From Psychroserpens luteolus (GTDB lineage Bacteria; Bacteroidota; Bacteroidia; Flavobacteriales; Flavobacteriaceae), in the NCBI RefSeq assembly GCF_021032705.1, contig NZ_JAHVXI010000004.1, positions 1-64,000 of the forward strand: DNA of 64,000 nt, in the 5' to 3' direction. Under the pieces are notes generated by a model. It did not search any database. It was not told where the DNA came from and saw only the letters and a list, made by a program, of their open reading frames with translations. Shown in pieces: positions 1-64,000 of the stretch. The position numbers and the translations under genes are program-made. Each line of letters begins with the position of its first letter. Position 1 is the first letter of the stretch.

Positions 1-74
1 TACCATTCCGAACAGAGAAGTTAAGCCCATTTGCGCCGATGGTACTGCAATCGTGGGAGAGTAGGTCGTCGCCT
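1..74 (+). rRNA. rrf: 5S ribosomal RNA, 3' part
   Basis: The window opens inside a 5S rRNA. The conserved loop sequence CCGAACAGAGAAGTTAAGCCC and the 3' domain ending GAGAGTAGGTCGTCGCC are visible, directly before a T-run and a strong terminator. The 5' end, and presumably 23S and 16S, lie before the window. The exact 3' end is uncertain by a few bases. Confidence 0.93.
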
Positions 75-80
75 TTTTTG

Positions 81-120
81 AAACCCCGTTCTTATTATAA
101 GAACGGGGTTTTTGTTTTTT
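81..120 (+). terminator. Terminator of the rRNA operon
   Basis: Perfect inverted repeat AAACCCCGTTC / GAACGGGGTTT with a 9-nt loop, followed by a T-rich tail. It lies just after the 5S rRNA, as expected for the end of an rrn operon. Confidence 0.93.
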
Positions 121-218
121 GTGTACTCCAGCGGCTTATTTGTCTAGATTTAGCTTACGATTAAATCCTAGTGACTATTTTTATTTTTTATCTTCGAAAA
201 TAAATATGGAATTATTAA

Positions 219-2654
219 ATGATTGTAAATAAGGAATTAGATTTAGTGTGGGATTTTGTCAATTATACCGATAGAAATGTATTTCTAACAGGTAAGGCAG
301 GAACAGGGAAAACGACTTTTCTTCATAAATTAAAAATGAAGTCTTTAAAGAGAATGGTTGTTGTTGCACCAACTGGTGTGGCAGCCATTAATGCTAAAGG
401 AATTACAATACATTCATTTTTTCAAGTCCCATTTGGACCACTTCTTCCTGATGATGATTTAAATAACTCTTCTAACTTTAATCGAAAATTCAATAAAACG
501 AAAATTAATATAATCAAGTCTCTAGATTTATTAATCATAGATGAGATTAGTATGGTACGTGCGGACTTACTTGATGCAATTGATAAAACATTAAGACGTT
601 TTAGAAGTCGAAATAAAGTTTTTGGCGGTGTTCAATTATTAATGATTGGAGATGTACAACAATTGTCTCCAGTGATAAAAGACCATGAGTGGCAATTGCT
701 TAAACCGTATTATAAAAATATTTATTTTTTTAGCAGTTTAGCTTATCAGCATTGTAATGCGATAACTATAGAGTTGAAGCATATTTATAGGCAAGATAAC
801 CCGAAGTTTATTGAAATTTTAAATGAGATAAGAAATAATAAATTATCTCAATCTTCTATTATAGAACTGAATAAGCGATTTAAACCTGATTTTGTTCCTG
901 CAGAAGATGAAGGTTATATTTCGTTAACCACCCATAATAATAAAGCTGAACATACCAATAAATTAGAACTTGAAAAGCTAAACGGAAGGCATAAAACATA
1001 TAAAGCTATTATTGAAGGAAAGTTCCCTGAATATTCTTACCCTAATAAGGAAGAATTGGTTTTAAAAGTTGGAGCTCAAGTTATGTTTGTTAAGAACGAC
1101 AGTTCAATAGAAAAACGATATTTCAATGGTAAGATTGGTAAAGTTATTTTTTTAGATAAGGACGAGATTATAGTAAAATGTCCCGACGATGATTTTAATA
1201 TTATTACGACTCCAGAAGTTTGGGAAAATATTAATTACACAATCAATCCTGAAACTAAGGTTATTACCGAAAATAAAGTAGGGGCTTACACTCAAATGCC
1301 TTTGCGGCTTGCTTGGTCAATAACAATTCATAAAAGTCAAGGATTAACATTTGAAAAGGCCATTATAGATGCTCAAGGTGCATTTGCTCATGGACAAACC
1401 TATGTTGCATTAAGTAGATGTAAGAGTTTAGATGGATTGGTACTTAAAAGTAAGATAAATGAAAACCACGTTATCAGCGATTCAAATATCAAGTCTTTTA
1501 CTAGGGCATTAGAAGACAATGAACCCGATACTAATATCTTAGAAAAATCTAAAATTGAATTTCAATTAAATTTAATTTCTGAGTTATTCGACTACTACAA
1601 ATTTTTATATCCTGTTAATCGTATTCTAGATATTTATTTTAAAAATAGAGGTAGTATAGAAGGACATGTTGAAATACCGTTGAATGCCATTAAAGTAACT
1701 ATTACAGATTTATTAAAAGTGGCTAACGGATTTAGAGCTCAACTTTTAGAAATGTCAATTGAGAATCAATTGCCAGAGTTTAATGAGTTATTACAAAAGC
1801 GTTTTAAAAAAGCACTAGATTATTTTAATCATCAAACCCAGACTAATATTATAGAACCTTATAAGAGTTTTAACTTTACAACAGATAATAAAGCTTTAGA
1901 CAAAGATATCACAAAGCAATTGGATACTTTTGAAGAATTAATAGCCGCCAAACTACTGTATGTAAATGAACTCACCAATGGTTTTAAAGTGTCTGCCTTT
2001 TTAGAATTGAGAGCCAAGTCTGTTTTTCTTACCAAAGAAAAACCTAAGAAACCGAGAAAAACTGCCATCGAAGGTACGACAAACCTAGAACTTTTCGAAT
2101 TACTTCGCGAATTAAGAAATACAATTGCGCAACGTGAAGATCTAATACATTACCAAATATTTACTCAAAAAGCATTGTATGAAATGTGTGAAACATTGCC
2201 TACCAATAAGAAAGAGCTAAAAACTGTTAATGGTATGGGAAAAGTGCGTGTTGAGAAATATGGAAACGACATATTAGCAGTAATTAGAGGTTATTGTGAT
2301 GAGAATAATATTGAAATATCTTCAGATATCGAGATTTTTGAAAAACCTAAACTTAAACGTAAGAAAGGGGATACAAAAAAAGAATCTCTGAGCTTATTTA
2401 AATCTGGAAAATCTATTGAAGATATTGCTAATGAGCGAGAATTAAATATAAATACAATTGTTGGGCACTTAGCCAGTTTTATATCTTCAGGCGAAGTGAA
2501 AATTACTGATTTGGTTTCAGAAGAACACTACAAAGAATTGAAGAACATAATCCCTAAACATACATTTGAAAACCTATCAGATTTAAAACATCAAATAGAC
2601 GATAAGTATTCCTATGCTGAGCTAAGATTAGTTTTAGAGGATTTATCAAAATAA
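219..2654 (+). CDS. PIF1/RecD-like DNA helicase with C-terminal HRDC-like and helix-turn-helix domains
   Basis: An 811-aa superfamily 1 helicase, probably acting on DNA in replication or repair. Walker A GKAGTGKTT is at residues 25-33, Walker B LLIIDEISM near 105, GDVQQLSPV near 145, and the C-terminal helicase motif TIHKSQGLTFEKA near 370. The last third carries an HRDC-like segment (about 630-700) with the helix-hairpin-helix string VNGMGKVRVEKYG, then a HTH_40-like segment (SIEDIANERELNINTI). This architecture is common in Bacteroidota. It stands alone between the rRNA terminator and a convergent terminator. The family is clear; the cellular role is inferred. Confidence 0.9.
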   Translation: MIVNKELDLVWDFVNYTDRNVFLTGKAGTGKTTFLHKLKMKSLKRMVVVAPTGVAAINAKGITIHSFFQVPFGPLLPDDDLNNSSNFNRKFNKTKINIIKSLDLLIIDEISMVRADLLDAIDKTLRRFRSRNKVFGGVQLLMIGDVQQLSPVIKDHEWQLLKPYYKNIYFFSSLAYQHCNAITIELKHIYRQDNPKFIEILNEIRNNKLSQSSIIELNKRFKPDFVPAEDEGYISLTTHNNKAEHTNKLELEKLNGRHKTYKAIIEGKFPEYSYPNKEELVLKVGAQVMFVKNDSSIEKRYFNGKIGKVIFLDKDEIIVKCPDDDFNIITTPEVWENINYTINPETKVITENKVGAYTQMPLRLAWSITIHKSQGLTFEKAIIDAQGAFAHGQTYVALSRCKSLDGLVLKSKINENHVISDSNIKSFTRALEDNEPDTNILEKSKIEFQLNLISELFDYYKFLYPVNRILDIYFKNRGSIEGHVEIPLNAIKVTITDLLKVANGFRAQLLEMSIENQLPEFNELLQKRFKKALDYFNHQTQTNIIEPYKSFNFTTDNKALDKDITKQLDTFEELIAAKLLYVNELTNGFKVSAFLELRAKSVFLTKEKPKKPRKTAIEGTTNLELFELLRELRNTIAQREDLIHYQIFTQKALYEMCETLPTNKKELKTVNGMGKVRVEKYGNDILAVIRGYCDENNIEISSDIEIFEKPKLKRKKGDTKKESLSLFKSGKSIEDIANERELNINTIVGHLASFISSGEVKITDLVSEEHYKELKNIIPKHTFENLSDLKHQIDDKYSYAELRLVLEDLSK

Positions 2655-2681
2655 AAAAGCTTCAAAAAAATTGAAGCTTTT
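2655..2681. terminator. Convergent terminator between the helicase and acyl-CoA dehydrogenase genes
   Basis: Inverted repeat AAAAGCTTCAA / TTGAAGCTTTT around an A-rich loop. It sits in the 47-bp gap between two converging genes, with A-rich and T-rich sides suited to termination on both strands. Confidence 0.85.
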
Positions 2682-2701
2682 CATTTATCTTGTTTTAAAT
2701 A

Positions 2702-3844
2702 TTACCCTTTAATAACACCTCTTGAGATTACAATTTTTTGAATTTCCGAAGTGCCTTCATAAATTTGAGTAATCTTAGCATCACGCATTAAACGCTCAAC
2801 ATGGTATTCTTTTACAAACCCATTTCCTCCATGTATTTGAACCGCTTCAACAGATTGTTCCATAGCTACTTTAGAAGCATATAACTTCGCCATAGCACTA
2901 GACATATCATAGTTGTTGCCTTGATCTTTATCCCAAGCTGCTTTCATGACTAACATACGAGCTGCCTCAACTTCAGTATACATATCTGCCAATTTAAAAG
3001 CAATGGCTTGGTGGTTGCAAATTTCAGTACCAAAAGCTTTACGTTCTTTAGAATATTTCAGTGCAAGTTCATAGGCTCCAGAAGCAATTCCTAAAGCTTG
3101 AGCAGCAATACCTATACGACCACCCGATAGTGTCTTCATGGCAAACTTAAAGCCAAATCCATCTTCACCAATTCTATTTTCTTTTGGAACTTTTACATCA
3201 TTAAATTGTAAGGTGTGTGTATCACTTCCTCTAATTCCTAACTTATCTTCTTTTGGTCCAATATCGAATCCTTCCATGCCTTTTTCAACAATAAAGGCAT
3301 TAATTCCTCTATGACCTTTTTCTCTATCTGTTTGAGCAATGACTAAGTATACATCACTTCGACCACCATTGGTAATCCAGTTTTTGGTTCCATTAATAAC
3401 GTAATGATCCCCTTTATCTATAGCAGTAGTAGCTTGCGATGTCGCATCACTACCTGCTTCTGGTTCACTTAAACAAAATGCTCCAATAAACTCTCCAGTA
3501 GCTAATTTTGTTAGGTATTTTTGCTTTTGCTCTTCTGTTCCAAAAGCTTCTAACCCATAACACACTAATGAGTTATTTACAGAAACCATAACCGAAGCAG
3601 AGGCATCAATTTTAGAAAGTTCTTCCATAATTAAGACATATGAAATCGCATCCATTCCACTTCCGCCATATTTTGGGTCAACCATAATTCCCATAAAGCC
3701 TAAATCGCCCATCTTTTTAACAAGCTCTTGAGGAAATTGCTGTTTCTCATCTCTCTCTATAACTCCAGGTAATAATTCGGTTTGTGCAAAATCACGAGCT
3801 GCGTCGCGAATCATAATATGTTCTTCGGTTAAACTAAAATCCAT
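2702..3844 (-). CDS. Acyl-CoA dehydrogenase
   Basis: A 380-aa flavoprotein that oxidises an acyl-CoA to the trans-2-enoyl-CoA in fatty-acid or branched-chain amino-acid breakdown, passing electrons to ETF. Length and motifs match the short/medium-chain family: CLSEPEAGSDA (about 128-138) and WITNGG for FAD and substrate binding, and YEGTSEIQ near the C-terminus, which holds the usual catalytic Glu. Chain-length specificity cannot be read from the sequence. Single gene, transcribed toward the helicase and ended by a shared terminator; a near-consensus promoter lies about 40 bp upstream of the start. Confidence 0.95.
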   Translation of the reverse strand: MDFSLTEEHIMIRDAARDFAQTELLPGVIERDEKQQFPQELVKKMGDLGFMGIMVDPKYGGSGMDAISYVLIMEELSKIDASASVMVSVNNSLVCYGLEAFGTEEQKQKYLTKLATGEFIGAFCLSEPEAGSDATSQATTAIDKGDHYVINGTKNWITNGGRSDVYLVIAQTDREKGHRGINAFIVEKGMEGFDIGPKEDKLGIRGSDTHTLQFNDVKVPKENRIGEDGFGFKFAMKTLSGGRIGIAAQALGIASGAYELALKYSKERKAFGTEICNHQAIAFKLADMYTEVEAARMLVMKAAWDKDQGNNYDMSSAMAKLYASKVAMEQSVEAVQIHGGNGFVKEYHVERLMRDAKITQIYEGTSEIQKIVISRGVIKG

Positions 3845-3881
3845 AGTCTTAATAAATTATTGAATTGATAAAAAGTGAGTG

Positions 3882-3912
3882 CAAAGATAAGTCTTTATTA
3901 GTATATTTTCAA
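3882..3912 (-). promoter_or_regulatory. Predicted promoter of the acyl-CoA dehydrogenase gene
   Basis: On the minus strand the -7 box reads TATCTTTG (plus-strand CAAAGATA, 3882-3889), with a TTG -33 box (plus-strand CAA, 3910-3912). The 20-bp spacer is one base longer than the usual 17-19 for Bacteroidota sigma-A promoters. Confidence 0.5.
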
Positions 3913-3936
3913 TAAGGATTACTATTTTTACTGAAT

Positions 3937-4995
3937 ATGATAAAATCTAAGTACAATGTTATTGGAGTGATGTCTGGAACATCTTTAGATGGAATTGATC
4001 TAGCTTATATTACATTTGAGTATAACTCGAACTGGATATTTCATATTCATGCTGCTGAAACAACTTCATATCCAGATTTTTGGAAACAAAAATTAGCTCA
4101 TCTTGTGAACTTCAATATAGAAGGGCTTAAGGAAATTGATAAGGATTATACATTATATTTATCTCAAGTAATTAATGATTTTATTAAGAAACATCAACTA
4201 AACGATATTGATGCTATTTGTTCTCACGGTCATACAGCCTTACATCAACCAGATAAAGGATTTACGTATCAAATAGGAAACCATCCCAGATTAGCCAAAC
4301 TTATAGAACAACGTCTTGTTTGTGATTTCCGAGTACAGGATGTAGCACTTGGAGGTCAAGGCGCTCCTTTAGTACCTATTGGTGATCGATTATTGTTTTC
4401 GGAGTACGATTACTGTATCAACTTAGGAGGTTTTGCAAATATTTCTTCTGAAATTGATAACAAACGAATAGCATATGATATTTGTCCTGTTAATATTGTT
4501 ATGAACCGCTATGCCAAAGCTCTCGGTTATGATTATGATGATAAAGGTATGATTGCTAAAACAGGTGTGCTAAATCTGAAGTTATTAAATAATTTAAACC
4601 AAATCGATTTTTATAAAGAACAACCTCCGAAGTCATTAGGTTTAGAGTGGGTAGATAATTACATAAGCCCAATATTAGAAACAAGTACCCTCTCAGAAGC
4701 TAATATCTTGAGAACTTTTGTTGAGCATATAGCTATACAAATTGCAAATTCTATAGATATGAATGCCAGAGTTCTTTTTACAGGAGGTGGCACCTATAAT
4801 GATTTTCTGCTTGAACGAATTGTTAACCATAAGCAATTTGAATTGATAAGACCTTCATACGATATTATAGAGTATAAAGAGGCTCTAATATTTGGGTTAC
4901 TTGGTGTACTTAAATTAAGAGGTGAAATCAATTGTTTATCAACGGTTACAGGTGCAAATAATGATCACTCTTCAGGAGAAATATTTTATCCATAA
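3937..4995 (+). CDS. anmK: Anhydro-N-acetylmuramic acid kinase
   Basis: A 352-aa sugar kinase that opens and phosphorylates 1,6-anhydro-MurNAc to MurNAc-6-phosphate, recycling cell-wall muropeptides in the cytoplasm. The N-terminal ATP-binding signature GVMSGTSLDGIDLA is at residues 10-23; CSHGHTALHQP, the DFR motif, GGQGAPLVPIGD and INLGGFANIS follow in family order, and FTGGGTYNDFL marks the second ATP-binding strand. Length is typical. The gene is divergent from the acyl-CoA dehydrogenase with about 90 bp between them and is not part of a visible recycling operon. Confidence 0.96.
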   Translation: MIKSKYNVIGVMSGTSLDGIDLAYITFEYNSNWIFHIHAAETTSYPDFWKQKLAHLVNFNIEGLKEIDKDYTLYLSQVINDFIKKHQLNDIDAICSHGHTALHQPDKGFTYQIGNHPRLAKLIEQRLVCDFRVQDVALGGQGAPLVPIGDRLLFSEYDYCINLGGFANISSEIDNKRIAYDICPVNIVMNRYAKALGYDYDDKGMIAKTGVLNLKLLNNLNQIDFYKEQPPKSLGLEWVDNYISPILETSTLSEANILRTFVEHIAIQIANSIDMNARVLFTGGGTYNDFLLERIVNHKQFELIRPSYDIIEYKEALIFGLLGVLKLRGEINCLSTVTGANNDHSSGEIFYP

Positions 4996-5034
4996 AATTA
5001 TTGTAAATTTCTAATCTAGCGATTTTTAGTTTTT

Positions 5035-5042
5035 TATATTTG
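5035..5042 (+). promoter_or_regulatory. -7 box candidate upstream of the amino-acid dehydrogenase gene
   Basis: TATATTTG matches the Bacteroidota -7 consensus TAnnTTTG. No TTG is found at the proper distance upstream, so only half of the promoter is supported. It would give a leader of roughly 100 nt before the start at 5149. Confidence 0.4.
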
Positions 5043-5148
5043 TTATAGAATAACTAACTAATGACACAAGTGAATTCAGAACTTATTTTGATATAATTTT
5101 TGAAAACGCGAGTTGCATCTAAACCAACTGAAAACTAAGAACTCTTAG

Positions 5149-6375
5149 ATGAAAGAACTACTCCAAAAGTACGAAGATAAAGACCCTGAAATCATTTTTA
5201 ATTGGAAAGACCCAGAAACAGAAGCTGAAGGCTGGACTGTTATCAATTCCCTTCGTGGTGGTGCTGCTGGAGGCGGAACAAGAATGCGCAAAGGACTTGA
5301 TATGAATGAGGTACTATCACTTGCAAAAACAATGGAAGTGAAATTTACAGTATCTGGACCTGGGATTGGAGGGGCTAAATCTGGGATAAATTTTGATCCT
5401 AAGGATCCTAGAAAAAAGGGAGTTTTAGAACGTTGGTACAAAGCTGTCGCTCCACTATTGAAAAGTTATTATGGAACAGGAGGAGATCTCAATGTTGATG
5501 AGATCCATGAAGTTATTCCAATTACCGAAGAAAGTGGTGTTTGGCATCCTCAAGAAGGTGTTTTTGAAGGACATTTCAAACCAACCCAAGCAGATAAAAT
5601 TAATCGTATTGGTCAATTGCGTTATGGTGTAATCAAAGTAATAGAAAACCCTAAATACACACCTAGTGTAGCAAAAAAGTATACTGTTGCCGATATGATC
5701 ACAGGTTTTGGTGTTGCAGAAGCTGCTAAGCATTTTTATGATGTTCAAGGCGATTCTATAAAAGGAAAGCGCGCAATTGTACAAGGTTTTGGTAACGTAG
5801 GAGCAGCAGCGGCTTTTTATTTGTCTCAAATGGGAGCAAAAGTTGTTGGTATTATAGATATCGTTGGAGGTTTGATAAATGAAGATGGATTCTCTTTTGA
5901 AGATATTACCGAACTATATTTGACTAAGTCTGGAAACACTTTGGTAAGCGAGAACCTCATTCCTTTTTCTGAAATGAATGAAAAGATATGGTCACTCAAG
6001 ACCGAAATTTTCGCACCATGTGCAGCTTCAAGACTAATAACTCAAGATCAAATCGATCAAATGATTGATACTGGTTTAGAAGTTATTTCATGTGGCGCTA
6101 ATGTTCCTTTTGCTGATAAAGAAATTTTCTTTGGAAGTATTATGGAACATACAGATAATAAAGTAAGCTTAATTCCAGATTTTATTTCCAATTGTGGTAT
6201 GGCTAGAGTTTTTGCATACTTTATGGAACGTAAAGTTAAAATGACAGATGAGGCGATTTTTAATGATACTTCTGAAATCATAAAAAAAGCTATTGAAAGA
6301 GTTTATGATAAAAATCAAACTAAAACAGGTATTAGTGCTACTGCATTTGAAATAGCCTTAACTCAATTAATATAA
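5149..6375 (+). CDS. Glu/Leu/Phe/Val-type amino-acid dehydrogenase
   Basis: A 408-aa NAD(P)-dependent oxidative deaminase that converts an amino acid to its 2-oxo acid and ammonia. The catalytic-lysine region GIGGAKSGI is at about residues 72-80, the dimerisation/substrate domain is N-terminal, and the Rossmann motif GFGNVGAAAAFYL is near 209-221. This clade is common in Flavobacteria and usually annotated simply as Glu/Leu/Phe/Val dehydrogenase; substrate choice cannot be decided here, and leucine or another branched-chain substrate is as likely as glutamate. The nhaD gene follows after 10 bp, so the two are probably co-transcribed. Confidence 0.92.
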   Translation: MKELLQKYEDKDPEIIFNWKDPETEAEGWTVINSLRGGAAGGGTRMRKGLDMNEVLSLAKTMEVKFTVSGPGIGGAKSGINFDPKDPRKKGVLERWYKAVAPLLKSYYGTGGDLNVDEIHEVIPITEESGVWHPQEGVFEGHFKPTQADKINRIGQLRYGVIKVIENPKYTPSVAKKYTVADMITGFGVAEAAKHFYDVQGDSIKGKRAIVQGFGNVGAAAAFYLSQMGAKVVGIIDIVGGLINEDGFSFEDITELYLTKSGNTLVSENLIPFSEMNEKIWSLKTEIFAPCAASRLITQDQIDQMIDTGLEVISCGANVPFADKEIFFGSIMEHTDNKVSLIPDFISNCGMARVFAYFMERKVKMTDEAIFNDTSEIIKKAIERVYDKNQTKTGISATAFEIALTQLI

Positions 6376-6385
6376 TCCAATCACT

Positions 6386-7783
6386 ATGGAAAGCATAATT
6401 ATAATCGTATTTGTATTAGGTTATTTAGCCATTACAGTAGAACACAGTATTAAAATTGATAAGCTAATCCCTGCCTTAGTTATGATGGCAATAAGCTGGG
6501 CGTTGATTTCGTTAGGCATTGATTCTTTTTCACAATGGTTTGATTCATCTAGCCATGGATTGGTAGATGGTTTTGATACTTTGGGACATGAAGACAAAAT
6601 GCACTGGATGGAAGAAACATTACTTCATCATTTAGGGAAAACTGCTGAAATCTTAGTGTTCTTACTTGGAGCAATGACCATTGTGGAAATTATAGATTAT
6701 TTTGATGGATTTTCAACAATAAAAGGATTTATCAAAACGAAAAGTAAAAAAAGAATCCTTTGGATTTTTGGATTTTTGGCCTTTTTTCTCTCGGCAATTA
6801 TCGACAACTTAACTGCAACAATTGTTTTAATATCTATACTACAAAAACTAATTTCTGATAGAAGCGTTCGCATATGGTATGCTGGTTTAATAATTATAGC
6901 AGCCAATGCTGGAGGAGCTTGGTCACCTATTGGAGATGTTACAACTACAATGTTATGGATTGGTAAAAAAGTGACCACAGGCTATCTATTTGGATACCTG
7001 TTTATCCCTTCTCTTTTATGTATGCTTGTTCCGTTTTTAGTGGCCTCTTTTATGAAACCCTTTCAGGGACAATTAGAAAATGATATAGATGAAGACTCTA
7101 ATAAACCCAAAAGTAAATTTAGCTCAACAATGCTTTATCTTGGGCTAGGAGGTATTGTATCTGTGCCAATCTTCAAGACTGTTACACATTTACCGCCTTA
7201 TGTAGGAATGATGCTGGCACTTGGTGTCGTAGCAATTTTTGCCGAAATATATAGTAATTCTAAATTTAGTATCTCAAGTCATGATTCTGAAGAAAGCGAT
7301 GCTCATGCTCACCATAGTCCAGTGCATCACTCTTTATCCAAAATTGAGTTACCTAGTATTCTGTTTTTTCTCGGAATTTTAATGGCTGTAGCCGCATTAG
7401 AATCATTGGGAATTTTGTTTGGATTTGCAAATTCATTACAAGAGACTATGCCGATGTTAACAACCGAAATGGATGGAACAAGAGTCTCCGATTTAGTGGT
7501 TGTATTACTTGGTGTAGGGTCTGCTGTAATTGATAATGTGCCACTAGTTGCTGCTAGTTTGGGAATGTTCTCAGAAGCTATAGACGACCAATTATGGCAC
7601 TTTATAGCATATTCAGCAGGTACAGGTGGAAGTATGCTAATTATTGGTTCTGCAGCAGGTGTCGTTGCTATGGGAATGGAGAAAATAGACTTTTTCTGGT
7701 ATCTTAAAAAAATCTCATGGTTAGCCCTAATTGGCTTTTTAGCTGGAGCTGTAGCATTCTTATTTACAAGAACATTATTTTAA
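6386..7783 (+). CDS. nhaD: NhaD-type sodium/proton antiporter
   Basis: A 465-aa inner-membrane transporter with about 12 hydrophobic segments, expected to exchange Na+ (or Li+) for H+. Typical NhaD/ArsB-fold features are seen in both halves: the duplicated Asp-Asn strings SAIIDNLTATIV (about 132-143) and SAVIDNVPLVAAS (about 378-390), and WSPIGDVTTTMLW. A His-rich loop (AHAHHSPVHHS, about 306-316) lies between the two halves. It sits 10 bp after the dehydrogenase and 66 bp before exbB. Salt-linked energetics fit a marine host; the link to the downstream TonB genes is inference. Confidence 0.93.
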   Translation: MESIIIIVFVLGYLAITVEHSIKIDKLIPALVMMAISWALISLGIDSFSQWFDSSSHGLVDGFDTLGHEDKMHWMEETLLHHLGKTAEILVFLLGAMTIVEIIDYFDGFSTIKGFIKTKSKKRILWIFGFLAFFLSAIIDNLTATIVLISILQKLISDRSVRIWYAGLIIIAANAGGAWSPIGDVTTTMLWIGKKVTTGYLFGYLFIPSLLCMLVPFLVASFMKPFQGQLENDIDEDSNKPKSKFSSTMLYLGLGGIVSVPIFKTVTHLPPYVGMMLALGVVAIFAEIYSNSKFSISSHDSEESDAHAHHSPVHHSLSKIELPSILFFLGILMAVAALESLGILFGFANSLQETMPMLTTEMDGTRVSDLVVVLLGVGSAVIDNVPLVAASLGMFSEAIDDQLWHFIAYSAGTGGSMLIIGSAAGVVAMGMEKIDFFWYLKKISWLALIGFLAGAVAFLFTRTLF

Positions 7784-7849
7784 GAATATACTTTAGCAAG
7801 AAAACAATCGTTATTACAATAGTTAAAATTAATTTTCAATTTTATTAAT

Positions 7850-8533
7850 ATGATAATTCAAGAGGGAGCAGAAGTAATTACTGATGCAGAATCAACCGAA
7901 AAAACATTATCCATCATAGAGCTCATAAGTAGTGGTGGTACAGCTGGGCAAATTATAATTGCCTTGTTATTCGTTCTATTAATTGCCGCAATTTATATTT
8001 ATTTTGAACGCCTTTTTGCTATCAAATCAGCATCTAAGGTTGATTCAAATTTTATGAATCAAATCAAAGACCATGTAAGTAATGGAAAGATTGATTCGGC
8101 TCAAATGTTATGTGCTCAAGTTAATTCACCTGTTTCGAGGTTAATAAATAAAGGAATTACTAGAGTTGGAAAACCTCTCGAAGACATCAATACGGCTATT
8201 GAAAATGCAGGACGATTAGAAATTTACAGTCTTGAAAAGAACGTTAGTATTTTGGCTACAGTTTCAGGAGTAGCACCTATGATTGGATTTTTAGGAACAG
8301 TAATAGGTATGATTTTATCCATTTTTGAAATTGCTAATTCTGGAGGCCAAATAGATATCAAACAACTATCTGATGGCTTGTATACAGCTATGACAACAAC
8401 CGTTGCTGGTCTTATTGTTGGTATTGTTGCATACATGGCTTATAATCATTTAGTAGTAAAGACCGATAAGGTAGTTTATCAAATGGAAGCGAATTCATTA
8501 GAATTTTTAGATCACTTAAACGAACCTATTTAA
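7850..8533 (+). CDS. exbB: MotA/TolQ/ExbB proton-channel family protein
   Basis: A 227-aa inner-membrane component of the TonB energising complex, which uses the proton gradient to power outer-membrane transport. Three membrane segments are visible: about 36-52, 132-156 (VAPMIGFLGTVIGMI) and 176-198 (TAMTTTVAGLIVGIVAY). The conserved T-x-x-G-L/I-x-x-G pattern of ExbB/TolQ helices is present. Its stop overlaps the exbD start by one base, and the run continues into a second ExbD-like gene, tonB and folC, so this is one operon. Confidence 0.94.
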   Translation: MIIQEGAEVITDAESTEKTLSIIELISSGGTAGQIIIALLFVLLIAAIYIYFERLFAIKSASKVDSNFMNQIKDHVSNGKIDSAQMLCAQVNSPVSRLINKGITRVGKPLEDINTAIENAGRLEIYSLEKNVSILATVSGVAPMIGFLGTVIGMILSIFEIANSGGQIDIKQLSDGLYTAMTTTVAGLIVGIVAYMAYNHLVVKTDKVVYQMEANSLEFLDHLNEPI

Positions 8534-8928
8534 TGAATTTAAGAGGAAGAAATAAAGTAACACCAGAATTCAATATGTCTTCAATGACAGATATTGTATT
8601 CTTGTTATTGATCTTTTTTATGCTAGCCTCTACTTTGGTTACTACAAACGCTATTGATATTTTATTACCAAAAGCTAGTGGTAAAACCGAAAACAAAAGA
8701 TCGGTAGCTGTTAGTATAAAAAAGGATTTGACATATTATATAGACCAAAAGCGTGTTGGTGAAAGTGTTCTGGAACGAGAATTAATTTCAGCTCTATCAA
8801 GTCAGGACGAACCAACTGTGGTCTTACGTGCCGAAAAATCGGTGCCTGTTGAGAATGTTGTGAAAGTGATGGATATTGCTAATAGAAATAAATTCAAGGT
8901 AATTTTAGCGGTTAAACCAAATAATTAA
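8533..8928 (+). CDS. exbD: ExbD/TolR family biopolymer transport protein
   Basis: A 131-aa partner of ExbB with one N-terminal membrane helix and a periplasmic domain. The sequence SSMTDIVFLLLIFFMLAST contains the conserved Asp at the start of the helix that carries protons through the ExbB pentamer. The soluble part (VVLRAEKSVPVENVVKVMDIA) is the usual ExbD/TolR fold. Start ATG overlaps the exbB stop (TTTAATG). Followed immediately by a paralogue at 8930. Confidence 0.95.
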   Translation: MNLRGRNKVTPEFNMSSMTDIVFLLLIFFMLASTLVTTNAIDILLPKASGKTENKRSVAVSIKKDLTYYIDQKRVGESVLERELISALSSQDEPTVVLRAEKSVPVENVVKVMDIANRNKFKVILAVKPNN

Positions 8929-8929
8929 T

Positions 8930-9319
8930 GTGAAACGAAATTTAAAACCTTTCATCTATATTGGATTAGGAATCGTTTTATGCGTAACACTTTATTATTT
9001 TAAAACCATTACTGATAAAGTAGAACATCGTACTGGCATTGATATTTTGATGCCTCTATCTACAACAAATGATTCTATTCAACATAAGAATAGTGTTGTT
9101 GTAAAAATAAAGAAGGACTTAAATGTCTACATTGATGATATTCAACACAATATAATAGATATAGAAAGAGTTTTATTGGACAAGGCTGTAAATGATAGCC
9201 TGATAGTAATTTTACAAGCAGAAAAATCGGTTCCGGTTGCACATATGATTGATGTGATGGAAATTGCTAATACACATAAATTCAAAGTTATAATGGCAGT
9301 AAAACCTGTCGATGAATAG
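8930..9319 (+). CDS. Divergent ExbD-like paralogue lacking the membrane Asp
   Basis: A 129-aa protein clearly related to the ExbD encoded just upstream: both share IDILxP near residue 40, then VKIKKDLxxYIDD-like strands and AEKSVPVxxxxxVMxIANxxKFKVIxAVKP at the C-terminus. Its membrane helix (about 8-26, FIYIGLGIVLCVTLYYF) has no acidic residue, and the TDIVFLLLIFF stretch that normally carries the proton-relay Asp is absent. The start must be GTG at 8930, because the overlapping ATG reads straight into a stop (ATGTGA). It is probably a local duplicate kept for an accessory or regulatory role; decay toward a pseudogene is the alternative, though the frame is open and the soluble domain well kept. 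Confidence 0.8.
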   Translation: MKRNLKPFIYIGLGIVLCVTLYYFKTITDKVEHRTGIDILMPLSTTNDSIQHKNSVVVKIKKDLNVYIDDIQHNIIDIERVLLDKAVNDSLIVILQAEKSVPVAHMIDVMEIANTHKFKVIMAVKPVDE

Positions 9320-9387
9320 CTTAAAGCAAAAGTTTGGAACGAATGTTGTAATTTACTCCATGACTATAATTAAATAAGAAGGTTAAA

Positions 9388-10245
9388 ATGAAATATTTTG
9401 AAACCATACACGAGAGAAATTCAGCAAAAGTCACAACGTTGATTGTGGTAATTTTGTTATTACTATTGTTTGTGGTTAAAGGATGTGCACATCCAGATCC
9501 ACCTATAGAATATGGTGTAGCCGTTAATTTCGGGAATTCTCCTGTGGGAACTGGAAACATTCAACCAACAAAACCTATCAAGTCACAACCAGTAGAAAAG
9601 GTTGTTAAAGAAGAAACTCAGACAGAGGAAACTCAACCTGAAAAACCTTCGGAGGCAAATAGTAAATCTGAAGATGTACTTACCAATGATTCTGCTGAAG
9701 CAATAGCAATCAAAAAGGCTAAAGAGGCTGAAGCAAAAGCGAAAGCCGAGGCAGAGCGTCAAGAGCAAATTAGAAAAGCTAAAGAAGAACAAAAACGAAA
9801 AGAGGAGCAAGCCAAAAAAGACAAATTAGATGCACTTATTGGCGGCGTTAAAAATTCTGAAGGCTCTGAAACTGGAGGCGAAGGTCCAGGAGATGGCCCA
9901 GGAGATAAAGGTCAGTTAGATGGAGACCCATATGCTCCAAGTTATTTTGGAAGACCAGGAGATGGATCAGGAGGAACAGGTTACGGGCTCAATGGTAGAG
10001 GGAATGCAACCTATTCTAAAGTGCTTCCAGATTGTGAAGAGGAGGGTCGCGTTGTTGTGGAAATTCATGTGAATCGATCAGGTAAAGTGGTGAAAGCTAT
10101 ACCAGGTAAACGAGGAACTACAGGAGGTTCATGCTTATATGAAGCAGCCCGTAAAACAGCTCTTACTCATAAATGGCCTGCAGATTCTAAAGCACCAACT
10201 ACACAAATTGGATGGGTTAAAATAGACTTTAGCCTAGGAAATTAA
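9388..10245 (+). CDS. tonB: TonB family energy-transducing protein
   Basis: A 285-aa protein anchored by an N-terminal membrane helix (about 16-30, TTLIVVILLLLLFVV). A Pro-rich piece follows, then a long Lys/Glu/Ala coiled region (about 100-150), a Gly-rich linker, and a C-terminal TonB-like domain beginning near YSKVLPDCEEEGRVVVEIHV and ending GWVKIDFSLGN. It should connect the ExbBD motor to outer-membrane TonB-dependent receptors. The two Cys residues in the C-terminal domain (in LPDCEE and GGSCLYE) could form a disulphide. It ends with its stop directly against the folC start. Confidence 0.9.
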   Translation: MKYFETIHERNSAKVTTLIVVILLLLLFVVKGCAHPDPPIEYGVAVNFGNSPVGTGNIQPTKPIKSQPVEKVVKEETQTEETQPEKPSEANSKSEDVLTNDSAEAIAIKKAKEAEAKAKAEAERQEQIRKAKEEQKRKEEQAKKDKLDALIGGVKNSEGSETGGEGPGDGPGDKGQLDGDPYAPSYFGRPGDGSGGTGYGLNGRGNATYSKVLPDCEEEGRVVVEIHVNRSGKVVKAIPGKRGTTGGSCLYEAARKTALTHKWPADSKAPTTQIGWVKIDFSLGN

Positions 10246-11463
10246 ATGAACTATCTCGATACAGTCAACTGGATGTTTAAGCAGTTACCTATGTATCAAA
10301 ATCAAGGTAAATCAGCGTATAAAACAGATCTATCCAATACGTTACGCCTTGCAGATCATTTAAATCACCCACAGCACAAATTTAAAAGTATTCATGTCGC
10401 TGGAACCAATGGTAAAGGCTCTACGAGTCATATGCTAGCCTCAGTATTACAAGAAGCTGGTTATAAAGTTGGTTTGTATACTTCACCGCATTTAAAAGAT
10501 TTTAGAGAACGCATAAAAATTGATGGTAAACAAATTAGTAAGCAATTTGTCATTGGTTTTATTGAGCGTAACTTCTCCTTTTTTGAATCTAACAAGCTAT
10601 CCTTTTTTGAAATGACTGTTGGTATGGCCTTCGACTATTTTGCTAGGAAAAAAGTAGATATTGCTGTCATAGAAGTTGGACTTGGTGGACGACTGGATTC
10701 GACCAATATAGTAACTCCAGAAATTTCCGTTATTACAAACATAGGCTTTGATCATATGCAGTTTTTAGGCGATACTTATGACGCTATTGCCAGAGAAAAA
10801 GCAGGAATTATTAAACCAAAAATTCCTGTTGTTATTGGTGAAACACAAATAGAGACAGAGAACGTATTCTTAAATATTGCTAGCCTAAATAACTCTGAAA
10901 TTTATTTTGCAGATCAATGTAACTTACCATTATACAAAAGTGATCTTAAAGGAAATTATCAAAGACATAATATTAAAACAACAGTGAAGACATTGGCATT
11001 GCTCAACGAAAGTAAATTTCATGTTTCAGATCAGCATATAAAAAACGGATTGCAAAATGTAGTTAAAAATACAGGCCTTAATGGTCGTTGGCAAGTATTG
11101 CAAGATTATCCAAAAATTATTTGTGATACGGCTCATAATAAAGAAGGATTATCTTATGTCATCAGTCAACTAAAGGAAGAACACTATAATAAATTGCACA
11201 TCGTTTTTGGAGTGGTAAGCGATAAAAATTTAGATACGATTATATCAATACTTCCCAAGAATGCCATCTACTATTTTTGCAAACCAAATGTAATTCGTGG
11301 TCTTGAGGCCGAAATTTTGCAATCCTATTTTGTAACAAAAGGGTATAATGGACATACATATCCAAATGTAATGGATGCTTTGGATGCTGCAAAAAGAGCA
11401 GCTTCAATGGAAGATTTGATATATGTTGGTGGTAGTACTTTTGTTGTAGCTGAAGTCGTATAA
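10246..11463 (+). CDS. folC: Folylpolyglutamate synthase / dihydrofolate synthase
   Basis: A 405-aa Mur-ligase-family enzyme that adds glutamate to folates and, when bifunctional, to dihydropteroate. The ATP-binding loop GTNGKGSTSHMLAS is at about residues 53-66, followed by YTSPHLKDFRERI and EVGLGGRLDSTN, all diagnostic for FolC rather than for the Mur ligases. IGFDHMQFLGDT and REKAGIIKP complete the signature. The start codon follows the tonB stop without a gap, so it is expressed with the TonB operon; a functional link is not implied. Confidence 0.94.
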   Translation: MNYLDTVNWMFKQLPMYQNQGKSAYKTDLSNTLRLADHLNHPQHKFKSIHVAGTNGKGSTSHMLASVLQEAGYKVGLYTSPHLKDFRERIKIDGKQISKQFVIGFIERNFSFFESNKLSFFEMTVGMAFDYFARKKVDIAVIEVGLGGRLDSTNIVTPEISVITNIGFDHMQFLGDTYDAIAREKAGIIKPKIPVVIGETQIETENVFLNIASLNNSEIYFADQCNLPLYKSDLKGNYQRHNIKTTVKTLALLNESKFHVSDQHIKNGLQNVVKNTGLNGRWQVLQDYPKIICDTAHNKEGLSYVISQLKEEHYNKLHIVFGVVSDKNLDTIISILPKNAIYYFCKPNVIRGLEAEILQSYFVTKGYNGHTYPNVMDALDAAKRAASMEDLIYVGGSTFVVAEVV

Positions 11464-11507
11464 ACTGCAAAAAATTGTATCTTTCAAATTCAATTCAATT
11501 TTTTAAA

Positions 11508-11801
11508 ATGACAGAAATTATTAATCAAATATTTGCACTAGATTTAAAAATGAAAAAGGACAGTAATGAGAGTGCAAATCGATATTTGGATCGTATTTAT
11601 CACGAGTTTGAGACTATGGGATTTCAAATTGTTAACCCAATTGGGAAATCTTATCGTAATGAAATGACAGATGTTGATGCGAATATAATAGGAGATTTAA
11701 ATAGACACTCTAAAATTACTAAGGTGTTGAAGCCTGTAATTTATCAAGTTGAGAATAATGAAACTATACTGCTTCAAAAAGGAATCGTAATTGTAGAATA
11801 G
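11508..11801 (+). CDS. Small protein resembling the head domain of GrpE
   Basis: A 97-aa protein (start ATG 11508; an upstream in-frame start would add 11 residues of poor coding character). A short helical N-terminus is followed by a stretch matching the beta-rich head of GrpE in order and spacing: a GFQIVNPIGKSY strand, then TDVDANIIGD, then ITKVLKPVIYQVENNETILL and a closing KGIVIVE. It lacks the long dimerising helix of true GrpE. It lies 6 bp before a divergent Hsp70 gene, so a dedicated nucleotide-exchange role is a reasonable inference. The similarity is judged by eye and is not strong; otherwise it is a hypothetical protein. Confidence 0.55.
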   Translation: MTEIINQIFALDLKMKKDSNESANRYLDRIYHEFETMGFQIVNPIGKSYRNEMTDVDANIIGDLNRHSKITKVLKPVIYQVENNETILLQKGIVIVE

Positions 11802-11807
11802 CCTCGA

Positions 11808-14300
11808 ATGAAAACAATAAACTTTGCTATAGATTTAGGGACAACTAACAGTCTCATTGCTAAATATGATGATGGAAACATCAAGATTTATAATAATCCT
11901 TTAGGATTAAAACAAACCTTGCCATCATGTATAGCTTTTCGCGGAAATAGAACCGTTATTGGCGATAAAGCGCTTGACTATTTAGAAAAAGATGCTGAGA
12001 ATATTTGTATGCTCTTTAAACGAAAAATGGGAACACAAGATACTTATTTTGTGCCTTCAATCAACAAAGAGATGTCTCCTATAGAATTATCTTCGTTAAT
12101 ACTGAAAGAGCTCAAAAATTTTGTAAACGACGAAGACACCCTAAATTCTGTGGTCATCACAATTCCCGCATCATTTGATACGATACAATCCAATGCTACA
12201 AAAAAAGCAGGGTATATGGCAGGTTTTAAAGAAGTTGTCTTATTACAGGAGCCTATTGCGGCATGTCTTGCATTTGCCAATACATCAACCGTTGAAGTGA
12301 CCAATAAACAAAACTGGATTGTTTATGATTTTGGAGGTGGAACATTTGATGTCGCCTTAGTTGAGGTTAATGATAGAGAACTAAAGGTTACTGATAACCT
12401 TGGAGACAACTATCTTGGAGGTGCAGATTTTGACAATCTTATAGTTGAGCATATCATTGTTCCATTTATTGAAGACAAGCTAGGGCTTACAAACCTCTGG
12501 AAAGACCTTAAATCTAAAGAAACTAATTATAAAGGTCTCTATTTTGAATTGCTTAAAATTGCTGAGGAAGCAAAAAAAGAACTGTCGCATTACGAAGAAA
12601 CCGAAATTGAACTTGATATTGATATTATTGATGATAATTTCTATGAGCAGTTTGTTATAAAGCGAGAGCAATTTGAAAGCTTAATTTCTCCGAAAGTTGA
12701 ACAAACAATAACATTTATTCAAGATGTTATAAAAAACAACCAATTACTTAACTCTCAAATAGAGCGCGTGATATTAATTGGTGGTAGTACATATGTGCCA
12801 TTAATAAAAAAGAGAATAGCTGAAGCCATTGGCGTTGAAGTAAACTCTAGTATAGATCCAACATCAGCAGTAGTTCATGGCGCTGCCTACTATGCAGGTT
12901 CAAAACCAGCTTCAGTATCTGAAGTAGAAATTGAAAAAGAAATCATTGAAGACAACGCGCCAGAAGTAAAACTCTTTTATGAGCAAAATACGAGAGATTT
13001 AGAAGAACTTATTACCGGAAAGATCAATTCTGATGTAGCAAATAGTTTCAGAATTATGAGAAAGGATGGTGGTTACGATTCTGGTGTTAAGACATTAGAA
13101 GATGGCAGCTTTTCTGAGTTTGTTCCGTTGCTTGAAGGGAGACTAAATCAATTTAAGATTCAGTTGTTAAATGCTGCTCTTGATGTTATTAGGACACTAG
13201 ATTCTGTGGCCATAAACCAAGGAAGCTATAATGTTCAGGGGCAACCTTTGCCTAATGATATCTGTATGGAAGTTGATGATTTAGATGCTTCAGCAACACG
13301 ACTCGAAAAGGTGTTTGCTAAGGGTAGTATTTTACCACTCAAAAAGAGAATATATAAAACAGCATCTAAAACGATATTGCAACAATCAAAGTCGAATTTG
13401 ATAATTAATATTATTGAAGGAAAGTCTAAAGGATTACCAAGTTCTGGTTTAAGTATTGGTTACATAGAAATATCAGGGAAAGATCTAGAAGAAGATTTGA
13501 TTAAAGGAACAGATATTGAAATAGAGATTGAAGTGACAGAATCCCGTGATTTGAAGATTAACGTGTTTTTGCAGTCTTGTGATCAAGAATTTAAGAATGT
13601 GTTTAGTGAGTCTGAAAGAGCCATAAGTATTGGTAAGATCAATATGGAAATAAATACAGTTTTAGGTGACGTCGAAGACTTAATAAAATCTAATAATTCT
13701 GATGAAAACTTTGAGTATTCTCAGCAGTTAGAAACAATAAGAGTAGGGCTAATTGAAACACAAATAGCCGCGTCGTTAATAGATGATAATGATGTTTCTG
13801 ATACTAAATTTCAGCTTGATGATAAAAAGAGAAAGCTCATTCAGGATTTTGACGATTTAACTCGTAATAAAGTTATTGCCAATGAAATTGAAGAGTATCG
13901 AGATACAAAGTCAAGCTTGGAATACCATTTAAACAAGGAAGAGAATGAGCGTTTCCAAGAAAAATATGCTCGAATTATAAAAAACGAACGAGAAGTCATC
14001 AACTCAGGAAATAAATATTTAATCCGATCAAAAATCAAAGAGTTAGACGAATTGTATGATGCCATTGTCCAATCAAGTGATGAAAACTTTATTTCGTATT
14101 TCTTAAATCTTAAATTTTGTACAGATTTTTCTAATCAGCGAAAGGCAGATCGACTATTCAAGCAAGGTGACCAAGCTATGGAAAAACAAGATTACAAATC
14201 CTTGCGCCACATCGTATATGGATTGTCTGCTTTACTACCAGATTACGAAAAGGAAAAGCAGAAAAACTTCAAGGATGATAGTAGAACAGGCCTTAGTTAG
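11808..14300 (+). CDS. Hsp70-family chaperone, divergent from DnaK
   Basis: An 830-aa protein with an N-terminal actin-like ATPase: phosphate-1 motif AIDLGTTNS (about 6-14), LQEPIAACLAFA, phosphate-2 YDFGGGTFDVAL (about 172-183) and the adenosine motif ILIGGSTYVPLI. The C-terminal 430 residues are not a standard DnaK substrate domain: part resembles a beta-sandwich (about 500-560), and the tail is long, charged and helical, with a possible TPR-like end. Longer than DnaK by nearly 200 residues. It follows the GrpE-like gene closely, and its last 8 bp overlap the end of the convergent 502-aa membrane protein gene. Likely a specialised chaperone rather than the housekeeping one. Confidence 0.9.
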   Translation: MKTINFAIDLGTTNSLIAKYDDGNIKIYNNPLGLKQTLPSCIAFRGNRTVIGDKALDYLEKDAENICMLFKRKMGTQDTYFVPSINKEMSPIELSSLILKELKNFVNDEDTLNSVVITIPASFDTIQSNATKKAGYMAGFKEVVLLQEPIAACLAFANTSTVEVTNKQNWIVYDFGGGTFDVALVEVNDRELKVTDNLGDNYLGGADFDNLIVEHIIVPFIEDKLGLTNLWKDLKSKETNYKGLYFELLKIAEEAKKELSHYEETEIELDIDIIDDNFYEQFVIKREQFESLISPKVEQTITFIQDVIKNNQLLNSQIERVILIGGSTYVPLIKKRIAEAIGVEVNSSIDPTSAVVHGAAYYAGSKPASVSEVEIEKEIIEDNAPEVKLFYEQNTRDLEELITGKINSDVANSFRIMRKDGGYDSGVKTLEDGSFSEFVPLLEGRLNQFKIQLLNAALDVIRTLDSVAINQGSYNVQGQPLPNDICMEVDDLDASATRLEKVFAKGSILPLKKRIYKTASKTILQQSKSNLIINIIEGKSKGLPSSGLSIGYIEISGKDLEEDLIKGTDIEIEIEVTESRDLKINVFLQSCDQEFKNVFSESERAISIGKINMEINTVLGDVEDLIKSNNSDENFEYSQQLETIRVGLIETQIAASLIDDNDVSDTKFQLDDKKRKLIQDFDDLTRNKVIANEIEEYRDTKSSLEYHLNKEENERFQEKYARIIKNEREVINSGNKYLIRSKIKELDELYDAIVQSSDENFISYFLNLKFCTDFSNQRKADRLFKQGDQAMEKQDYKSLRHIVYGLSALLPDYEKEKQKNFKDDSRTGLS

Positions 14301-15801
14301 AGCGTATGGCGTCCATAAAGGCTTTGTTTCGTGCAGCGAGAAGTCCAATCTTCTTATAGAAAACATTTTTTGAATATATAGAATCCACTTTTTGTGTAAT
14401 AACTTCAGTGCCTTCCAGAGTTACTTTTGTGTTCTCAGGGAAGATATCTATAAAGTGTTCTTTAGTAAACTGGATGCTGTCAATGATTAAAAGGTTACTC
14501 ATATGTGCATCAGATTTAAAAAATCGCGATGACTTTGAAAAATTTACGAAGTCGTTTCCAGAATAGAATACTATAGTATCTCGTGCACTAATTTGTAATG
14601 GTGCTTGTTCTCCCTTTGGAATATAAATAGACTTGTCATTATTCTTGTATAGCATGAACATAATGAGATCTTTGTCAGTTTTATTGGTAACATAAGTATC
14701 AAATTTTGAAATATCTTCTTCAGACTTTGGAGGGTAGAACTTATGAAATTTTGGGTGATAAGGATTGTCATAGAGTTTATGATATAAAGGTACCGTAGGT
14801 TTGTCCTTACTTATTCTAGGATATACCGATAAGATATTATTTAGCTCAATAATATTATTTTTGCCTAGATCAGACATCCAACTAATACCATTACTTGAGG
14901 ATGGATAACTACTAATAGTAGGACGATTACTATCTCTAGCTACCCAAAAAATAATTCTAAGCACAATCATAATAATTACAAATACACTCCAAGCGCCATA
15001 TCCAGATCCAGTTTTTCGGCTTGACCTCGAAGGATATGAGTATTCTCTGGCAATACTGGCATTAGAATTTAAGGTTTCTTCTAGAAATATATTTGAAGTG
15101 TCCAGTATAGAAAAAGCTACCATGGCTTTTGCAGCGAACCTAAATTCTTTATTGTCTATGTTTCTACGTTTTGAATTGTAAACATCAATAACTTCCGAAT
15201 TGAGTTCTTGTATTTCGTCATTAAAACAATCGGGATACTCATTAAGACAATTAATGAATACTTTATTTGTTATAAAACTTATTGGATATTCTTTGTCTTT
15301 TAAACGATTTTCTCTTAAATAAACGGCTGCATAATTAAGTCGTGCCTTAAAGAAATTAATTACCAATTGATTATTTTCTTCAGAAAAGAGATGGTTTTCA
15401 ATGAGAACTTTCAGCATAAGCACATATTTGCCTTTACTGAGTGATTCAGATAAAAACACTTTCAAATTTTCTTTTAAGAAAGGAGCAAGGAAATACTTTA
15501 GGTCATCTAAATTGTTAATTAGAGATGTATCAACAGCAATTTCACTTTGTTTGATAGACTTATAATCTCCAGAAATAAGCTGTTTCAACCAGATGTGCTT
15601 TTCAACAAAAATATGATGTTGTCTAATAGTTTCATTTTTCAGCTTTTCAATAAGGTTAGCAACTTCACCTAAATTATTGGCATCGCCAAGCATTGCTTTT
15701 GCTTTAAGCTGTTTTTGAAGTTTAATAATTCCATTAGAATCGATATGAGATAGAGCCTCAATATCTATATCTAATTGGTCAATAAATGAGATGTATTTCA
15801 A
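14293..15801 (-). CDS. Hypothetical membrane protein linked to the divergent Hsp70
   Basis: A 502-aa protein of no family I recognise. The first 250 residues are predominantly helical and charged; one strong membrane segment lies at about 272-290 (WSVFVIIMIVLRIIFWVA), preceded by a Ser/Arg/Gly-rich linker; the remaining 210 residues look beta-rich and would lie on the other side of the membrane. No signal peptide and no J-domain HPD motif were found. It converges on the Hsp70 gene with an 8-bp overlap of the coding ends. A client or partner of that Hsp70 is possible but only from position. Confidence 0.8.
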   Translation of the reverse strand: MKYISFIDQLDIDIEALSHIDSNGIIKLQKQLKAKAMLGDANNLGEVANLIEKLKNETIRQHHIFVEKHIWLKQLISGDYKSIKQSEIAVDTSLINNLDDLKYFLAPFLKENLKVFLSESLSKGKYVLMLKVLIENHLFSEENNQLVINFFKARLNYAAVYLRENRLKDKEYPISFITNKVFINCLNEYPDCFNDEIQELNSEVIDVYNSKRRNIDNKEFRFAAKAMVAFSILDTSNIFLEETLNSNASIAREYSYPSRSSRKTGSGYGAWSVFVIIMIVLRIIFWVARDSNRPTISSYPSSSNGISWMSDLGKNNIIELNNILSVYPRISKDKPTVPLYHKLYDNPYHPKFHKFYPPKSEEDISKFDTYVTNKTDKDLIMFMLYKNNDKSIYIPKGEQAPLQISARDTIVFYSGNDFVNFSKSSRFFKSDAHMSNLLIIDSIQFTKEHFIDIFPENTKVTLEGTEVITQKVDSIYSKNVFYKKIGLLAARNKAFMDAIRSN

Positions 15802-15917
15802 ATTGAATTTTTATAAGACTTAAAAATATCAAAATAAATTAGAACAGTATTATTAAGGCTATTTTTTTGGTATTTAATTGCTTAAAAAAATTATTTCATT
15901 TTTTTTCAAAAAAGCTT

Positions 15918-15946
15918 TTGGTAATTAAAAATCTAGACTATATTTG
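15918..15946 (+). promoter_or_regulatory. Promoter of tRNA-Val
   Basis: A full Bacteroidota-type promoter: TTG at 15918-15920, an 18-bp spacer and TATATTTG at 15939-15946, ending 14 bp before the tRNA. Confidence 0.82.
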
Positions 15947-15960
15947 CAGTCCAATATTTA

Positions 15961-16035
15961 GGGCGCGTAGCTCAGTTGGTTCAGAGCACTTGGTTTACAC
16001 CCAAGGGGTCAGGGGTTCGAATCCCTTCGCGCCCA
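15961..16035 (+). tRNA. tRNA-Val (anticodon TAC)
   Basis: A 75-nt cloverleaf. Acceptor arms GGGCGCG / CGCGCCC pair fully; the D-arm has GCTCAGTTGGTTCAGAGC; the anticodon stem CTTGG / CCAAG encloses TTTACAC, anticodon TAC; the T-arm is GGGGTTCGAATCCC. CCA is not encoded. A consensus promoter lies upstream and a hairpin terminator downstream. Its 3' end and flank recur at 16182-16218. Confidence 0.97.
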
Positions 16036-16056
16036 CATCACGCAGAAAATCCATAC
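16020..16056 (+). repeat. Direct repeat copy 1: tRNA-Val 3' end plus flank
   Basis: A 37-bp sequence beginning in the T-arm of the tRNA (AATCCCTTCGCGCCCA) and running through the flank to the first arm of the terminator. An identical copy is at 16182-16218. Confidence 0.95.
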
Positions 16057-16076
16057 GAAAGTATGGATTTTTTTAT
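16047..16076 (+). terminator. Terminator after tRNA-Val
   Basis: Hairpin AAATCCATAC-GAAA-GTATGGATTT followed by a T-run. Confidence 0.88.
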
Positions 16077-16103
16077 TTCAACAAACTTAAATTCGAAATT
16101 TGA

Positions 16104-16250
16104 ATGTTTGTAGAAATAAAAAAAGAAATACACTCGCATTTAGATTTTCTATTTGCAAAAGGGAAAGAATTAGGTATATGCAATCCCTTCGCGCCCACAT
16201 CACGCAGAAAATCCATACTTCCATATGGACTTTTTTGTTTTATAAATTAA
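16104..16250 (+). other. Small open frame running into the second tRNA-end copy, probably a gene remnant
   Basis: A 48-codon frame from ATG 16104. Its first 24 residues (MFVEIKKEIHSHLDFLFAKG...) look like protein, while the rest is only the translation of the duplicated tRNA 3' end and terminator. No recognised family. It could be the broken edge of something once inserted or duplicated beside the tRNA; expression as a protein is doubtful. Confidence 0.3.
16182..16218 (+). repeat. Direct repeat copy 2: duplicated tRNA-Val 3' end without a tRNA body
   Basis: Identical over 37 bp to 16020-16056, but the sequence before it is not tRNA: only the last 16 bases of the tRNA are repeated. A second, weaker hairpin (TCCATA / TATGGA, then a T-run) follows. 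The arrangement resembles the att sites left at tRNA genes by integrating elements, although only about 125 bp separate the copies. Confidence 0.9.
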
Positions 16251-16267
16251 CCATTTTGTCTGCAGCT

Positions 16268-17533
16268 TTAGAGTAAGTCTAAAACACGCTCCAAAGCCAT
16301 GCCTCTTGAACCTTTTATTAAAAACATATTGCTTTTAAATTGAAACATTCCAAAGGCGCTTTTTAATGCTTCAAATGATTTAAAATACGAGGTGTTATTA
16401 GCTTTTGAATCTATAGCATAGAAATTTTCACCAACTAAGACGACATGTTTTAAATCGAGTTGATTTGCATAATCGGCAATAGTTTGATGCTCAATTTTGG
16501 CATCTTTACCTAATTCGAACATATCACCTAAAATAGCGACTTTGTTAACACCATCAAGTTGATTAAAATTGCTTAAAGCGGCAGTCATACTACTTGGATT
16601 TGCATTATAAGCGTCTAATATAATGTGATGACCATTTTTTTCAATGATTTGTGATCGATTATTATTTGGGATATACTGCTCAATTGCGGCTACTATATGC
16701 TCATCTGAAACTTTAAAATACTGGCCTATAGCTATAGCTGCACATACATTATTATAATTGTAAGCACCTGTGAGATATGTTTTAACAATATGGTTCTTAA
16801 ATTTTAAGTTCACATAAGGCTGAGATTCCTGTAACTTGGTATCTGAACCAAATAATACTACTTTTTCATAGTCTCCAGCTTGTTTGACCTGTAAGGCGTC
16901 ATCTTTATTGACAAAAATGGTTTTACGATGCGTTTTTAAATGATCGTATAATTCAGACTTCCCTTTAATCACACCTTGAATGCCTCCAAAACCTTCGAGA
17001 TGAGCTTTTCCAAAGTTAGTTATAAGGCCATAGTCAGGTAGTGCAATATTTGTAAGAAATTCAATTTCTTTTTGATGATTTGCCCCCATTTCAACTATGC
17101 CTATTTCAGTTACATTAGTCATAGAGAGCAATGTTAATGGTACGCCTATATGGTTGTTCAAATTTCCAATCGTTGCTGTAGTATGGTATTTTTTTGAAAG
17201 GACACTATTTATAAGCTCTTTAGTTGTTGTTTTACCATTGCTTCCTGTAAGAGAAATAATAGGAATGTTTAAAGTTTTTCTATGTAGGGTTGCTATGTCC
17301 TGTAATGTCTTTAAAACATCATCTACTAATATATACTGATTGCCAAATTGAAATTCTTCCTCGTCAATAACTGCAAATAATGCTCCATTTTTGATAGCAT
17401 TTTTAGCAAAGGTGTTACCGTTGAAATTATCACCTTTAAGAGCAAAAAACATGCAGCCTTTAGTAATTTTCCTCGTGTCTGTGCTAACAGTATTGCACTT
17501 TAAAAAATGCTGATAGATGGTGTCTATTGTCAT
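16268..17533 (-). CDS. murF: UDP-N-acetylmuramoyl-tripeptide--D-alanyl-D-alanine ligase
   Basis: A 421-aa cytoplasmic Mur ligase that adds D-Ala-D-Ala to the UDP-MurNAc-tripeptide. The N-terminal domain has STDTRKITKGCMFFALKG (about 17-34), the ATP loop is LTGSNGKTTTKELI (about 94-107), and EMGANHQKEIEFL plus DAYNANPSSMTAAL are MurF-specific. The gene lies apart from a dcw cluster, downstream of gldJ in the same direction with a terminator between them, so it likely has its own promoter in the short gap. Confidence 0.96.
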   Translation of the reverse strand: MTIDTIYQHFLKCNTVSTDTRKITKGCMFFALKGDNFNGNTFAKNAIKNGALFAVIDEEEFQFGNQYILVDDVLKTLQDIATLHRKTLNIPIISLTGSNGKTTTKELINSVLSKKYHTTATIGNLNNHIGVPLTLLSMTNVTEIGIVEMGANHQKEIEFLTNIALPDYGLITNFGKAHLEGFGGIQGVIKGKSELYDHLKTHRKTIFVNKDDALQVKQAGDYEKVVLFGSDTKLQESQPYVNLKFKNHIVKTYLTGAYNYNNVCAAIAIGQYFKVSDEHIVAAIEQYIPNNNRSQIIEKNGHHIILDAYNANPSSMTAALSNFNQLDGVNKVAILGDMFELGKDAKIEHQTIADYANQLDLKHVVLVGENFYAIDSKANNTSYFKSFEALKSAFGMFQFKSNMFLIKGSRGMALERVLDLL

Positions 17534-17550
17534 AAAATAAATGTAATAAA

Positions 17551-17585
17551 AAAGTCCTAATCTTTACGACTAGGACTTTATTTTT
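17551..17585 (-). terminator. Terminator of gldJ
   Basis: Inverted repeat AAAGTCCTA / TAGGACTTT with an 11-nt loop. On the minus strand the hairpin is followed by a T-run, directly after the gldJ stop and before murF. Confidence 0.82.
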
Positions 17586-17601
17586 ATATCTAAAAAAATA
17601 A

Positions 17602-19284
17602 TTAGTTTCTTTTCTTCTTTCCTTGAGATTTTGAACCAACTCTAGACATTGCACATCTAAATCCGATATAGTCGGTTGCCATATCTTGTGGGAAATATCT
17701 ACGTTGAGCAGGATCAATCCAGTAAGCTCTATCTCTCCAAGAACCACCTTTGTAAACTCTAACTTCATCATTAATTAATGATGTTCTATCGTTAGATGTA
17801 TCATATTCTTTAATAATAGCACCTGTAGAATCTTTTTCAACGTTGTGTCTTGGAGAATTATACATTTTTCGTGTATTATTCTCATCTGCTCCTTCGCCTT
17901 CTTCTTCGTCAAAACTATCAGCATATTGACGTGAAGATCTTACATCACCATCTCTAAAGTTTCTGTTATCACTCTTATCGAAGTTAGTTCTTAAGTATGT
18001 TTCATTTTCATCAACTGGAACCAAAGCAATTTCACCTGGAAGGTTTCTTGCAACAATTCTACCATTACTCAATGTATCGTAAACAATCTCTTCAGGAGTA
18101 ATAATCTTAACAGTACCATCTTCGTTGATTGCATTCTTGTAATATACATTTCCTCTGGTATAGTTAAAGTCGTTAAATTCATCATCGACAATTGGTCGGT
18201 ATACATCAGCTACCCATTCAGCAACATTTCCAGCCATATCGTATAAACCATAATCATTAGGTTGGTAAGACATTACTTGTGCTGTAATATCTGCACCATC
18301 ATCAGACCATCCAGCAATTCCACCGTAATCTCCTTTTCCTTGTTTGAAATTGGCCATTTGATCACCTCTGGTTTTTCTTTTACCAGAACGTGTATATTGT
18401 CCATCCCAAGGGTATTTTTTACGACCTCGGTAAACATTATAACTTCTTAATTCACTTAAGCCTAATGCGGCATATTCCCATTCAGCCTCTGTAGGTAACC
18501 TGTAATCAGGTGAGAAAATACCAGACTCTCTACGAGCATATGTGTTAATAGTATCACCAGCAGCTGTAGTTTGTACTCTACGTCTAGATTTTTCTGGGTT
18601 AATGATTGAATCATTACCACCATATGTTTTGGTAGGAGCATTAATGTAAGTATCTACATTAAAATTACTTTCAGCAGAAGACGTTAAGTGCGAATCTCTT
18701 TCAAGATACCCAGCATTTTGTAAATCCATTTCTGCAACTCTATCTGTTCTCCAGCTAGCAAATTCAACTGCTTGAATCCAGCTAACACCTACAACTGGGT
18801 ACTCTCCATAACCTGGATGACGTAAATAGTTTTCTGTCATCATTTCGGCGTAACCTAAACGGTTTCTCCATACTAGTGTATCTGGAAGTGCACCTTCGTA
18901 TATAAGTCTATAGTTTTCTTCTTCTGGTGGGTAAGTTCTTTTTATCCAATCAAGGTATTCAGTATACATTTTGTTTGTTACCTCACTTTCATCCATATAA
19001 AAAGATTGAACGTGTTGTTGGTTTGGAGAATTGTTCCAATCATGCATAACATCATCTTGAACTTTTCCCATGGTAAAGGTACCACCTTCAATAAAAACTA
19101 ATCCAGGACCAGTTTCTTGCTCTTCGAATTTGTCATTATATTGAAAACCACCATTTTTATCGTTGATTTTCCATCCCGTCGCTCTAGAAGTGTTCTTTGA
19201 AGTGTTTCTACTACAGCTAACAATTGTTAAGGATAGTACTAGGGCTAATAGTATCCTTAGATTTAAGACGTTTTTCATATCCAT
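17602..19284 (-). CDS. gldJ: Gliding motility lipoprotein GldJ (sulfatase-modifying-factor fold)
   Basis: A 560-aa lipoprotein with an N-terminal lipoprotein signal (LSLTIVSC, Cys near residue 24). The body is an FGE-sulfatase/SUMF1-like domain: FIEGGTFTMG near 70, YLDWIKRTYP, YPVVGVSWIQAVEFASWR, YRLPTEAEWEYAA, YDMAGNVAEWVADVY, and a C-terminal YKGGSWRDRAYW ... IGFRCAMS. In Flavobacterium, GldJ is needed for gliding and for type IX secretion, and it acts structurally rather than as an enzyme. It is divergent from porU, as is common in this family, which supports the assignment. Confidence 0.95.
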   Translation of the reverse strand: MDMKNVLNLRILLALVLSLTIVSCSRNTSKNTSRATGWKINDKNGGFQYNDKFEEQETGPGLVFIEGGTFTMGKVQDDVMHDWNNSPNQQHVQSFYMDESEVTNKMYTEYLDWIKRTYPPEEENYRLIYEGALPDTLVWRNRLGYAEMMTENYLRHPGYGEYPVVGVSWIQAVEFASWRTDRVAEMDLQNAGYLERDSHLTSSAESNFNVDTYINAPTKTYGGNDSIINPEKSRRRVQTTAAGDTINTYARRESGIFSPDYRLPTEAEWEYAALGLSELRSYNVYRGRKKYPWDGQYTRSGKRKTRGDQMANFKQGKGDYGGIAGWSDDGADITAQVMSYQPNDYGLYDMAGNVAEWVADVYRPIVDDEFNDFNYTRGNVYYKNAINEDGTVKIITPEEIVYDTLSNGRIVARNLPGEIALVPVDENETYLRTNFDKSDNRNFRDGDVRSSRQYADSFDEEEGEGADENNTRKMYNSPRHNVEKDSTGAIIKEYDTSNDRTSLINDEVRVYKGGSWRDRAYWIDPAQRRYFPQDMATDYIGFRCAMSRVGSKSQGKKKRN

Positions 19285-19453
19285 ACTTTTTAAGTAAGCT
19301 AATTAAATTTTAGAGACGCAATATAGTAATTAAAGGTAAACTAACAACATTTTTTGCGAAAATCCTGCAAAAAAAGTTGCATTTCATCCTCTTTTTTGTA
19401 CACAATAACGGATTTTTGGTCAGTTTATCGATGTATTTTGTCTTTAATAACGG

Positions 19454-19483
19454 TTGAATAAATCAATTATTGTTGTAATTTTG
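19454..19483 (+). promoter_or_regulatory. Promoter of porU
   Basis: TTG at 19454-19456, a 19-bp spacer and TAATTTTG at 19476-19483, a full match to the Bacteroidota consensus, 52 bp before the porU ATG. Confidence 0.75.
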
Positions 19484-19535
19484 AATAAAAAATTGAGACT
19501 CTATAATATAGCGAGTTTATAGACGTTATTTGACT

Positions 19536-22500
19536 ATGAAAAAATATTTACTTTTACTTTTAATATTAGCTTCATTTTTTGGTTATTCTCAACAAAAGCA
19601 ATTTGATATCTCTTGGAATGAACCAATTACTTTAGAAACTGAAAATTCATCAATTGTAATTCCTAGTTTTGACAAAAAGCATTTAAGCTTTCTTAGAGAT
19701 AGCGGCCTTGTGTTTTACGCTCAATGGGAAGAAACTTCTTATGTTAACAAAAATTCTGTTGAATTAAGTCAAGTTTCATATCAAAATATAAACGTTACAG
19801 AACTTAGAGATTTACCTTTATCTACAATACCAAGTAGTCCAAAGGTATCATTATATAATGCTGTAGATAGAAATAAGGTTTCGGCATATTTGGAAATAAC
19901 ACCAATAATTAACGATCGAGGCGTTTACAAAAAAATAACATCGTTTACTGTCACTTACCAATATGAAGCTTTAAATAGAAATGGTTTAAATAATCAAGAG
20001 ATTACTAATTCTGTACTTAGCTCTGGCTCATGGCATAAGTTTTATGTTGATAAATCAGGTGTTTTTAGATTAACTAAGGGGTTTTTGAATTCGATAGGAG
20101 TTAATACAAATGTCGATCCTAGAACTATAAAGGTCTATGGAAACGGAGGAGCAATGTTACCTTTTCTAAATAGTGAGTTCTATCCTCTTGATCTAACTGA
20201 AAATGCCATAAGGTTTGTTGGTGAAGAAGATGGCGTATTTAATAACGACGATTATATTTTGTTTTATGCCGAAGGGCCCACAGAGTATAGTGAAGAAAGT
20301 GATACTAATATCAACGCATATACTGATCGATCTTATTATTTTATAAATACTGACGGTGCTTCTGGAAAACGCATTCAAGTATTAAATCAACCAGAAGATG
20401 AGCCAACTATTGAAGTCAATACGTTTCAAGACTATCAGTTTCATGAACTAGATGAAAATAGTATAGCTAAAATTGGTCGTCGCTGGTTTGGAGAGCGTTT
20501 TGATGTTGAAAATGAAAGAACGTTCAATTTTACGTTTCCAAATCTTGTAACTACCGAGCCTGCTAAAGTAAGGATTTTAACTGCTGGTGTTAGTGAAAAT
20601 ATACCTACTAATATGCAAATCGTATTAAATGGTAACTTAATAAGTACTCAGGGATTCAATCCTATTGATGACCCTGTACTGGCTTCTGGAAGTACTTTTG
20701 ATGAAGATGTAAGTTTGACATCACAGGATGTTACTATAGACTTGATTTTTAACAATAATGGAAATCCTTCTGCAACGGCCTATTTAGATTATATTTCAAT
20801 TGAAGCTACCCGAGGCCTTAACTTCGAGGGGACACAACTAATATTTAAAAATAATGAAGTGACTGTAAATCCTGGGATTGCTCAATATACATTGAGTAAT
20901 GCAGGCAATGTTCAAGAAATTTGGGACATTACCGATAAATTTAATGTTCAAACTATTGTAAATTCAGATTCAAATCAAAACTTGAGCTTTAAAGATGTAG
21001 CGGGTTCAAGTAAAAAATATGTTACAGTTACGAATTTGGATTACTTTGAACCACTAAGAGATGCTAATACGTCGGTTAACAATCAAAATATTAAAGGAAC
21101 TATTTTTCAGAATGCTCAAGGTGAATTTGAAGATATAGATTATATAATTGTTGCCAGAGCCAACTATCTTAATCAAGCAGAACGCTTAGCTCAAATTAAT
21201 AGAGATCAATATAACTTAACTGTAAAAGTAGTTGAACTTGAAGCAATATTCACTGAGTTTAGTTCTGGAAATCAAGATATCGCTGCCATTAGAAATATGG
21301 TAAGATATGTCTACGAAAATGCAAGTAGCCCAAATAAAAGATTAAGGTATTTGTGTCTTTTTGGTGATGCATCTTATGATTACAAGGATAGAGTTTCAAA
21401 TAATACTAACATTATACCTATCTGGAGTTCTTATCAAAGTTTTAATTTGACATCGTCATTTATTTCTGATGATTTCTTCGGAATGATGGATGAAGATGAA
21501 GGCGATTTGAATAGTGGTGATCGACTGGATATAGCGGTTGGGAGAATGCTTGCTGATACGCCTCAGCGTGCAAAAGAACTTGTTGATAAAGTAGAAGCCT
21601 ATTATGCTGAAGAGGCTTTTGGAAGTTGGAGAAATAATTTTGTAACCATATCTGATGATGTTAATCTATCATGGGAGAAGATTTTACAGAATACTACTGA
21701 TGAAATTGGAGATGAAGTAACTCAAGAAAAACCATTTATGAACGTTGTTAAAGTGCATACAGATGCATTTCAACAACAATCTACCGCTAGTGGAGAACGT
21801 TACCCTGAAGTTAATAAAACAATAAAAGATGCATTAGAAGTTGGTGCATTAGTTGTTAATTATTTTGGTCATGGTGGTGAAGACGGTTTGGCTGGAGAAC
21901 GTATCTTTACTAAGGTTGACGCTCAAGACATAAAAAATGTATGCAAGTTTACTCTTTTTGTTACTGTAACCTGTGAATATACCAAATTTGACAACCCTCA
22001 AAGAGCAACTGCTGGAGAATTTACATATTGGAATAAAGAAGGAGGTGCTATCGCATTGATAACAACAACTCGACAGATTTTTGTGACAGCTGGTGTTGGT
22101 TATAATGTTGTTTTAGGTGAATATTTATTTAATTATGGTTCAAACGACTATCCAACAATGGCCGAAGCATTGCGACTTACAAAAAATGACCCAGCCTTAG
22201 CCGGGAATCCACAAAAAACTTTGGTATTCTATATTGGAGATCCCGCTATGAAATTAGCTTTTGCTAGACCTGAAGTAAGGTTAACACAAATAAATGATAC
22301 ACCTTTAGATCAATTTAACGAACCATTAAAGGCTTTAGATCGCGTAAAAATGTCTGGCGAGGTTTATGATACTGCTGGTAATTTTTTATCAAATTACAAT
22401 GGTGTTTTAACGGCTACTGTTTTAGATAAACTAATCGACAGACAAACGTTAGGTAATGATGGTACTACTGATAATGGTCAACTCATCATATTAAATTTCA

Positions 22501-23378
22501 AAACCTTGGGCGAAACTATTTTTAAAGGTCAAGCAACAGTAACAGAAGGTCGATTTGATTTCGAATTTGTTGTGCCTAGAGATATTGGTATCCCTGTTGG
22601 CCCTGGGAAAGTAAGTTTTTATTCTAAACAGGATAATATTTTAGATGACAAGTCAGGATATAATTTTGACTTTGAAGTTGGAGGTATTAATGAGAATGCC
22701 GAAGAAGATAATATAGGTCCAGTAATCAATCTCTTTATGAATGATGAAAATTTTGTTTCTGGTGGAATTACTAATGAACAACCAACATTACTCGCTAAAC
22801 TGCAAGATGATAACGGTATAAATACAGCTAGTGGTATTGGTCACGATATTACTGCAATAATTGATGGAGATGAAACCAATCCATTCGTGTTAAACGACTA
22901 TTATCAAGCCGATGTTGATGACTATCAGCGTGGTACATTAAGTTATCCGTTTAGAGATTTAGAACCTGGATTACATACGCTCACATTAAAAGCTTGGGAT
23001 GTGTATAACAATTCTTCTACAGCTGAAATAGAATTTTTAGTAAGAGATAAAGATGAAGAGCTAGTGATTAGTAACGTTTTAAATTACCCTAATCCGTTTA
23101 TAGATTATACCGAATTTTGGTTCAATCACAATAGTTCAGATGTTCTAGACGTTTCAGTACAGATATTTACCGTGTCGGGAAAACTGGTAAGAACTCTAAA
23201 TGGCCAAACAGCCGGAGGAAGTAAAGTAACCAGTTCTCTTTCAAAGGATATTGTATGGGACGGAAGAGACGATTTTGGTGATAAAATCGGAAAAGGTGTC
23301 TACGTATATAAACTAAAAGTGAGATCTAACCGTTTAAATAAACAAGTTGAAAAAATCGAAAAACTTGTCATACTATAA
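19536..23378 (+). CDS. porU: Type IX secretion system sortase PorU
   Basis: A 1280-aa cell-surface protein of the type IX system. It removes the C-terminal sorting domain of exported proteins and links them to the surface. ATG 19536 starts a clean signal peptide (MKKYLLLLLILASFFGYSQ); an in-frame TTG two codons earlier is less likely. The middle is a gingipain/C25-like peptidase with the catalytic His in NYFGHGGEDGL and the catalytic Cys in VTVTCEYTKFDNP. The C-terminus has its own sorting-domain-like region (LNYPNPFIDYTEF). porV follows 47 bp downstream, and gldJ is divergent upstream. Confidence 0.96.
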   Translation: MKKYLLLLLILASFFGYSQQKQFDISWNEPITLETENSSIVIPSFDKKHLSFLRDSGLVFYAQWEETSYVNKNSVELSQVSYQNINVTELRDLPLSTIPSSPKVSLYNAVDRNKVSAYLEITPIINDRGVYKKITSFTVTYQYEALNRNGLNNQEITNSVLSSGSWHKFYVDKSGVFRLTKGFLNSIGVNTNVDPRTIKVYGNGGAMLPFLNSEFYPLDLTENAIRFVGEEDGVFNNDDYILFYAEGPTEYSEESDTNINAYTDRSYYFINTDGASGKRIQVLNQPEDEPTIEVNTFQDYQFHELDENSIAKIGRRWFGERFDVENERTFNFTFPNLVTTEPAKVRILTAGVSENIPTNMQIVLNGNLISTQGFNPIDDPVLASGSTFDEDVSLTSQDVTIDLIFNNNGNPSATAYLDYISIEATRGLNFEGTQLIFKNNEVTVNPGIAQYTLSNAGNVQEIWDITDKFNVQTIVNSDSNQNLSFKDVAGSSKKYVTVTNLDYFEPLRDANTSVNNQNIKGTIFQNAQGEFEDIDYIIVARANYLNQAERLAQINRDQYNLTVKVVELEAIFTEFSSGNQDIAAIRNMVRYVYENASSPNKRLRYLCLFGDASYDYKDRVSNNTNIIPIWSSYQSFNLTSSFISDDFFGMMDEDEGDLNSGDRLDIAVGRMLADTPQRAKELVDKVEAYYAEEAFGSWRNNFVTISDDVNLSWEKILQNTTDEIGDEVTQEKPFMNVVKVHTDAFQQQSTASGERYPEVNKTIKDALEVGALVVNYFGHGGEDGLAGERIFTKVDAQDIKNVCKFTLFVTVTCEYTKFDNPQRATAGEFTYWNKEGGAIALITTTRQIFVTAGVGYNVVLGEYLFNYGSNDYPTMAEALRLTKNDPALAGNPQKTLVFYIGDPAMKLAFARPEVRLTQINDTPLDQFNEPLKALDRVKMSGEVYDTAGNFLSNYNGVLTATVLDKLIDRQTLGNDGTTDNGQLIILNFKTLGETIFKGQATVTEGRFDFEFVVPRDIGIPVGPGKVSFYSKQDNILDDKSGYNFDFEVGGINENAEEDNIGPVINLFMNDENFVSGGITNEQPTLLAKLQDDNGINTASGIGHDITAIIDGDETNPFVLNDYYQADVDDYQRGTLSYPFRDLEPGLHTLTLKAWDVYNNSSTAEIEFLVRDKDEELVISNVLNYPNPFIDYTEFWFNHNSSDVLDVSVQIFTVSGKLVRTLNGQTAGGSKVTSSLSKDIVWDGRDDFGDKIGKGVYVYKLKVRSNRLNKQVEKIEKLVIL

Positions 23379-23425
23379 TAAAGATTTATATTTGCCTAAT
23401 ATATTCAATGTAGAAATGCATTGAT

Positions 23426-24673
23426 ATGAACATGAAATTACAGATGAAAAAATACATTTTAGCCCTTATTACATTGTCGGTGTTTAACCTATCAAATGCC
23501 CAAGAAACGATTACATTTCCTAACCAGTCTACAGTAATTACGACTGGTGTTCCATTTATGCTCATTGCGCCAGATGCGCGTTCAGCAGGTATGGGAGATA
23601 TAGGAGTCGCGACTTCGGTAGATGCATATTCACAACAATGGAATGCAGCGAAATACACATTTTCTGAAGCAAAATCAGGAATTGCAGTAAGTTATACACC
23701 TTACTTAAGTAAGTTAGTTAACGATATTTCTATCGCTTACCTTACCTATTTCAATAGAATTGATGATAGAAGCTCTTTTGGGTTCAGTTTTAAATACTTT
23801 GGTTTGGGTGAAATTGAAATTCGTCCAGACGAATTTTCTGAACCATTAATAGAAAAACCTAATGAGTTTACTGTAGACGCGTCTTACTCGTTGCGTCTAG
23901 CAGATCAGTTTGCAATGTCTGTTGCGTTACGATATTTACGATCAGATTTAAGAATTCAAGCTGTAGATGCTAATGCACAAGCTGCAGGATCATTTGGAGT
24001 AGATATCTCTGGATTCTATCAAAGTGAAGAAGAGGCTTACAATAACTTTAATGGTAGAACTCGTTTAGGTTTTGCTATTCAAAATTTAGGTCCGAAAATT
24101 AAGTATGATGATGGCGGAAGAGAAAATTTCTTACCAACCAACCTACGAATTGGAGCTGGTTTTGATTTTATCTTTGACGAGTATAATAAATTAGGAATTA
24201 CTGCCGAAGTGACTAAACTTTTAGTACCAACACCACCTTTATTTGGTTTTGTAGATACTAACGGTGACGGTGAACAAACGTCGGATGATGCTTCTACTCC
24301 TGATGTTGATGAAAGCGAACCAACAATTATTACTGGAGGACAATCTAATGATGTGAGTTTCTTATCTGGAGTGTTCCAATCGTTTGGAGATGCACCAGGA
24401 GGGTTTAGTGAAGAGCTTAAAGAATTTACTTGGGCTTTAGGAGCAGAATACTTATATCAAGAGTCCTTTGCTTTTAGAGCAGGTTACTTTAATGAAAGTG
24501 ACGAAAAAGGAGCGAGAAAATTCTTTGCACTAGGTGCAGGATTTAAATACACAACAATTAATATCGACTTATCTTATTTGTTCTCTGCATCGAAAGTACA
24601 GAGCCCACTAGAGAATACTCTACGTTTTTCTCTAACATTTAATTTTGGAGATGGAACATATGACGAATATTAG
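23426..24673 (+). CDS. porV: Type IX secretion outer-membrane protein PorV (LptO)
   Basis: A 415-aa outer-membrane beta-barrel of the FadL-like type that carries cargo from the translocon to PorU. The signal peptide ends near NLSNAQ; FMLIAPDARSAGMGDIGVAT (about 42-61) is the PorV/PorQ signature, and WNAAKY follows. The C-terminus NTLRFSLTFNFG is a typical last barrel strand. Asp-rich inserts (DTNGDGEQTSDDASTPDVD) probably form an extracellular loop. ATG 23426, 23432 and 23444 are all possible starts. Followed by a terminator. Confidence 0.95.
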   Translation: MNMKLQMKKYILALITLSVFNLSNAQETITFPNQSTVITTGVPFMLIAPDARSAGMGDIGVATSVDAYSQQWNAAKYTFSEAKSGIAVSYTPYLSKLVNDISIAYLTYFNRIDDRSSFGFSFKYFGLGEIEIRPDEFSEPLIEKPNEFTVDASYSLRLADQFAMSVALRYLRSDLRIQAVDANAQAAGSFGVDISGFYQSEEEAYNNFNGRTRLGFAIQNLGPKIKYDDGGRENFLPTNLRIGAGFDFIFDEYNKLGITAEVTKLLVPTPPLFGFVDTNGDGEQTSDDASTPDVDESEPTIITGGQSNDVSFLSGVFQSFGDAPGGFSEELKEFTWALGAEYLYQESFAFRAGYFNESDEKGARKFFALGAGFKYTTINIDLSYLFSASKVQSPLENTLRFSLTFNFGDGTYDEY

Positions 24674-24694
24674 TCGATGATATAATTCGAATTT

Positions 24695-24729
24695 AAAACT
24701 ATTGTTTCTCAAAAAGCAATAGTTTTTTT
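24695..24729 (+). terminator. Terminator after porV
   Basis: Perfect inverted repeat AAAACTATTG / CAATAGTTTT followed by a T-run, between porV and cdd. Confidence 0.88.
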
Positions 24730-24746
24730 GTCTAATACTGTTTGTA

Positions 24747-25229
24747 ATGAAAGAAGTAAAAATAGAGTCTACGTTGACAGTTTTTGAAAGTTTTGATGAA
24801 TTGCCAAAAGATGTTGTTAGCTTAATGAACAAAGCATCAGAAGCAAGACTCAAAGCCTATGCGCCTTATTCAAAATTTTTAGTAGGCGCAGCTATTTTAT
24901 TAGACAATGGAGAAGTGATTACTGGTAATAATCAAGAAAATGCGTCATATCCTTCTGGCTTATGTGCCGAACGTACTGCAATATACTATGCTGGAGCTCA
25001 ATTTCCTGAAGCCAAAATTGTGAAGATGGCACTTACGGCTGGCTCGCAAATGCAGCAAACAGTATCGCCTATACCTCCCTGTGGAGCTTGTAGACAAGCT
25101 ATTGCCGAATATGAGGTGAAGCAAGAAGCACCTATTGAGATCTACTTTATGGGTGAAACAGGAAAGATTGTAAAATCTACATCACTAGCTAATTTATTAC
25201 CACTCGGATTCGATAGAAGTTTTCTATAA
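24747..25229 (+). CDS. cdd: Cytidine deaminase
   Basis: A 160-aa zinc enzyme that deaminates cytidine and deoxycytidine to uridine compounds in pyrimidine salvage. Zinc ligands and the catalytic Glu are in CAERTAIYYAG (about 73-83) and PCGACRQAI (about 110-118). Substrate-loop residues YAPYSKFLVGAA and NASYPSGLC also fit. Length is slightly above the small tetrameric form because of a 20-residue N-terminal extension. It lies between the porV terminator and pdhA. Confidence 0.95.
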   Translation: MKEVKIESTLTVFESFDELPKDVVSLMNKASEARLKAYAPYSKFLVGAAILLDNGEVITGNNQENASYPSGLCAERTAIYYAGAQFPEAKIVKMALTAGSQMQQTVSPIPPCGACRQAIAEYEVKQEAPIEIYFMGETGKIVKSTSLANLLPLGFDRSFL

Positions 25230-25282
25230 CGTTTTCGTAATAAATTTACGATTTTCGGTTTTTTCATTACTAACTAAAGTGT

Positions 25283-25290
25283 TACTTTTG
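25283..25290 (+). promoter_or_regulatory. -7 box candidate upstream of pdhA
   Basis: TACTTTTG matches TAnnTTTG, 28 bp before the pdhA ATG. No clear TTG at the -33 position, so support is partial. Confidence 0.42.
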
Positions 25291-25318
25291 TTATTCGTTT
25301 AAATAATTAACGCCAACA

Positions 25319-26317
25319 ATGCAAAAAATCACAAAAGAAGTTTACCTTAAATGGTATGAGGATATGTTGTTCTGGAGAAAGTTTGAAGACAAACTTGCTG
25401 CAGTTTATATTCAACAAAAAGTAAGAGGATTTCTTCACCTATATAATGGTCAGGAAGCAGTACTAGCAGGTGCGCTTCATGCAATGGATCTGACTAAAGA
25501 TAAAATGATTACTGCATACAGAAATCACGTACAGCCTATTGGTATGGGAGTTGATCCCAAACGTGTTATGGCTGAGCTATACGGTAAAGCTACAGGAACA
25601 TCAAATGGATTAGGTGGTTCTATGCATATTTTTTCTAAAGAACATCGATTTTATGGTGGTCATGGTATTGTTGGTGGTCAAATTCCTTTAGGAGCAGGAA
25701 TTGCATTTGGGGATAAATATCACGATGTTGACGCTGTTACCATTTGTTGCTTTGGAGATGGAGCTGCAAGACAGGGATCTCTTCATGAAACATTTAATTT
25801 AGCTATGCTATGGAATTTGCCTGTTGTTTTCGTTTGTGAAAATAATGGTTATGCTATGGGAACTTCTGTTGAGCGTACTGCAAATCACACCGATATCTGG
25901 AAGTTAGGTCTTGGTTATGAAATGCCTTCTGGGCCAGTTGATGGCATGAACCCAATTAAGGTTGCTGAGGCTTTTGATGAAGCTATTACAAGAGCAAGAA
26001 CAGGTGGAGGCCCAACATTTTTAGAAGTGAAAACGTATCGCTATAGAGGGCATTCAATGTCTGATGCACAACACTACAGAACGAAAGAAGAAGTCGAAGA
26101 ATACAAGAAAATAGATCCAATTACTCAGGTAAAAGATATTATTCTAGATAAAAAATACGCAACAGAGGATGAGATAAAAGTTATCGATAAGCGTGTTAAA
26201 GATTTGGTGAAAGAATGTGAGACATTTGCTGAAGAATCGCCATATCCTGAAAAGAACGTCATGTATGACGCTGTCTACGAACAAGAAGATTATCCATTTA
26301 TACAACACAAATTATAA
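25319..26317 (+). CDS. pdhA: Pyruvate dehydrogenase E1 component, alpha subunit
   Basis: A 332-aa thiamine-diphosphate subunit of the pyruvate dehydrogenase complex. The ThDP/Mg motif GDGAARQGSLHETFNLAMLW-NLP is at about 142-165 with the usual ENNGYAM; RNHVQPIGMGV and GGSMHIF are substrate-channel signatures; the phosphorylation-loop-like YRYRGHSMSD is near 240-249. The beta subunit is not next to it: the E2 gene follows after 3 bp, so E1-beta must be elsewhere in the genome. Confidence 0.94.
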   Translation: MQKITKEVYLKWYEDMLFWRKFEDKLAAVYIQQKVRGFLHLYNGQEAVLAGALHAMDLTKDKMITAYRNHVQPIGMGVDPKRVMAELYGKATGTSNGLGGSMHIFSKEHRFYGGHGIVGGQIPLGAGIAFGDKYHDVDAVTICCFGDGAARQGSLHETFNLAMLWNLPVVFVCENNGYAMGTSVERTANHTDIWKLGLGYEMPSGPVDGMNPIKVAEAFDEAITRARTGGGPTFLEVKTYRYRGHSMSDAQHYRTKEEVEEYKKIDPITQVKDIILDKKYATEDEIKVIDKRVKDLVKECETFAEESPYPEKNVMYDAVYEQEDYPFIQHKL

Positions 26318-26320
26318 GCT

Positions 26321-27949
26321 ATGGCAGAAGTAATTAACATGCCTCGTTTGAGCGACACCATGGAAGAAGGAACTGTCGCTGCTTGGTTGAAAAAAGTAGG
26401 AGACAAGGTTGAAGAAGGTGATATTTTAGCTGAAATTGAAACCGATAAGGCAACCATGGAGTTTGAGTCATTCAATGAAGGAACGTTATTGCATATTGGA
26501 ATTCAAGAAGGTGAAACCGCTAAAGTAGATACGCTTTTAGCTATTATTGGAGATGAAGGTGAAGATATCTCTGGACTGTTAAATGGAAAAACACCCGAAA
26601 CTCCTGAATTGGAAGCTTCCGAAGAAACAAAAGCATTACCAGAAATTAAAGCGGAAACAAAAGAAGTTGCTTCTGAAACTCAAGACATACCTGAAGGTGT
26701 GATTGTGGTTACTATGCCTCGTTTGAGTGATACTATGGAAGAGGGGACTGTTGCAACGTGGTTGAAAAAAGTTGGAGAAGAGGTTGAAGAAGGAGATATT
26801 CTTGCTGAAATTGAAACTGATAAAGCTACTATGGAGTTTGAATCATTTCAGTCTGGTACCTTATTACATATTGGCTTAGAAGAAGGAGAGTCTGCAAAAG
26901 TAGATGCTTTATTAGCTATAATTGGACCTGCAGGAACAGACGTTTCTAGTGTAGCTAAAAACTTTAAAGTTGTAGGAGCCACTTCCGAAGCAAAACAAGA
27001 AGAAACGCCTAAAAAGGAATCCAAACCTGCGGAAGCTTTAAAATCAGAACCCCAAAAAGAAACACCTAGAACGACTACTAATAGTAGTTCACCAAATGGT
27101 AGAGTGTTTGTGTCGCCATTAGCTAAGAAAATGGCTGAAGAAAAAGGAATCAACTTATCTCAAGTTAATGGTACTGGAGAAAATGGTAGAATCATAAAAC
27201 GTGATATTGAGAACTTCACACCAGCAGCGCAAGGAGCTATGGTAGGTAAATTTGTACCAACTGGTCAAGAAGATTTTGATGAGGTACCAAATTCTAATAT
27301 GCGTAAAGCTATTGCTAAAAACTTAGCGAAATCTAAATTCTCTGCACCACATTACTACTTAAATGTGGAGTTTGATATGGAAAATGCTATAGCATTCCGA
27401 GCTCAGTACAATTCATTACCTGATACCAAAATATCATATAATGATATGATCGTTAAAGCTTGCGCTTTAGCTTTAAAACAGCATCCTCAAGTTAATTCAC
27501 AATGGTTTGATGATAGAATGCAATTAAATAATCATGTACATATTGGTGTAGCTGTTGCAGTACCAGATGGATTAGTAGTGCCTGTAGTGCGTTTTGCAAA
27601 TGAACAAAGCTTACCACAAATTGGAGCAGCTGTGAAAGATTATGCTGGTAGAGCTAGAAATAAGAAATTAACTCTAGATGAAATGGAAGGTAGTACCTTT
27701 ACGATTTCTAACTTAGGAATGTTTGGTATTGAAAGTTTTACATCTATTATTAATCAACCAAATTCAGCTATTTTATCAGTAGGAGCTATAGTATCTAAAC
27801 CTGTGGTTAAAAACGGACAAGTAGTTGCTGGAAATACAATGAAATTAACCATGGCTTGTGATCACAGAACTGTAGATGGCGCCACTGGAGCACAATTCTT
27901 ACAAACATTAAAAGGTTATATCGAGAACCCAATAACAATGTTAGTATAA
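26321..27949 (+). CDS. Dihydrolipoyl acetyltransferase (E2) of pyruvate dehydrogenase, two lipoyl domains
   Basis: A 542-aa E2 core protein. Two lipoyl domains (about 1-76 and 130-206), each with the lipoylated Lys in ETDKATMEFES, are nearly identical in protein and DNA, showing a recent or homogenised duplication. A Pro/Ala/Lys/Glu-rich linker leads to the E1/E3-binding domain (FVSPLAKKMAEEKGI ... GENGRIIKRDI, about 262-300). The catalytic domain ends with the acetyltransferase motif ACDHRTVDGATGAQFL. It takes the acetyl group from lipoate to CoA. Forms an operon with pdhA. Confidence 0.95.
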   Translation: MAEVINMPRLSDTMEEGTVAAWLKKVGDKVEEGDILAEIETDKATMEFESFNEGTLLHIGIQEGETAKVDTLLAIIGDEGEDISGLLNGKTPETPELEASEETKALPEIKAETKEVASETQDIPEGVIVVTMPRLSDTMEEGTVATWLKKVGEEVEEGDILAEIETDKATMEFESFQSGTLLHIGLEEGESAKVDALLAIIGPAGTDVSSVAKNFKVVGATSEAKQEETPKKESKPAEALKSEPQKETPRTTTNSSSPNGRVFVSPLAKKMAEEKGINLSQVNGTGENGRIIKRDIENFTPAAQGAMVGKFVPTGQEDFDEVPNSNMRKAIAKNLAKSKFSAPHYYLNVEFDMENAIAFRAQYNSLPDTKISYNDMIVKACALALKQHPQVNSQWFDDRMQLNNHVHIGVAVAVPDGLVVPVVRFANEQSLPQIGAAVKDYAGRARNKKLTLDEMEGSTFTISNLGMFGIESFTSIINQPNSAILSVGAIVSKPVVKNGQVVAGNTMKLTMACDHRTVDGATGAQFLQTLKGYIENPITMLV

Positions 27950-27973
27950 TTGCATGTTTGTAATATATAATAT

Positions 27974-28012
27974 AAAAGCCTGTTTCATTTTTTTGAATCA
28001 GGTTTTTTTTAT
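27974..28012 (+). terminator. Terminator after the PDH E2 gene
   Basis: Hairpin CCTGTTTCA / TGAATCAGG (one mismatch) around a T-rich loop, then eight Ts, just after the stop codon of the E2 gene. Confidence 0.8.
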
Positions 28013-28039
28013 CTTTAAACCTCACTTAAAATATATCAA

Positions 28040-29023
28040 ATGAATAAAATTATTACATCTTTAGTCGCATGTTTGTTTTTGCTTTCGTGCAGTGCAAAAT
28101 TAAAAGGTAGAGATGGTCAATCTGGAAAAGATGGACAAACACCTGAGATAATTACAATATCTAAAGATGATGTAAAAAAGAGTATGGAGTATTTAGCTTC
28201 AGATGAACTAGGTGGTAGAGCAACAGGAAGTGAAGGTAGCGAGAAAGCTGCCACTTTTATCGAAAATTTCTTCAAGAAGAATGGTATACAACCTTATTTT
28301 GAATCGTATCGTGATTCATTTCAACTTGGGAATGTTACAGGATACAATGTCGTTGGAATGATTGAAGGAAATGACCCAAATTTGAAAGATGAATTTATCA
28401 TATTGGGAGGCCATTACGATCATATAGGTAAAGGTAAAGTTGTTGATGGTGATAGTATAGCTAATGGAGCTAATGATGATGCTTCAGGTACCATTGCTGC
28501 TATGGAATTTGGTCGTTATTTTTCAAAATCTAAAAGTAATAAGCGTAGCATTTTAATTACATTATATGATGCAGAAGAAATGGGTCTAAAAGGCTCGGCA
28601 CACCTAGCAAAGCGTTTGAAAGAAAATGGAATGAAAGCCTATACAATGATAAATTTTGAAATGATTGGTGTTCCAAGAGAAGATGGAAAGTCTATGTCGT
28701 ATATGAGCGGTTATGATCGTTCTAACTTTGCACCAACTTTAAATAAATATGCAGGTGAAGAGATTGTAGGCTTTTTTCCGAAGGCAAAAGACTTTAATTT
28801 ATTTATGAGATCAGACAATTTTCCGTTTTTTAAAGAATTAAATATGCCTGCACATGCCATTTCTACATTTGATTTTACAAATTTTGATTATTATCACCAC
28901 GTAGATGATGAGGCTGATAAAATGGATTACGAGCATATGGCTAACTTCATAAATAAAATGATTCCTGCTCTTGAAGGCATGATGAATGCACCAACTAAAG
29001 AAGTCCTTTTAAACGATGAGTAA
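28040..29023 (+). CDS. M28-family zinc aminopeptidase, lipoprotein
   Basis: A 327-aa secreted metallopeptidase with a lipoprotein signal (ACLFLLSC, Cys near 17). Zinc-site motifs occur in family order: GGHYDHIG (about 117-124), NGANDDASGT (about 136-145), YDAEEMGLKGS and NFEMIGVP, with a late His in YYHHVDD. Probable role: trimming peptides in the periplasm or on the surface for uptake. Directly after the lipid-modified Cys is a short Gly-X-Y stretch (GRDGQSGKDGQ), collagen-like, that may serve as a flexible tether. Its stop overlaps the next start (ATGAGTAA). Confidence 0.9.
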   Translation: MNKIITSLVACLFLLSCSAKLKGRDGQSGKDGQTPEIITISKDDVKKSMEYLASDELGGRATGSEGSEKAATFIENFFKKNGIQPYFESYRDSFQLGNVTGYNVVGMIEGNDPNLKDEFIILGGHYDHIGKGKVVDGDSIANGANDDASGTIAAMEFGRYFSKSKSNKRSILITLYDAEEMGLKGSAHLAKRLKENGMKAYTMINFEMIGVPREDGKSMSYMSGYDRSNFAPTLNKYAGEEIVGFFPKAKDFNLFMRSDNFPFFKELNMPAHAISTFDFTNFDYYHHVDDEADKMDYEHMANFINKMIPALEGMMNAPTKEVLLNDE

Positions 29024-29699
29024 AAATATAATCATTACGGGAACAAGTCGTGGTATTGGCTTTGAATTGGTCCATTTGTTTGCAAACCAAGGGCATAATG
29101 TGTTAGCATTATCTAGAAATGCACAACCCGTAAATAATCTACATTTTGATAATATTTCGTCTTTTGCTTTTGATTTATGTGAAGCAGATGATTACCAAAA
29201 AGTAGAGCAATTTATTGTCAATGAGTTTAAACATGTGGATATACTCATTAACAATGCTGGAATGTTGCTCAATAAGCCATTTGCTGAAACGACGTTTAAA
29301 GATTTTTCGAAGGTCTATGAAACAAATGTATTTGGTGTTTCTGAGCTCACGCGAATTGTATTACCCTACATGAAAACGGATGGACACATTGTTACAATCA
29401 GTAGTATGGGAGGCATTCAGGGAAGTATGAAGTTCCCAGGACTAGCAGCCTATAGTTCTAGTAAAGGAGCAGTGATTACCTTAACAGAGTTATTGGCCGA
29501 AGAATACAAAGAAACTGGTCCTCAATTTAATGTGTTGGCTTTAGGTGCTGTGCAAACCGAAATGCTAAAAGAAGCTTTCCCAGATTATCAGGCACCAACC
29601 ACAGCTTTAGAAATGGCTGAGTATATTTACGACTTTGCACTCAACGGAAATAAATACTACAACGGGAAGGTGTTACAGGTGTCTAATTCGACGCCTTGA
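29016..29699 (+). CDS. Short-chain dehydrogenase/reductase
   Basis: A 227-aa Rossmann oxidoreductase. The cofactor motif TGTSRGIGFEL is at residues 8-18, the NNAG motif is in DILINNAGML, and the catalytic Ser and YSSSKGA (Tyr-x3-Lys) are present. Classical SDR length. Substrate unknown. Starts inside the end of the M28 peptidase gene with an 8-bp overlap, indicating translational coupling. Confidence 0.93.
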   Translation: MSKNIIITGTSRGIGFELVHLFANQGHNVLALSRNAQPVNNLHFDNISSFAFDLCEADDYQKVEQFIVNEFKHVDILINNAGMLLNKPFAETTFKDFSKVYETNVFGVSELTRIVLPYMKTDGHIVTISSMGGIQGSMKFPGLAAYSSSKGAVITLTELLAEEYKETGPQFNVLALGAVQTEMLKEAFPDYQAPTTALEMAEYIYDFALNGNKYYNGKVLQVSNSTP

Positions 29700-29708
29700 T
29701 TGATTTTT

Positions 29709-30191
29709 CTAATTACTATTAAATTTCAAAAACGTGACCTTTTTTATTATCACAGCCTCTGCGTATTGCGTATAGTCTGACCTGCTGCTTACTCTGGTTA
29801 GAACCGAATCTTTAAAAGTTACTGTATTTGTATGAACTGTAAAGCCTAAAGTAAATAACTCTAAGCTATCTCCTTCAATTCTAGTACCTCCAATTTGATG
29901 TATATCTGAAATGGTAAATGCTCTAGGATAGTTAGATAAAGTTAAACTATCTGAAGTGAAACTTAAGAGTTGAGCATTAATCTCGCTTTCAAATTCAGGG
30001 TGTTCTTGTTTAAGTTTAATGAGTTCGACATATTCATTTAATTTCTGCGTACTTATTCTCAATAAAGATTCTGGTGCAACTTCAAGTTCAATGTCAGCGG
30101 TAGCCTCCATTTCTTTGCCTGCAAACATTTGATTATCATTTTTACATGATATAATCAAGGCCAAGAACACTATGTATATTATCTTTTTCAA
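29709..30191 (-). CDS. Hypothetical lipoprotein
   Basis: A 160-aa protein with a lipoprotein signal (VFLALIISC, Cys about residue 16). The mature part has a helical stretch (KLNEYVELIKLKQEHPEF) and then beta-like strands. No family recognised. It overlaps the upstream 295-aa gene by 4 bp, so the two are co-transcribed and probably act together at the envelope. Confidence 0.75.
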   Translation of the reverse strand: MKKIIYIVFLALIISCKNDNQMFAGKEMEATADIELEVAPESLLRISTQKLNEYVELIKLKQEHPEFESEINAQLLSFTSDSLTLSNYPRAFTISDIHQIGGTRIEGDSLELFTLGFTVHTNTVTFKDSVLTRVSSRSDYTQYAEAVIIKKVTFLKFNSN

Positions 30192-31075
30192 TCTATTATA
30201 AAATGTAATGTTATGATTTGATTTTTATCGTAATCAAAATCTTTATTCAATATTCTTATTCGGTCTAATGATGAAGTAGGTATTGTTAAAAGTCTAACAA
30301 ATTCTTTCTTTGAATAAATCTCTACTCCCATATTCTTATGATAATGTCTATAAATTCTTGCATCATCATGAATGATATGTTCTATCTTTTGCTTATGACT
30401 TGACCAGTCTTTTACATTTCCACTGGTATAATACTTTAAAATTAACGCATAATTATCACTTTTAAGTTTTATCCTGTAATGCTCATTTCTGTCAATAGAT
30501 CTAATGATAGTATCTGTTTTATAATATGGAGAAGATACGACAAATGTAATCTTATCTTTTTCGGTTTTGTAATTAAAACATCCAACACTATCCGTTTTAA
30601 AATATAAAGGCGATTGATTATCCTGAAGTATTTTGATATCCAATTCAGACACAATTTTTGTATTTAGATCATCTTGAAAGCAAAACGTAAATTCATTTTT
30701 CGAATTCATGGTCACTATAAATATAATCGCTATTGGAATGAAAATAGCTGGCCATGGAAATATTCGCTTCTTTTTATTTTTTTCTTCGGAACTATGAGCA
30801 GATTTAAACGCGTTCCAATTGTCATAACCAACATAACTACTCAGTAAATTGAGCATGTCAATTCGTGGCAATTTTGATGCTTCATTTTTAAAATAAGTGT
30901 AAAACCATTTTTCACTCACTTTAGCTTTTACTTCTGAAAACAAATCCTCCTGAAACAATCCAATATCATCACCATTCCATTGCTTAACATCTGAAGATGC
31001 ACTATGACGTTCTAAAAATTTAGAGATTACTGCCGATTTCAGCTTATTGAATTGATATGTGTCTTTAGAATTCAA
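30188..31075 (-). CDS. Hypothetical single-pass membrane protein
   Basis: A 295-aa protein: an N-terminal helical domain of about 90 residues ending YVGYDNWNAFKSAHSSEEKN, one membrane helix (about 103-120, WPAIFIPIAIIFIVTM), then a beta-rich part of about 170 residues outside the cytoplasm. I recall the N-terminal ...YDNWNAFK module in other Bacteroidota membrane proteins with varied extracellular parts, but cannot name it. It starts an operon with the downstream lipoprotein gene. Confidence 0.78.
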   Translation of the reverse strand: MNSKDTYQFNKLKSAVISKFLERHSASSDVKQWNGDDIGLFQEDLFSEVKAKVSEKWFYTYFKNEASKLPRIDMLNLLSSYVGYDNWNAFKSAHSSEEKNKKKRIFPWPAIFIPIAIIFIVTMNSKNEFTFCFQDDLNTKIVSELDIKILQDNQSPLYFKTDSVGCFNYKTEKDKITFVVSSPYYKTDTIIRSIDRNEHYRIKLKSDNYALILKYYTSGNVKDWSSHKQKIEHIIHDDARIYRHYHKNMGVEIYSKKEFVRLLTIPTSSLDRIRILNKDFDYDKNQIITLHFIID

Positions 31076-31207
31076 ATAGATGTAGTTGTCTTATTTTTAA
31101 GTGTTTGTAAATTGTAAATTAATTTACAAATGGTTTACAAGAGCTTTACAAGCTTCAAGTGTTCTCGCACACTAGATTTGTTTCATAATCATTAAAAATA
31201 TAAAATT

Positions 31208-32077
31208 ATGAATGTAATCTTAGTGAAATCAAAAATTAAATTTCTTATTCTTTTTGTGCTACTGTTTTTTTGTGTGGCTTGCTCTATGGATAGCCAATAT
31301 AAAGAGAGTGTACCAGTAACTACAGCTGATATTGATGAAGATTATGAAGCCGTTTATGACGACAATGACAAGGCGCTAAAATCTGAAGTTGGAATGAATC
31401 AGGTGCCAGCCGATCTAAAAATCATCAAATCGGCAAATGCACGATATAAAGTAGAGGATGTTAAAATAACAACAAGAAAAATAAAGCGCATCGCTCAAAA
31501 ATATGGTGCTTATATTTCCGATTTGCGGTTTGAGAATAATCTGTATCAAAAAGAAAATAGGTTCACCATTAAAATTCCACAACAACATTTTGATGCTATG
31601 ATGGATTCTATCGGTTTTATGGTAGAATTTGTAGAGTACGAAAACATCACTACAAAAGATGTAACCGAAGAATATATAGATATTCAAACGCGATTAGAAA
31701 CCAAAAAAGAGGTGAAATCACGCTATGAATCAATTTTGAGAGAAAGTGCCATTACTGTTGAAGATATTCTAGCCACAGAAGATAAACTGCGTATCATTCA
31801 AGAAGAAATCGAATCGGCTCAAGGACGCTTAAAGTATTTAACAAATAAGGTATCCTATAGTACGATTCAAATTGATTTGTATGAAACCGTCGAATATACT
31901 GAAGAACCAGAAAGCTACTCTAAAACCTTTTTTGCTAAAGGAAAAGAAGGTTTGAGCAATGGTTGGACTATTATAGAAAGTTTTATTCTTGGATTAATCT
32001 ATGTATGGCCATTGGTAATTATTGGTGTGATTGTGTATTTTGTAGTTAAGAAGAAAATTAAAAATAGAAAAGCTTAA
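31208..32077 (+). CDS. DUF4349 lipoprotein with C-terminal membrane anchor
   Basis: A 289-aa protein. Lipoprotein signal with Cys near 25 (FFCVACS); a beta/alpha region with IIKSANARYKVEDV, a coiled coil (about 180-215, TVEDILATEDKLRIIQEEIE), SYSTIQIDLYE, then a C-terminal membrane helix (about 259-280) and a basic tail. This order is that of DUF4349 proteins, whose role is unknown. No partner gene is evident; neighbours are on the other strand. Confidence 0.82.
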   Translation: MNVILVKSKIKFLILFVLLFFCVACSMDSQYKESVPVTTADIDEDYEAVYDDNDKALKSEVGMNQVPADLKIIKSANARYKVEDVKITTRKIKRIAQKYGAYISDLRFENNLYQKENRFTIKIPQQHFDAMMDSIGFMVEFVEYENITTKDVTEEYIDIQTRLETKKEVKSRYESILRESAITVEDILATEDKLRIIQEEIESAQGRLKYLTNKVSYSTIQIDLYETVEYTEEPESYSKTFFAKGKEGLSNGWTIIESFILGLIYVWPLVIIGVIVYFVVKKKIKNRKA

Positions 32078-32086
32078 TATATTTAA

Positions 32087-32476
32087 TTACTCACAAATAT
32101 TGGTTTTCTCAACCCAAGGGTTAACAAATAAACGTTCTTGACCTAAGATGGTCGTTTTATATGGTTCTGGAAAAACTAAATAAAACTGGCCATCTTTTTG
32201 AGTATATCTAAATTTTAATTGTGTACAATATGTCCCTTTTCCGTGATTTATAAGCATCGTAATACTATCATCTTTTATGGTAATATTCTTAGCAGATTGA
32301 ACCAAAAAGAAATTAATTTCAATATCTGAAGAAATAGGCCTGTCACTATACTTGTCTAAATCATTTAATTCTACCATGTCGTTTACAACGGCCTTAATCC
32401 AGTTGTCTAAATTTTGTTCTTGCTTGACTTGAAAACTTGAGATGGTAATAAGACATAAAGTGATGAGGTGTTTCAT
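32087..32476 (-). CDS. Hypothetical secreted protein
   Basis: A 129-aa protein with an N-terminal hydrophobic signal (MKHLITLCLITISSF). The remainder is mixed alpha/beta with no recognised motif. Converges on the DUF4349 gene with a 9-bp gap. Likely exported; function unknown. Confidence 0.65.
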   Translation of the reverse strand: MKHLITLCLITISSFQVKQEQNLDNWIKAVVNDMVELNDLDKYSDRPISSDIEINFFLVQSAKNITIKDDSITMLINHGKGTYCTQLKFRYTQKDGQFYLVFPEPYKTTILGQERLFVNPWVEKTNICE

Positions 32477-32665
32477 TGGCTTAGGCTTTAAAATTAGTTG
32501 TCAATTGTTACTGATATTAATGACTTATATCAAGTGTTAAACGAAGGTCGTCTATTTTTTTAATAAATCCAATACTGAGATTAAGTATATCTTGTTCATA
32601 GTCAGTGATTTTGACTGTTAATAATTAAACCCTATAACTATACAACAATAACTATTTAAATTTTG

Positions 32666-32673
32666 TAAATTTG
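32666..32673 (+). promoter_or_regulatory. -7 box candidate for pyrG
   Basis: TAAATTTG matches TAnnTTTG, 20 bp before the pyrG ATG, implying a leader of about 14 nt. No TTG at the -33 position. Confidence 0.5.
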
Positions 32674-32684
32674 CCTGCGTTTAA

Positions 32685-34334
<1,650 letters not shown>

Positions 34335-34404
34335 TACTTGGATAGCTTTTTGATATTGAGGAAGCATCCTCTCCCTAACCAATCGGAGAAACTAAATTAT
34401 ACTC

Positions 34405-36315
34405 ATGGAAGAAAAAAAATTTGATCTCAACTCCATTATAGGATTCGTTCTTATCTTCGGAATTTTACTCTATATGATGTGGCAACAAAAGCCCACTCCT
34501 GAAGAATTAGAAGAACAAGAGAAACAAGCACAAATTGAAGCTGATAAAAAAGAGGACGTTGAAACAGCTAAAGATTCAACTAAAGTAACTACTGCTGAAG
34601 ATTTTTCAGCTGTACAACCAGGAGACTCTACACGACTAGCCGATTTAAAAAATAAATTAGGCGCTTTTGCTTATTCATCAACTTTACCATCAGCAACAGA
34701 TGCGTATACAACGGTTCAAACTGATGTGCTGGATTTAAAGTTTAGTAACAAAGGAGGATTTCTTTCCGAAGTTGTATTAAAAGAGTTTGTAGATTATGAC
34801 TCTATTCCAATCGCGTTAATTCAAGACGGAAATACATCCTTCAATATCAATTTCCAAACATCTGATAATAGAATCTTAAATACTGAAGATAAATATTTTC
34901 AACCTACAGTAACCAAGAATGGTGAAAATACAGTAGTCTCTATGAGATTTAAAGCGTCTGAATCTCAATTTCTAGAGTATCGCTATGAGTTAAAGCCTGA
35001 TAACTATATGATCGATTTTTCAATTCGTTCTGAAGGATTGAGTAATGTGATTAATAGTTCTCAAGAGATTAATTTAGATTGGTCTTTAAAGGCGTTTCGT
35101 CATGACCAGAGTATTACGTATGAAAATCGTTACACGCGATTAACATATATGCATGAAGAGGATAAAATTGATAAATTAGCCCAAATGAGTGATGATGAAG
35201 AACTCATTACAGATGCACGTTGGTTATCGTATAGACAGCACTTCTTTAGTTCTATTCTTGTTACTGATAAACCTTTTAAAAATGCAACTATTGCGACTAA
35301 AGATCTTGTGCAAGATGAAGAAGTTGATACTGTATTTACAAAGGAGTTTTCATCCAAACTGCCATTAACATTTACAAATGGTGATGCAAATAACAACTTT
35401 CAATTATACTTTGGACCTACAGATAGTAAGGTGTTAAAACAATATGATTATGATCTGGAAGAAAGTATACCATTTGGTTGGGGAATTTTTGGATGGATCA
35501 ATAAAGCATTGTTCATTCCATTATTTGCATTCTTAAGTGGTTTCTTACCTTATGGTATAGCTATTATTGTTATGACTGTTCTCATTAAATTAATGATGTC
35601 ATTTGTACAGTACAAGCAATTCTTATCACAAGCTAAAATGAAGGTATTAAAACCCGAATTGGATGCGATTAGAGCAAAGTATAAGGATAACAAAATGAAG
35701 GCGCAACAAGAGACAATGGCACTTCAAAACAAGGCAGGTGCAAGTCCGTTAGCTGGATGTTTACCAGGTTTGATTCAATTACCAGTGTTTTATGCCTTAT
35801 TCATGTTTTTCCCAACAGCGTTTGATTTACGTCAAAAAAGCTTCCTTTGGGCAGATGATTTATCATCTTATGATGCGATAGCTGAACTACCTTTTAATAT
35901 ACCATTCTATGGAGATCATGTGAGTTTGTTTCCAATTTTAGCAGCAATCGCCATTTTCTTTTATATGAAGATGACTACTGGTCAGCAAATGGCATCTCAA
36001 CCTACGCAAGAAGGTATGCCAGATATGAGTAAGATGATGAAGTATATGATTTATTTTTCACCAATATTAATGTTGGTGTTCTTTAACCAGTATGCTTCTG
36101 GATTAAGTTTGTATTATTTTATTTCTAACTTAATTAGTATCGGAATTATGCTAGTGATCAAAAACTACATTTTAGATGAGGATAAGATCCATGCACAAAT
36201 TCAAGTGAATAAAGCGAAACCTAAAAAGCAGAATAAATTTCAGAAGCGAATGGCAGATATGATGGAACAGGCAGAGCAGCAAAAGCAGGCGCAACAGAAA
36301 AGGAAGAAAAAGTAA
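34405..36315 (+). CDS. yidC: Membrane protein insertase YidC
   Basis: A 636-aa Oxa1-family insertase of the inner membrane. An N-terminal membrane helix (about 9-23) is followed by a large periplasmic beta domain (about 60-360), then the conserved insertase core with FGWINKALFIPLFAFL, the cytoplasmic loop QAKMKVLKPELDAIRAKYKD, GCLPGLIQLPVFYALFMFF and FNQYASGLSLYYFISNL. The Lys/Gln-rich tail could touch the ribosome. Length is usual for Bacteroidota. The pyrG-yidC order is common in the group. Confidence 0.97.
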   Translation: MEEKKFDLNSIIGFVLIFGILLYMMWQQKPTPEELEEQEKQAQIEADKKEDVETAKDSTKVTTAEDFSAVQPGDSTRLADLKNKLGAFAYSSTLPSATDAYTTVQTDVLDLKFSNKGGFLSEVVLKEFVDYDSIPIALIQDGNTSFNINFQTSDNRILNTEDKYFQPTVTKNGENTVVSMRFKASESQFLEYRYELKPDNYMIDFSIRSEGLSNVINSSQEINLDWSLKAFRHDQSITYENRYTRLTYMHEEDKIDKLAQMSDDEELITDARWLSYRQHFFSSILVTDKPFKNATIATKDLVQDEEVDTVFTKEFSSKLPLTFTNGDANNNFQLYFGPTDSKVLKQYDYDLEESIPFGWGIFGWINKALFIPLFAFLSGFLPYGIAIIVMTVLIKLMMSFVQYKQFLSQAKMKVLKPELDAIRAKYKDNKMKAQQETMALQNKAGASPLAGCLPGLIQLPVFYALFMFFPTAFDLRQKSFLWADDLSSYDAIAELPFNIPFYGDHVSLFPILAAIAIFFYMKMTTGQQMASQPTQEGMPDMSKMMKYMIYFSPILMLVFFNQYASGLSLYYFISNLISIGIMLVIKNYILDEDKIHAQIQVNKAKPKKQNKFQKRMADMMEQAEQQKQAQQKRKKK

Positions 36316-36342
36316 TTAATTAGACACTATATTTTATAAATA

Positions 36343-36376
36343 AAAAGAGCCTTTAGATTATTCTAAAGGCTCTTTT
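36343..36376. terminator. Bidirectional terminator between yidC and the FAS1 gene
   Basis: Perfect 15-bp inverted repeat AAAAGAGCCTTTAGA / TCTAAAGGCTCTTTT with a 4-nt loop, between two converging genes. Confidence 0.93.
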
Positions 36377-36442
36377 CGCTAAGTTCATATAAATTACATT
36401 ATGCTATTAATCAATTCCCAATGAACTTATCTTTTATGTGAA

Positions 36443-37858
36443 TTATTCATCTGCAGGTAACATTACTTTATTTAGTACATGAATGACACCATTTCCGGCT
36501 TGAACATCAACGGCTACAATTCCAATATCAGAATTTCCAGCACCATCGGTAACATCTGCAATATTATCTCCCGTTCCTGGCAAGTTTATCGTAATGGCTT
36601 GACCATTTAACATTGATGGAGAAATACCATCAGTTAAATCACCCGACTGTACATTAGCATCTCCTAATACGTGGTGTAGTAATACTTGCGTTAATACATC
36701 TTCTGCTGGAATAGCAGCTAAGGCATCGAAAGCATCGTTAGTTGGTGCAAATACTGTAAAAGGCGCAGGGCTTGTTCCATTTGCCGTAGATAAGGTAGCT
36801 ACAAAATCTGTTGCAGGTGTTAATGTTGTTAATGCAGTCACTAATGTTGAAAAATTCGGATCTGCAGTTGCTAAAGTCACTATCGAAGGAATATCAATTA
36901 CAGCATCTACAGCGTGAATGATTCCATTTGTTCCAATAACATCTGCTTGAGCAACAGAAGACACACCATTAAATCTTACACCATCACTAGTATTGTAGTA
37001 TAAACTTAAGTTATTATCATTTGGCCCTGTTGCGTTTGTATTTGCATAACCTGCTCCACCAGCTATTAATGTGCTTGAAGCTACATTTCCTGTAACCACA
37101 TGGTTTAATAATATATTAGCTAAAGCATCGGTTGGTACATCTCCAAGAGGTGTTCCGTCTAAAAACGTAGCAAATGCTGCGTCATCTGGAGCCAATACAG
37201 TAAAAGGTCCAGCGCCACTTAAAACATCAACTAGGTTCCCATCTGCAGCTCCTAAAGCAGCAACTAGATTGCTAAACCCTGGATTAGCTAAGGCGTGATC
37301 TACAATACTTGGTAAGCCTATTACAGCATCTACAATGTGAATTGTTCCATTTGAAGCATCAATATCTGCACCATCTGCAGTTACTGAAGAAACTCCATTA
37401 AATTCTACACCACTAGAGGTGTTAAAATAGATACTCATATTTCGTCCATCTGCGCCTAGAGCATTCGTACTTGTATATCCAGCGCCTAATCCAACAAGGT
37501 CAGAAGCAGTTAAATCCGCAGAAATTACATGATTCAATAAAATTTGAGATAATACGTCTGTTGGTACATCACTTAATTGAGAAAACCCGTTAGCGCTCAA
37601 AAAAGTTGCAAAAGCGTCATTTGTAGGAGCTAAAACTGTAAATGGACCACTACCACTTAATACGTTTACTAAATCTCCATCTGCCACTTGTAAAGCTGCT
37701 ACTAAACTTGTTAAGTCAGAATTTCCAAGGGCAATTTCCACAATGTTCATCGGTTGTGGCGTCATTATTGTATTGTCATCGTCATCACTGCATGATGTGA
37801 ATACCAAAGCCAATAAAAATAAAGGTAAAATTTTGAATGTTTTTGAAATAATTTTCAT
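36443..37858 (-). CDS. Fasciclin (FAS1) repeat lipoprotein, three domains
   Basis: A 471-aa surface lipoprotein (LFLLALVFTSC, Cys about 23, followed by Ser/Asp residues). Three FAS1 domains at about 38-175, 180-315 and 325-470, each with an H1-like GPFTVLAPTNDAFATF block and an H2-like block such as GTIHIVDAVI or GVIHVLNKVM. The first two are more alike than the third. FAS1 domains usually mediate adhesion; the partner here is unknown. A GC and Ala/Thr/Asn bias typical of exported repeat proteins is visible. Divergent from the MORN-repeat gene. Confidence 0.94.
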   Translation of the reverse strand: MKIISKTFKILPLFLLALVFTSCSDDDDNTIMTPQPMNIVEIALGNSDLTSLVAALQVADGDLVNVLSGSGPFTVLAPTNDAFATFLSANGFSQLSDVPTDVLSQILLNHVISADLTASDLVGLGAGYTSTNALGADGRNMSIYFNTSSGVEFNGVSSVTADGADIDASNGTIHIVDAVIGLPSIVDHALANPGFSNLVAALGAADGNLVDVLSGAGPFTVLAPDDAAFATFLDGTPLGDVPTDALANILLNHVVTGNVASSTLIAGGAGYANTNATGPNDNNLSLYYNTSDGVRFNGVSSVAQADVIGTNGIIHAVDAVIDIPSIVTLATADPNFSTLVTALTTLTPATDFVATLSTANGTSPAPFTVFAPTNDAFDALAAIPAEDVLTQVLLHHVLGDANVQSGDLTDGISPSMLNGQAITINLPGTGDNIADVTDGAGNSDIGIVAVDVQAGNGVIHVLNKVMLPADE

Positions 37859-37897
37859 TTTTTTGAGTTTTTGTTGTTCAACATTACTGATAATAAA

Positions 37898-37905
37898 TAA
37901 TTTTG
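37898..37905 (+). promoter_or_regulatory. -7 box candidate for the MORN-repeat gene
   Basis: TAATTTTG, 38 bp before the chosen ATG 37944. The nearest TTG upstream is 21 bp away, longer than the usual spacer, so this is tentative. Confidence 0.4.
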
Positions 37906-37943
37906 TTCAACAAATTTATGAAATGATTAAACAAAATAATAAA

Positions 37944-38645
37944 ATGCGACATTTTTTTATATATATTTTAACAGTTGTTTGTTTAAGTTCTTATGCTCAA
38001 GATTCTGTAAATCAATTTGATAGCAACGGAAAAAGGCATGGTGTTTGGAAAAAGTACTTTGATAAGACTAAACAATTGCGTTATGAAGGTCAGTTTAATC
38101 ATGGTAAGGAAGTTGGTACGTTTAAGTTCTATACACTTAATAAAGGTAAAAGCGTTTTGAGCGCTACAAAAGAGTTTAATGACGCTGATAATAAGGCTGT
38201 TGTGAAGTTTATGTCGTCAAAGGGAAAGCTCATTAGCGAAGGACAAATGAATGGTAAGCTTTACATCGGTAAATGGATGTATTATCATAATAAAACCGAT
38301 GGAATTCTATCTACTGAGTTTTATAATAATAGAGGAGAACTTGAAGGCGAAAAAATGGTGTATTATCCAAATGGAAAATTAGCCGAGCACTCCTACTACT
38401 CTAATGGTAAACTTGAAGGTACATCAACTTGGTATGCGGAAAACGGAAAACCTTTAAAAATATTTGAGTATCAAAATGATGAACTCAATGGTGTGTCAAA
38501 GTATTATGATGCTGATGGAAATATCAAAGCAGAAGGAACCTACAGGAACGGACTTAAGCATGGGGTTTGGAATTATTATGAAAAAGGAAAACTCGTAAAT
38601 AGTAAAGACCATACAAAACGAAGTAAAAACCCTAAAAAACAATAG
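37944..38645 (+). CDS. Secreted MORN-repeat protein (YwqK-like)
   Basis: A 233-aa exported protein. ATG 37944 is chosen because it gives a proper signal peptide (MRHFFIYILTVVCLSSYAQ); earlier in-frame starts would overlap the divergent FAS1 gene. The mature protein has repeated MORN-type units of the form G-x-W-x-Y/F-x-x-x-G-x-L-x-x-E (NGKRHGVWKKYFDK, GKLIS-EGQMNGK, YYPNGKLAEHSYYSNGKLEG, YYDADGNIKAEGTYRNGLKHG). Such proteins are often labelled YwqK antitoxins, but here no toxin gene is next to it and it carries a signal peptide, so a surface or periplasmic role is likelier. Confidence 0.85.
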   Translation: MRHFFIYILTVVCLSSYAQDSVNQFDSNGKRHGVWKKYFDKTKQLRYEGQFNHGKEVGTFKFYTLNKGKSVLSATKEFNDADNKAVVKFMSSKGKLISEGQMNGKLYIGKWMYYHNKTDGILSTEFYNNRGELEGEKMVYYPNGKLAEHSYYSNGKLEGTSTWYAENGKPLKIFEYQNDELNGVSKYYDADGNIKAEGTYRNGLKHGVWNYYEKGKLVNSKDHTKRSKNPKKQ

Positions 38646-38669
38646 TCAAAGTCAATACATTATATAGTT

Positions 38670-38708
38670 AATTATAATAGCAACAGATATCATGTTGCTA
38701 TTATAATT
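38670..38708 (+). terminator. Perfect 16-bp inverted repeat before mnmA
   Basis: AATTATAATAGCAACA, a 7-nt loop (GATATCA), then the exact reverse complement. It may end the MORN-gene transcript, although no long T-run follows. It ends 3 bp before the mnmA -7 box, so it also covers the place where a -33 box would be and could act as an operator or cruciform. Confidence 0.65.
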
Positions 38709-38711
38709 TAT

Positions 38712-38719
38712 TAATTTTG
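38712..38719 (+). promoter_or_regulatory. -7 box candidate for mnmA
   Basis: TAATTTTG, only 4 bp before the mnmA ATG. If used, transcription would begin at or next to the start codon (a leaderless or almost leaderless mRNA). No TTG at proper distance. Confidence 0.4.
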
Positions 38720-38723
38720 CAGT

Positions 38724-39911
38724 ATGAAAAGAGTAATAGTCGGACTTTCAGGAGGTGTTGATTCAAGCGTTGCAGCTTATATATTAAAAGAGCAAGGTTA
38801 TGAAGTAATTGGCTTATTTATGAAAAATTGGCATGATGATTCTGTTACGATTTCAGATGAATGTCCATGGTTAGACGATAGTAACGATGCGATGTTAGTC
38901 GCTGATAAGCTAGGTATTCCCTTTCAAACTGTAGACTTAAGTGAACAATATAAAGAGCGTATTGTTGATTATATGTTTGATGAATATCAAAAAGGACGAA
39001 CGCCTAATCCTGATGTTCTTTGTAATAGAGAAATCAAGTTTGATGTTTTTATGAAAATTGCTTTAGAACTTGGTGCAGATTATGTTGCTACAGGTCATTA
39101 TTGTAGAAAAGGAACGATAGAAAAAGACGGAAAACAAATCTATCAACTACTTGCAGGTGTTGATACTAATAAAGATCAATCATATTTTTTATGCCAATTA
39201 TCGCAAGAGCAATTATCAAAAGCCTTGTTTCCTATTGGAGAATTGACTAAACCTCAAGTACGCGATATTGCAGCTAAATTAGATTTGGTGACTGCAGATA
39301 AAAAGGACTCTCAAGGACTGTGTTTTATAGGGAAAGTGAGATTGCCAGAATTTCTTCAGCAAAAATTAAAGCCTAAAGAAGGGGTTATTGTTGAGATACC
39401 TAAGGAAAAAGAGCTCTATAGTTTAGATATGCCAGTATTTGATTCTAAAGAAAAAGAACTTCAATATCTAACAAAAAAGATTGATTATGCTATTGCAGAT
39501 GGCACTATTGTAGGGAAGCATCAAGGCGCGCATTACTTTACCAAAGGGCAACGAAAAGGCTTAGCTGTTGGTGGGACCGTAGAACCATTGTTTGTTATAG
39601 AGACTGATGTTGATGAAAATGTAATTTATACTGGTCAAGGGAAACAACACCCTGGATTATTGAAAAGAGCATTGTTTGTTAGTAATGATGAACTCCATTG
39701 GATTCGTGAGGATTTAGCCTTAGATATGGATGAGACCATGCTGGTAAATGCGAGAATCAGATATCGACAACCCTTAGAAAAAGCTACATTGTATAAAGTT
39801 GATAATGGTCTTTTTGTAGAATTTGAAAATGCGCAATCTGCCATTACAGAAGGGCAGTTTGTGGCTTGGTACCTTGATGACGAATTAGTAGGTTCGGGAG
39901 TAATTTCTTAA
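38724..39911 (+). CDS. mnmA: tRNA-specific 2-thiouridylase
   Basis: A 395-aa enzyme that installs the 2-thio group on uridine 34 of tRNA-Lys, -Glu and -Gln. The PP-loop [13 protein letters not shown] is at about residues 9-21; the two catalytic Cys lie in LCNREIKFD (about 98-106) and SQGLCFIGK (about 200-208); ATGHY is present. Compared with the E. coli enzyme there is an insert of about 40 residues ([19 protein letters not shown]...) before the FTKGQRKGL segment, which appears usual in Bacteroidota. Confidence 0.96.
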
Positions 39912-39980
39912 ATTGCAAGAAAGAAATCTTAATCATTGCCTTTAAAAACGACAGTGTTTTTAAATGAAATATTAATTACT

Positions 39981-41588
39981 ATGAAAAAAGTCCTACTCCT
40001 TTGTATTGTGCTATGCCAGTACAATGTCTTTGCACAACAAGATGCCTGGGTATTTTTTAATGCCAAAGAAAATGTTCAAGCGTCGTTAGATAATCCAATT
40101 TCAATTTTAACACAACAAGCTATTGATCGCAAAAATGCACATGGTATTGCGATTGATGAACGCGATGTTCCTGTGAATGAATCTTACATTTCTATGTTGA
40201 AAGCACCAGAAACAGGAGTTACTGTTTTTGCAAAGTCTAAATGGTTTAATGCGGTTTATGTTCGTGGTAGCGAAGTCAATATTAATGCTTTAGTTGATGA
40301 TTTTGACTTTGTGGACTATGTTGATTTTGCTGATAACAGTTTAGATGCGTCTACAAGATTTGCTGCGGTTAACGATAAATTTTTAGTAGAAAATAATACG
40401 GTTACTTTTAATTATGGTGATGCTCAAAATCAGGTTGAAATGATTAATGCACATACGTTGCATCTCGATGATTTTACGGGAGAAGGTATTATTATAGCAG
40501 TTTTAGATTCAGGATTCTCCAATGTAGATACTATGGGAGCTTTTCAACGATTAAGAGATAATGGCGATTTGCTTGGAGGATATGATTTTGTGGATAGAAA
40601 TGATAACGTCTACGAATTTACAACAAGTGATCACGGAACAAGAGTACTGAGCGATATGGCAGGATTTGTGCAGGATCAATTTGTTGGCACAGCACCTGAT
40701 GCATCATATTATTTATTTAGAACCGAAGACGTTGGTAGTGAAACACCAGTAGAGGAAGCCTATTGGGTAGAAGCAGCTGAACGTTCTGATAGTCTTGGTG
40801 TACATATGATTAATAGTTCATTGGGCTACAAAACCTATCAAAATGCCAACTACAGTTATGCAAATGAAGATTTAGATGGCCTTACTGCATTTGTAACTAG
40901 AGGCGCTAATATTGCTAATGAAAAAGGAATTTTAGTAGTGACATCTGCTGGGAATTCTGGTGCTAGTGGAGTAGGAGCACCTGCAGATGCTGCCGGTGTT
41001 TTAAGTATTGGAGCTGTGGATGATAATGGAAATTATGCCATCTTTAGTTCTCAGGGAAGTGGTATACAACCTACACAAAAACCCGATGTTGTTGCACAAG
41101 GAAGCGGAAGTTTTGTTGTTGCAGATACTAATACAATAATAAGCAATAATGGAACCTCTTTTAGCTCACCAATCATGGCAGGTGGTATTGCATCGCTTTG
41201 GCAAGCCCTACCAAATGCATCCCATGAAGAGATTAAACAATATGTGAGATTATCGGCTTCTCAATATACCACACCAGATTATTTTTTAGGTTACGGGATA
41301 CCAGATCTTCAATTAGCATTAGATATTGGTCTGTCTGTACAGGAAGAAGAATTATTTGAATTCAAGGTGTTTCCTAATCCGGCTATAGATGTATTGAACA
41401 TTCAAGTACCTTCAGCAAATGATGTCACAACACTTCGAATTTATGATATTCTTGGAAAAACAGTTTTAGAACAACAAATCATACAATCAAGACATCAATT
41501 AGATGTGTCTTCAATGTCTGCAGGAGTTTACATCATGTCATTTCAATCAGGAGACGCCTCAAAAACAATCAAACTCATAAAATCTTAA
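39981..41588 (+). CDS. Secreted subtilisin-like (S8) serine protease with type IX sorting domain
   Basis: A 535-aa exported protease. ATG 39981 begins a signal peptide (MKKVLLLCIVLCQYNVFAQ); a TTG 45 bp upstream is less likely. Catalytic residues: Asp in IIIAVLDSGFSNVD (about 175-188), His in DHGTRVLSDMAGF (about 215-227), Ser in GTSFSSPIMAGGIA (about 391-404). The C-terminal 75 residues are a type A type IX sorting domain (FKVFPNPAIDVLNIQ ... SSMSAGVYIMSF). It should be exported by the PorU/PorV system encoded in the same window. The next gene starts immediately after the stop. Confidence 0.94.
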   Translation: MKKVLLLCIVLCQYNVFAQQDAWVFFNAKENVQASLDNPISILTQQAIDRKNAHGIAIDERDVPVNESYISMLKAPETGVTVFAKSKWFNAVYVRGSEVNINALVDDFDFVDYVDFADNSLDASTRFAAVNDKFLVENNTVTFNYGDAQNQVEMINAHTLHLDDFTGEGIIIAVLDSGFSNVDTMGAFQRLRDNGDLLGGYDFVDRNDNVYEFTTSDHGTRVLSDMAGFVQDQFVGTAPDASYYLFRTEDVGSETPVEEAYWVEAAERSDSLGVHMINSSLGYKTYQNANYSYANEDLDGLTAFVTRGANIANEKGILVVTSAGNSGASGVGAPADAAGVLSIGAVDDNGNYAIFSSQGSGIQPTQKPDVVAQGSGSFVVADTNTIISNNGTSFSSPIMAGGIASLWQALPNASHEEIKQYVRLSASQYTTPDYFLGYGIPDLQLALDIGLSVQEEELFEFKVFPNPAIDVLNIQVPSANDVTTLRIYDILGKTVLEQQIIQSRHQLDVSSMSAGVYIMSFQSGDASKTIKLIKS

Positions 41589-42536
41589 ATGGCAAATAAA
41601 ATTACCGAACTCTTCAATATAAAATATCCAATTATTCAAGCTGGAATGATTTGGAATAGCGGTTGGAGATTAGCCTCTGCAGCCAGTAATGCAGGTGCTT
41701 TAGGTTTAATTGGAGCAGGCTCTATGTATCCTGATGTCCTTCGCGAACATATTCAGAAATGTAAGAAAGCAACACATAAACCATTTGGTGTTAATGTGCC
41801 AATGCTATATCCCAACATTGAAGACATTATGAATATCATTGTTGAAGAAGGTGTCAAAATTGTATTTACGTCTGCAGGAAACCCAAAAACTTGGACCAAT
41901 TGGCTCAAAGAAAAGGGAATAACAGTTGTACATGTTGTGAGCAGTGTGAAATTTGCATTAAAAGCACAAGAAGCTGGAGTAGATGCTGTAGTCGCCGAAG
42001 GCTTTGAAGCTGGTGGGCACAATGGAAGAGAGGAAACAACAACCTTAACATTAATACCTATGGTGAAAGAGCAATTAGATATTCCTCTAATTGCGGCTGG
42101 AGGAATTGCCAATGGACAAATAATGTTAGCTGTCATGATACTAGGCGCAGATGCAGTTCAAGTTGGAAGTCGTTTTGTTGCTAGTGAAGAATCTTCAGCA
42201 CATCAAGCTTTTAAAGAGGTTGTAGTCAATGCAAAAGAAGGAGATACACAATTAACATTAAAAGAATTAGCACCAGTTAGATTGATAAAAAATAAGTTCT
42301 ATAATGAAGTGCAAGCACTCTATAAATCTGGACCTACAGTTGAAGAATTAAAAGAACTTTTAGGAAGGGCCAGAGCTAAAAGAGGAATGTTTGAAGGTGA
42401 TTTAGAAGATGGTGAATTAGAAATAGGCCAGATTGCTGGATTAATACATGATATCAAACCTGCTGCTCAGATTGTTGACGATATGATTACCGAGTTTAAA
42501 GAAGCTCAAAAGATGACTCAGAAGATTAAACTTTAA
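41589..42536 (+). CDS. Nitronate monooxygenase / FMN-dependent enoyl-reductase-like protein
   Basis: A 315-aa FMN TIM-barrel protein of the NMO (2-nitropropane dioxygenase)/FabK group. The N-terminal PIIQAGMIWNSGWRLASAASNAGALGLIG and the GGHNGRE motif with IPLIAAGGIANGQIMLAVMILGADAVQVGSRF for FMN phosphate binding are seen. NMO and FabK cannot be told apart by eye with certainty. It begins on the base after the subtilase stop, implying co-transcription, though the functions appear unrelated. Confidence 0.88.
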   Translation: MANKITELFNIKYPIIQAGMIWNSGWRLASAASNAGALGLIGAGSMYPDVLREHIQKCKKATHKPFGVNVPMLYPNIEDIMNIIVEEGVKIVFTSAGNPKTWTNWLKEKGITVVHVVSSVKFALKAQEAGVDAVVAEGFEAGGHNGREETTTLTLIPMVKEQLDIPLIAAGGIANGQIMLAVMILGADAVQVGSRFVASEESSAHQAFKEVVVNAKEGDTQLTLKELAPVRLIKNKFYNEVQALYKSGPTVEELKELLGRARAKRGMFEGDLEDGELEIGQIAGLIHDIKPAAQIVDDMITEFKEAQKMTQKIKL

Positions 42537-42581
42537 AAAAATAGTATATTTAGTGCTATTAATAATGACCCTTATTAATTA

Positions 42582-43685
42582 ATGAGTTCTAAATTGAACG
42601 TTCTAATTCCAGACGGCAATAGTACTTGGGCGCTGTCTGTTATACAGTGCTTATCTCATATAGACAATTACAAACTGTTTGTTTTATCTAACGAGAAAAG
42701 AACAGCTACAAAATTTTCAAAATATACAGTCTACTATACATTTTTTAAGCGACCAAATGATGAGTCTTGGTTAAGAATTATCAATTCTGAAATAGAAAAA
42801 AATGCGATTGATGTTATACTTCCTGTTGCCGAAGTCGAGACTTTGTTTTTTATTAATTATAAGGATAGAATATCTCAGCAAGCAAAGGTAATTCCTTTAC
42901 CCAATCTGAAAGATTTTGAAATAGCAACGAATAAACATAAGCTTAGTGATTTTTCAAATAGTCATACTATTGCGCATCCAAAGTCTTTTTTTGTGTCTTC
43001 AGAAAAAGAAAAGCAAGAACTATTGGCCGATATTCGGTTTCCAATTTTAATAAAGCCTTTGAGTCAGAAGGGTGGTGACGGTATACTAAAAGTAAGTTCA
43101 AAGTCTAATTTCCCTATGCATTTAGACGTTAAGAATTCACCTTTATTTATTCAAGAGTTTATTGAAGGTTATGATATAGATTGCAGTGTGCTGTGCCTTA
43201 ACGGTAAAGTTTTAGCATATACCATTCAAAAGGGGAATTTAAAAGGGCATAATGACTTTGCGCCACAGCTAGGTTTTGATTTTTTAAAGAACGAAGCAGT
43301 GCTAACCGTTGCTAAAAATACTATGGCTTTACTCAATTGGTCTGGTGTTGCACACTTAGATCTCAGATTTGACAATGCCACTCATACATTTAAACTTATA
43401 GAAATTAATGCGCGTTTTTGGGGAAGCGTAGATGCCTCGCGTGTTGCAGGAATAAACTTTCCGCATTTATCAATTCAGCTAGCTTTAAATAAAGCCATTA
43501 GTACCAATACATTTGATGAAATTAATTATATGCGTCTAAAAGGTGTTCTTAAATCCATTAAGCGACGCCCTTGGTTTATTTTCAAAAGAAAATTTATTTT
43601 AAATAATACTGAAGTTAAGATGTTTTTAAAAGATCCACTTCCTACTGCATACAAGTTTAAAGAATGGTTAGATAGGCAATTTTAA
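42582..43685 (+). CDS. ATP-grasp family carboxylate ligase
   Basis: A 367-aa ATP-grasp protein. The N-terminal pre-grasp domain starts SSKLNVLIPDGNSTWALSVIQCL; the grasp domain has FPILIKPLSQKGGDGILKV (about 151-169), PLFIQEFIEGYDIDCSVLCLNGK, and the metal-binding KLIEINARFWGSVDASRVAGINFP (about 276-299). It is of the carbamoyl-phosphate-synthase-like or PylC-like group that joins an acid to an amine; the substrate is unknown. It stands alone, followed by a strong hairpin. Confidence 0.88.
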   Translation: MSSKLNVLIPDGNSTWALSVIQCLSHIDNYKLFVLSNEKRTATKFSKYTVYYTFFKRPNDESWLRIINSEIEKNAIDVILPVAEVETLFFINYKDRISQQAKVIPLPNLKDFEIATNKHKLSDFSNSHTIAHPKSFFVSSEKEKQELLADIRFPILIKPLSQKGGDGILKVSSKSNFPMHLDVKNSPLFIQEFIEGYDIDCSVLCLNGKVLAYTIQKGNLKGHNDFAPQLGFDFLKNEAVLTVAKNTMALLNWSGVAHLDLRFDNATHTFKLIEINARFWGSVDASRVAGINFPHLSIQLALNKAISTNTFDEINYMRLKGVLKSIKRRPWFIFKRKFILNNTEVKMFLKDPLPTAYKFKEWLDRQF

Positions 43686-44007
43686 AAAGGTCTATAAACG
43701 GCAAAAAGAGGACGAATCCTCTTTTTGCGTGAAACGTTTTTTAACAAAAAAATTTTTAAATCCCTCTAAAATAATAGCTAAAAAAGTTTCTACCCCAAAT
43801 ACCTAACCTACTACAATAAGATATTTGTCGGGAATAAAAATAAGTGTTTAAGCCAATTATCTCATTAATTTCCTAGTCAACTTATTAACAATTTAAGTTT
43901 ATAACTTTATAGAAATCAAACAATTGAATTTTATATTACTAAAATTACCAGAGCTTAGACTATAGCCAATTCAAATGCATTAACTTTGGCACTTTAAAAA
44001 TAATCAC
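43686..44007. other. Intergenic region before the MATE gene
   Basis: A 322-bp AT-rich gap. It holds the terminator hairpin at 43701-43728 and a TAnnTTTG-like box TAACTTTG at 43981-43988, 19 bp before the MATE start. The part between has no open frame, RNA fold or repeat that I could support. Confidence 0.6.
43701..43728 (+). terminator. Terminator after the ATP-grasp gene
   Basis: Perfect 12-bp stem GCAAAAAGAGGA / TCCTCTTTTTGC with a CGAA tetraloop, 16 bp after the stop codon. The T-run is inside the 3' arm. Confidence 0.85.
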
Positions 44008-45396
44008 TTGGTTTTATCACAGTACACAAAAGAATTCAACTATAATTTTAAGTTAGCAGCTCCTGTTATTCTTGGAATGCTTGGTCATACTTTTGTTAGC
44101 TTTATTGATAACATCATGGTAGGGCAATTGGGAACTGCCGAGTTGGCAGCAGTTTCTTTAGGAAACAGCTTTATGTTTATAGCAATGTCTATAGGTATTG
44201 GTTTTTCTACAGCAATCACACCTTTAGTAGCCGAAGCTGATGCAGCAGACCATTTTTCAGAAGGAAAATCTTCATTTAAGCATGGATTATTTCTATGTAC
44301 TGTTCTAGGCGTTGTATTGTTTCTATCTGTATTTGTTGCAAAGCCATTACTGTACTTTATGAAGCAACCTGTTGAAGTGGTTGAGTTAGCGTTACCGTAT
44401 TTAAATTTAGTTGCTTTTTCGCTTATCCCACTTATTGTATTTCAGGCATTTAAACAGTTTAGTGATGGATTATCGATGACGCGATATCCTATGTATGCAA
44501 CTATTATAGCAAATATTGTCAATGTTATTTTAAATTATGTGTTGATATTTGGAAAATTTGGTTTTCCAGAGCTTGGTATTGTTGGAGCTGCTTATGGTAC
44601 TTTAGCTTCAAGGTTTATTATGGTGATATACCTTTGGTGGTTATTGACAAAAAAAGAAAAATCAAAAGCCTTTGTGACCAATATTAAGTTTTTTGTTTTA
44701 GAGAAATTAATGCTTCGGAAAATTATCAATTTAGGTTTACCTAGTGCGATGCAGATGTTTTTTGAGGTAGCCATTTTCACAGCTGCTATTTGGTTAAGTG
44801 GTTTACTGGGAAAAAACCCTCAAGCTGCTAATCAAATAGCACTTAACTTATCTTCAATGACCTTTATGGTGGCAATGGGGTTGAGTGTTGCATCTATGAT
44901 TAGAGTTGGAAACCAAAAAGGATTGCATAAGTATTTTGAACTGAGACGAATTGCATTTTCTATTTTCTTATTAGCCACACTATTAGCTGTGTGTTTTGGG
45001 GCTGTTTTCTTCTTATTTCATGACGAACTCCCAAAATTATATGTAGATTTTGACGATAGTGAGAATTTATTAGATAATACAGAAGTAGTCTCAATAGCTG
45101 CAAAATTGATGATCGCTGCTGCTATATTTCAGATAAGTGATGGTATTCAGGTGGTGGTTTTAGGTGCGTTAAGAGGCTTGCAAGATGTAAAGATACCTAC
45201 CATTATCACGTTTATTTCTTATTGGCTAGTTGGGTTTCCTATTAGTTATTTCCTCGGAAAAGAAGAGGCGTATGGAAGCTTTGGGATTTGGTTAGGTTTA
45301 TTGGCAGGTTTAACAACTGCTGCAATATTATTATTTATTAGATTCAATTATCTCACGAAAAAGTTAATTTTGTCAAATACTAACGACTCAGAATAA
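44008..45396 (+). CDS. MATE-family multidrug/cation efflux transporter
   Basis: A 462-aa inner-membrane transporter with 12 hydrophobic helices in two similar halves, exporting organic cations or drugs in exchange for Na+ or H+. Typical MATE strings: PVILGMLGHTFVSFIDNIMVGQLGTAELAAVSLG (split across about residues 18-51) and, in the second half, LGLPSAMQMFFEVAIF. The start must be TTG 44008: an in-frame stop lies at 43981, no ATG occurs between, and the next Met is inside the first helix. The frame is followed by a 75-aa gene after 1 bp. Confidence 0.92.
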   Translation: MVLSQYTKEFNYNFKLAAPVILGMLGHTFVSFIDNIMVGQLGTAELAAVSLGNSFMFIAMSIGIGFSTAITPLVAEADAADHFSEGKSSFKHGLFLCTVLGVVLFLSVFVAKPLLYFMKQPVEVVELALPYLNLVAFSLIPLIVFQAFKQFSDGLSMTRYPMYATIIANIVNVILNYVLIFGKFGFPELGIVGAAYGTLASRFIMVIYLWWLLTKKEKSKAFVTNIKFFVLEKLMLRKIINLGLPSAMQMFFEVAIFTAAIWLSGLLGKNPQAANQIALNLSSMTFMVAMGLSVASMIRVGNQKGLHKYFELRRIAFSIFLLATLLAVCFGAVFFLFHDELPKLYVDFDDSENLLDNTEVVSIAAKLMIAAAIFQISDGIQVVVLGALRGLQDVKIPTIITFISYWLVGFPISYFLGKEEAYGSFGIWLGLLAGLTTAAILLFIRFNYLTKKLILSNTNDSE

Positions 45397-45397
45397 C

Positions 45398-45625
45398 ATG
45401 GAACTACCAAAATTCATATTAGGCGATAATACAGACCATCCGAATGCAATCTATGTCATTCATACCGAATTTCCTAGATTTATCATAAACCTCGAAGATG
45501 ATGATGTGGAATGGTTTGAGGAGTTTGACGAACAGGATCAAAGGGAAATTGAAAGTGAGGCCGAAAATTTAATTCAGGCAGCAACAGATTTCTATGACAG
45601 AGAAGTAGCACGATACGACGAGTAA
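45398..45625 (+). CDS. Small acidic conserved hypothetical protein
   Basis: A 75-aa, strongly acidic protein (core EDDDVEWFEEFDEQDQ) with no signal or membrane segment. It is packed between the MATE gene (1 bp before) and the PAP2 gene (TAATG overlap), which supports it as a real gene in one operon. I recognise this small protein only as a common companion in Flavobacteria; function unknown. Confidence 0.78.
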   Translation: MELPKFILGDNTDHPNAIYVIHTEFPRFIINLEDDDVEWFEEFDEQDQREIESEAENLIQAATDFYDREVARYDE

Positions 45626-46200
45626 TGATAGAAGAATTAGCAAGACTAGATACCGAATTATTCATCTACCTTAATAACCTTGGGACAGAAGCGTGGGACG
45701 GATTTTGGATGTTTTATACGACCAAATTCAATTGGATTCCATTTTATGCCGTCTTGGCGTATTTAATGTATAAACGCCTTAATACCAAGATGTTTTTACT
45801 CACTTTATTGGTCATTGCATTAATGATTACATTCACAGATCAAATGACTAATCTGTTTAAAAAAGTGCTGGTAATGAGATTAAGGCCTTGTCATAATGAA
45901 GATATTGATGGGCTCTTCAGGCTCGTGAAAAGTTATTGTGGTGGTCAATATGGCTATTTTTCTGGTCATGCCTCTAACTCTATGGCTGTAGCAGTATTTA
46001 CTAGCTTTATGCTAAAATCTAAATATAGGTTTTTGCCATACATTATGATAATCTGGGCAATAGCAATGGGGTATAGTCGTATTTATATTGGCGTACATTA
46101 TCCATTAGATGTACTTAGTGGAATGTTATTTGGCGTGTTCTCAGGATTCCTGTTTTATAAGTTGGATAAATATTTACAAACGAAATATCAGCTGAAATAA
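45625..46200 (+). CDS. PAP2-superfamily phosphatase
   Basis: A 191-aa inner-membrane lipid phosphatase. The three-part acid-phosphatase signature is complete: KKVLVMRLRPCH (KxxxxxxRP, about 86-95), YFSGHASNSM (SGH, about 111-120) and SRIYIGVHYPLDVLSG (SRxxxxxHxxxD, about 150-165). Five or six membrane helices. Probably dephosphorylates undecaprenyl diphosphate or phosphatidyl phosphates; which cannot be told. Start overlaps the preceding stop by one base. Confidence 0.93.
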   Translation: MIEELARLDTELFIYLNNLGTEAWDGFWMFYTTKFNWIPFYAVLAYLMYKRLNTKMFLLTLLVIALMITFTDQMTNLFKKVLVMRLRPCHNEDIDGLFRLVKSYCGGQYGYFSGHASNSMAVAVFTSFMLKSKYRFLPYIMIIWAIAMGYSRIYIGVHYPLDVLSGMLFGVFSGFLFYKLDKYLQTKYQLK

Positions 46201-46202
46201 CT

Positions 46203-46919
46203 TTAAAAGCTTTTCTTTTTAATCGTATAATCTATAGTTTTTCTTTTCATCCAAAGATAGGCAAAGCAATCAGTCAAAGGAGATAGTAATCGTTTGCGTA
46301 AGCCAAATTTGGAAGTACCTGCTAGTCTGGGAAAATGGTTAACAGGGACTTGTTTTACTGTACCTTTTTGAAGTAAAATCATAGCAGGTAAAAAACGATG
46401 TAAACCCTTAAACATTGGAATTCGTTTGGCATAATCTGTTCTAATCACCTTTAGTGGACAGCCTGTATCTTGCATGCCATCATTTGTAAATACTCTTCGA
46501 ATGCGGTTGGCTATTTTTGAGGATAGTTTTTTTATCAAACGATCTTGTCTATCTACTCTAACTCCTGTGACAAGGTCATAATCTTCGATATGTTCAAGCA
46601 GTAAATTAAAATCGTCTGGCGATGTTTGTAAATCGGCATCAATATACCCAATTAAAGGTGTATCAATATGATCAAAACCAGCTTTTAGTGCAGCACTTAA
46701 GCCTTTGTTTTCAGAAAACAGAATATAATCAAAAGCAACGTTTGTATTGCAAATAGATTCTATCATGGACTGGCTGTTATCGGTAGAGCAATCATTTACA
46801 AAAAGCACCTTGGTCTTTAACGAAGCATTGTTTAGATAGGATAGCAGCTCTTTTTCTAAACGAATAAGATTGGCTTCCTCATTAAACACAGGAACAATTA
46901 TGGTAAATGTATAATCCAT
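46203..46919 (-). CDS. Glycosyltransferase family 2
   Basis: A 238-aa GT-A enzyme of the polyprenyl-phosphate glycosyltransferase type (DPM1/ArnC-like). N-terminal TIIVPVFNEEANL (about 6-18), NDCSTDNSQSMI, and the metal motif IGYIDADLQTSPDDF (about 91-105) are present; QDTGCPLKVIR is typical of this group. No C-terminal membrane helices, so it would be peripheral. Convergent with PAP2, which would suit a shared lipid-carrier context, but that is inference. Confidence 0.92.
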   Translation of the reverse strand: MDYTFTIIVPVFNEEANLIRLEKELLSYLNNASLKTKVLFVNDCSTDNSQSMIESICNTNVAFDYILFSENKGLSAALKAGFDHIDTPLIGYIDADLQTSPDDFNLLLEHIEDYDLVTGVRVDRQDRLIKKLSSKIANRIRRVFTNDGMQDTGCPLKVIRTDYAKRIPMFKGLHRFLPAMILLQKGTVKQVPVNHFPRLAGTSKFGLRKRLLSPLTDCFAYLWMKRKTIDYTIKKKSF

Positions 46920-47017
46920 TACTAAAAGTTAGTCTTACAAAAATATTCTTTTTAATCTGCTTGCTGTTGATTTGGTTTGATATAAAAATTGTTATTTTGT
47001 GACTTCAATTCGTATCA

Positions 47018-47956
47018 ATGAAAATACTCGTTACTGGAGCAGTTGGTTTTATAGGTTCTCATACAGCAGAACGTTTGCAAAGTCTTGGACATGATGTTAT
47101 TGGTTTAGACAATTTTAGTAACTATTACAGTTTAGAACTAAAGCAGCTCAATGCCGAAGCCTTGACCCAAAAAGGAATTACGATCTTAAAGAAAGATTTA
47201 CGTGACGATGATTTAGCTAGTGTTTTACCAAAAGACATTGACTATATTTTTCATTTTGCGGCACAACCAGGGATTTCACAATCCTCTACTTTTGAAGATT
47301 ATTTTAGCAATAATATTATTGCAACAAAACATTTGATCGATTTTGCAGAACGATGTAAAGACCTGAAATTATTTGTCAATATAGGGACCTCTTCCATTTA
47401 TGGACTTGAGGCGACGTTTCCCGAAGACTATGTGCCTAAACCAGCATCGCATTATGGTGTCACTAAATTAGCAGCCGAGCAATTAGTACTTCAAAAAAGC
47501 CGAGAGAAAAAGTTACCAGCGTGCTCATTGCGTTTATATTCGGTAATAGGTCCTCGTGAACGCCCAGAAAAAATGTATACAAAATTAATTGCCTTAGGTT
47601 TAAAAGATGAGGCCTTTCCTCTATTTGAAGGTAGCGACAAACATCTACGAAGTTTTACCTATGTAGACGATATTGTTGATGGTGTGGTAAGTGTGATCGA
47701 TAATGAAATAAAAGTTGAGGGTGAGATCATTAATTTAGGGACTGAAGTAGAGCATACCACTAAAGAAGGCATCGAAACTGTAGAAACTGTTTTAGGAAAG
47801 CCTATAGCAATTAATGTCATTCCTAAACGTCCAGGTGATCAATCACGTACAAAGGCTAATATTGATAAAGCAAAGCGATTATTAGATTACAATCCGCAAA
47901 CAACATTGTTAGAAGCTGTAAAGAAGCAAGTAGAATGGTATAAGGCTAACTTTTAA
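47018..47956 (+). CDS. NAD-dependent sugar-nucleotide epimerase/dehydratase
   Basis: A 312-aa extended SDR. The cofactor loop TGAVGFIGSHTAERL is at residues 6-20, followed by GLDNFSNYYSLELK, which resembles UDP-glucuronate 4-epimerases and UDP-glucose 4-epimerases; the catalytic Ser lies in GTSSIYG and Tyr/Lys in HYGVTKLAAE. RPGDQSRTKANIDKAKRLL fits the C-terminal substrate domain. Exact sugar unknown. Its coding end overlaps the convergent meaB gene by 11 bp. Confidence 0.92.
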   Translation: MKILVTGAVGFIGSHTAERLQSLGHDVIGLDNFSNYYSLELKQLNAEALTQKGITILKKDLRDDDLASVLPKDIDYIFHFAAQPGISQSSTFEDYFSNNIIATKHLIDFAERCKDLKLFVNIGTSSIYGLEATFPEDYVPKPASHYGVTKLAAEQLVLQKSREKKLPACSLRLYSVIGPRERPEKMYTKLIALGLKDEAFPLFEGSDKHLRSFTYVDDIVDGVVSVIDNEIKVEGEIINLGTEVEHTTKEGIETVETVLGKPIAINVIPKRPGDQSRTKANIDKAKRLLDYNPQTTLLEAVKKQVEWYKANF

Positions 47957-49025
47957 GAGAGAATAAATAGTCTGCAGCAACAAACGGGGTTGTTTTTCCC
48001 TCTTCAATTAATTGTAATTGAGCCTTGAGTTCTTTTTTTATGGTTGACTGATTGAAAAAATCAGATTTTAAACGCTCCTCAATAGTTTGAAGCAACCAAA
48101 ACTTATTTTGCTCTGTTCTGTTGTGTTCAAAAAAACCATTAGACTTTGTATGTGTTATATATTCTGAAATCAACGTCCATAAGTCATCAATACCTTCACG
48201 TTGTAAAGCACTACAAAGCGTTACCTTAGGTTGCCATTCAGACTCTTTTTGCGGATAGAGATGCAAAGCCCTGTTAAATTCAACTTTGGCAAGTTTAGCT
48301 GCCTTTAAATTTTCACCATCTGCTTTGTTGATAGCAATAGCATCTGCCATTTCAATAATACCGCGTTTGATACCTTGAAGCTCATCTCCCGCACCAGCAA
48401 TTTTGAGCAATAAAAAGAAATCAACCATACTATGAACAGCGGTTTCGCTTTGTCCAACACCAACTGTTTCTATAATAATCGTATCAAAACCTGCAGCTTC
48501 ACAAAGAATAATAGTCTCACGCGTTTTACGAGCCACACCACCAAGCGATGTGCCAGAAGGTGAAGGTCTAATAAAGGCGTTGTCATTTTTTACAAGATCT
48601 TCCATACGTGTTTTGTCACCCAAAATACTGCCTTTGCTCAAACTACTACTTGGGTCAACGGCCAATACAGCCACTTTTTTACCAATAGCTGTAAGATGCA
48701 TACCTAAGGCTTCAATAAATGTGCTTTTTCCAACACCTGGAACACCAGTGATTCCAATACGAACCGATGTGTTGGCATATGGTAAACAGTGCGTTATAAT
48801 ATCATGTGCCTTTTCTAAATGCTTTGGGTTAGCACTTTCAACTAAAGTAATCGCTCTACTAAGCGAAGTGATATTTCCGTTTAAAATTTCAGAAACTAAA
48901 TCTTGAGTGCTAGGTTGAAGGCGTCTTTTCTTCTGAATTGTTTTTATAGAAGAAGCATTGGTGATATCAGATTGCGAAACACCATCCTTTTCATGTAAAG
49001 CAGACGATTTAGATTTTTTTGACAA
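47946..49025 (-). CDS. meaB: Methylmalonyl-CoA mutase-associated GTPase MeaB
   Basis: A 359-aa G3E-family GTPase that protects and reloads B12-dependent methylmalonyl-CoA mutase. The P-loop is GITGVPGVGKSTFI (about 91-104); DPSSSLSKGSILGDKTRM, SGTSLGGVARKTRE and ETVGVGQSE follow as in ArgK/MeaB; the NKAD guanine motif is INKADGEN. A 60-residue N-terminal Lys/Ser extension precedes the core. The mutase genes are not in the window. DUF2911 gene lies directly upstream. Confidence 0.95.
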   Translation of the reverse strand: MSKKSKSSALHEKDGVSQSDITNASSIKTIQKKRRLQPSTQDLVSEILNGNITSLSRAITLVESANPKHLEKAHDIITHCLPYANTSVRIGITGVPGVGKSTFIEALGMHLTAIGKKVAVLAVDPSSSLSKGSILGDKTRMEDLVKNDNAFIRPSPSGTSLGGVARKTRETIILCEAAGFDTIIIETVGVGQSETAVHSMVDFFLLLKIAGAGDELQGIKRGIIEMADAIAINKADGENLKAAKLAKVEFNRALHLYPQKESEWQPKVTLCSALQREGIDDLWTLISEYITHTKSNGFFEHNRTEQNKFWLLQTIEERLKSDFFNQSTIKKELKAQLQLIEEGKTTPFVAADYLFSLKS

Positions 49026-49032
49026 ACTTCGT

Positions 49033-49608
49033 TTATTTTTTGTCTTTTAATACACTTAAAGGTACTGCTATTTTTGTATTATCCCAAGCCATAGTAAGTT
49101 TGAGATTATCTGTTGAGTTGTCAAAGGCGATAGTAAACTGTTCAACTGTGGTGTCTAATTTTTCTACAGGAACGTCAATTTCTAAAATGTCATAGTTAGG
49201 GTCCCACATCACTTGCATTTCTTCATCAACTCCCCACGGATACTGTTTTTTATTAAAAATGACATTCCAAACAGAATCCTTAGGAACCGTCCATAAGGTA
49301 TACTTTCCTTTAGGTAAATAGATGCCTTGTATCATCAAGTCTTTATTCGTTTCAAAAGTGGTGGCTTCATTTGCTCCAGTTCGCCAAACTTTGTTGTATG
49401 GCACTAGAGCACCAAAAATTTCACGACCTTTTTTAGAGGGTCTATTATAGAATACTTCTAGTTTTAAATCGTTATTGAGTTTAAACTCGACAGTGTCTTT
49501 CGGACTCAAACGATTAGAAAAAATATCCTCAACAAAATAAGAATATAAAAAGAGACCAACGGCGACTATAGATAATGTAACAAGTAGGCGTTTTAAAAAG
49601 GTATTCAT
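49033..49608 (-). CDS. DUF2911 membrane-anchored protein
   Basis: A 191-aa protein with an N-terminal hydrophobic anchor (about 8-25). The body has the DUF2911 pattern: VFYNRPSKKGREIFGALVPYN, WRTGANEATTFET, LPKGKYTLWTVP and FTIAFDNS. Probably faces the periplasm. Role unknown. It is upstream of meaB by 7 bp, likely co-transcribed; a TAnnTTTG box on the minus strand (plus CAAAGATA, 49641-49648) lies just upstream. Confidence 0.87.
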   Translation of the reverse strand: MNTFLKRLLVTLSIVAVGLFLYSYFVEDIFSNRLSPKDTVEFKLNNDLKLEVFYNRPSKKGREIFGALVPYNKVWRTGANEATTFETNKDLMIQGIYLPKGKYTLWTVPKDSVWNVIFNKKQYPWGVDEEMQVMWDPNYDILEIDVPVEKLDTTVEQFTIAFDNSTDNLKLTMAWDNTKIAVPLSVLKDKK

Positions 49609-49787
49609 AGCAAAAACAAGATTGAAACTAAAATAAGTATCAAAGATAAATTAAATTGAAATCTTAAGTAACTACTTAACGCGAAATTGTATAAATTTCT
49701 TATTATTTTTAAAAAAATCACGCAAATTTTGCAACACTCACTTTTTTGTGTCGTCTTTAAAGTGAACTCAACCAAACCAAAAGAGAT

Positions 49788-50345
49788 TTGAATACATTTC
49801 AAGTTGACATCATTGAGCAATGCAAGCAGAATAATCGAACTGCGCAATTAAAACTATACAATCAATATTGTGATGGTATGTACACAGTTGCCATGCGATT
49901 TGTAAAGGATTCTATGGAAGCTGAAGATATCGTACAAGAAGCCTTTATTAAAGCATTTGCAAAATTGAATCAGTATAAAGCTGAAGTGACTTTTGGAGCT
50001 TGGTTAAAACGTATCGTAGTTAATAAGAGTATCGACTGTTTGAAATCCAAGAAACAGCATTTGCAAGAATTGGATGAGGTGCACCTAAAAGTAGTCGACT
50101 CGAGTTATGAAAACGAATGGTTAGTAGATGATACAATGACTTTAGATGAGATTAAAGAGGCTATTCAAAAGTTACCAGACAAATATCGCTATGTAGTGAC
50201 ATTATATCTGGTCGAAGGATACGATCATCAAGAGATTTCTGAAATTTTAAACATCACAGAAATTGCATCTCGTACACAACTATCTAGGGGAAAATCGAAA
50301 TTAAAAGAACTGTTAATACCTATTAAAAATGGCACAAGATCTTAG
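49788..50345 (+). CDS. ECF-type RNA polymerase sigma factor
   Basis: A 185-aa sigma-70 family protein. Region 2 contains LYNQYCDGMYTVAMRFVKDSMEAEDIVQEAFIKAF (split across about 24-58), region 4 contains LPDKYRYVVTLYLVEGYDHQEISEILNI (about 128-155) and SRTQLSRGKSKLKELL. Start is TTG 49788; no ATG fits before region 2. Its last 17 bp overlap the next gene, a membrane protein placed like an anti-sigma factor. Promoter targets unknown; the repeat protein at 51065 is an obvious candidate. Confidence 0.93.
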   Translation: MNTFQVDIIEQCKQNNRTAQLKLYNQYCDGMYTVAMRFVKDSMEAEDIVQEAFIKAFAKLNQYKAEVTFGAWLKRIVVNKSIDCLKSKKQHLQELDEVHLKVVDSSYENEWLVDDTMTLDEIKEAIQKLPDKYRYVVTLYLVEGYDHQEISEILNITEIASRTQLSRGKSKLKELLIPIKNGTRS

Positions 50346-50910
50346 AAATTTATTTAAAGAAGAGCAGAAGCAGTCGCGATTAAAAATGAGCGAAGGTCAT
50401 GAAGCACGCTTTCTTAAAAAATTAGATGAGGCATTACCGCAAAAACAAACGATCAAAAAACGTTTCAGTATGCTACAAATTGCTGCGAGTATTGTCATTC
50501 TAATTGGATTAGCGTTTGGAGCTTATAAGTTTTTTAATCAACCACAGTCTATTGAAAATACGGTTGTAAGCAATGACGATCCTGCAAAAGAGGAGCAGCT
50601 TAAATCTTTAGGTGATATTTCACCCGATTTAAAAAAGGTGGAAGATTACTATTTAGCTAACATTAATTTAGAGTTATCTAAAGTGAAACAAACACCTGAG
50701 AACAAAGAATTGTTTGATGGTTATGTTGTAAGACTTGCCGAGTTAAATCAGGAGTACAAACGTTTATCGGTTGAATTGACCAATAACGGTCCTAATGAAT
50801 TAACAGTAAGCGCATTGATAGATAATTTAAAGTTACGTCTTAATTTATTGTATCGCTTAAAAGAACAATTACATGATTTAAATACTTCGGAAGGAGTTAT
50901 AAAAACCTAA
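50329..50910 (+). CDS. Probable anti-sigma factor, single-pass membrane protein
   Basis: A 193-aa protein: about 47 charged residues, one membrane helix (about 51-67, MLQIAASIVILIGLAFGAY), then a helical periplasmic part (YYLANINLELSKVKQ ... LRLNLLYRLKEQLHDL). No zinc-binding HxxxCxxC motif. The 17-bp overlap with the sigma gene and the topology support an anti-sigma role; this is inference from context. Confidence 0.75.
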   Translation: MAQDLRNLFKEEQKQSRLKMSEGHEARFLKKLDEALPQKQTIKKRFSMLQIAASIVILIGLAFGAYKFFNQPQSIENTVVSNDDPAKEEQLKSLGDISPDLKKVEDYYLANINLELSKVKQTPENKELFDGYVVRLAELNQEYKRLSVELTNNGPNELTVSALIDNLKLRLNLLYRLKEQLHDLNTSEGVIKT

Positions 50911-50972
50911 TACTCTGAACTGTTAATCACAAGGTGTCAAAAGCATCCTATTTCAGAATTAAAAATAATACA

Positions 50973-51026
50973 ATGAAACATCTAACAGATAAGTTTGTTC
51001 TAAAAATGATAAATAGAAAAGCTTAG
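50973..51026 (+). other. 17-codon open frame between the anti-sigma and repeat-protein genes
   Basis: ATG 50973 to TAG 51026 encodes MKHLTDKFVLKMINRKA. It could be a tiny leader peptide or a remnant of a lost gene. Only its position supports it. Confidence 0.2.
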
Positions 51027-51064
51027 ATGTAGCATGTGACAAATTAAAAAAATATAATAATCTC

Positions 51065-52624
51065 ATGAAAACAAAATTTAAACTACTATTACTAATGTTT
51101 TTCTGTTTCACGATAAGTGTTTCAGCACAACAGAAGTTAACGAAAGTGTCGAAGAAAATTGATGTTACCAAAGATGTAACCATTGACTTAAACACCAGCT
51201 ATGTACAAATAGAGATTGATACATGGAATAAGAACACACTAGAAATTGAAGCCTATATTGAAGGAGAGAAATTATCTAAAGAAGAACTACAAGAAGCACT
51301 TGAAGACTGGAATTTAAAGGTAGAAGGTTCTGGAAGTAATGTGAAGATTACATCTCACGGATCACATGGATCATGGGACCGTTTAGGAGATTTGCGTATT
51401 AATTTAGAAGAACTTGAGGCACTGGAGGTTTTAGGTGACCTAAACTTAGGAGACTTGCCAGAAATGCCAGAAATGCCTGAATTACCAGAAATGCCAGAAT
51501 TGGCAAATATTGAAATTCCTGAAATGCCTGAGCTACCAGAATTGCCAGAGTTACCAGAAGGGGTTAACAATATCAGTTTTGATACCGAAGCTTATAAAAA
51601 AGATGGTGAAGCTTATTTAGAAAAATGGAGTCAAGAGTATCCAGCTCAAGATCGTGAGAAAATGAAAGCGTGGGGAAGAAAAATGGCGAAAGTTGATTTT
51701 TCTTCTTATGAAAAACGTATGGAAGAATGGGGAGAGAAGTTTGGAAAAAAGTTTGGTAAGGACTACGCCAAGAAAATGGAAGCTTGGGGCGAAGAATTTG
51801 AAAAGAAATTTGATAAAGAATGGTCTAAGAAAATGGAAGTATGGGGAGAGAAGTATGGAAAAGAAATGGAAATGAGAAGTAAGGAGATTGAAAAACGTAT
51901 GGCCAAACGTGAAAAGGAGATGGAGAAGCGTAGAGAAAAACTAGCGAAACGTCATGAGGAGCGTCACGAGGCACGTCAAGAAGCCCATGAAGCACGCAGA
52001 GAAGCGCATGAAGCACGTCGTGAGAGCTTAGCAAGACGATTAGAAATGAGAAGCGATAAGGTAAAAAGAACGATCAAAATCAAAATGCCTAAAGATGCTA
52101 AATTGGATTTAAATGTAAGACATGGAGAGTTAAAAATGTCTTCGGTAATACACAACCTAAAAGCAGATATATCACACGCTACACTAGTAGCAAATCACAT
52201 TGATGGAAGCGAGACTTCCATCAGTGTGTCTTATTCTCCAGTCGACGTAGTGACTTGGAGTAATGGAGAACTCAACTTAAAATATGTTGAAGATGCACAT
52301 TTAAATACAGTTGGTATTTTGAGACTCAATAGCAACTCATCAGATTTACATATTAATGATCTTACTGGTAATGCTATTATTGATGGAAGTTTCGGAGACC
52401 TGTCTATTTCTAATATTACAGACTCGTTTAGTAACCTTAATGTGGTTTTAGAGAATAGTGAGGCCGTCATCAAATTACCAAGAACAGATTATAGCGTGTA
52501 TTTTAAAGGCAATCGTTCGCGATTAAATAATGAAATGGCTACTCAAAGAACCATTGAAACTGGTAATGGGTCTAAAGCCATCGTACTCAACGCTAAATTT
52601 AGTGATGTGGTATTGAAGCAATAA
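51065..52624 (+). CDS. Secreted repeat protein: beta-helix halves split by Pro-Glu-Met repeats and a charged coil
   Basis: A 519-aa exported protein (signal MKTKFKLLLLMFFCFTISVSAQ). Residues 25-105 (VTIDLNTSYVQIEIDTWNKN) and 335-519 (LDLNVRHGELKMSSVIHNL ... LHINDLTGNAIIDGSFGDL) look like DUF4097-type beta-helix or adhesin-like strands. Between them lie a Leu/Glu/Pro/Met run (PEMPELPEMPEL-type, about 130-170), then Trp-Gly units repeating about every 19 residues (MEEWGEKFGKKFGKDYAKK, MEAWGEEFEKKFDKEWSKK), then an almost pure Lys/Arg/Glu/His coil (about 275-330). Downstream of the ECF sigma/anti-sigma pair; likely an envelope-stress or surface protein. No family named with confidence. Confidence 0.85.
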   Translation: MKTKFKLLLLMFFCFTISVSAQQKLTKVSKKIDVTKDVTIDLNTSYVQIEIDTWNKNTLEIEAYIEGEKLSKEELQEALEDWNLKVEGSGSNVKITSHGSHGSWDRLGDLRINLEELEALEVLGDLNLGDLPEMPEMPELPEMPELANIEIPEMPELPELPELPEGVNNISFDTEAYKKDGEAYLEKWSQEYPAQDREKMKAWGRKMAKVDFSSYEKRMEEWGEKFGKKFGKDYAKKMEAWGEEFEKKFDKEWSKKMEVWGEKYGKEMEMRSKEIEKRMAKREKEMEKRREKLAKRHEERHEARQEAHEARREAHEARRESLARRLEMRSDKVKRTIKIKMPKDAKLDLNVRHGELKMSSVIHNLKADISHATLVANHIDGSETSISVSYSPVDVVTWSNGELNLKYVEDAHLNTVGILRLNSNSSDLHINDLTGNAIIDGSFGDLSISNITDSFSNLNVVLENSEAVIKLPRTDYSVYFKGNRSRLNNEMATQRTIETGNGSKAIVLNAKFSDVVLKQ

Positions 52625-52716
52625 ATATATAGATACGTTTCCCGATGTGAGGCGGAAATTAAAAATAGCCTTTCAAATCGTCTTCATTTCATGTATTTTT
52701 GAGAAAAATAATACGC

Positions 52717-53406
52717 ATGTCTTCTAAAGCGTTTTCTCAAATCTTATCTCAATTAGGTCAACAAGCTCATTACGTTTTAGATCCTTCTATTTCAAAATCG
52801 GACTATGTGGCTTTAGATTTATCAATTACTAACGAAGCATTAAAAACCGTCGATGTCTCTTCTTCGGAAACTTTAGGTGCTTATATCAATACTCATATTA
52901 AAGAACATAAGGGCCAAGTGGCTTATGGTGGTTATTTGGAAACCCGAAATATCTATAGTCGTAGCACGTTTTTTAATGCTGACAATCTTGATACCGAACG
53001 CAATATTCACCTAGGACTCGATTTATGGATTGCTGCAGACACGCCAATCTATGCGCCTCTGGAAGCCGAAGTACATAGCTTTCAAAACAATACCAATTTT
53101 GGCGATTATGGTCCTACAATACTATTAAAGCATAACGTGAGAGATGTAGAGTTTTACACGCTTTACGGACATTTAAGTTTGGCCTCTATCCAAAACCTAA
53201 AAGTCGGACAACAATTCAAACAAGGCGAACAACTAGCAACGCTAGGCGATGCTAATGTGAATGGTGATTATCCGCCGCATTTACACTTTCAGATTATTAA
53301 AGATTTACAAGGACACAAAGGGGATTATCCTGGTGTGTGCTCTAGGCAGGATTTGGAGTTTTATAAAGAGAATTGTTCAGATCCTGGGTTGGTTTTGGGA
53401 TTGTAA
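52717..53406 (+). CDS. M23-family peptidase without signal peptide
   Basis: A 229-aa LytM/M23 protein. ATG 52717 is preferred over TTG 52699. The zinc-site motifs are NIHLGLDLWI (His and Asp, about 98-107) and PPHLHFQI (about 193-200), with LYGHLS between. No signal peptide or membrane helix is seen, which is unusual for a cell-wall hydrolase, so it may act in the cytoplasm or leave by another route. Similar proteins are widespread in Flavobacteria. Confidence 0.85.
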   Translation: MSSKAFSQILSQLGQQAHYVLDPSISKSDYVALDLSITNEALKTVDVSSSETLGAYINTHIKEHKGQVAYGGYLETRNIYSRSTFFNADNLDTERNIHLGLDLWIAADTPIYAPLEAEVHSFQNNTNFGDYGPTILLKHNVRDVEFYTLYGHLSLASIQNLKVGQQFKQGEQLATLGDANVNGDYPPHLHFQIIKDLQGHKGDYPGVCSRQDLEFYKENCSDPGLVLGL

Positions 53407-53450
53407 TAGGTTTTAATCGATGCTATTAGTTAATAAAATGTTAAATAATA

Positions 53451-53464
53451 ACCGAACGTTTGGT
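53451..53464 (+). promoter_or_regulatory. Operator-like palindrome overlapping the tetR promoter
   Basis: ACCGAACGTTTGGT: two half-sites ACCGAA / TTTGGT around CG, with one mismatch in symmetry. It covers the TTG -33 box (53460-53462) of the tetR promoter. A better copy lies at 54071-54088 before the hydrolase gene, so both are probable binding sites for the TetR-like protein. Confidence 0.75.
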
Positions 53465-53489
53465 AAAATACTAAATAGTTCTACATTTG
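53460..53489 (+). promoter_or_regulatory. Promoter of the tetR-like gene
   Basis: TTG at 53460-53462, a 19-bp spacer and TACATTTG at 53482-53489, 4 bp before the ATG. A full consensus match, overlapping the operator-like palindrome; the transcript would be nearly leaderless. Confidence 0.78.
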
Positions 53490-53493
53490 CACT

Positions 53494-54051
53494 ATGAGAC
53501 CACAAAAAGTACAAGATGCACAAATGTTAAACGGACTAATGTCTGTTATGAGATCTAAAGGTTATGATGGTGCTAGTCTTAAAGAGTTATCTGAAGCGAC
53601 AGGATTAAAAAAGGCAAGTCTTTATCACAGGTTTGAAGGAGGAAAAAAGGATATGGCCTCTGCAGTACTCGCGCACTTAGAAGGCATGGTAGAACGAAGT
53701 ATTTATAAAGTACTTGTGGATGAGAATATATCACATAGCGAACGACTTGATACAGTGCTTTCTAGTATAAATGATATGTATAATGGAGGTCTTGAAACTT
53801 GTATGTATCGATCACTTTCCCTTGATTCTGGAATTTCTTTGTTTGGAGATCAAATAAAACAAGGGATAGATCTTTGGATCAATGGTTTTATAAGGTTTGG
53901 TGTGGACAAAGGCATGAATAAAAAAGAAGCCACACAAAAAGCAAATCAAACGTTTATTGATATTCAAGGTAGTCTTGTACTGTCTAAATCGATTGGATCA
54001 ACAGAGCCTTTTATGAATATCCTGGATAACATAAGAAACAGGTATCATTAA
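53494..54051 (+). CDS. TetR/AcrR-family transcriptional regulator
   Basis: A 185-aa repressor-type regulator. The N-terminal helix-turn-helix is ASLKELSEATGLKKASLYHRF (about 27-47, typical LYxxF end), and the helical C-terminal ligand/dimer domain has an LmrA/YxaF-like look (SLDSGISLFGDQIKQGI). It lies between two matching palindromes, one over its own promoter, one before the downstream hydrolase gene, so autoregulation plus control of the hydrolase is expected. Ligand unknown. Confidence 0.93.
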   Translation: MRPQKVQDAQMLNGLMSVMRSKGYDGASLKELSEATGLKKASLYHRFEGGKKDMASAVLAHLEGMVERSIYKVLVDENISHSERLDTVLSSINDMYNGGLETCMYRSLSLDSGISLFGDQIKQGIDLWINGFIRFGVDKGMNKKEATQKANQTFIDIQGSLVLSKSIGSTEPFMNILDNIRNRYH

Positions 54052-54070
54052 AAAAATTTAAATATAAATT

Positions 54071-54088
54071 TTACCGAATGTTCGGTAA
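54071..54088 (+). promoter_or_regulatory. Operator-like palindrome before the hydrolase gene
   Basis: TTACCGAATGTTCGGTAA: perfect 8-bp half-sites around a 2-bp centre, 28 bp upstream of the hydrolase ATG. It shares ACCGAA-NN-TTyGGT with the palindrome at 53451-53464. Confidence 0.8.
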
Positions 54089-54116
54089 TTAAATATAATC
54101 ACAATTACTAAAAACA

Positions 54117-55076
54117 ATGAAAACAATGAAAACTTATGCAATGATTTTTATTTTGACCCTAAGTACAATCTTAGTTCAAGGTCAATCAAACAAAGAGAAC
54201 AACTCTAAGACAACCTATCCTACCAGCTTTAATACTGTGAAAGTTGATGGCTTGGATATTTTTTATCGAGAAGCTGGCCCTAAAAATGCACCTACTTTAG
54301 TCTTATTACATGGCTATCCAACATCATCTCACATGTTCCGTAATTTAATGAAGGATCTGTCATCAGAGTATCATTTAATTGCACCAGATTACCCTGGATA
54401 TGGGAGAAGTTCGCAACCTGCTATGAAAGATTTTGACTATACTTTTGAAAATATGTCTATCATCATAGAAAAATTTTTAGGGAAACTTAACGTTGACACT
54501 TACAGTTTGTATTTAATGGATTATGGAGCACCTATAGGATACCGAATTTTTGAAAGACATCCTGAACGCGTCGAAGCTTTTATAGTGCAAAATGGGAATG
54601 CTTATAAAGAAGGATTAACAGAGTTTTGGAATCCTTTAAGAGCTTATTGGAACGATTATACTGTAGCTAATGGAAAGGCACTTGAAGGGTTTCATTCATT
54701 AGAAGGTTTAAAATGGCAGTATACTCATGGCGTGCAAGATATCTCTAAAGTGAGTCCTGACAATTGGCATATCGATTTGCAACACCTCAGTAGACCTGAG
54801 AATAATGAAATTCAATTAGCCATGTTTTATGACTATCGTACTAATGTAAGCTTATACCCAAAGTGGCAAAAACTATTTAGAAAGTACCAACCACCAACAT
54901 TAATTGTTTGGGGAAAGAATGATATTATTTTTCCGTCTGAAGGTGCTTATCCTTATAAGAGAGACTTGAAAAATGTAGAGTTTCATTTATTAGATACTGG
55001 GCATTTTGCTTTAGAGGAAAAAGGTGACGAAATTGCTAATTATATTTCTAAATTCTTACAGAAGAATTTAAAATAG
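54117..55076 (+). CDS. Exported alpha/beta hydrolase with Asp nucleophile (haloalkane dehalogenase / epoxide hydrolase-like)
   Basis: A 319-aa protein with a signal peptide (MIFILTLSTILVQGQ). Oxyanion motif LLHGYPTSSHMFRNLM (about 63-78), APDYPGYGRSS, and a nucleophile elbow YLMDYGAPIGYRI (about 136-148) where Asp replaces the Ser of esterases, as in dehalogenases and epoxide hydrolases. IVWGKNDIIFP supplies the acid and DTGHFALEEKG the His. Substrate unknown. The gene is set up as the target of the adjacent TetR regulator, which suggests a response to a small toxic molecule. A terminator follows. Confidence 0.9.
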   Translation: MKTMKTYAMIFILTLSTILVQGQSNKENNSKTTYPTSFNTVKVDGLDIFYREAGPKNAPTLVLLHGYPTSSHMFRNLMKDLSSEYHLIAPDYPGYGRSSQPAMKDFDYTFENMSIIIEKFLGKLNVDTYSLYLMDYGAPIGYRIFERHPERVEAFIVQNGNAYKEGLTEFWNPLRAYWNDYTVANGKALEGFHSLEGLKWQYTHGVQDISKVSPDNWHIDLQHLSRPENNEIQLAMFYDYRTNVSLYPKWQKLFRKYQPPTLIVWGKNDIIFPSEGAYPYKRDLKNVEFHLLDTGHFALEEKGDEIANYISKFLQKNLK

Positions 55077-55084
55077 AACCAATT

Positions 55085-55118
55085 AAAAAAACCTGATAGA
55101 TTACTATCAGGTTTTTTT
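55085..55118 (+). terminator. Terminator after the hydrolase gene
   Basis: Perfect stem AAAACCTGATAG / CTATCAGGTTTT with an ATTA loop and a T-run, 8 bp after the stop. Confidence 0.93.
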
Positions 55119-55186
55119 AGTTTATAATTACCGAAAGGACATAGTGTTCTAGGGTGTTTTCGGATTATTTAATTTTTCCCTTCCCA

Positions 55187-55639
55187 TTAAAACCCATCTG
55201 GCATTGGAATGTTTTGCCAATGATTCATGCTATCCAAAATTCCACCCATTAGTGCCAAGGTAATCATCCAATAGAGAATATTAATAAGCATATGTTTCCA
55301 TTTTCTGCGTCCGAAAAAACCTTGGACTACAATAACAGGAGCAACTGTTGTCACAGCAATGAATGTCCCATGCCAAGCACCATGCGCAAAGGTGTCAAAA
55401 TCACCTTCCTGATTAATCCCAGAGTTATTAAAATTCAAAAGAAAAAACGACAGAAAGAAAGACAATAGAATAGCAACGATAAGTGTCACTATGTTATTTG
55501 GTTTTTTTGTTTGATTCTCTCTGGTACTTATAGTATCTAACCATACATTACCAAACACATTTTTGTGGTAATAGAGAAATCCGATTAGTATTGGCATTAG
55601 CGTTGCTAAAACCATTGAAAGCCAGCTGATGTCATCCAT
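55187..55639 (-). CDS. DUF1761-family membrane protein
   Basis: A 150-aa protein with four hydrophobic helices and the DUF1761 opening (SWLSMVLATLMPILIGFLYY, about 5-24) plus FDTFAHGAWHGTF in the middle. Function unknown. First of a minus-strand run of small envelope genes reaching to 57750. Confidence 0.82.
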   Translation of the reverse strand: MDDISWLSMVLATLMPILIGFLYYHKNVFGNVWLDTISTRENQTKKPNNIVTLIVAILLSFFLSFFLLNFNNSGINQEGDFDTFAHGAWHGTFIAVTTVAPVIVVQGFFGRRKWKHMLINILYWMITLALMGGILDSMNHWQNIPMPDGF

Positions 55640-55678
55640 GATTAAAGATCTATTTTGATTAACCTTATGAAGATACTA

Positions 55679-56179
55679 TTATTTATCCAAAGCCACCAAA
55701 TGTGCTTTCCATTCACTTGGAATATCGGTTAGTGCATACACTTTTAATCCGTCCATTTCAATGCCAGCTGTAGATTGTGTTAAGGTGGCGTTTATAAATT
55801 CTGTATCCAATTTGTACATGGCTCCAGATGCTGGATCGATTATGAGCATTCCTAACAATCCACCAATAAGAATGTTCCCAAAATACCATCCGTCTAGTTT
55901 GAACTCAACAGGAACAATTTTAACATCATAGCCTTCTTTTTCAAATTTTACCTCATATCTGGCCTTAGAAAAATAACCGTTTCCCGCTTTTAGTTTTAAT
56001 GTTGCTGGTGTATTACCAGTATAAACGTCATTACCTTTTTTGTCAGTAATCGTAATTTTTGCTCCAGAAGGAGAACTGTCAATGGAAATAGGATACTTTG
56101 ATTTACTAACAATACTAGCGCAACTGGTTGATAATAAAATGATGCTTGCTAAAAAAAGGGCTGTGATTTTTCGTGTCAT
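55679..56179 (-). CDS. Lipoprotein with PEGA-like domain
   Basis: A 166-aa lipoprotein (ASIILLSTSC, Cys about 20). Residues 32-95 form a PEGA-like beta module (ISIDSSPSGAKITITD ... YTGNTPATLKLKAG ... YEVKFEKEGYD). A Gly-rich hydrophobic piece (FGNILIGGLLGMLIIDP) follows, as in several PEGA lipoproteins of Gram-negatives. Probably surface or periplasmic; function unknown. Confidence 0.83.
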   Translation of the reverse strand: MTRKITALFLASIILLSTSCASIVSKSKYPISIDSSPSGAKITITDKKGNDVYTGNTPATLKLKAGNGYFSKARYEVKFEKEGYDVKIVPVEFKLDGWYFGNILIGGLLGMLIIDPASGAMYKLDTEFINATLTQSTAGIEMDGLKVYALTDIPSEWKAHLVALDK

Positions 56180-56216
56180 GTACTAATGAATTTTGATTGG
56201 TTTGTAATTTGATTTT

Positions 56217-56882
56217 TTATTTTATTATGTGTTGGATAAGACCATGATTAATAGTCTCGGTATTTAACTTGATATAATTATAGGAGCTAACTTCTGCATC
56301 TTTAAGCGTTAGAATCAAAACCTTATTTTTGTGCGCATACACCATGTGGTTATCTACCATAAGATATGCCTTACCAAATTCCGATTCGAGTTCCGCTTTT
56401 GAGCGTCCGACAAGATTCGCTTGTTTGAGATTATCATCGCTATTAAAGATTCGCAGTTCAATTAAGATTTCAGTGTCATCATCATAAGTATGTTTCTTCT
56501 TGCCATGTTTAAAGACGATGATTTGGTCAATGCGCTTAACATCGGTAAAGTTCTCGGTAGGATAATTATACAAATAGAAAATGGAGTCTTTAATGTTCGG
56601 CTGAAAATAATAAGACTTACCATTAGTAACACCTGTCGTGGTATAATTAATGTCTTTTGAGTTTTTAAAATCGTGTAAGTCGATAGGATGTTCAAGAAAC
56701 TCAGCTAGTTTTAAGTTTGGTGTTGTTTGTGGTTTGACTTCTACCACCAATTCTGAAGTTTCATTAAAAGGTTTATTATAGCTACGCTGAACGTCATACA
56801 AGGTATAAAACACAAAGCCAATCGTAAAAATGACGAAAAAGGCAAATACGAAAATTAGTATGTCTTTGGTTGTTTGTCTCAA
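56217..56882 (-). CDS. Hypothetical membrane-anchored protein
   Basis: A 221-aa protein with an N-terminal membrane helix (about 8-28, ILIFVFAFFVIFTIGFVFYTL) and a periplasmic domain of about 190 residues with beta character. It includes VGRSKAELESEFGKAYLMVDNHMVYAHKN, a pattern like small outer-membrane-assembly lipoproteins (SmpA/BamE-like), but this is only a resemblance. No named family. Confidence 0.72.
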   Translation of the reverse strand: MRQTTKDILIFVFAFFVIFTIGFVFYTLYDVQRSYNKPFNETSELVVEVKPQTTPNLKLAEFLEHPIDLHDFKNSKDINYTTTGVTNGKSYYFQPNIKDSIFYLYNYPTENFTDVKRIDQIIVFKHGKKKHTYDDDTEILIELRIFNSDDNLKQANLVGRSKAELESEFGKAYLMVDNHMVYAHKNKVLILTLKDAEVSSYNYIKLNTETINHGLIQHIIK

Positions 56883-56970
56883 ATGGTTTAAGCGTTATTC
56901 TATCTTGTGTTTAATTGGTTAGAACTAAAATAGCAAATAAAAGCATAATGTAGGAAAATGCGTAAGGTTT

Positions 56971-57750
56971 TTAATTTCCAAACGGACTTTTAGCAGTCGC
57001 GAACGGACTTTCAAATGGTTTCCACGCTGTTGTTGTTAGCGATTTTCCATCTATGTTCATTGGTGTAAATCTCACTTTATACTTGCCTTTTCCATTAAAC
57101 CGAAACGCTCCCGAGCACATGCCGTGTCCGATATACAATTGGTCCTCTCTTCCTATTAAGTAAAACGTCGTACTTGTATTAGTGCTAATTTCTATGACTT
57201 CTGTTTTAAACCAAACTTCAGATTCTGGCATGTTCTTAATTTTAAAGATCGCGTATGCTGATGGTCCACAGCCATAGTAAGCCACTTCAGAGGTTTTAAA
57301 TTCAAGTGTTAGGTTAGAATGGAGCGGCGTACTTGATGTATTACCAGTCGTCGTCCAATAGACTTTTTCTCTTTTCTTTTTTTTACGATTGTATTTCATC
57401 ATTTCTGCGCCTTCACTGTTGGTTTGGTCTGTGTATTTAAGGACGTAGGTTGTATTGGGTTTTAATTCGGAAACAGGGCAAAAAATAGCTTGTGTTAATT
57501 GCATTTGTCCTTTTAAAATATCTTGAAGGTGTAGTTCAATTAATTCACCATGCTCACTTTCCAGATAAATAGTGCGCTCTTTAAAACCGTTTATTGTTTT
57601 TTGACTAAAGGCATAACCTTGAATAATAAACATTGAATTTAAGCTAATCTCTCTGGTATCGGGAAAGAAATACATGCCTTTGGATGTGCAATCTGCAGTG
57701 ACCGAGTTGAAGCTCAAGCTCAAGAGTAGAAGAATGATAAATTTTTTCAT
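56971..57750 (-). CDS. Hypothetical secreted protein
   Basis: A 259-aa protein with a signal peptide (MKKFIILLLLSLSFNSVTA). The mature part is beta-rich with several Cys (DCTSKG, FCPVSEL, YGCGPSAY, HGMCSGAF) that could form disulphides, and a basic KYNRKKKKREK stretch near the middle. No recognised family. Head of the minus-strand run. Confidence 0.7.
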   Translation of the reverse strand: MKKFIILLLLSLSFNSVTADCTSKGMYFFPDTREISLNSMFIIQGYAFSQKTINGFKERTIYLESEHGELIELHLQDILKGQMQLTQAIFCPVSELKPNTTYVLKYTDQTNSEGAEMMKYNRKKKKREKVYWTTTGNTSSTPLHSNLTLEFKTSEVAYYGCGPSAYAIFKIKNMPESEVWFKTEVIEISTNTSTTFYLIGREDQLYIGHGMCSGAFRFNGKGKYKVRFTPMNIDGKSLTTTAWKPFESPFATAKSPFGN

Positions 57751-57891
57751 GATGTGAGTTTCCTAAGTCGCATCAAATATCATTCCGTTGCTAGTTGGGT
57801 TGGTGTGTTTATTACTAATGAACACATAAGATGGAGCAATTAGTTGTATCTTGTAGTTATTCTATTAAGTTGAAAATTAAATTAAAGATCA

Positions 57892-58281
57892 ATGATGTGG
57901 AAATACCTACTCGCTTGGATTCCTATGGTGTTTATCGCTATTTTAAACGGATTGTTTCGTGAGAAAGTTTTAGCAAATCGTTTTAAAGAATTGAGTGCAC
58001 ATCAATTATCTACAGTGACGCTCATTGTTTTGTTTGGATTATACATTTGGATCCTCCTGCGCTTTTTAAAACTTGAATCTGCTAAAGACGCCTTACAATT
58101 AGGTGTGTTTTGGTTAGGTTGTACCGTTGTTTTTGAGTTTCTATTTGGACACTATATTGCAGGTCATTCTTGGAGCAAATTATTTAACGATTATAATATT
58201 CTCGAAGGACGCGTATGGATATTTGTTCTTATTTGGACAATGATAGGGCCTTATGTGGTTTATAGGATGCAGGGTTGGTAG
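57892..58281 (+). CDS. Hypothetical small membrane protein
   Basis: A 129-aa protein with four hydrophobic helices (about 1-20, 42-62, 75-95, 105-124). Conserved-looking motifs include GLFREKVL and LFGHYIAGHSW. No soluble domain and no recognised family. It stands alone between genes on the other strand. Confidence 0.75.
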   Translation: MMWKYLLAWIPMVFIAILNGLFREKVLANRFKELSAHQLSTVTLIVLFGLYIWILLRFLKLESAKDALQLGVFWLGCTVVFEFLFGHYIAGHSWSKLFNDYNILEGRVWIFVLIWTMIGPYVVYRMQGW

Positions 58282-58306
58282 TTGGTTATACGATTTGTGA
58301 TAAACG

Positions 58307-58858
58307 TTATTTTAAGTCTATAGGAGGAAGTGGAGGAGGCGGAGGAACAAAGTCAAATTTTTCATAAACTTTTTTAGTTTCTGAGAGATAGTCCTTGCAT
58401 TGGGACAACCACCAAGTGTTTATGTCTTCTGAAGTTGTATAAACTTTTGAATCATAAAAACTCACCACTGTACTTTCAGGATTTATGTTTACCGTTGATT
58501 TAATCACAAAATAATAGTTACCTCGATTAAAGTCTTCATTCTCTTTTTTTATAATTTCAAAACAGATGATAACCATTTTAAAGGTATTCGAACGTTCGGT
58601 TAAGTAGAAATGAGGTAGCGTATATATAGATGTATTTGGTATTGCATTTTTAATTTGCGCTTTCAATGTTTCACTTTCTGAGTCGCTTAGTTTTAAATCA
58701 TCAACATTGGATTTTTCAATATGCTTAATTATAGAAAACGTAGCTCCTGTTACAGTCTTGAAATCTTCCTTCGTTATAGTTTGACCATAGCTATGGATTG
58801 TTGTCAATAGGCATACTATTAAAGTGCTCGTTTTTATAAGTTTTATCAAGGTGATCAT
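58307..58858 (-). CDS. Hypothetical secreted protein with Pro-rich tail
   Basis: A 183-aa protein with a signal peptide (STLIVCLLTTIHSYGQ) and a mixed alpha/beta body. The last residues are a proline run (FVPPPPPLPPIDLK). No family recognised. It ends the ordinary genes just before the cassette-like unit. Confidence 0.7.
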   Translation of the reverse strand: MITLIKLIKTSTLIVCLLTTIHSYGQTITKEDFKTVTGATFSIIKHIEKSNVDDLKLSDSESETLKAQIKNAIPNTSIYTLPHFYLTERSNTFKMVIICFEIIKKENEDFNRGNYYFVIKSTVNINPESTVVSFYDSKVYTTSEDINTWWLSQCKDYLSETKKVYEKFDFVPPPPPLPPIDLK

Positions 58859-58917
58859 GTATGGCTTGTGACGAAGTTAGTGAAAGGAAATGAATCGGAG
58901 GAAAATTTGTAGGGTTT

Positions 58918-58991
58918 TGCTAACGCCAGCTCGCTTTGCTCGTATCCGAGCACACAAAGTAAACAATGGGTTATACACGTTGTTAGGTGTA
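58918..58991 (-). other. attC-like recombination site at the 3' end of the cassette
   Basis: On the minus strand: ACCTAAC (fits RYYYAAC), a folded middle with TGCTCG-GATA-CGAGCA extended by CTTT / AAAG across an unpaired GTG, and a closing GTTAG (core of GTTRRRY, with the last bases off consensus). Total about 74 nt, within the known attC range. The inner L boxes expected in attC are not clear. It directly follows the stop of the 291-aa gene, the usual place for attC. Confidence 0.5.
58982..58991 (+). repeat. Terminal inverted copy, left (GTTAGGTGTA)
   Basis: GTTAGGTGTA, exact reverse complement of TACACCTAAC at 60232-60241. It lies 9 bp beyond the end of the 291-aa gene. On the minus strand it contains the R''-like box of the attC-like site. 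Confidence 0.9.
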
Positions 58992-59000
58992 GTTTAAGAA

Positions 59001-59876
59001 CTAACGAATACTTTTAAATGATACATCATTGAGCCAATCTTTTAAAAAACCGTTAAAAATCTTCTCTTTTAATAATACTAAAAAAATATCCTTCCAAGCC
59101 TCAATCGAATTAGTATCAAATGGAATTCTTGAGCCATCAGGTTGGGTAGTAACTCTTGATTGAAATTCTAACGTAACATCTATGGTAGACCAATTTTGAT
59201 TAGATGGAGCCATAATATCTAACCATGTTAGCCATATGATATTAGATATGTTCTGTTTTCCAGATACTTTTATGTCCGTCCTGCCTCTTGAATCGAAGCC
59301 AACTTTACTTATTGGGCTAGATTTACTTCCAATTGCTGGAATAATTCTTTCCATAAGTTCATAATTTGGAATTTGCTTTCTTTGTGTTTTATTTGTTGGT
59401 TTAAAATTTTCTAATTGAAACTGAAAATTATAATGACAACTATAAGGAATAAAAATAATATTACTTGCTAATCCTTCAATATAAGTAGAGACTTGTCTAT
59501 ATAAATTGACAAAAAAATCAAAAAATTTATCAACAGTCTTAAGAAAATTATTCAAATTTGAACCAGACCTCTGAAATCCATAATAATTTTTACCAATTTC
59601 TAATTGAAATCCAAAAATATCATCTGAATAATTAATTTTAATATTATTCTCTAAATCAACTTTAACATCATCAAAATTAAAGAGTTTCTCCTCCTTGAGT
59701 TTGGTAATTATCTCCGATATACATAAATCTGCAATTGTACTTTTCACAGATTGTTCAGATAACGATGATATCTCTGTAAAACGTATATAGTAACTAAATG
59801 AAGAAATATCAGTTATATCATCAATCATTAAGTTACCTTCATTAAACTTTTCAAAAACGTTTACTTTATTTTCCAT
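59001..59876 (-). CDS. Cassette gene 2: hypothetical protein, 291 aa
   Basis: A 291-aa soluble protein with no signal peptide or membrane helix and no family I can name. It has alternating helix and strand character, several aromatic-rich stretches (NYYGFQRSG, FFDFFVNLYRQV, CHYNFQFQLENF) and an ending LKEKIFNGFLKDWLNDV. The overall order, with a strand-rich middle and a closing helix, is loosely like uncharacterised sporadic families linked to defence or phage, but this is not a match. Start ATG follows the stop of the membrane/coil gene without a gap (TAAATG), so the two are translated together. Confidence 0.75.
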   Translation of the reverse strand: MENKVNVFEKFNEGNLMIDDITDISSFSYYIRFTEISSLSEQSVKSTIADLCISEIITKLKEEKLFNFDDVKVDLENNIKINYSDDIFGFQLEIGKNYYGFQRSGSNLNNFLKTVDKFFDFFVNLYRQVSTYIEGLASNIIFIPYSCHYNFQFQLENFKPTNKTQRKQIPNYELMERIIPAIGSKSSPISKVGFDSRGRTDIKVSGKQNISNIIWLTWLDIMAPSNQNWSTIDVTLEFQSRVTTQPDGSRIPFDTNSIEAWKDIFLVLLKEKIFNGFLKDWLNDVSFKSIR

Positions 59877-60197
59877 TTATATTTCCTTTAAATGATTAGT
59901 TAATACATCAGTTAGTTCTTTTATCTCTTCTGCTAAACTATCAATTTTTTTTTGATCTTCAATTCCCTTACTTCTATCAAGTACCTTTAACTGATTTTGT
60001 TTATTTTCGACAATTGATGTCAACATTTGTATTTTTAAACTAAGAATAGAATTTGTTAGTTGTGAATTAGAATTTATGATAGATTTTTGATTTTGTTTAT
60101 TTGCCTTATTTTGAATTAATAAAGTAATGAACATAGCCAAAAACATTAAAAAATTGACTATTAATAAACCTATATTAATTTTTTCTGCAGTTGTCAT
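59877..60197 (-). CDS. Cassette gene 1: membrane-anchored coiled-coil protein
   Basis: A 106-aa protein: N-terminal membrane helix (about 8-27, IGLLIVNFLMFLAMFITLLI), then a polar helix likely to form a coiled coil (SILSLKIQMLTSIVENKQNQL, KKIDSLAEEIKELTDVL). The sort of small membrane anchor that often accompanies an effector. It is first in the cassette, 34 bp after the terminal repeat, and abuts the 291-aa gene. Confidence 0.75.
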   Translation of the reverse strand: MTTAEKINIGLLIVNFLMFLAMFITLLIQNKANKQNQKSIINSNSQLTNSILSLKIQMLTSIVENKQNQLKVLDRSKGIEDQKKIDSLAEEIKELTDVLTNHLKEI

Positions 60198-60231
60198 ATT
60201 ATACTATTTAAATTATTTTCTTTTCAACAAT

Positions 60232-60241
60232 TACACCTAAC
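60232..60241 (+). repeat. Terminal inverted copy, right (TACACCTAAC)
   Basis: TACACCTAAC, exact reverse complement of 58982-58991. On the minus strand it reads GTTAGGTGTA and contains GTTAGGT, a full match to the integron core site GTTRRRY. Confidence 0.9.
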
Positions 60242-60261
60242 TAGTTATATGAAGACAAATG

Positions 60262-60298
60262 TTCCTGTTTTTGGGAAGTATATTACCAAAAACAGGAA
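60262..60298. terminator. Strong hairpin just outside the cassette
   Basis: Perfect 13-bp stem TTCCTGTTTTTGG / CCAAAAACAGGAA with an 11-nt loop. The T-run is inside the stem, so it is only a possible terminator; it may instead belong to a folded recombination site. Confidence 0.5.
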
Positions 60299-60400
60299 TT
60301 AAGTTCCATTTTATAGCTTATAAAGCTATAACAATATCCAATACCATGTATACGTAGTTCTACGTATTTTTTGGATAAAAAGAAGTTTATTGGTTAGAGT

Positions 60401-60490
60401 TTACACTGCTAAATTATCAACTTGGGTATTCATCTCATTACGGAAAGCCGTATCCAAGACGAGATTTTTGATTTTAGCTTGGGTAAGAAT
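60401..60490 (-). pseudogene. Short coding remnant
   Basis: The minus strand reads ILTQAKIKNLVLDTAFRNEM followed by NTQVDNLAV and a stop. Upstream the frame soon meets a stop with no good start. It looks like the last 29 residues of a lost gene. The parent family is not recognised. Confidence 0.3.
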
Positions 60491-60653
60491 AAAAAAACAA
60501 ATACATCATGTTTGTGGTTTTTGGATGTGTTAAAAGAATGTCATTATGTATAACAAATTACACGTGTTTGAACCTACTGTTAAACTTCAAGGTCTCATCT
60601 TAGCCTTCGTAAATATTTCCTTATTATTGTAGGACTTAACTTATAAACGTGAT

Positions 60654-63173
60654 ATGAAGCACCTCTACTTATTTTTAATTACATTTTTTTTACTGTCTAC
60701 AGCACAAGCCCAAATTATTTCTTTTCCCGATGTCAATTTCGAGAATGCCTTGATGAATACTAACTGTATAGATATTGACGACGATGGGTTGGGAGATATA
60801 GATGCAGATGCTAATGACGATGGGTATATTACAGTAAGTGAAATAGCAATGGTTACCAATTTATACATCAATAATCAAAATATTTCGAATCTAAGCGGAA
60901 TTGAAAATTTCAGTAGTCTGGAAATCTTAAAATGTGCTTTTAATGACATACCCAATGCAGATTTGAGTGCATTAACCAATTTAAAAACCTTGGATATGGC
61001 ACTTAATGATCTTACAGCTATTGATGTAAATAGCCTCGCTAATATTGAGATTTTACGACTTGATAATAATGATCTAACAAACCTAGATATAAGCTTAAAT
61101 CCTAATTTGATTAACCTGTCTGTTGGAAACAATGCATTGACCACATTAAATACTAGTAATAATTTTAATTTAATGGAGTTGGCCTGTAATGGTAATGGCA
61201 TAGCGACGCTAGATATTAGTAATAATAGTAATCTAACCCGTTTGATTTGTTCGGGAAACCAATTACAAGTGCTTGATCTAATGTCTAATCCTAATTTAGA
61301 GTATATATCATGTCGATCTAATGATTTATCAAGTTTAGATATTAGCTTAAATCCAAGTATCACTGTTTTAGATTGTGTTAATAATAATATTAGTAGCTTG
61401 AACTTAGGAACAAATACTTCATTTATAAATCTCTCCATTGGAGAAAATCCATTGCCTGTCATAGATCTAAGTTGGTTTCTTGATTTGGAAACTATTGATA
61501 TTTTTGATCTTCATTATCCAGATACTGATTTTTCCATCTTTCCAAACCTTAGAAATCTTTATGCAAGTGGAAGCGATTTTACAACGCTTGATTTAAGTCA
61601 GAATCAAAATCTGTCTCAAATGTTTGTGAGTAATAGTCTCTTGCTGGAAACGATAAACATTAAAAACGGGACAGCTTTAGATGGGATCTCAGCATTTAAT
61701 GTGCCAAGCCTTAATTATGTTTGTATTGATAATATTTCTAGCGAGCTATGGGTTCAAAATGTATTTGCGAATTCGAGTGTTCAAGTCAATTCATACTGTG
61801 ATTTTGATTATGGAGGCTCATTTTTTGAATTAAATGGTACAATCACTTTTGATGCTGATAATAATGGTTGTGATGCTCAGGATATTAATACTGTAAATTT
61901 AAAATTACAGGTTATTAATGATACCTACACTGAAACGGCAATAACATCAAGCTCTGAGAATTATACCTTACAACTGTTAGAGGGAAACAGTACGATAACA
62001 GCTAGTTTAGAAAACCCAAACTATTTTATAGTTCAACCCTCCAGTGTTAGTCTGCAATTCCCTCAAGATGTTAGTCCGTTTTCTCAGGATTTTTGCATCG
62101 TACCAAATGGGATTCAAAACGATCTGGAAATAATAATAACGCCTACCAGTATTACTCAAGCTGGATTTAATGCAAGTTACAGACTATTTTATAGAAACAA
62201 AGGGAACACACAAGCCTCAGGAAATTTAAGCTTTGTCTTTGATGACAATATCATGGATTTTCAGTCATCTTCGTTGGCACCAACTGTTACAGCAGGAAAC
62301 CTTTCATGGACATTCAATAATCTGTTGCCTTTTGAAACGCGGTTTATTGATTTAGAATTTTCGCTAAACGCAACTACTGATCCAGATTTTCCACTATCAA
62401 ATGGAGATATTGTGAACACAGAAGCAATGATAACGACAACACCTGCTGATGTTTTGCCTTCGGATAATACGTTTATGCTTGATCAGACTATCGTTAATTC
62501 ATTTGATCCAAACGACAAAACCTGTCTGGAAGGTGAGACCATAAGAGAAGCTATGGTAGGAGAGTATCTTCACTATTTAATTCGCTTTGAAAATATAGGT
62601 ACTGCAAACGCTATAAACGTTGTTATAAAAGACAATATTGATATTAGTAAATTTGATATCAATTCTCTAATTCCGTTGCATGCAAGTCATGATTTTATAA
62701 CTAGAATTCGAAATACAAATGAAGTCGAATTTATATTTGAAAATATCAACTTGCCATTTGATGATGCTAATAACGATGGTTTTGTAGTGTTTAAAATAAA
62801 AACCTTAGAGACGTTGATGGTAGGTGATACGTTTAGTAATGATGCCGAAATTTTCTTCGATTTTAACTTTCCTATTGTAACCAATGATTATCAAACTACG
62901 GTCGAAGACAATTTGTCTGTTAATGAGTTTGAATTGGGTTCGACCATACAAGTGTATCCTAATCCGGTTCAAGATCAATTATACATCACTTCTGAAGTGG
63001 TACTTAACAAGACTACTATATATGATGTGAATGGTCGCGTATTACAACACATCATTTTTATTGGAAATGAGTTAGAACGTACTATAGATGTTGCGGATTT
63101 ATCAAAAGGTATTTATTTTGTAAAGCTTTCTTCGGAAAATGGAAGTACAACGCAAAAGATTATAAAGCAATAA
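60654..63173 (+). CDS. Secreted leucine-rich-repeat protein with type IX sorting domain
   Basis: An 839-aa exported protein. Signal peptide (LYLFLITFFLLSTAQAQ), an Asp-rich, EF-hand- or dockerin-like stretch (about 41-60, DIDDDGLGDIDADANDDGY), then about 15 leucine-rich repeats (about 68-360) of the bacterial NxxLxxLDLSxNxx type. After that comes a beta-sandwich region with the conserved FDPNDKTCLEG block (about 615-625) seen in many Bacteroidota surface proteins. The last 75 residues are a type A sorting domain (IQVYPNPVQDQLYITS ... LSKGIYFVKL). Probable adhesin or binding protein exported by the type IX system. Confidence 0.93.
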   Translation: MKHLYLFLITFFLLSTAQAQIISFPDVNFENALMNTNCIDIDDDGLGDIDADANDDGYITVSEIAMVTNLYINNQNISNLSGIENFSSLEILKCAFNDIPNADLSALTNLKTLDMALNDLTAIDVNSLANIEILRLDNNDLTNLDISLNPNLINLSVGNNALTTLNTSNNFNLMELACNGNGIATLDISNNSNLTRLICSGNQLQVLDLMSNPNLEYISCRSNDLSSLDISLNPSITVLDCVNNNISSLNLGTNTSFINLSIGENPLPVIDLSWFLDLETIDIFDLHYPDTDFSIFPNLRNLYASGSDFTTLDLSQNQNLSQMFVSNSLLLETINIKNGTALDGISAFNVPSLNYVCIDNISSELWVQNVFANSSVQVNSYCDFDYGGSFFELNGTITFDADNNGCDAQDINTVNLKLQVINDTYTETAITSSSENYTLQLLEGNSTITASLENPNYFIVQPSSVSLQFPQDVSPFSQDFCIVPNGIQNDLEIIITPTSITQAGFNASYRLFYRNKGNTQASGNLSFVFDDNIMDFQSSSLAPTVTAGNLSWTFNNLLPFETRFIDLEFSLNATTDPDFPLSNGDIVNTEAMITTTPADVLPSDNTFMLDQTIVNSFDPNDKTCLEGETIREAMVGEYLHYLIRFENIGTANAINVVIKDNIDISKFDINSLIPLHASHDFITRIRNTNEVEFIFENINLPFDDANNDGFVVFKIKTLETLMVGDTFSNDAEIFFDFNFPIVTNDYQTTVEDNLSVNEFELGSTIQVYPNPVQDQLYITSEVVLNKTTIYDVNGRVLQHIIFIGNELERTIDVADLSKGIYFVKLSSENGSTTQKIIKQ

Positions 63174-63205
63174 AAAATCCCGAGCATTACGCTCAGGATT
63201 TTTAG
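63173..63205 (+). terminator. Terminator after the LRR gene
   Basis: Stem AAAAATCC-CGAGC / GCTC-A-GGATTTTT around ATTAC, followed by Ts, beginning at the stop codon. It could also serve the convergent secA. Confidence 0.85.
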
Positions 63206-63347
63206 TTTTATGTTGGACTCCACATCACATGCGGAATGCTATGTTTTGTACTATGAGATCCTAAACCAAGTTCAGGGTGACGAGTTACTCTTCATTTGAT
63301 ATGCCTCCTGTTGTCACTTAGCGTTTGAGTGAGACACCAAATAGTAC

Positions 63348-64000
63348 TTAGTGCTCGACTAAGACCCATTCGCCTTTAGCTATTAAAGGGATGGCTTGTT
63401 TATACTTGACCGTTTTATTTTCACCACTCATCACATGCTTAATCGTAACTTTATCATTACGTCCAATTTTTGGTTGCTCTCTAACAATAGTTTCAACCAC
63501 TTGTTGTTGTTGACGTGATGCACCTGCACCAGCAGCTCTGCTTTGTGCTGCACGTTCATCCATATTTGGAATTTCATCCTTTTGCGTTTCTAGCTTCTCT
63601 TGCTTACGTGCTTTGGCTTCCTGGATATTATTTTGTGTTTCCGAAGGTAATTCGCCTTTAAATAAGAACGAGATCACATCTTTATTCACCTGGTCGATCA
63701 TTTCCTTGAACAACTCAAAAGCTTCAAACTTATAGATCAATAGTGGATCTTTTTGCTCGTGAACTGCTAATTGCACCGACTGCTTTAACTCATCCATTTT
63801 ACGTAAATGCGTTTTCCAAGCATCATCAACAATCGCCAAGGTAATGTTCTTTTCAAAATCGTTGATCAACTGCGTTCCTTTGGTTTCATACGCCTTTTCA
63901 AGGTCTGTTACCACTTGTAAGTTCTTTACACCATCGGTAAACGGCACCACGATACGCTTGTATTTATCACGTTGGTTCAAGTACACATTCTCAATCACTG
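63348..64000 (-). CDS. secA: Preprotein translocase ATPase SecA, C-terminal part
   Basis: The last 217 or so codons of secA, running off the window end. The visible part is the helical scaffold/wing region (ITLAIVDDAWKTHLRKMDELKQSV, LIYKFEAFELFKEMIDQVNKD, VISFLFKGELP), then a Gln/Ala/Lys-rich linker and the C-terminal tail ending GEWVLVEH. The tail has no Cys-rich zinc motif; instead it ends in a small beta-like domain (GRNDKVTIKHVMSGENKTVKYK), as appears usual for Bacteroidota SecA. The ATPase domains lie outside the window. Confidence 0.95.
   Translation of the reverse strand, partial: VIENVYLNQRDKYKRIVVPFTDGVKNLQVVTDLEKAYETKGTQLINDFEKNITLAIVDDAWKTHLRKMDELKQSVQLAVHEQKDPLLIYKFEAFELFKEMIDQVNKDVISFLFKGELPSETQNNIQEAKARKQEKLETQKDEIPNMDERAAQSRAAGAGASRQQQQVVETIVREQPKIGRNDKVTIKHVMSGENKTVKYKQAIPLIAKGEWVLVEH

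What the first reader, a model, noticed from the sequence alone, without database searches (positions are those of the whole stretch)
58918..60241. Integron-cassette-like unit in a flavobacterial chromosome, without an integrase in view
Two genes on the minus strand are framed by GTTAGGTGTA at the start and TACACCTAAC at the end, exact reverse complements over 10 bp. The start holds GTTAGGT, a full match to the integron core GTTRRRY. The end holds ACCTAAC, a full match to RYYYAAC, and leads into a 74-nt foldable site ending GTTAG. In integrons, the R'' box at the 3' end of a cassette is complementary to the TTRRRY at its own 5' end, because both come from one attC on the circular form; that is exactly what is seen. 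The close fit of gene ends to unit ends also matches cassettes. Known knowledge: integron attC architecture. Inference: that this unit moves or once moved.
Basis: partly seen in the sequence, partly recalled or inferred. Interest (0 to 1): 0.8.

Follow-up and report, generated by a model that had tools for sequence, protein, structure and literature searches.

The report
Flavobacterial gene cassettes without classical integrase
The two genes sit in a stray mobile gene cassette belonging to a widespread integron-like gene-collecting system of flavobacteria whose integrase differs from that of classical integrons, and I did not find this system described in the papers I could search.

Summary
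The unit is real and cassette-like. Its ends obey a rule, GTT-N7-A at the start and C-(complement of N7)-AAC at the end, whose exact form occurs once in 64 kb. Related sites form arrays on three other contigs, one beginning just past a tyrosine integrase. Of 60 integrase neighbourhoods from other Flavobacteriaceae genomes, 56 hold such sites. In 179 consecutive cassettes the two 7-mers match at 5.8 of 7 positions, against 2.5 shuffled. Site arms covary; the bottom strand folds better in 174 of 186 sites. An attI-like palindrome usually precedes the first cassette. A close relative has other genes at the same spot beside secA, with the junction at GTT. It works like an integron but fails two defining tests: all 61 array integrases lack the IntI-specific insert, and canonical core sequences are rare. 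Recombination is inferred, not shown.

The parts
58848..60241 (-). solitary gene cassette, from the GTT of its 5' end to the 3' end of its own attC-like site
   Evidence: end rule unique in window; site homology; junction against G217
60229..60241 (-). cassette 5' end GTT-AGGTGTA-ATT; crossover point inferred at GTT
   Evidence: flank shared with L097 ends here
59877..60197 (-). cassette ORF 1, 106 aa, unknown, N-terminal membrane-like stretch by eye
   Evidence: no family over cut-off in Pfam, none in PADLOC or NCBIfam
59001..59876 (-). cassette ORF 2, 291 aa, unknown; found only in this genome among 397 searched
58982..58994 (-). cassette 3' end AAC-TACACCT-AAC (R''-like arm), 7 of 7 complementary to the 5' end, with the family's fixed A/C mismatch at the next position
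58848..58985 (-). attC-like site, degenerate at its 3' end (ATCACCTT instead of AACACGTT)
   Evidence: model R1 25.6 bits, E 0.023 in 228 kb, only hit in the window at E up to 1; BLAST of 82 nt to C22:503589 E 1.3e-11
58307..58858 (-). gene after the cassette; its start codon lies in the degenerate end of the site; not found at this locus in G217
60239..60381 (-). left flank shared with close relative G217 up to GTT (attG-like insertion point beside secA)

Best explanation
The unit is a solitary gene cassette of an integron-like system that is common in Flavobacteriaceae. Shown by sequence: a tyrosine integrase without the IntI-specific insert, an attI-like palindrome and first cassette start about 30-116 nt after its stop codon, and a co-oriented array of cassettes, mostly one short gene plus a hairpin site of about 125 nt. 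Inferred: the integrase acts on the folded bottom strand of the site, cuts at GTT, releases a circle in which the cassette-specific N7 arms pair (completing the hairpin), and re-inserts it at attI, at another site, or now and then at a genomic GTT. The window unit looks like such an off-array insertion beside secA whose site has since decayed.
For: End rule: 179 consecutive cassettes match at 5.80 of 7 positions, 105 of 179 at all 7, shuffled 2.50 (sd 0.11); position 8 matches in none. Site arms: 228 cells with double changes against 66 shuffled, slid controls 38-60, three G-U cells in all. Bottom strand more stable in 174 of 186 sites; control stretches go the other way, 63 of 186; the conserved top-strand A.C mismatches become G.T wobbles on the bottom. 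All 247 sites in 20 close-integrase loci are downstream and co-oriented; 36 of 40 second-tier loci have sites. Start of the first cassette 30-116 nt after the integrase in 19 of 21 loci, behind a palindrome with mean arm 8.9 against 3.2 in simple shuffles. The same cassette beside unrelated neighbours in four pairs, two of them between genera, with exact ends in three. 19 IntI neighbourhoods: no such site. Close relative with other genes from the same GTT on.
Against: No recombination was observed. The window site is degenerate: it does not reach E 0.1 in the whole-genome search, the structural scan misses it, and its fold is hardly better than shuffled (z -1.42 bottom, -0.13 top). 74 of 98 genomes without an integrase hit at E 1e-60 still have sites, so integrase and sites are often apart or the integrase is more divergent than my search. 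In 5 of 36 second-tier loci with sites the array leaves from the other side of the integrase. In G217 the first unit at the secA spot does not obey the end rule. Of 20 secA neighbourhoods of the genus 6 hold a site. The IntI control comes from other families of the phylum, so taxonomy could explain part of it.
Confidence: 0.88

Rival explanations
1. Classical integron remnant: a normal attC cassette (SALIN/CALIN) left by an IntI integron that was lost or sits elsewhere.
For: Architecture of cassette ends, hairpin site and array agrees. True IntI occur in the phylum, 57 of 198 genomes, and some of those genomes also carry R1 sites elsewhere.
Against: No IntI over cut-off in this genome; none of the 57 IntI-positive genomes belongs to this family. 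RYYYAAC in 10 of 209 and GTTRRRY in 7 of 209 sites. No R1 site in 19 IntI neighbourhoods. All 61 array integrases lack the 42-residue insert that all 20 IntI have.
Confidence: 0.06
2. Transposon or MITE-like dispersed hairpin repeat that happens to sit between genes; arrays are chance accumulations.
For: Some sites are solitary (C11:616994, C22:67304, window).
Against: Site and neighbouring gene move together; N7 links each site to the far end of its own cassette; every site found in 20 loci is on one strand; no transposase in the unit.
Confidence: 0.02
3. Sites are transcription terminators or structured RNA elements, conserved as RNA.
For: Hairpins lie at gene ends; promoter-like motif in some loops.
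Against: Arms change by full Watson-Crick replacement with almost no G-U; the antisense strand is the better folder; no Rfam family reached its gathering score on window 58000-61000.
Confidence: 0.02
4. The arrays are mobilised by host XerC/XerD rather than by the adjacent integrase.
For: XerCD can use many sites (general knowledge).
Against: The array-adjacent integrases separate from this genome's XerC/XerD in the tree, and sites adjoin the integrase in 56 of 60 loci.
Confidence: 0.02

Closest known systems
Integrons (IntI, attI, attC; sedentary chromosomal integrons and CALIN)
   Same: integrase next to attI-like site, co-oriented mostly one-gene cassettes, imperfect hairpin site with R and L arms and an unpaired spacer, bottom-strand bias, complementary cassette ends, solitary off-array cassettes
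   Different: integrase lacks the IntI-specific insert; R core is not RYYYAAC/GTTRRRY but GTT plus a cassette-specific 7-mer with a fixed A.C mismatch; attI is a short palindrome; integrase usually reads toward the array
XerA-type tyrosine recombinases (best PDB sequence match 5hxy; NCBIfam NF040815)
   Same: catalytic core without insert, catalytic residues conserved
   Different: extra N-terminal domain of about 100 residues in the close group; gene sits at cassette arrays
xerD/TnpF next to tet(X3) in a plasmid (FJ012881)
   Same: 55.6% identical (query residues 143-375) relative of this integrase, directly upstream of a unit with a similar end pattern
   Different: N-terminally shortened, alone with one gene, no site recognised by R1

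Membership tests
Integron (IntI-based) | integrase with the IntI-specific additional domain (named as defining in PMC9668308, passage seen) | tested here: not met
   Alignment distance from catalytic Arg to HxxR: 89-90 residues in 61 of 61 array integrases, 131 in 20 of 20 IntI; TIGR02249 under cut-off
Integron (IntI-based) | attC core sequences RYYYAAC and GTTRRRY (motifs recalled) | tested here: not met
   10 of 209 and 7 of 209 sites
Integron (IntI-based) | site is a hairpin conserved by structure, bottom strand favoured | tested here: met
   (computed, not assayed)
Integron (IntI-based) | attI next to the integrase gene | tested here: met
   first cassette start close behind the integrase in 19 of 21 loci, perfect palindrome arms of 11 or more in 13 of these 19; function not tested
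Integron (IntI-based) | tandem, co-oriented, mostly one-gene cassettes | tested here: met
   longest ORF on the array strand in 118 of 126 cassettes with an ORF (9 of 135 had none), median cassette 614 bp
Integron (IntI-based) | integrase-dependent excision and insertion | not testable with these tools
   needs the bench
Solitary cassette (SALIN-like) | single cassette with site away from an integrase, inserted at a genomic site | tested here: met
   only R1 hit in the window; junction at GTT shared with G217; integrase on another contig
Transposon/IS | transposase gene within terminal repeats | tested here: not met
   two unknown ORFs only

The most novel reading that the evidence does not exclude
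Flavobacteriaceae, and parts of the wider phylum, carry a second kind of integron built on integrase lineages without the IntI insert, with its own attI (a palindrome) and its own cassette sites (GTT-N7 arms, strand choice through A.C/G.T mismatches). Surveys that demand the IntI domain and canonical attC cores would miss it. The plasmid gene tet(X3) would be a cassette of this system.
Probability: 0.75. Interest if true: 0.93.

Novelty: new variant of a known kind. Interest (0 to 1): 0.87.

Why it matters
A large survey reports, within Bacteroidetes proper, one complete integron (Salinibacter; PMC9024848, passage seen), yet here 173 of 199 Flavobacteriaceae genomes carry cassette sites of this type. 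(In my sample of the wider phylum IntI is not rare, 57 of 198, but none in this family.) If right, a major gene-exchange platform of flavobacteria has been overlooked, because surveys may select integrases by the IntI domain (PMC2426708 states this selection, passage seen). It would show that the integron way of working does not need the IntI-specific insert, make strand choice testable in a new setting, and bear on the question posed in PMC7473080 (passage seen) whether the 'XerD' beside tet(X) takes part in its movement.

Tried and rejected
IntI in this genome: none over cut-off. Rfam on window 58000-61000: one chance-level match, none over gathering score. Exact site string in viral contigs: none; integrase in viral contigs and phages: none at the thresholds used. 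A first covariation count used a structure partly shifted by one column and scored low; the corrected one is, and both are told here. A quick regular-expression search for canonical attC in 8 IntI loci found none; the rule was too strict to mean anything. In one search my two motifs matched in only 30 of 61 array integrases and 13 of 20 IntI; one search repeats the measure on the alignment for all. Defence families for the window genes: none. Structure search of the model: tool switched off. Papers: ten searches found no description of this system; the library lacks most subscription journals and bioRxiv, so an existing description cannot be excluded. Selection: the 40 second-tier loci were chosen for room on the contig, but I had already seen that about nine of them lie near sites, so the choice was not blind; of 38 close-group hits 21 were fetched (own included), also by contig room. 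Shuffles keep base make-up only and not relatedness.

Full report
WHAT IS THERE. On the minus strand the unit begins GTT-AGGTGTA-ATT (60241-60229), holds two ORFs of 106 and 291 aa, and ends AAC-TACACCT-AAC (58994-58982), followed by AACGTGTAT.... A scan of the whole window on both strands for this end rule with all seven bases exact finds one unit, this one. The site that follows does not end at 58918. BLAST with 82 nt of it finds 26 places in the own genome at E up to 10, itself included, most of them on the plus strand of contigs C22, C52 and C32 in clusters; aligned with these, the window site runs on to 58848, where the usual AACACGTT is degraded to ATCACCTT. A covariance model of the family (R1, 81 sites, none from the window) has its single window hit at 58848-58985 minus, 25.6 bits, E 0.023 for 228 kb. 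That is weak. In the whole-genome search 31 sites reach E 0.1 (150 of 3926 candidates scored) and the window site is not among them; its own fold is near shuffled level. It is a decayed member.

ARRAYS AND THE END RULE. In the arrays each cassette starts GTT-N7-A(TT) and ends C-(complement of N7)-AAC, and N7 differs from cassette to cassette. In 18 own-genome cassettes 7.67 of 12 positions match, shuffled 4.54 (sd 0.40), reached in 0 of 20,000 shuffles. A structural scan of the fetched own-genome stretches plus 20 loci of relatives found 209 sites on the array strand and 0 on the other; it missed the window site and that at C22:67304. The 179 consecutive cassettes match at 5.80 of 7 positions, with 105 perfect, against 2.50 (sd 0.11) and 1.8 perfect when shuffled; position 8 matches in none of 179. 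The cassettes with 6 or 7 matches (135) have a median of 614 bp; 9 have no ORF of 60 aa, and in the other 126 the longest ORF is on the array strand in 118 and covers a median 93%.

THE SITE. In 81 aligned sites from 19 genomes (A1) the arms named from the sequence pair in 87.4% of cells; 228 cells have changes on both sides (shuffled 66.0; slid controls 38 to 60), the covariation score is 0.454 (shuffled 0.114), and three cells are G-U. The number of further pair types, 30, does not exceed the shuffles (29.4). Columns 19 and 135 are A and C in 80 of 81 rows each; 14 and 142 are A in 72 and C in 67. On the top strand these are mismatches, on the bottom strand G.T pairs. With DNA parameters the bottom strand is more stable in 174 of 186 sites (mean -18.6 against -16.1 kcal/mol), whereas equal-length stretches before the sites lean the other way (63 of 186); with the arms alone it is 135 of 186. 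Pairing the cassette's own two ends, as in an excised circle, makes the bottom-strand stem more stable than pairing with the next cassette in 138 of 160. These facts fit attC-like recombination of a folded bottom strand, but fold energies are predictions.

THE INTEGRASE. Contig C52 holds a 375-aa tyrosine recombinase at 129984-131111, co-oriented with the array that follows. It matches XerA and IntI4 structures by sequence; against IntI4 the alignment breaks between IntI residues 177 and 243. From catalytic Arg to HxxR there are 89-90 residues in 61 of 61 array integrases and 131 in 20 of 20 IntI; one second-tier row has Ser in place of the Arg. R235, K260, K263, H324, R327, H350 and Y359, catalytic by comparison with known recombinases (recalled), are invariant in 25. 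In a quick tree IntI is one side of a branch (SH-aLRT 100) and the close group another (99); how they join is not resolved. An AlphaFold2 model (pLDDT 81.5, pTM 0.49) gives an N-terminal domain of strands and helices before the usual two domains.

ASSOCIATION. In 199 Flavobacteriaceae genomes, own included, 34 have a hit of 400 bits or more to the integrase and 101 a hit at E 1e-60; 173 have sites at E 1e-5, at most 17 candidates being scored per genome. Sites occur in 99 of the 101 and in 74 of the other 98 (Fisher p 1e-6, from the lists). The 20 loci of the close group all have sites, 247 in all, all downstream and co-oriented. Of 40 second-tier loci 36 have sites: 31 downstream and co-oriented, 5 with the array leaving from the other side (L141, L143, L147, L150, L153); one stray site lies upstream in L135. 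The four without are L118, and L123, L128, L151, whose contigs end within 1.1 kb. Nineteen IntI neighbourhoods from other families of the phylum show none at E 0.5, though several of those genomes have R1 sites elsewhere. In a phylum sample 59 of 198 genomes have sites.

ATTI. In 19 of 21 loci the first cassette start, 6-7 of 7 against its own far end, lies 30-116 nt past the integrase stop (the stop of the 20 relatives was taken at one common place, so distances are approximate); in L077 and L090 it is farther off. Before it stands a palindrome: 13 of 19 have perfect arms of 11 or more ending 3-6 nt before GTT, the other 6 imperfect ones; the mean perfect arm is 8.9 against 3.2 in simple shuffles.

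MOBILITY. Six pairs among 179 units are the same cassette at two places. Four pairs have unrelated neighbours on both sides: L081 and L090 within one genome, L083/L091 and L083/L084 between genera; ends are exact in three, and in L083/L084 the alignment stops 99 nt before the end, inside the site. The other two pairs are one tandem duplication in L084. Beside secA, the close relative G217 (L097) shares the window's left flank at 86% up to GTT and then has another gene; similarity of the flank returns at window 58272. The window's cassette genes, the next gene and the LRR gene were not found in the 10 kb fetched there. G217 has two clear R1 sites of its own in this gap, but its first unit does not obey the end rule; its second does with one mismatch. 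Six of 20 genus members fetched (of 22) have sites near secA. Gene 59001-59876 was found in none of 396 other genomes; the 106-aa gene was sought only beside secA.

COMPARISON. It works like an integron; it is not filed as one, because the IntI-specific domain and the canonical cores were tested and not met. Statements on integrons come from passages of PMC8618304, PMC9024848, PMC9668308 and PMC2426708. No paper describing the system was found in the ten searches listed under Tried and rejected.

A LEAD ON TET(X3). A 55.6%-identical, shortened relative stands directly upstream of tet(X3) in plasmid FJ012881. Between them lie, by eye, a palindrome with a two-base centre and then GTT-ATGTGCC-ATT; after the gene comes AAC-GGCTACT-AAC. 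The two 7-mers agree in only 4 of 7, which about a quarter of shuffled pairs reach (from the distribution), and R1 sees no site. It is a lead, no more.

Noticed in passing
L178 6052-8098 (FJ012881): Shortened relative of the integrase directly upstream of tet(X3), with an attI-like palindrome by eye and cassette-like ends (N7 4 of 7). 47 of 58 matching plasmid records are Acinetobacter; only FJ012881 was looked at.
   Followed up: partly
L177 (Chryseobacterium plasmid NZ_CP041688), L200 (Rufibacter plasmid NZ_CP012644): Similar layout on plasmids outside Flavobacteriaceae: integrase followed by co-oriented R1 sites, 5 in L177, 2 in L200 plus a weak one on the other strand. L177 also has a group II intron among these genes.
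   Followed up: partly
loops of sites in L077-L096 and own arrays: Promoter-like motif TT[TCG]NCTANNTT[TA] in 68 of 203 site loops, 0 on the reverse strand, 1.8 when shuffled (not corrected for relatedness): sites may carry a promoter for the next cassette.
   Followed up: partly
L097 881-4507: At the same secA spot the close relative has a 1208-aa protein with leucine-rich repeats, a GTPase-like part and a ThsB-like TIR part, possibly a defence gene.
   Followed up: no
L141, L143, L147, L150, L153: Array on the other side of the integrase and divergent from it, as in class 1 integrons, but still without the IntI insert.
   Followed up: partly
G000 C22:490177 and C52:150257: Two sites are 211 nt long and share, by eye, an inserted element of about 85 nt in the loop.
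   Followed up: no
window 60654-63173: LRR protein with a Por secretion tail beside secA, not found at this place in G217.
   Followed up: no
fetched integrase loci: A number of array integrases lie near contig ends, as expected if repeated sites break assemblies.
   Followed up: no
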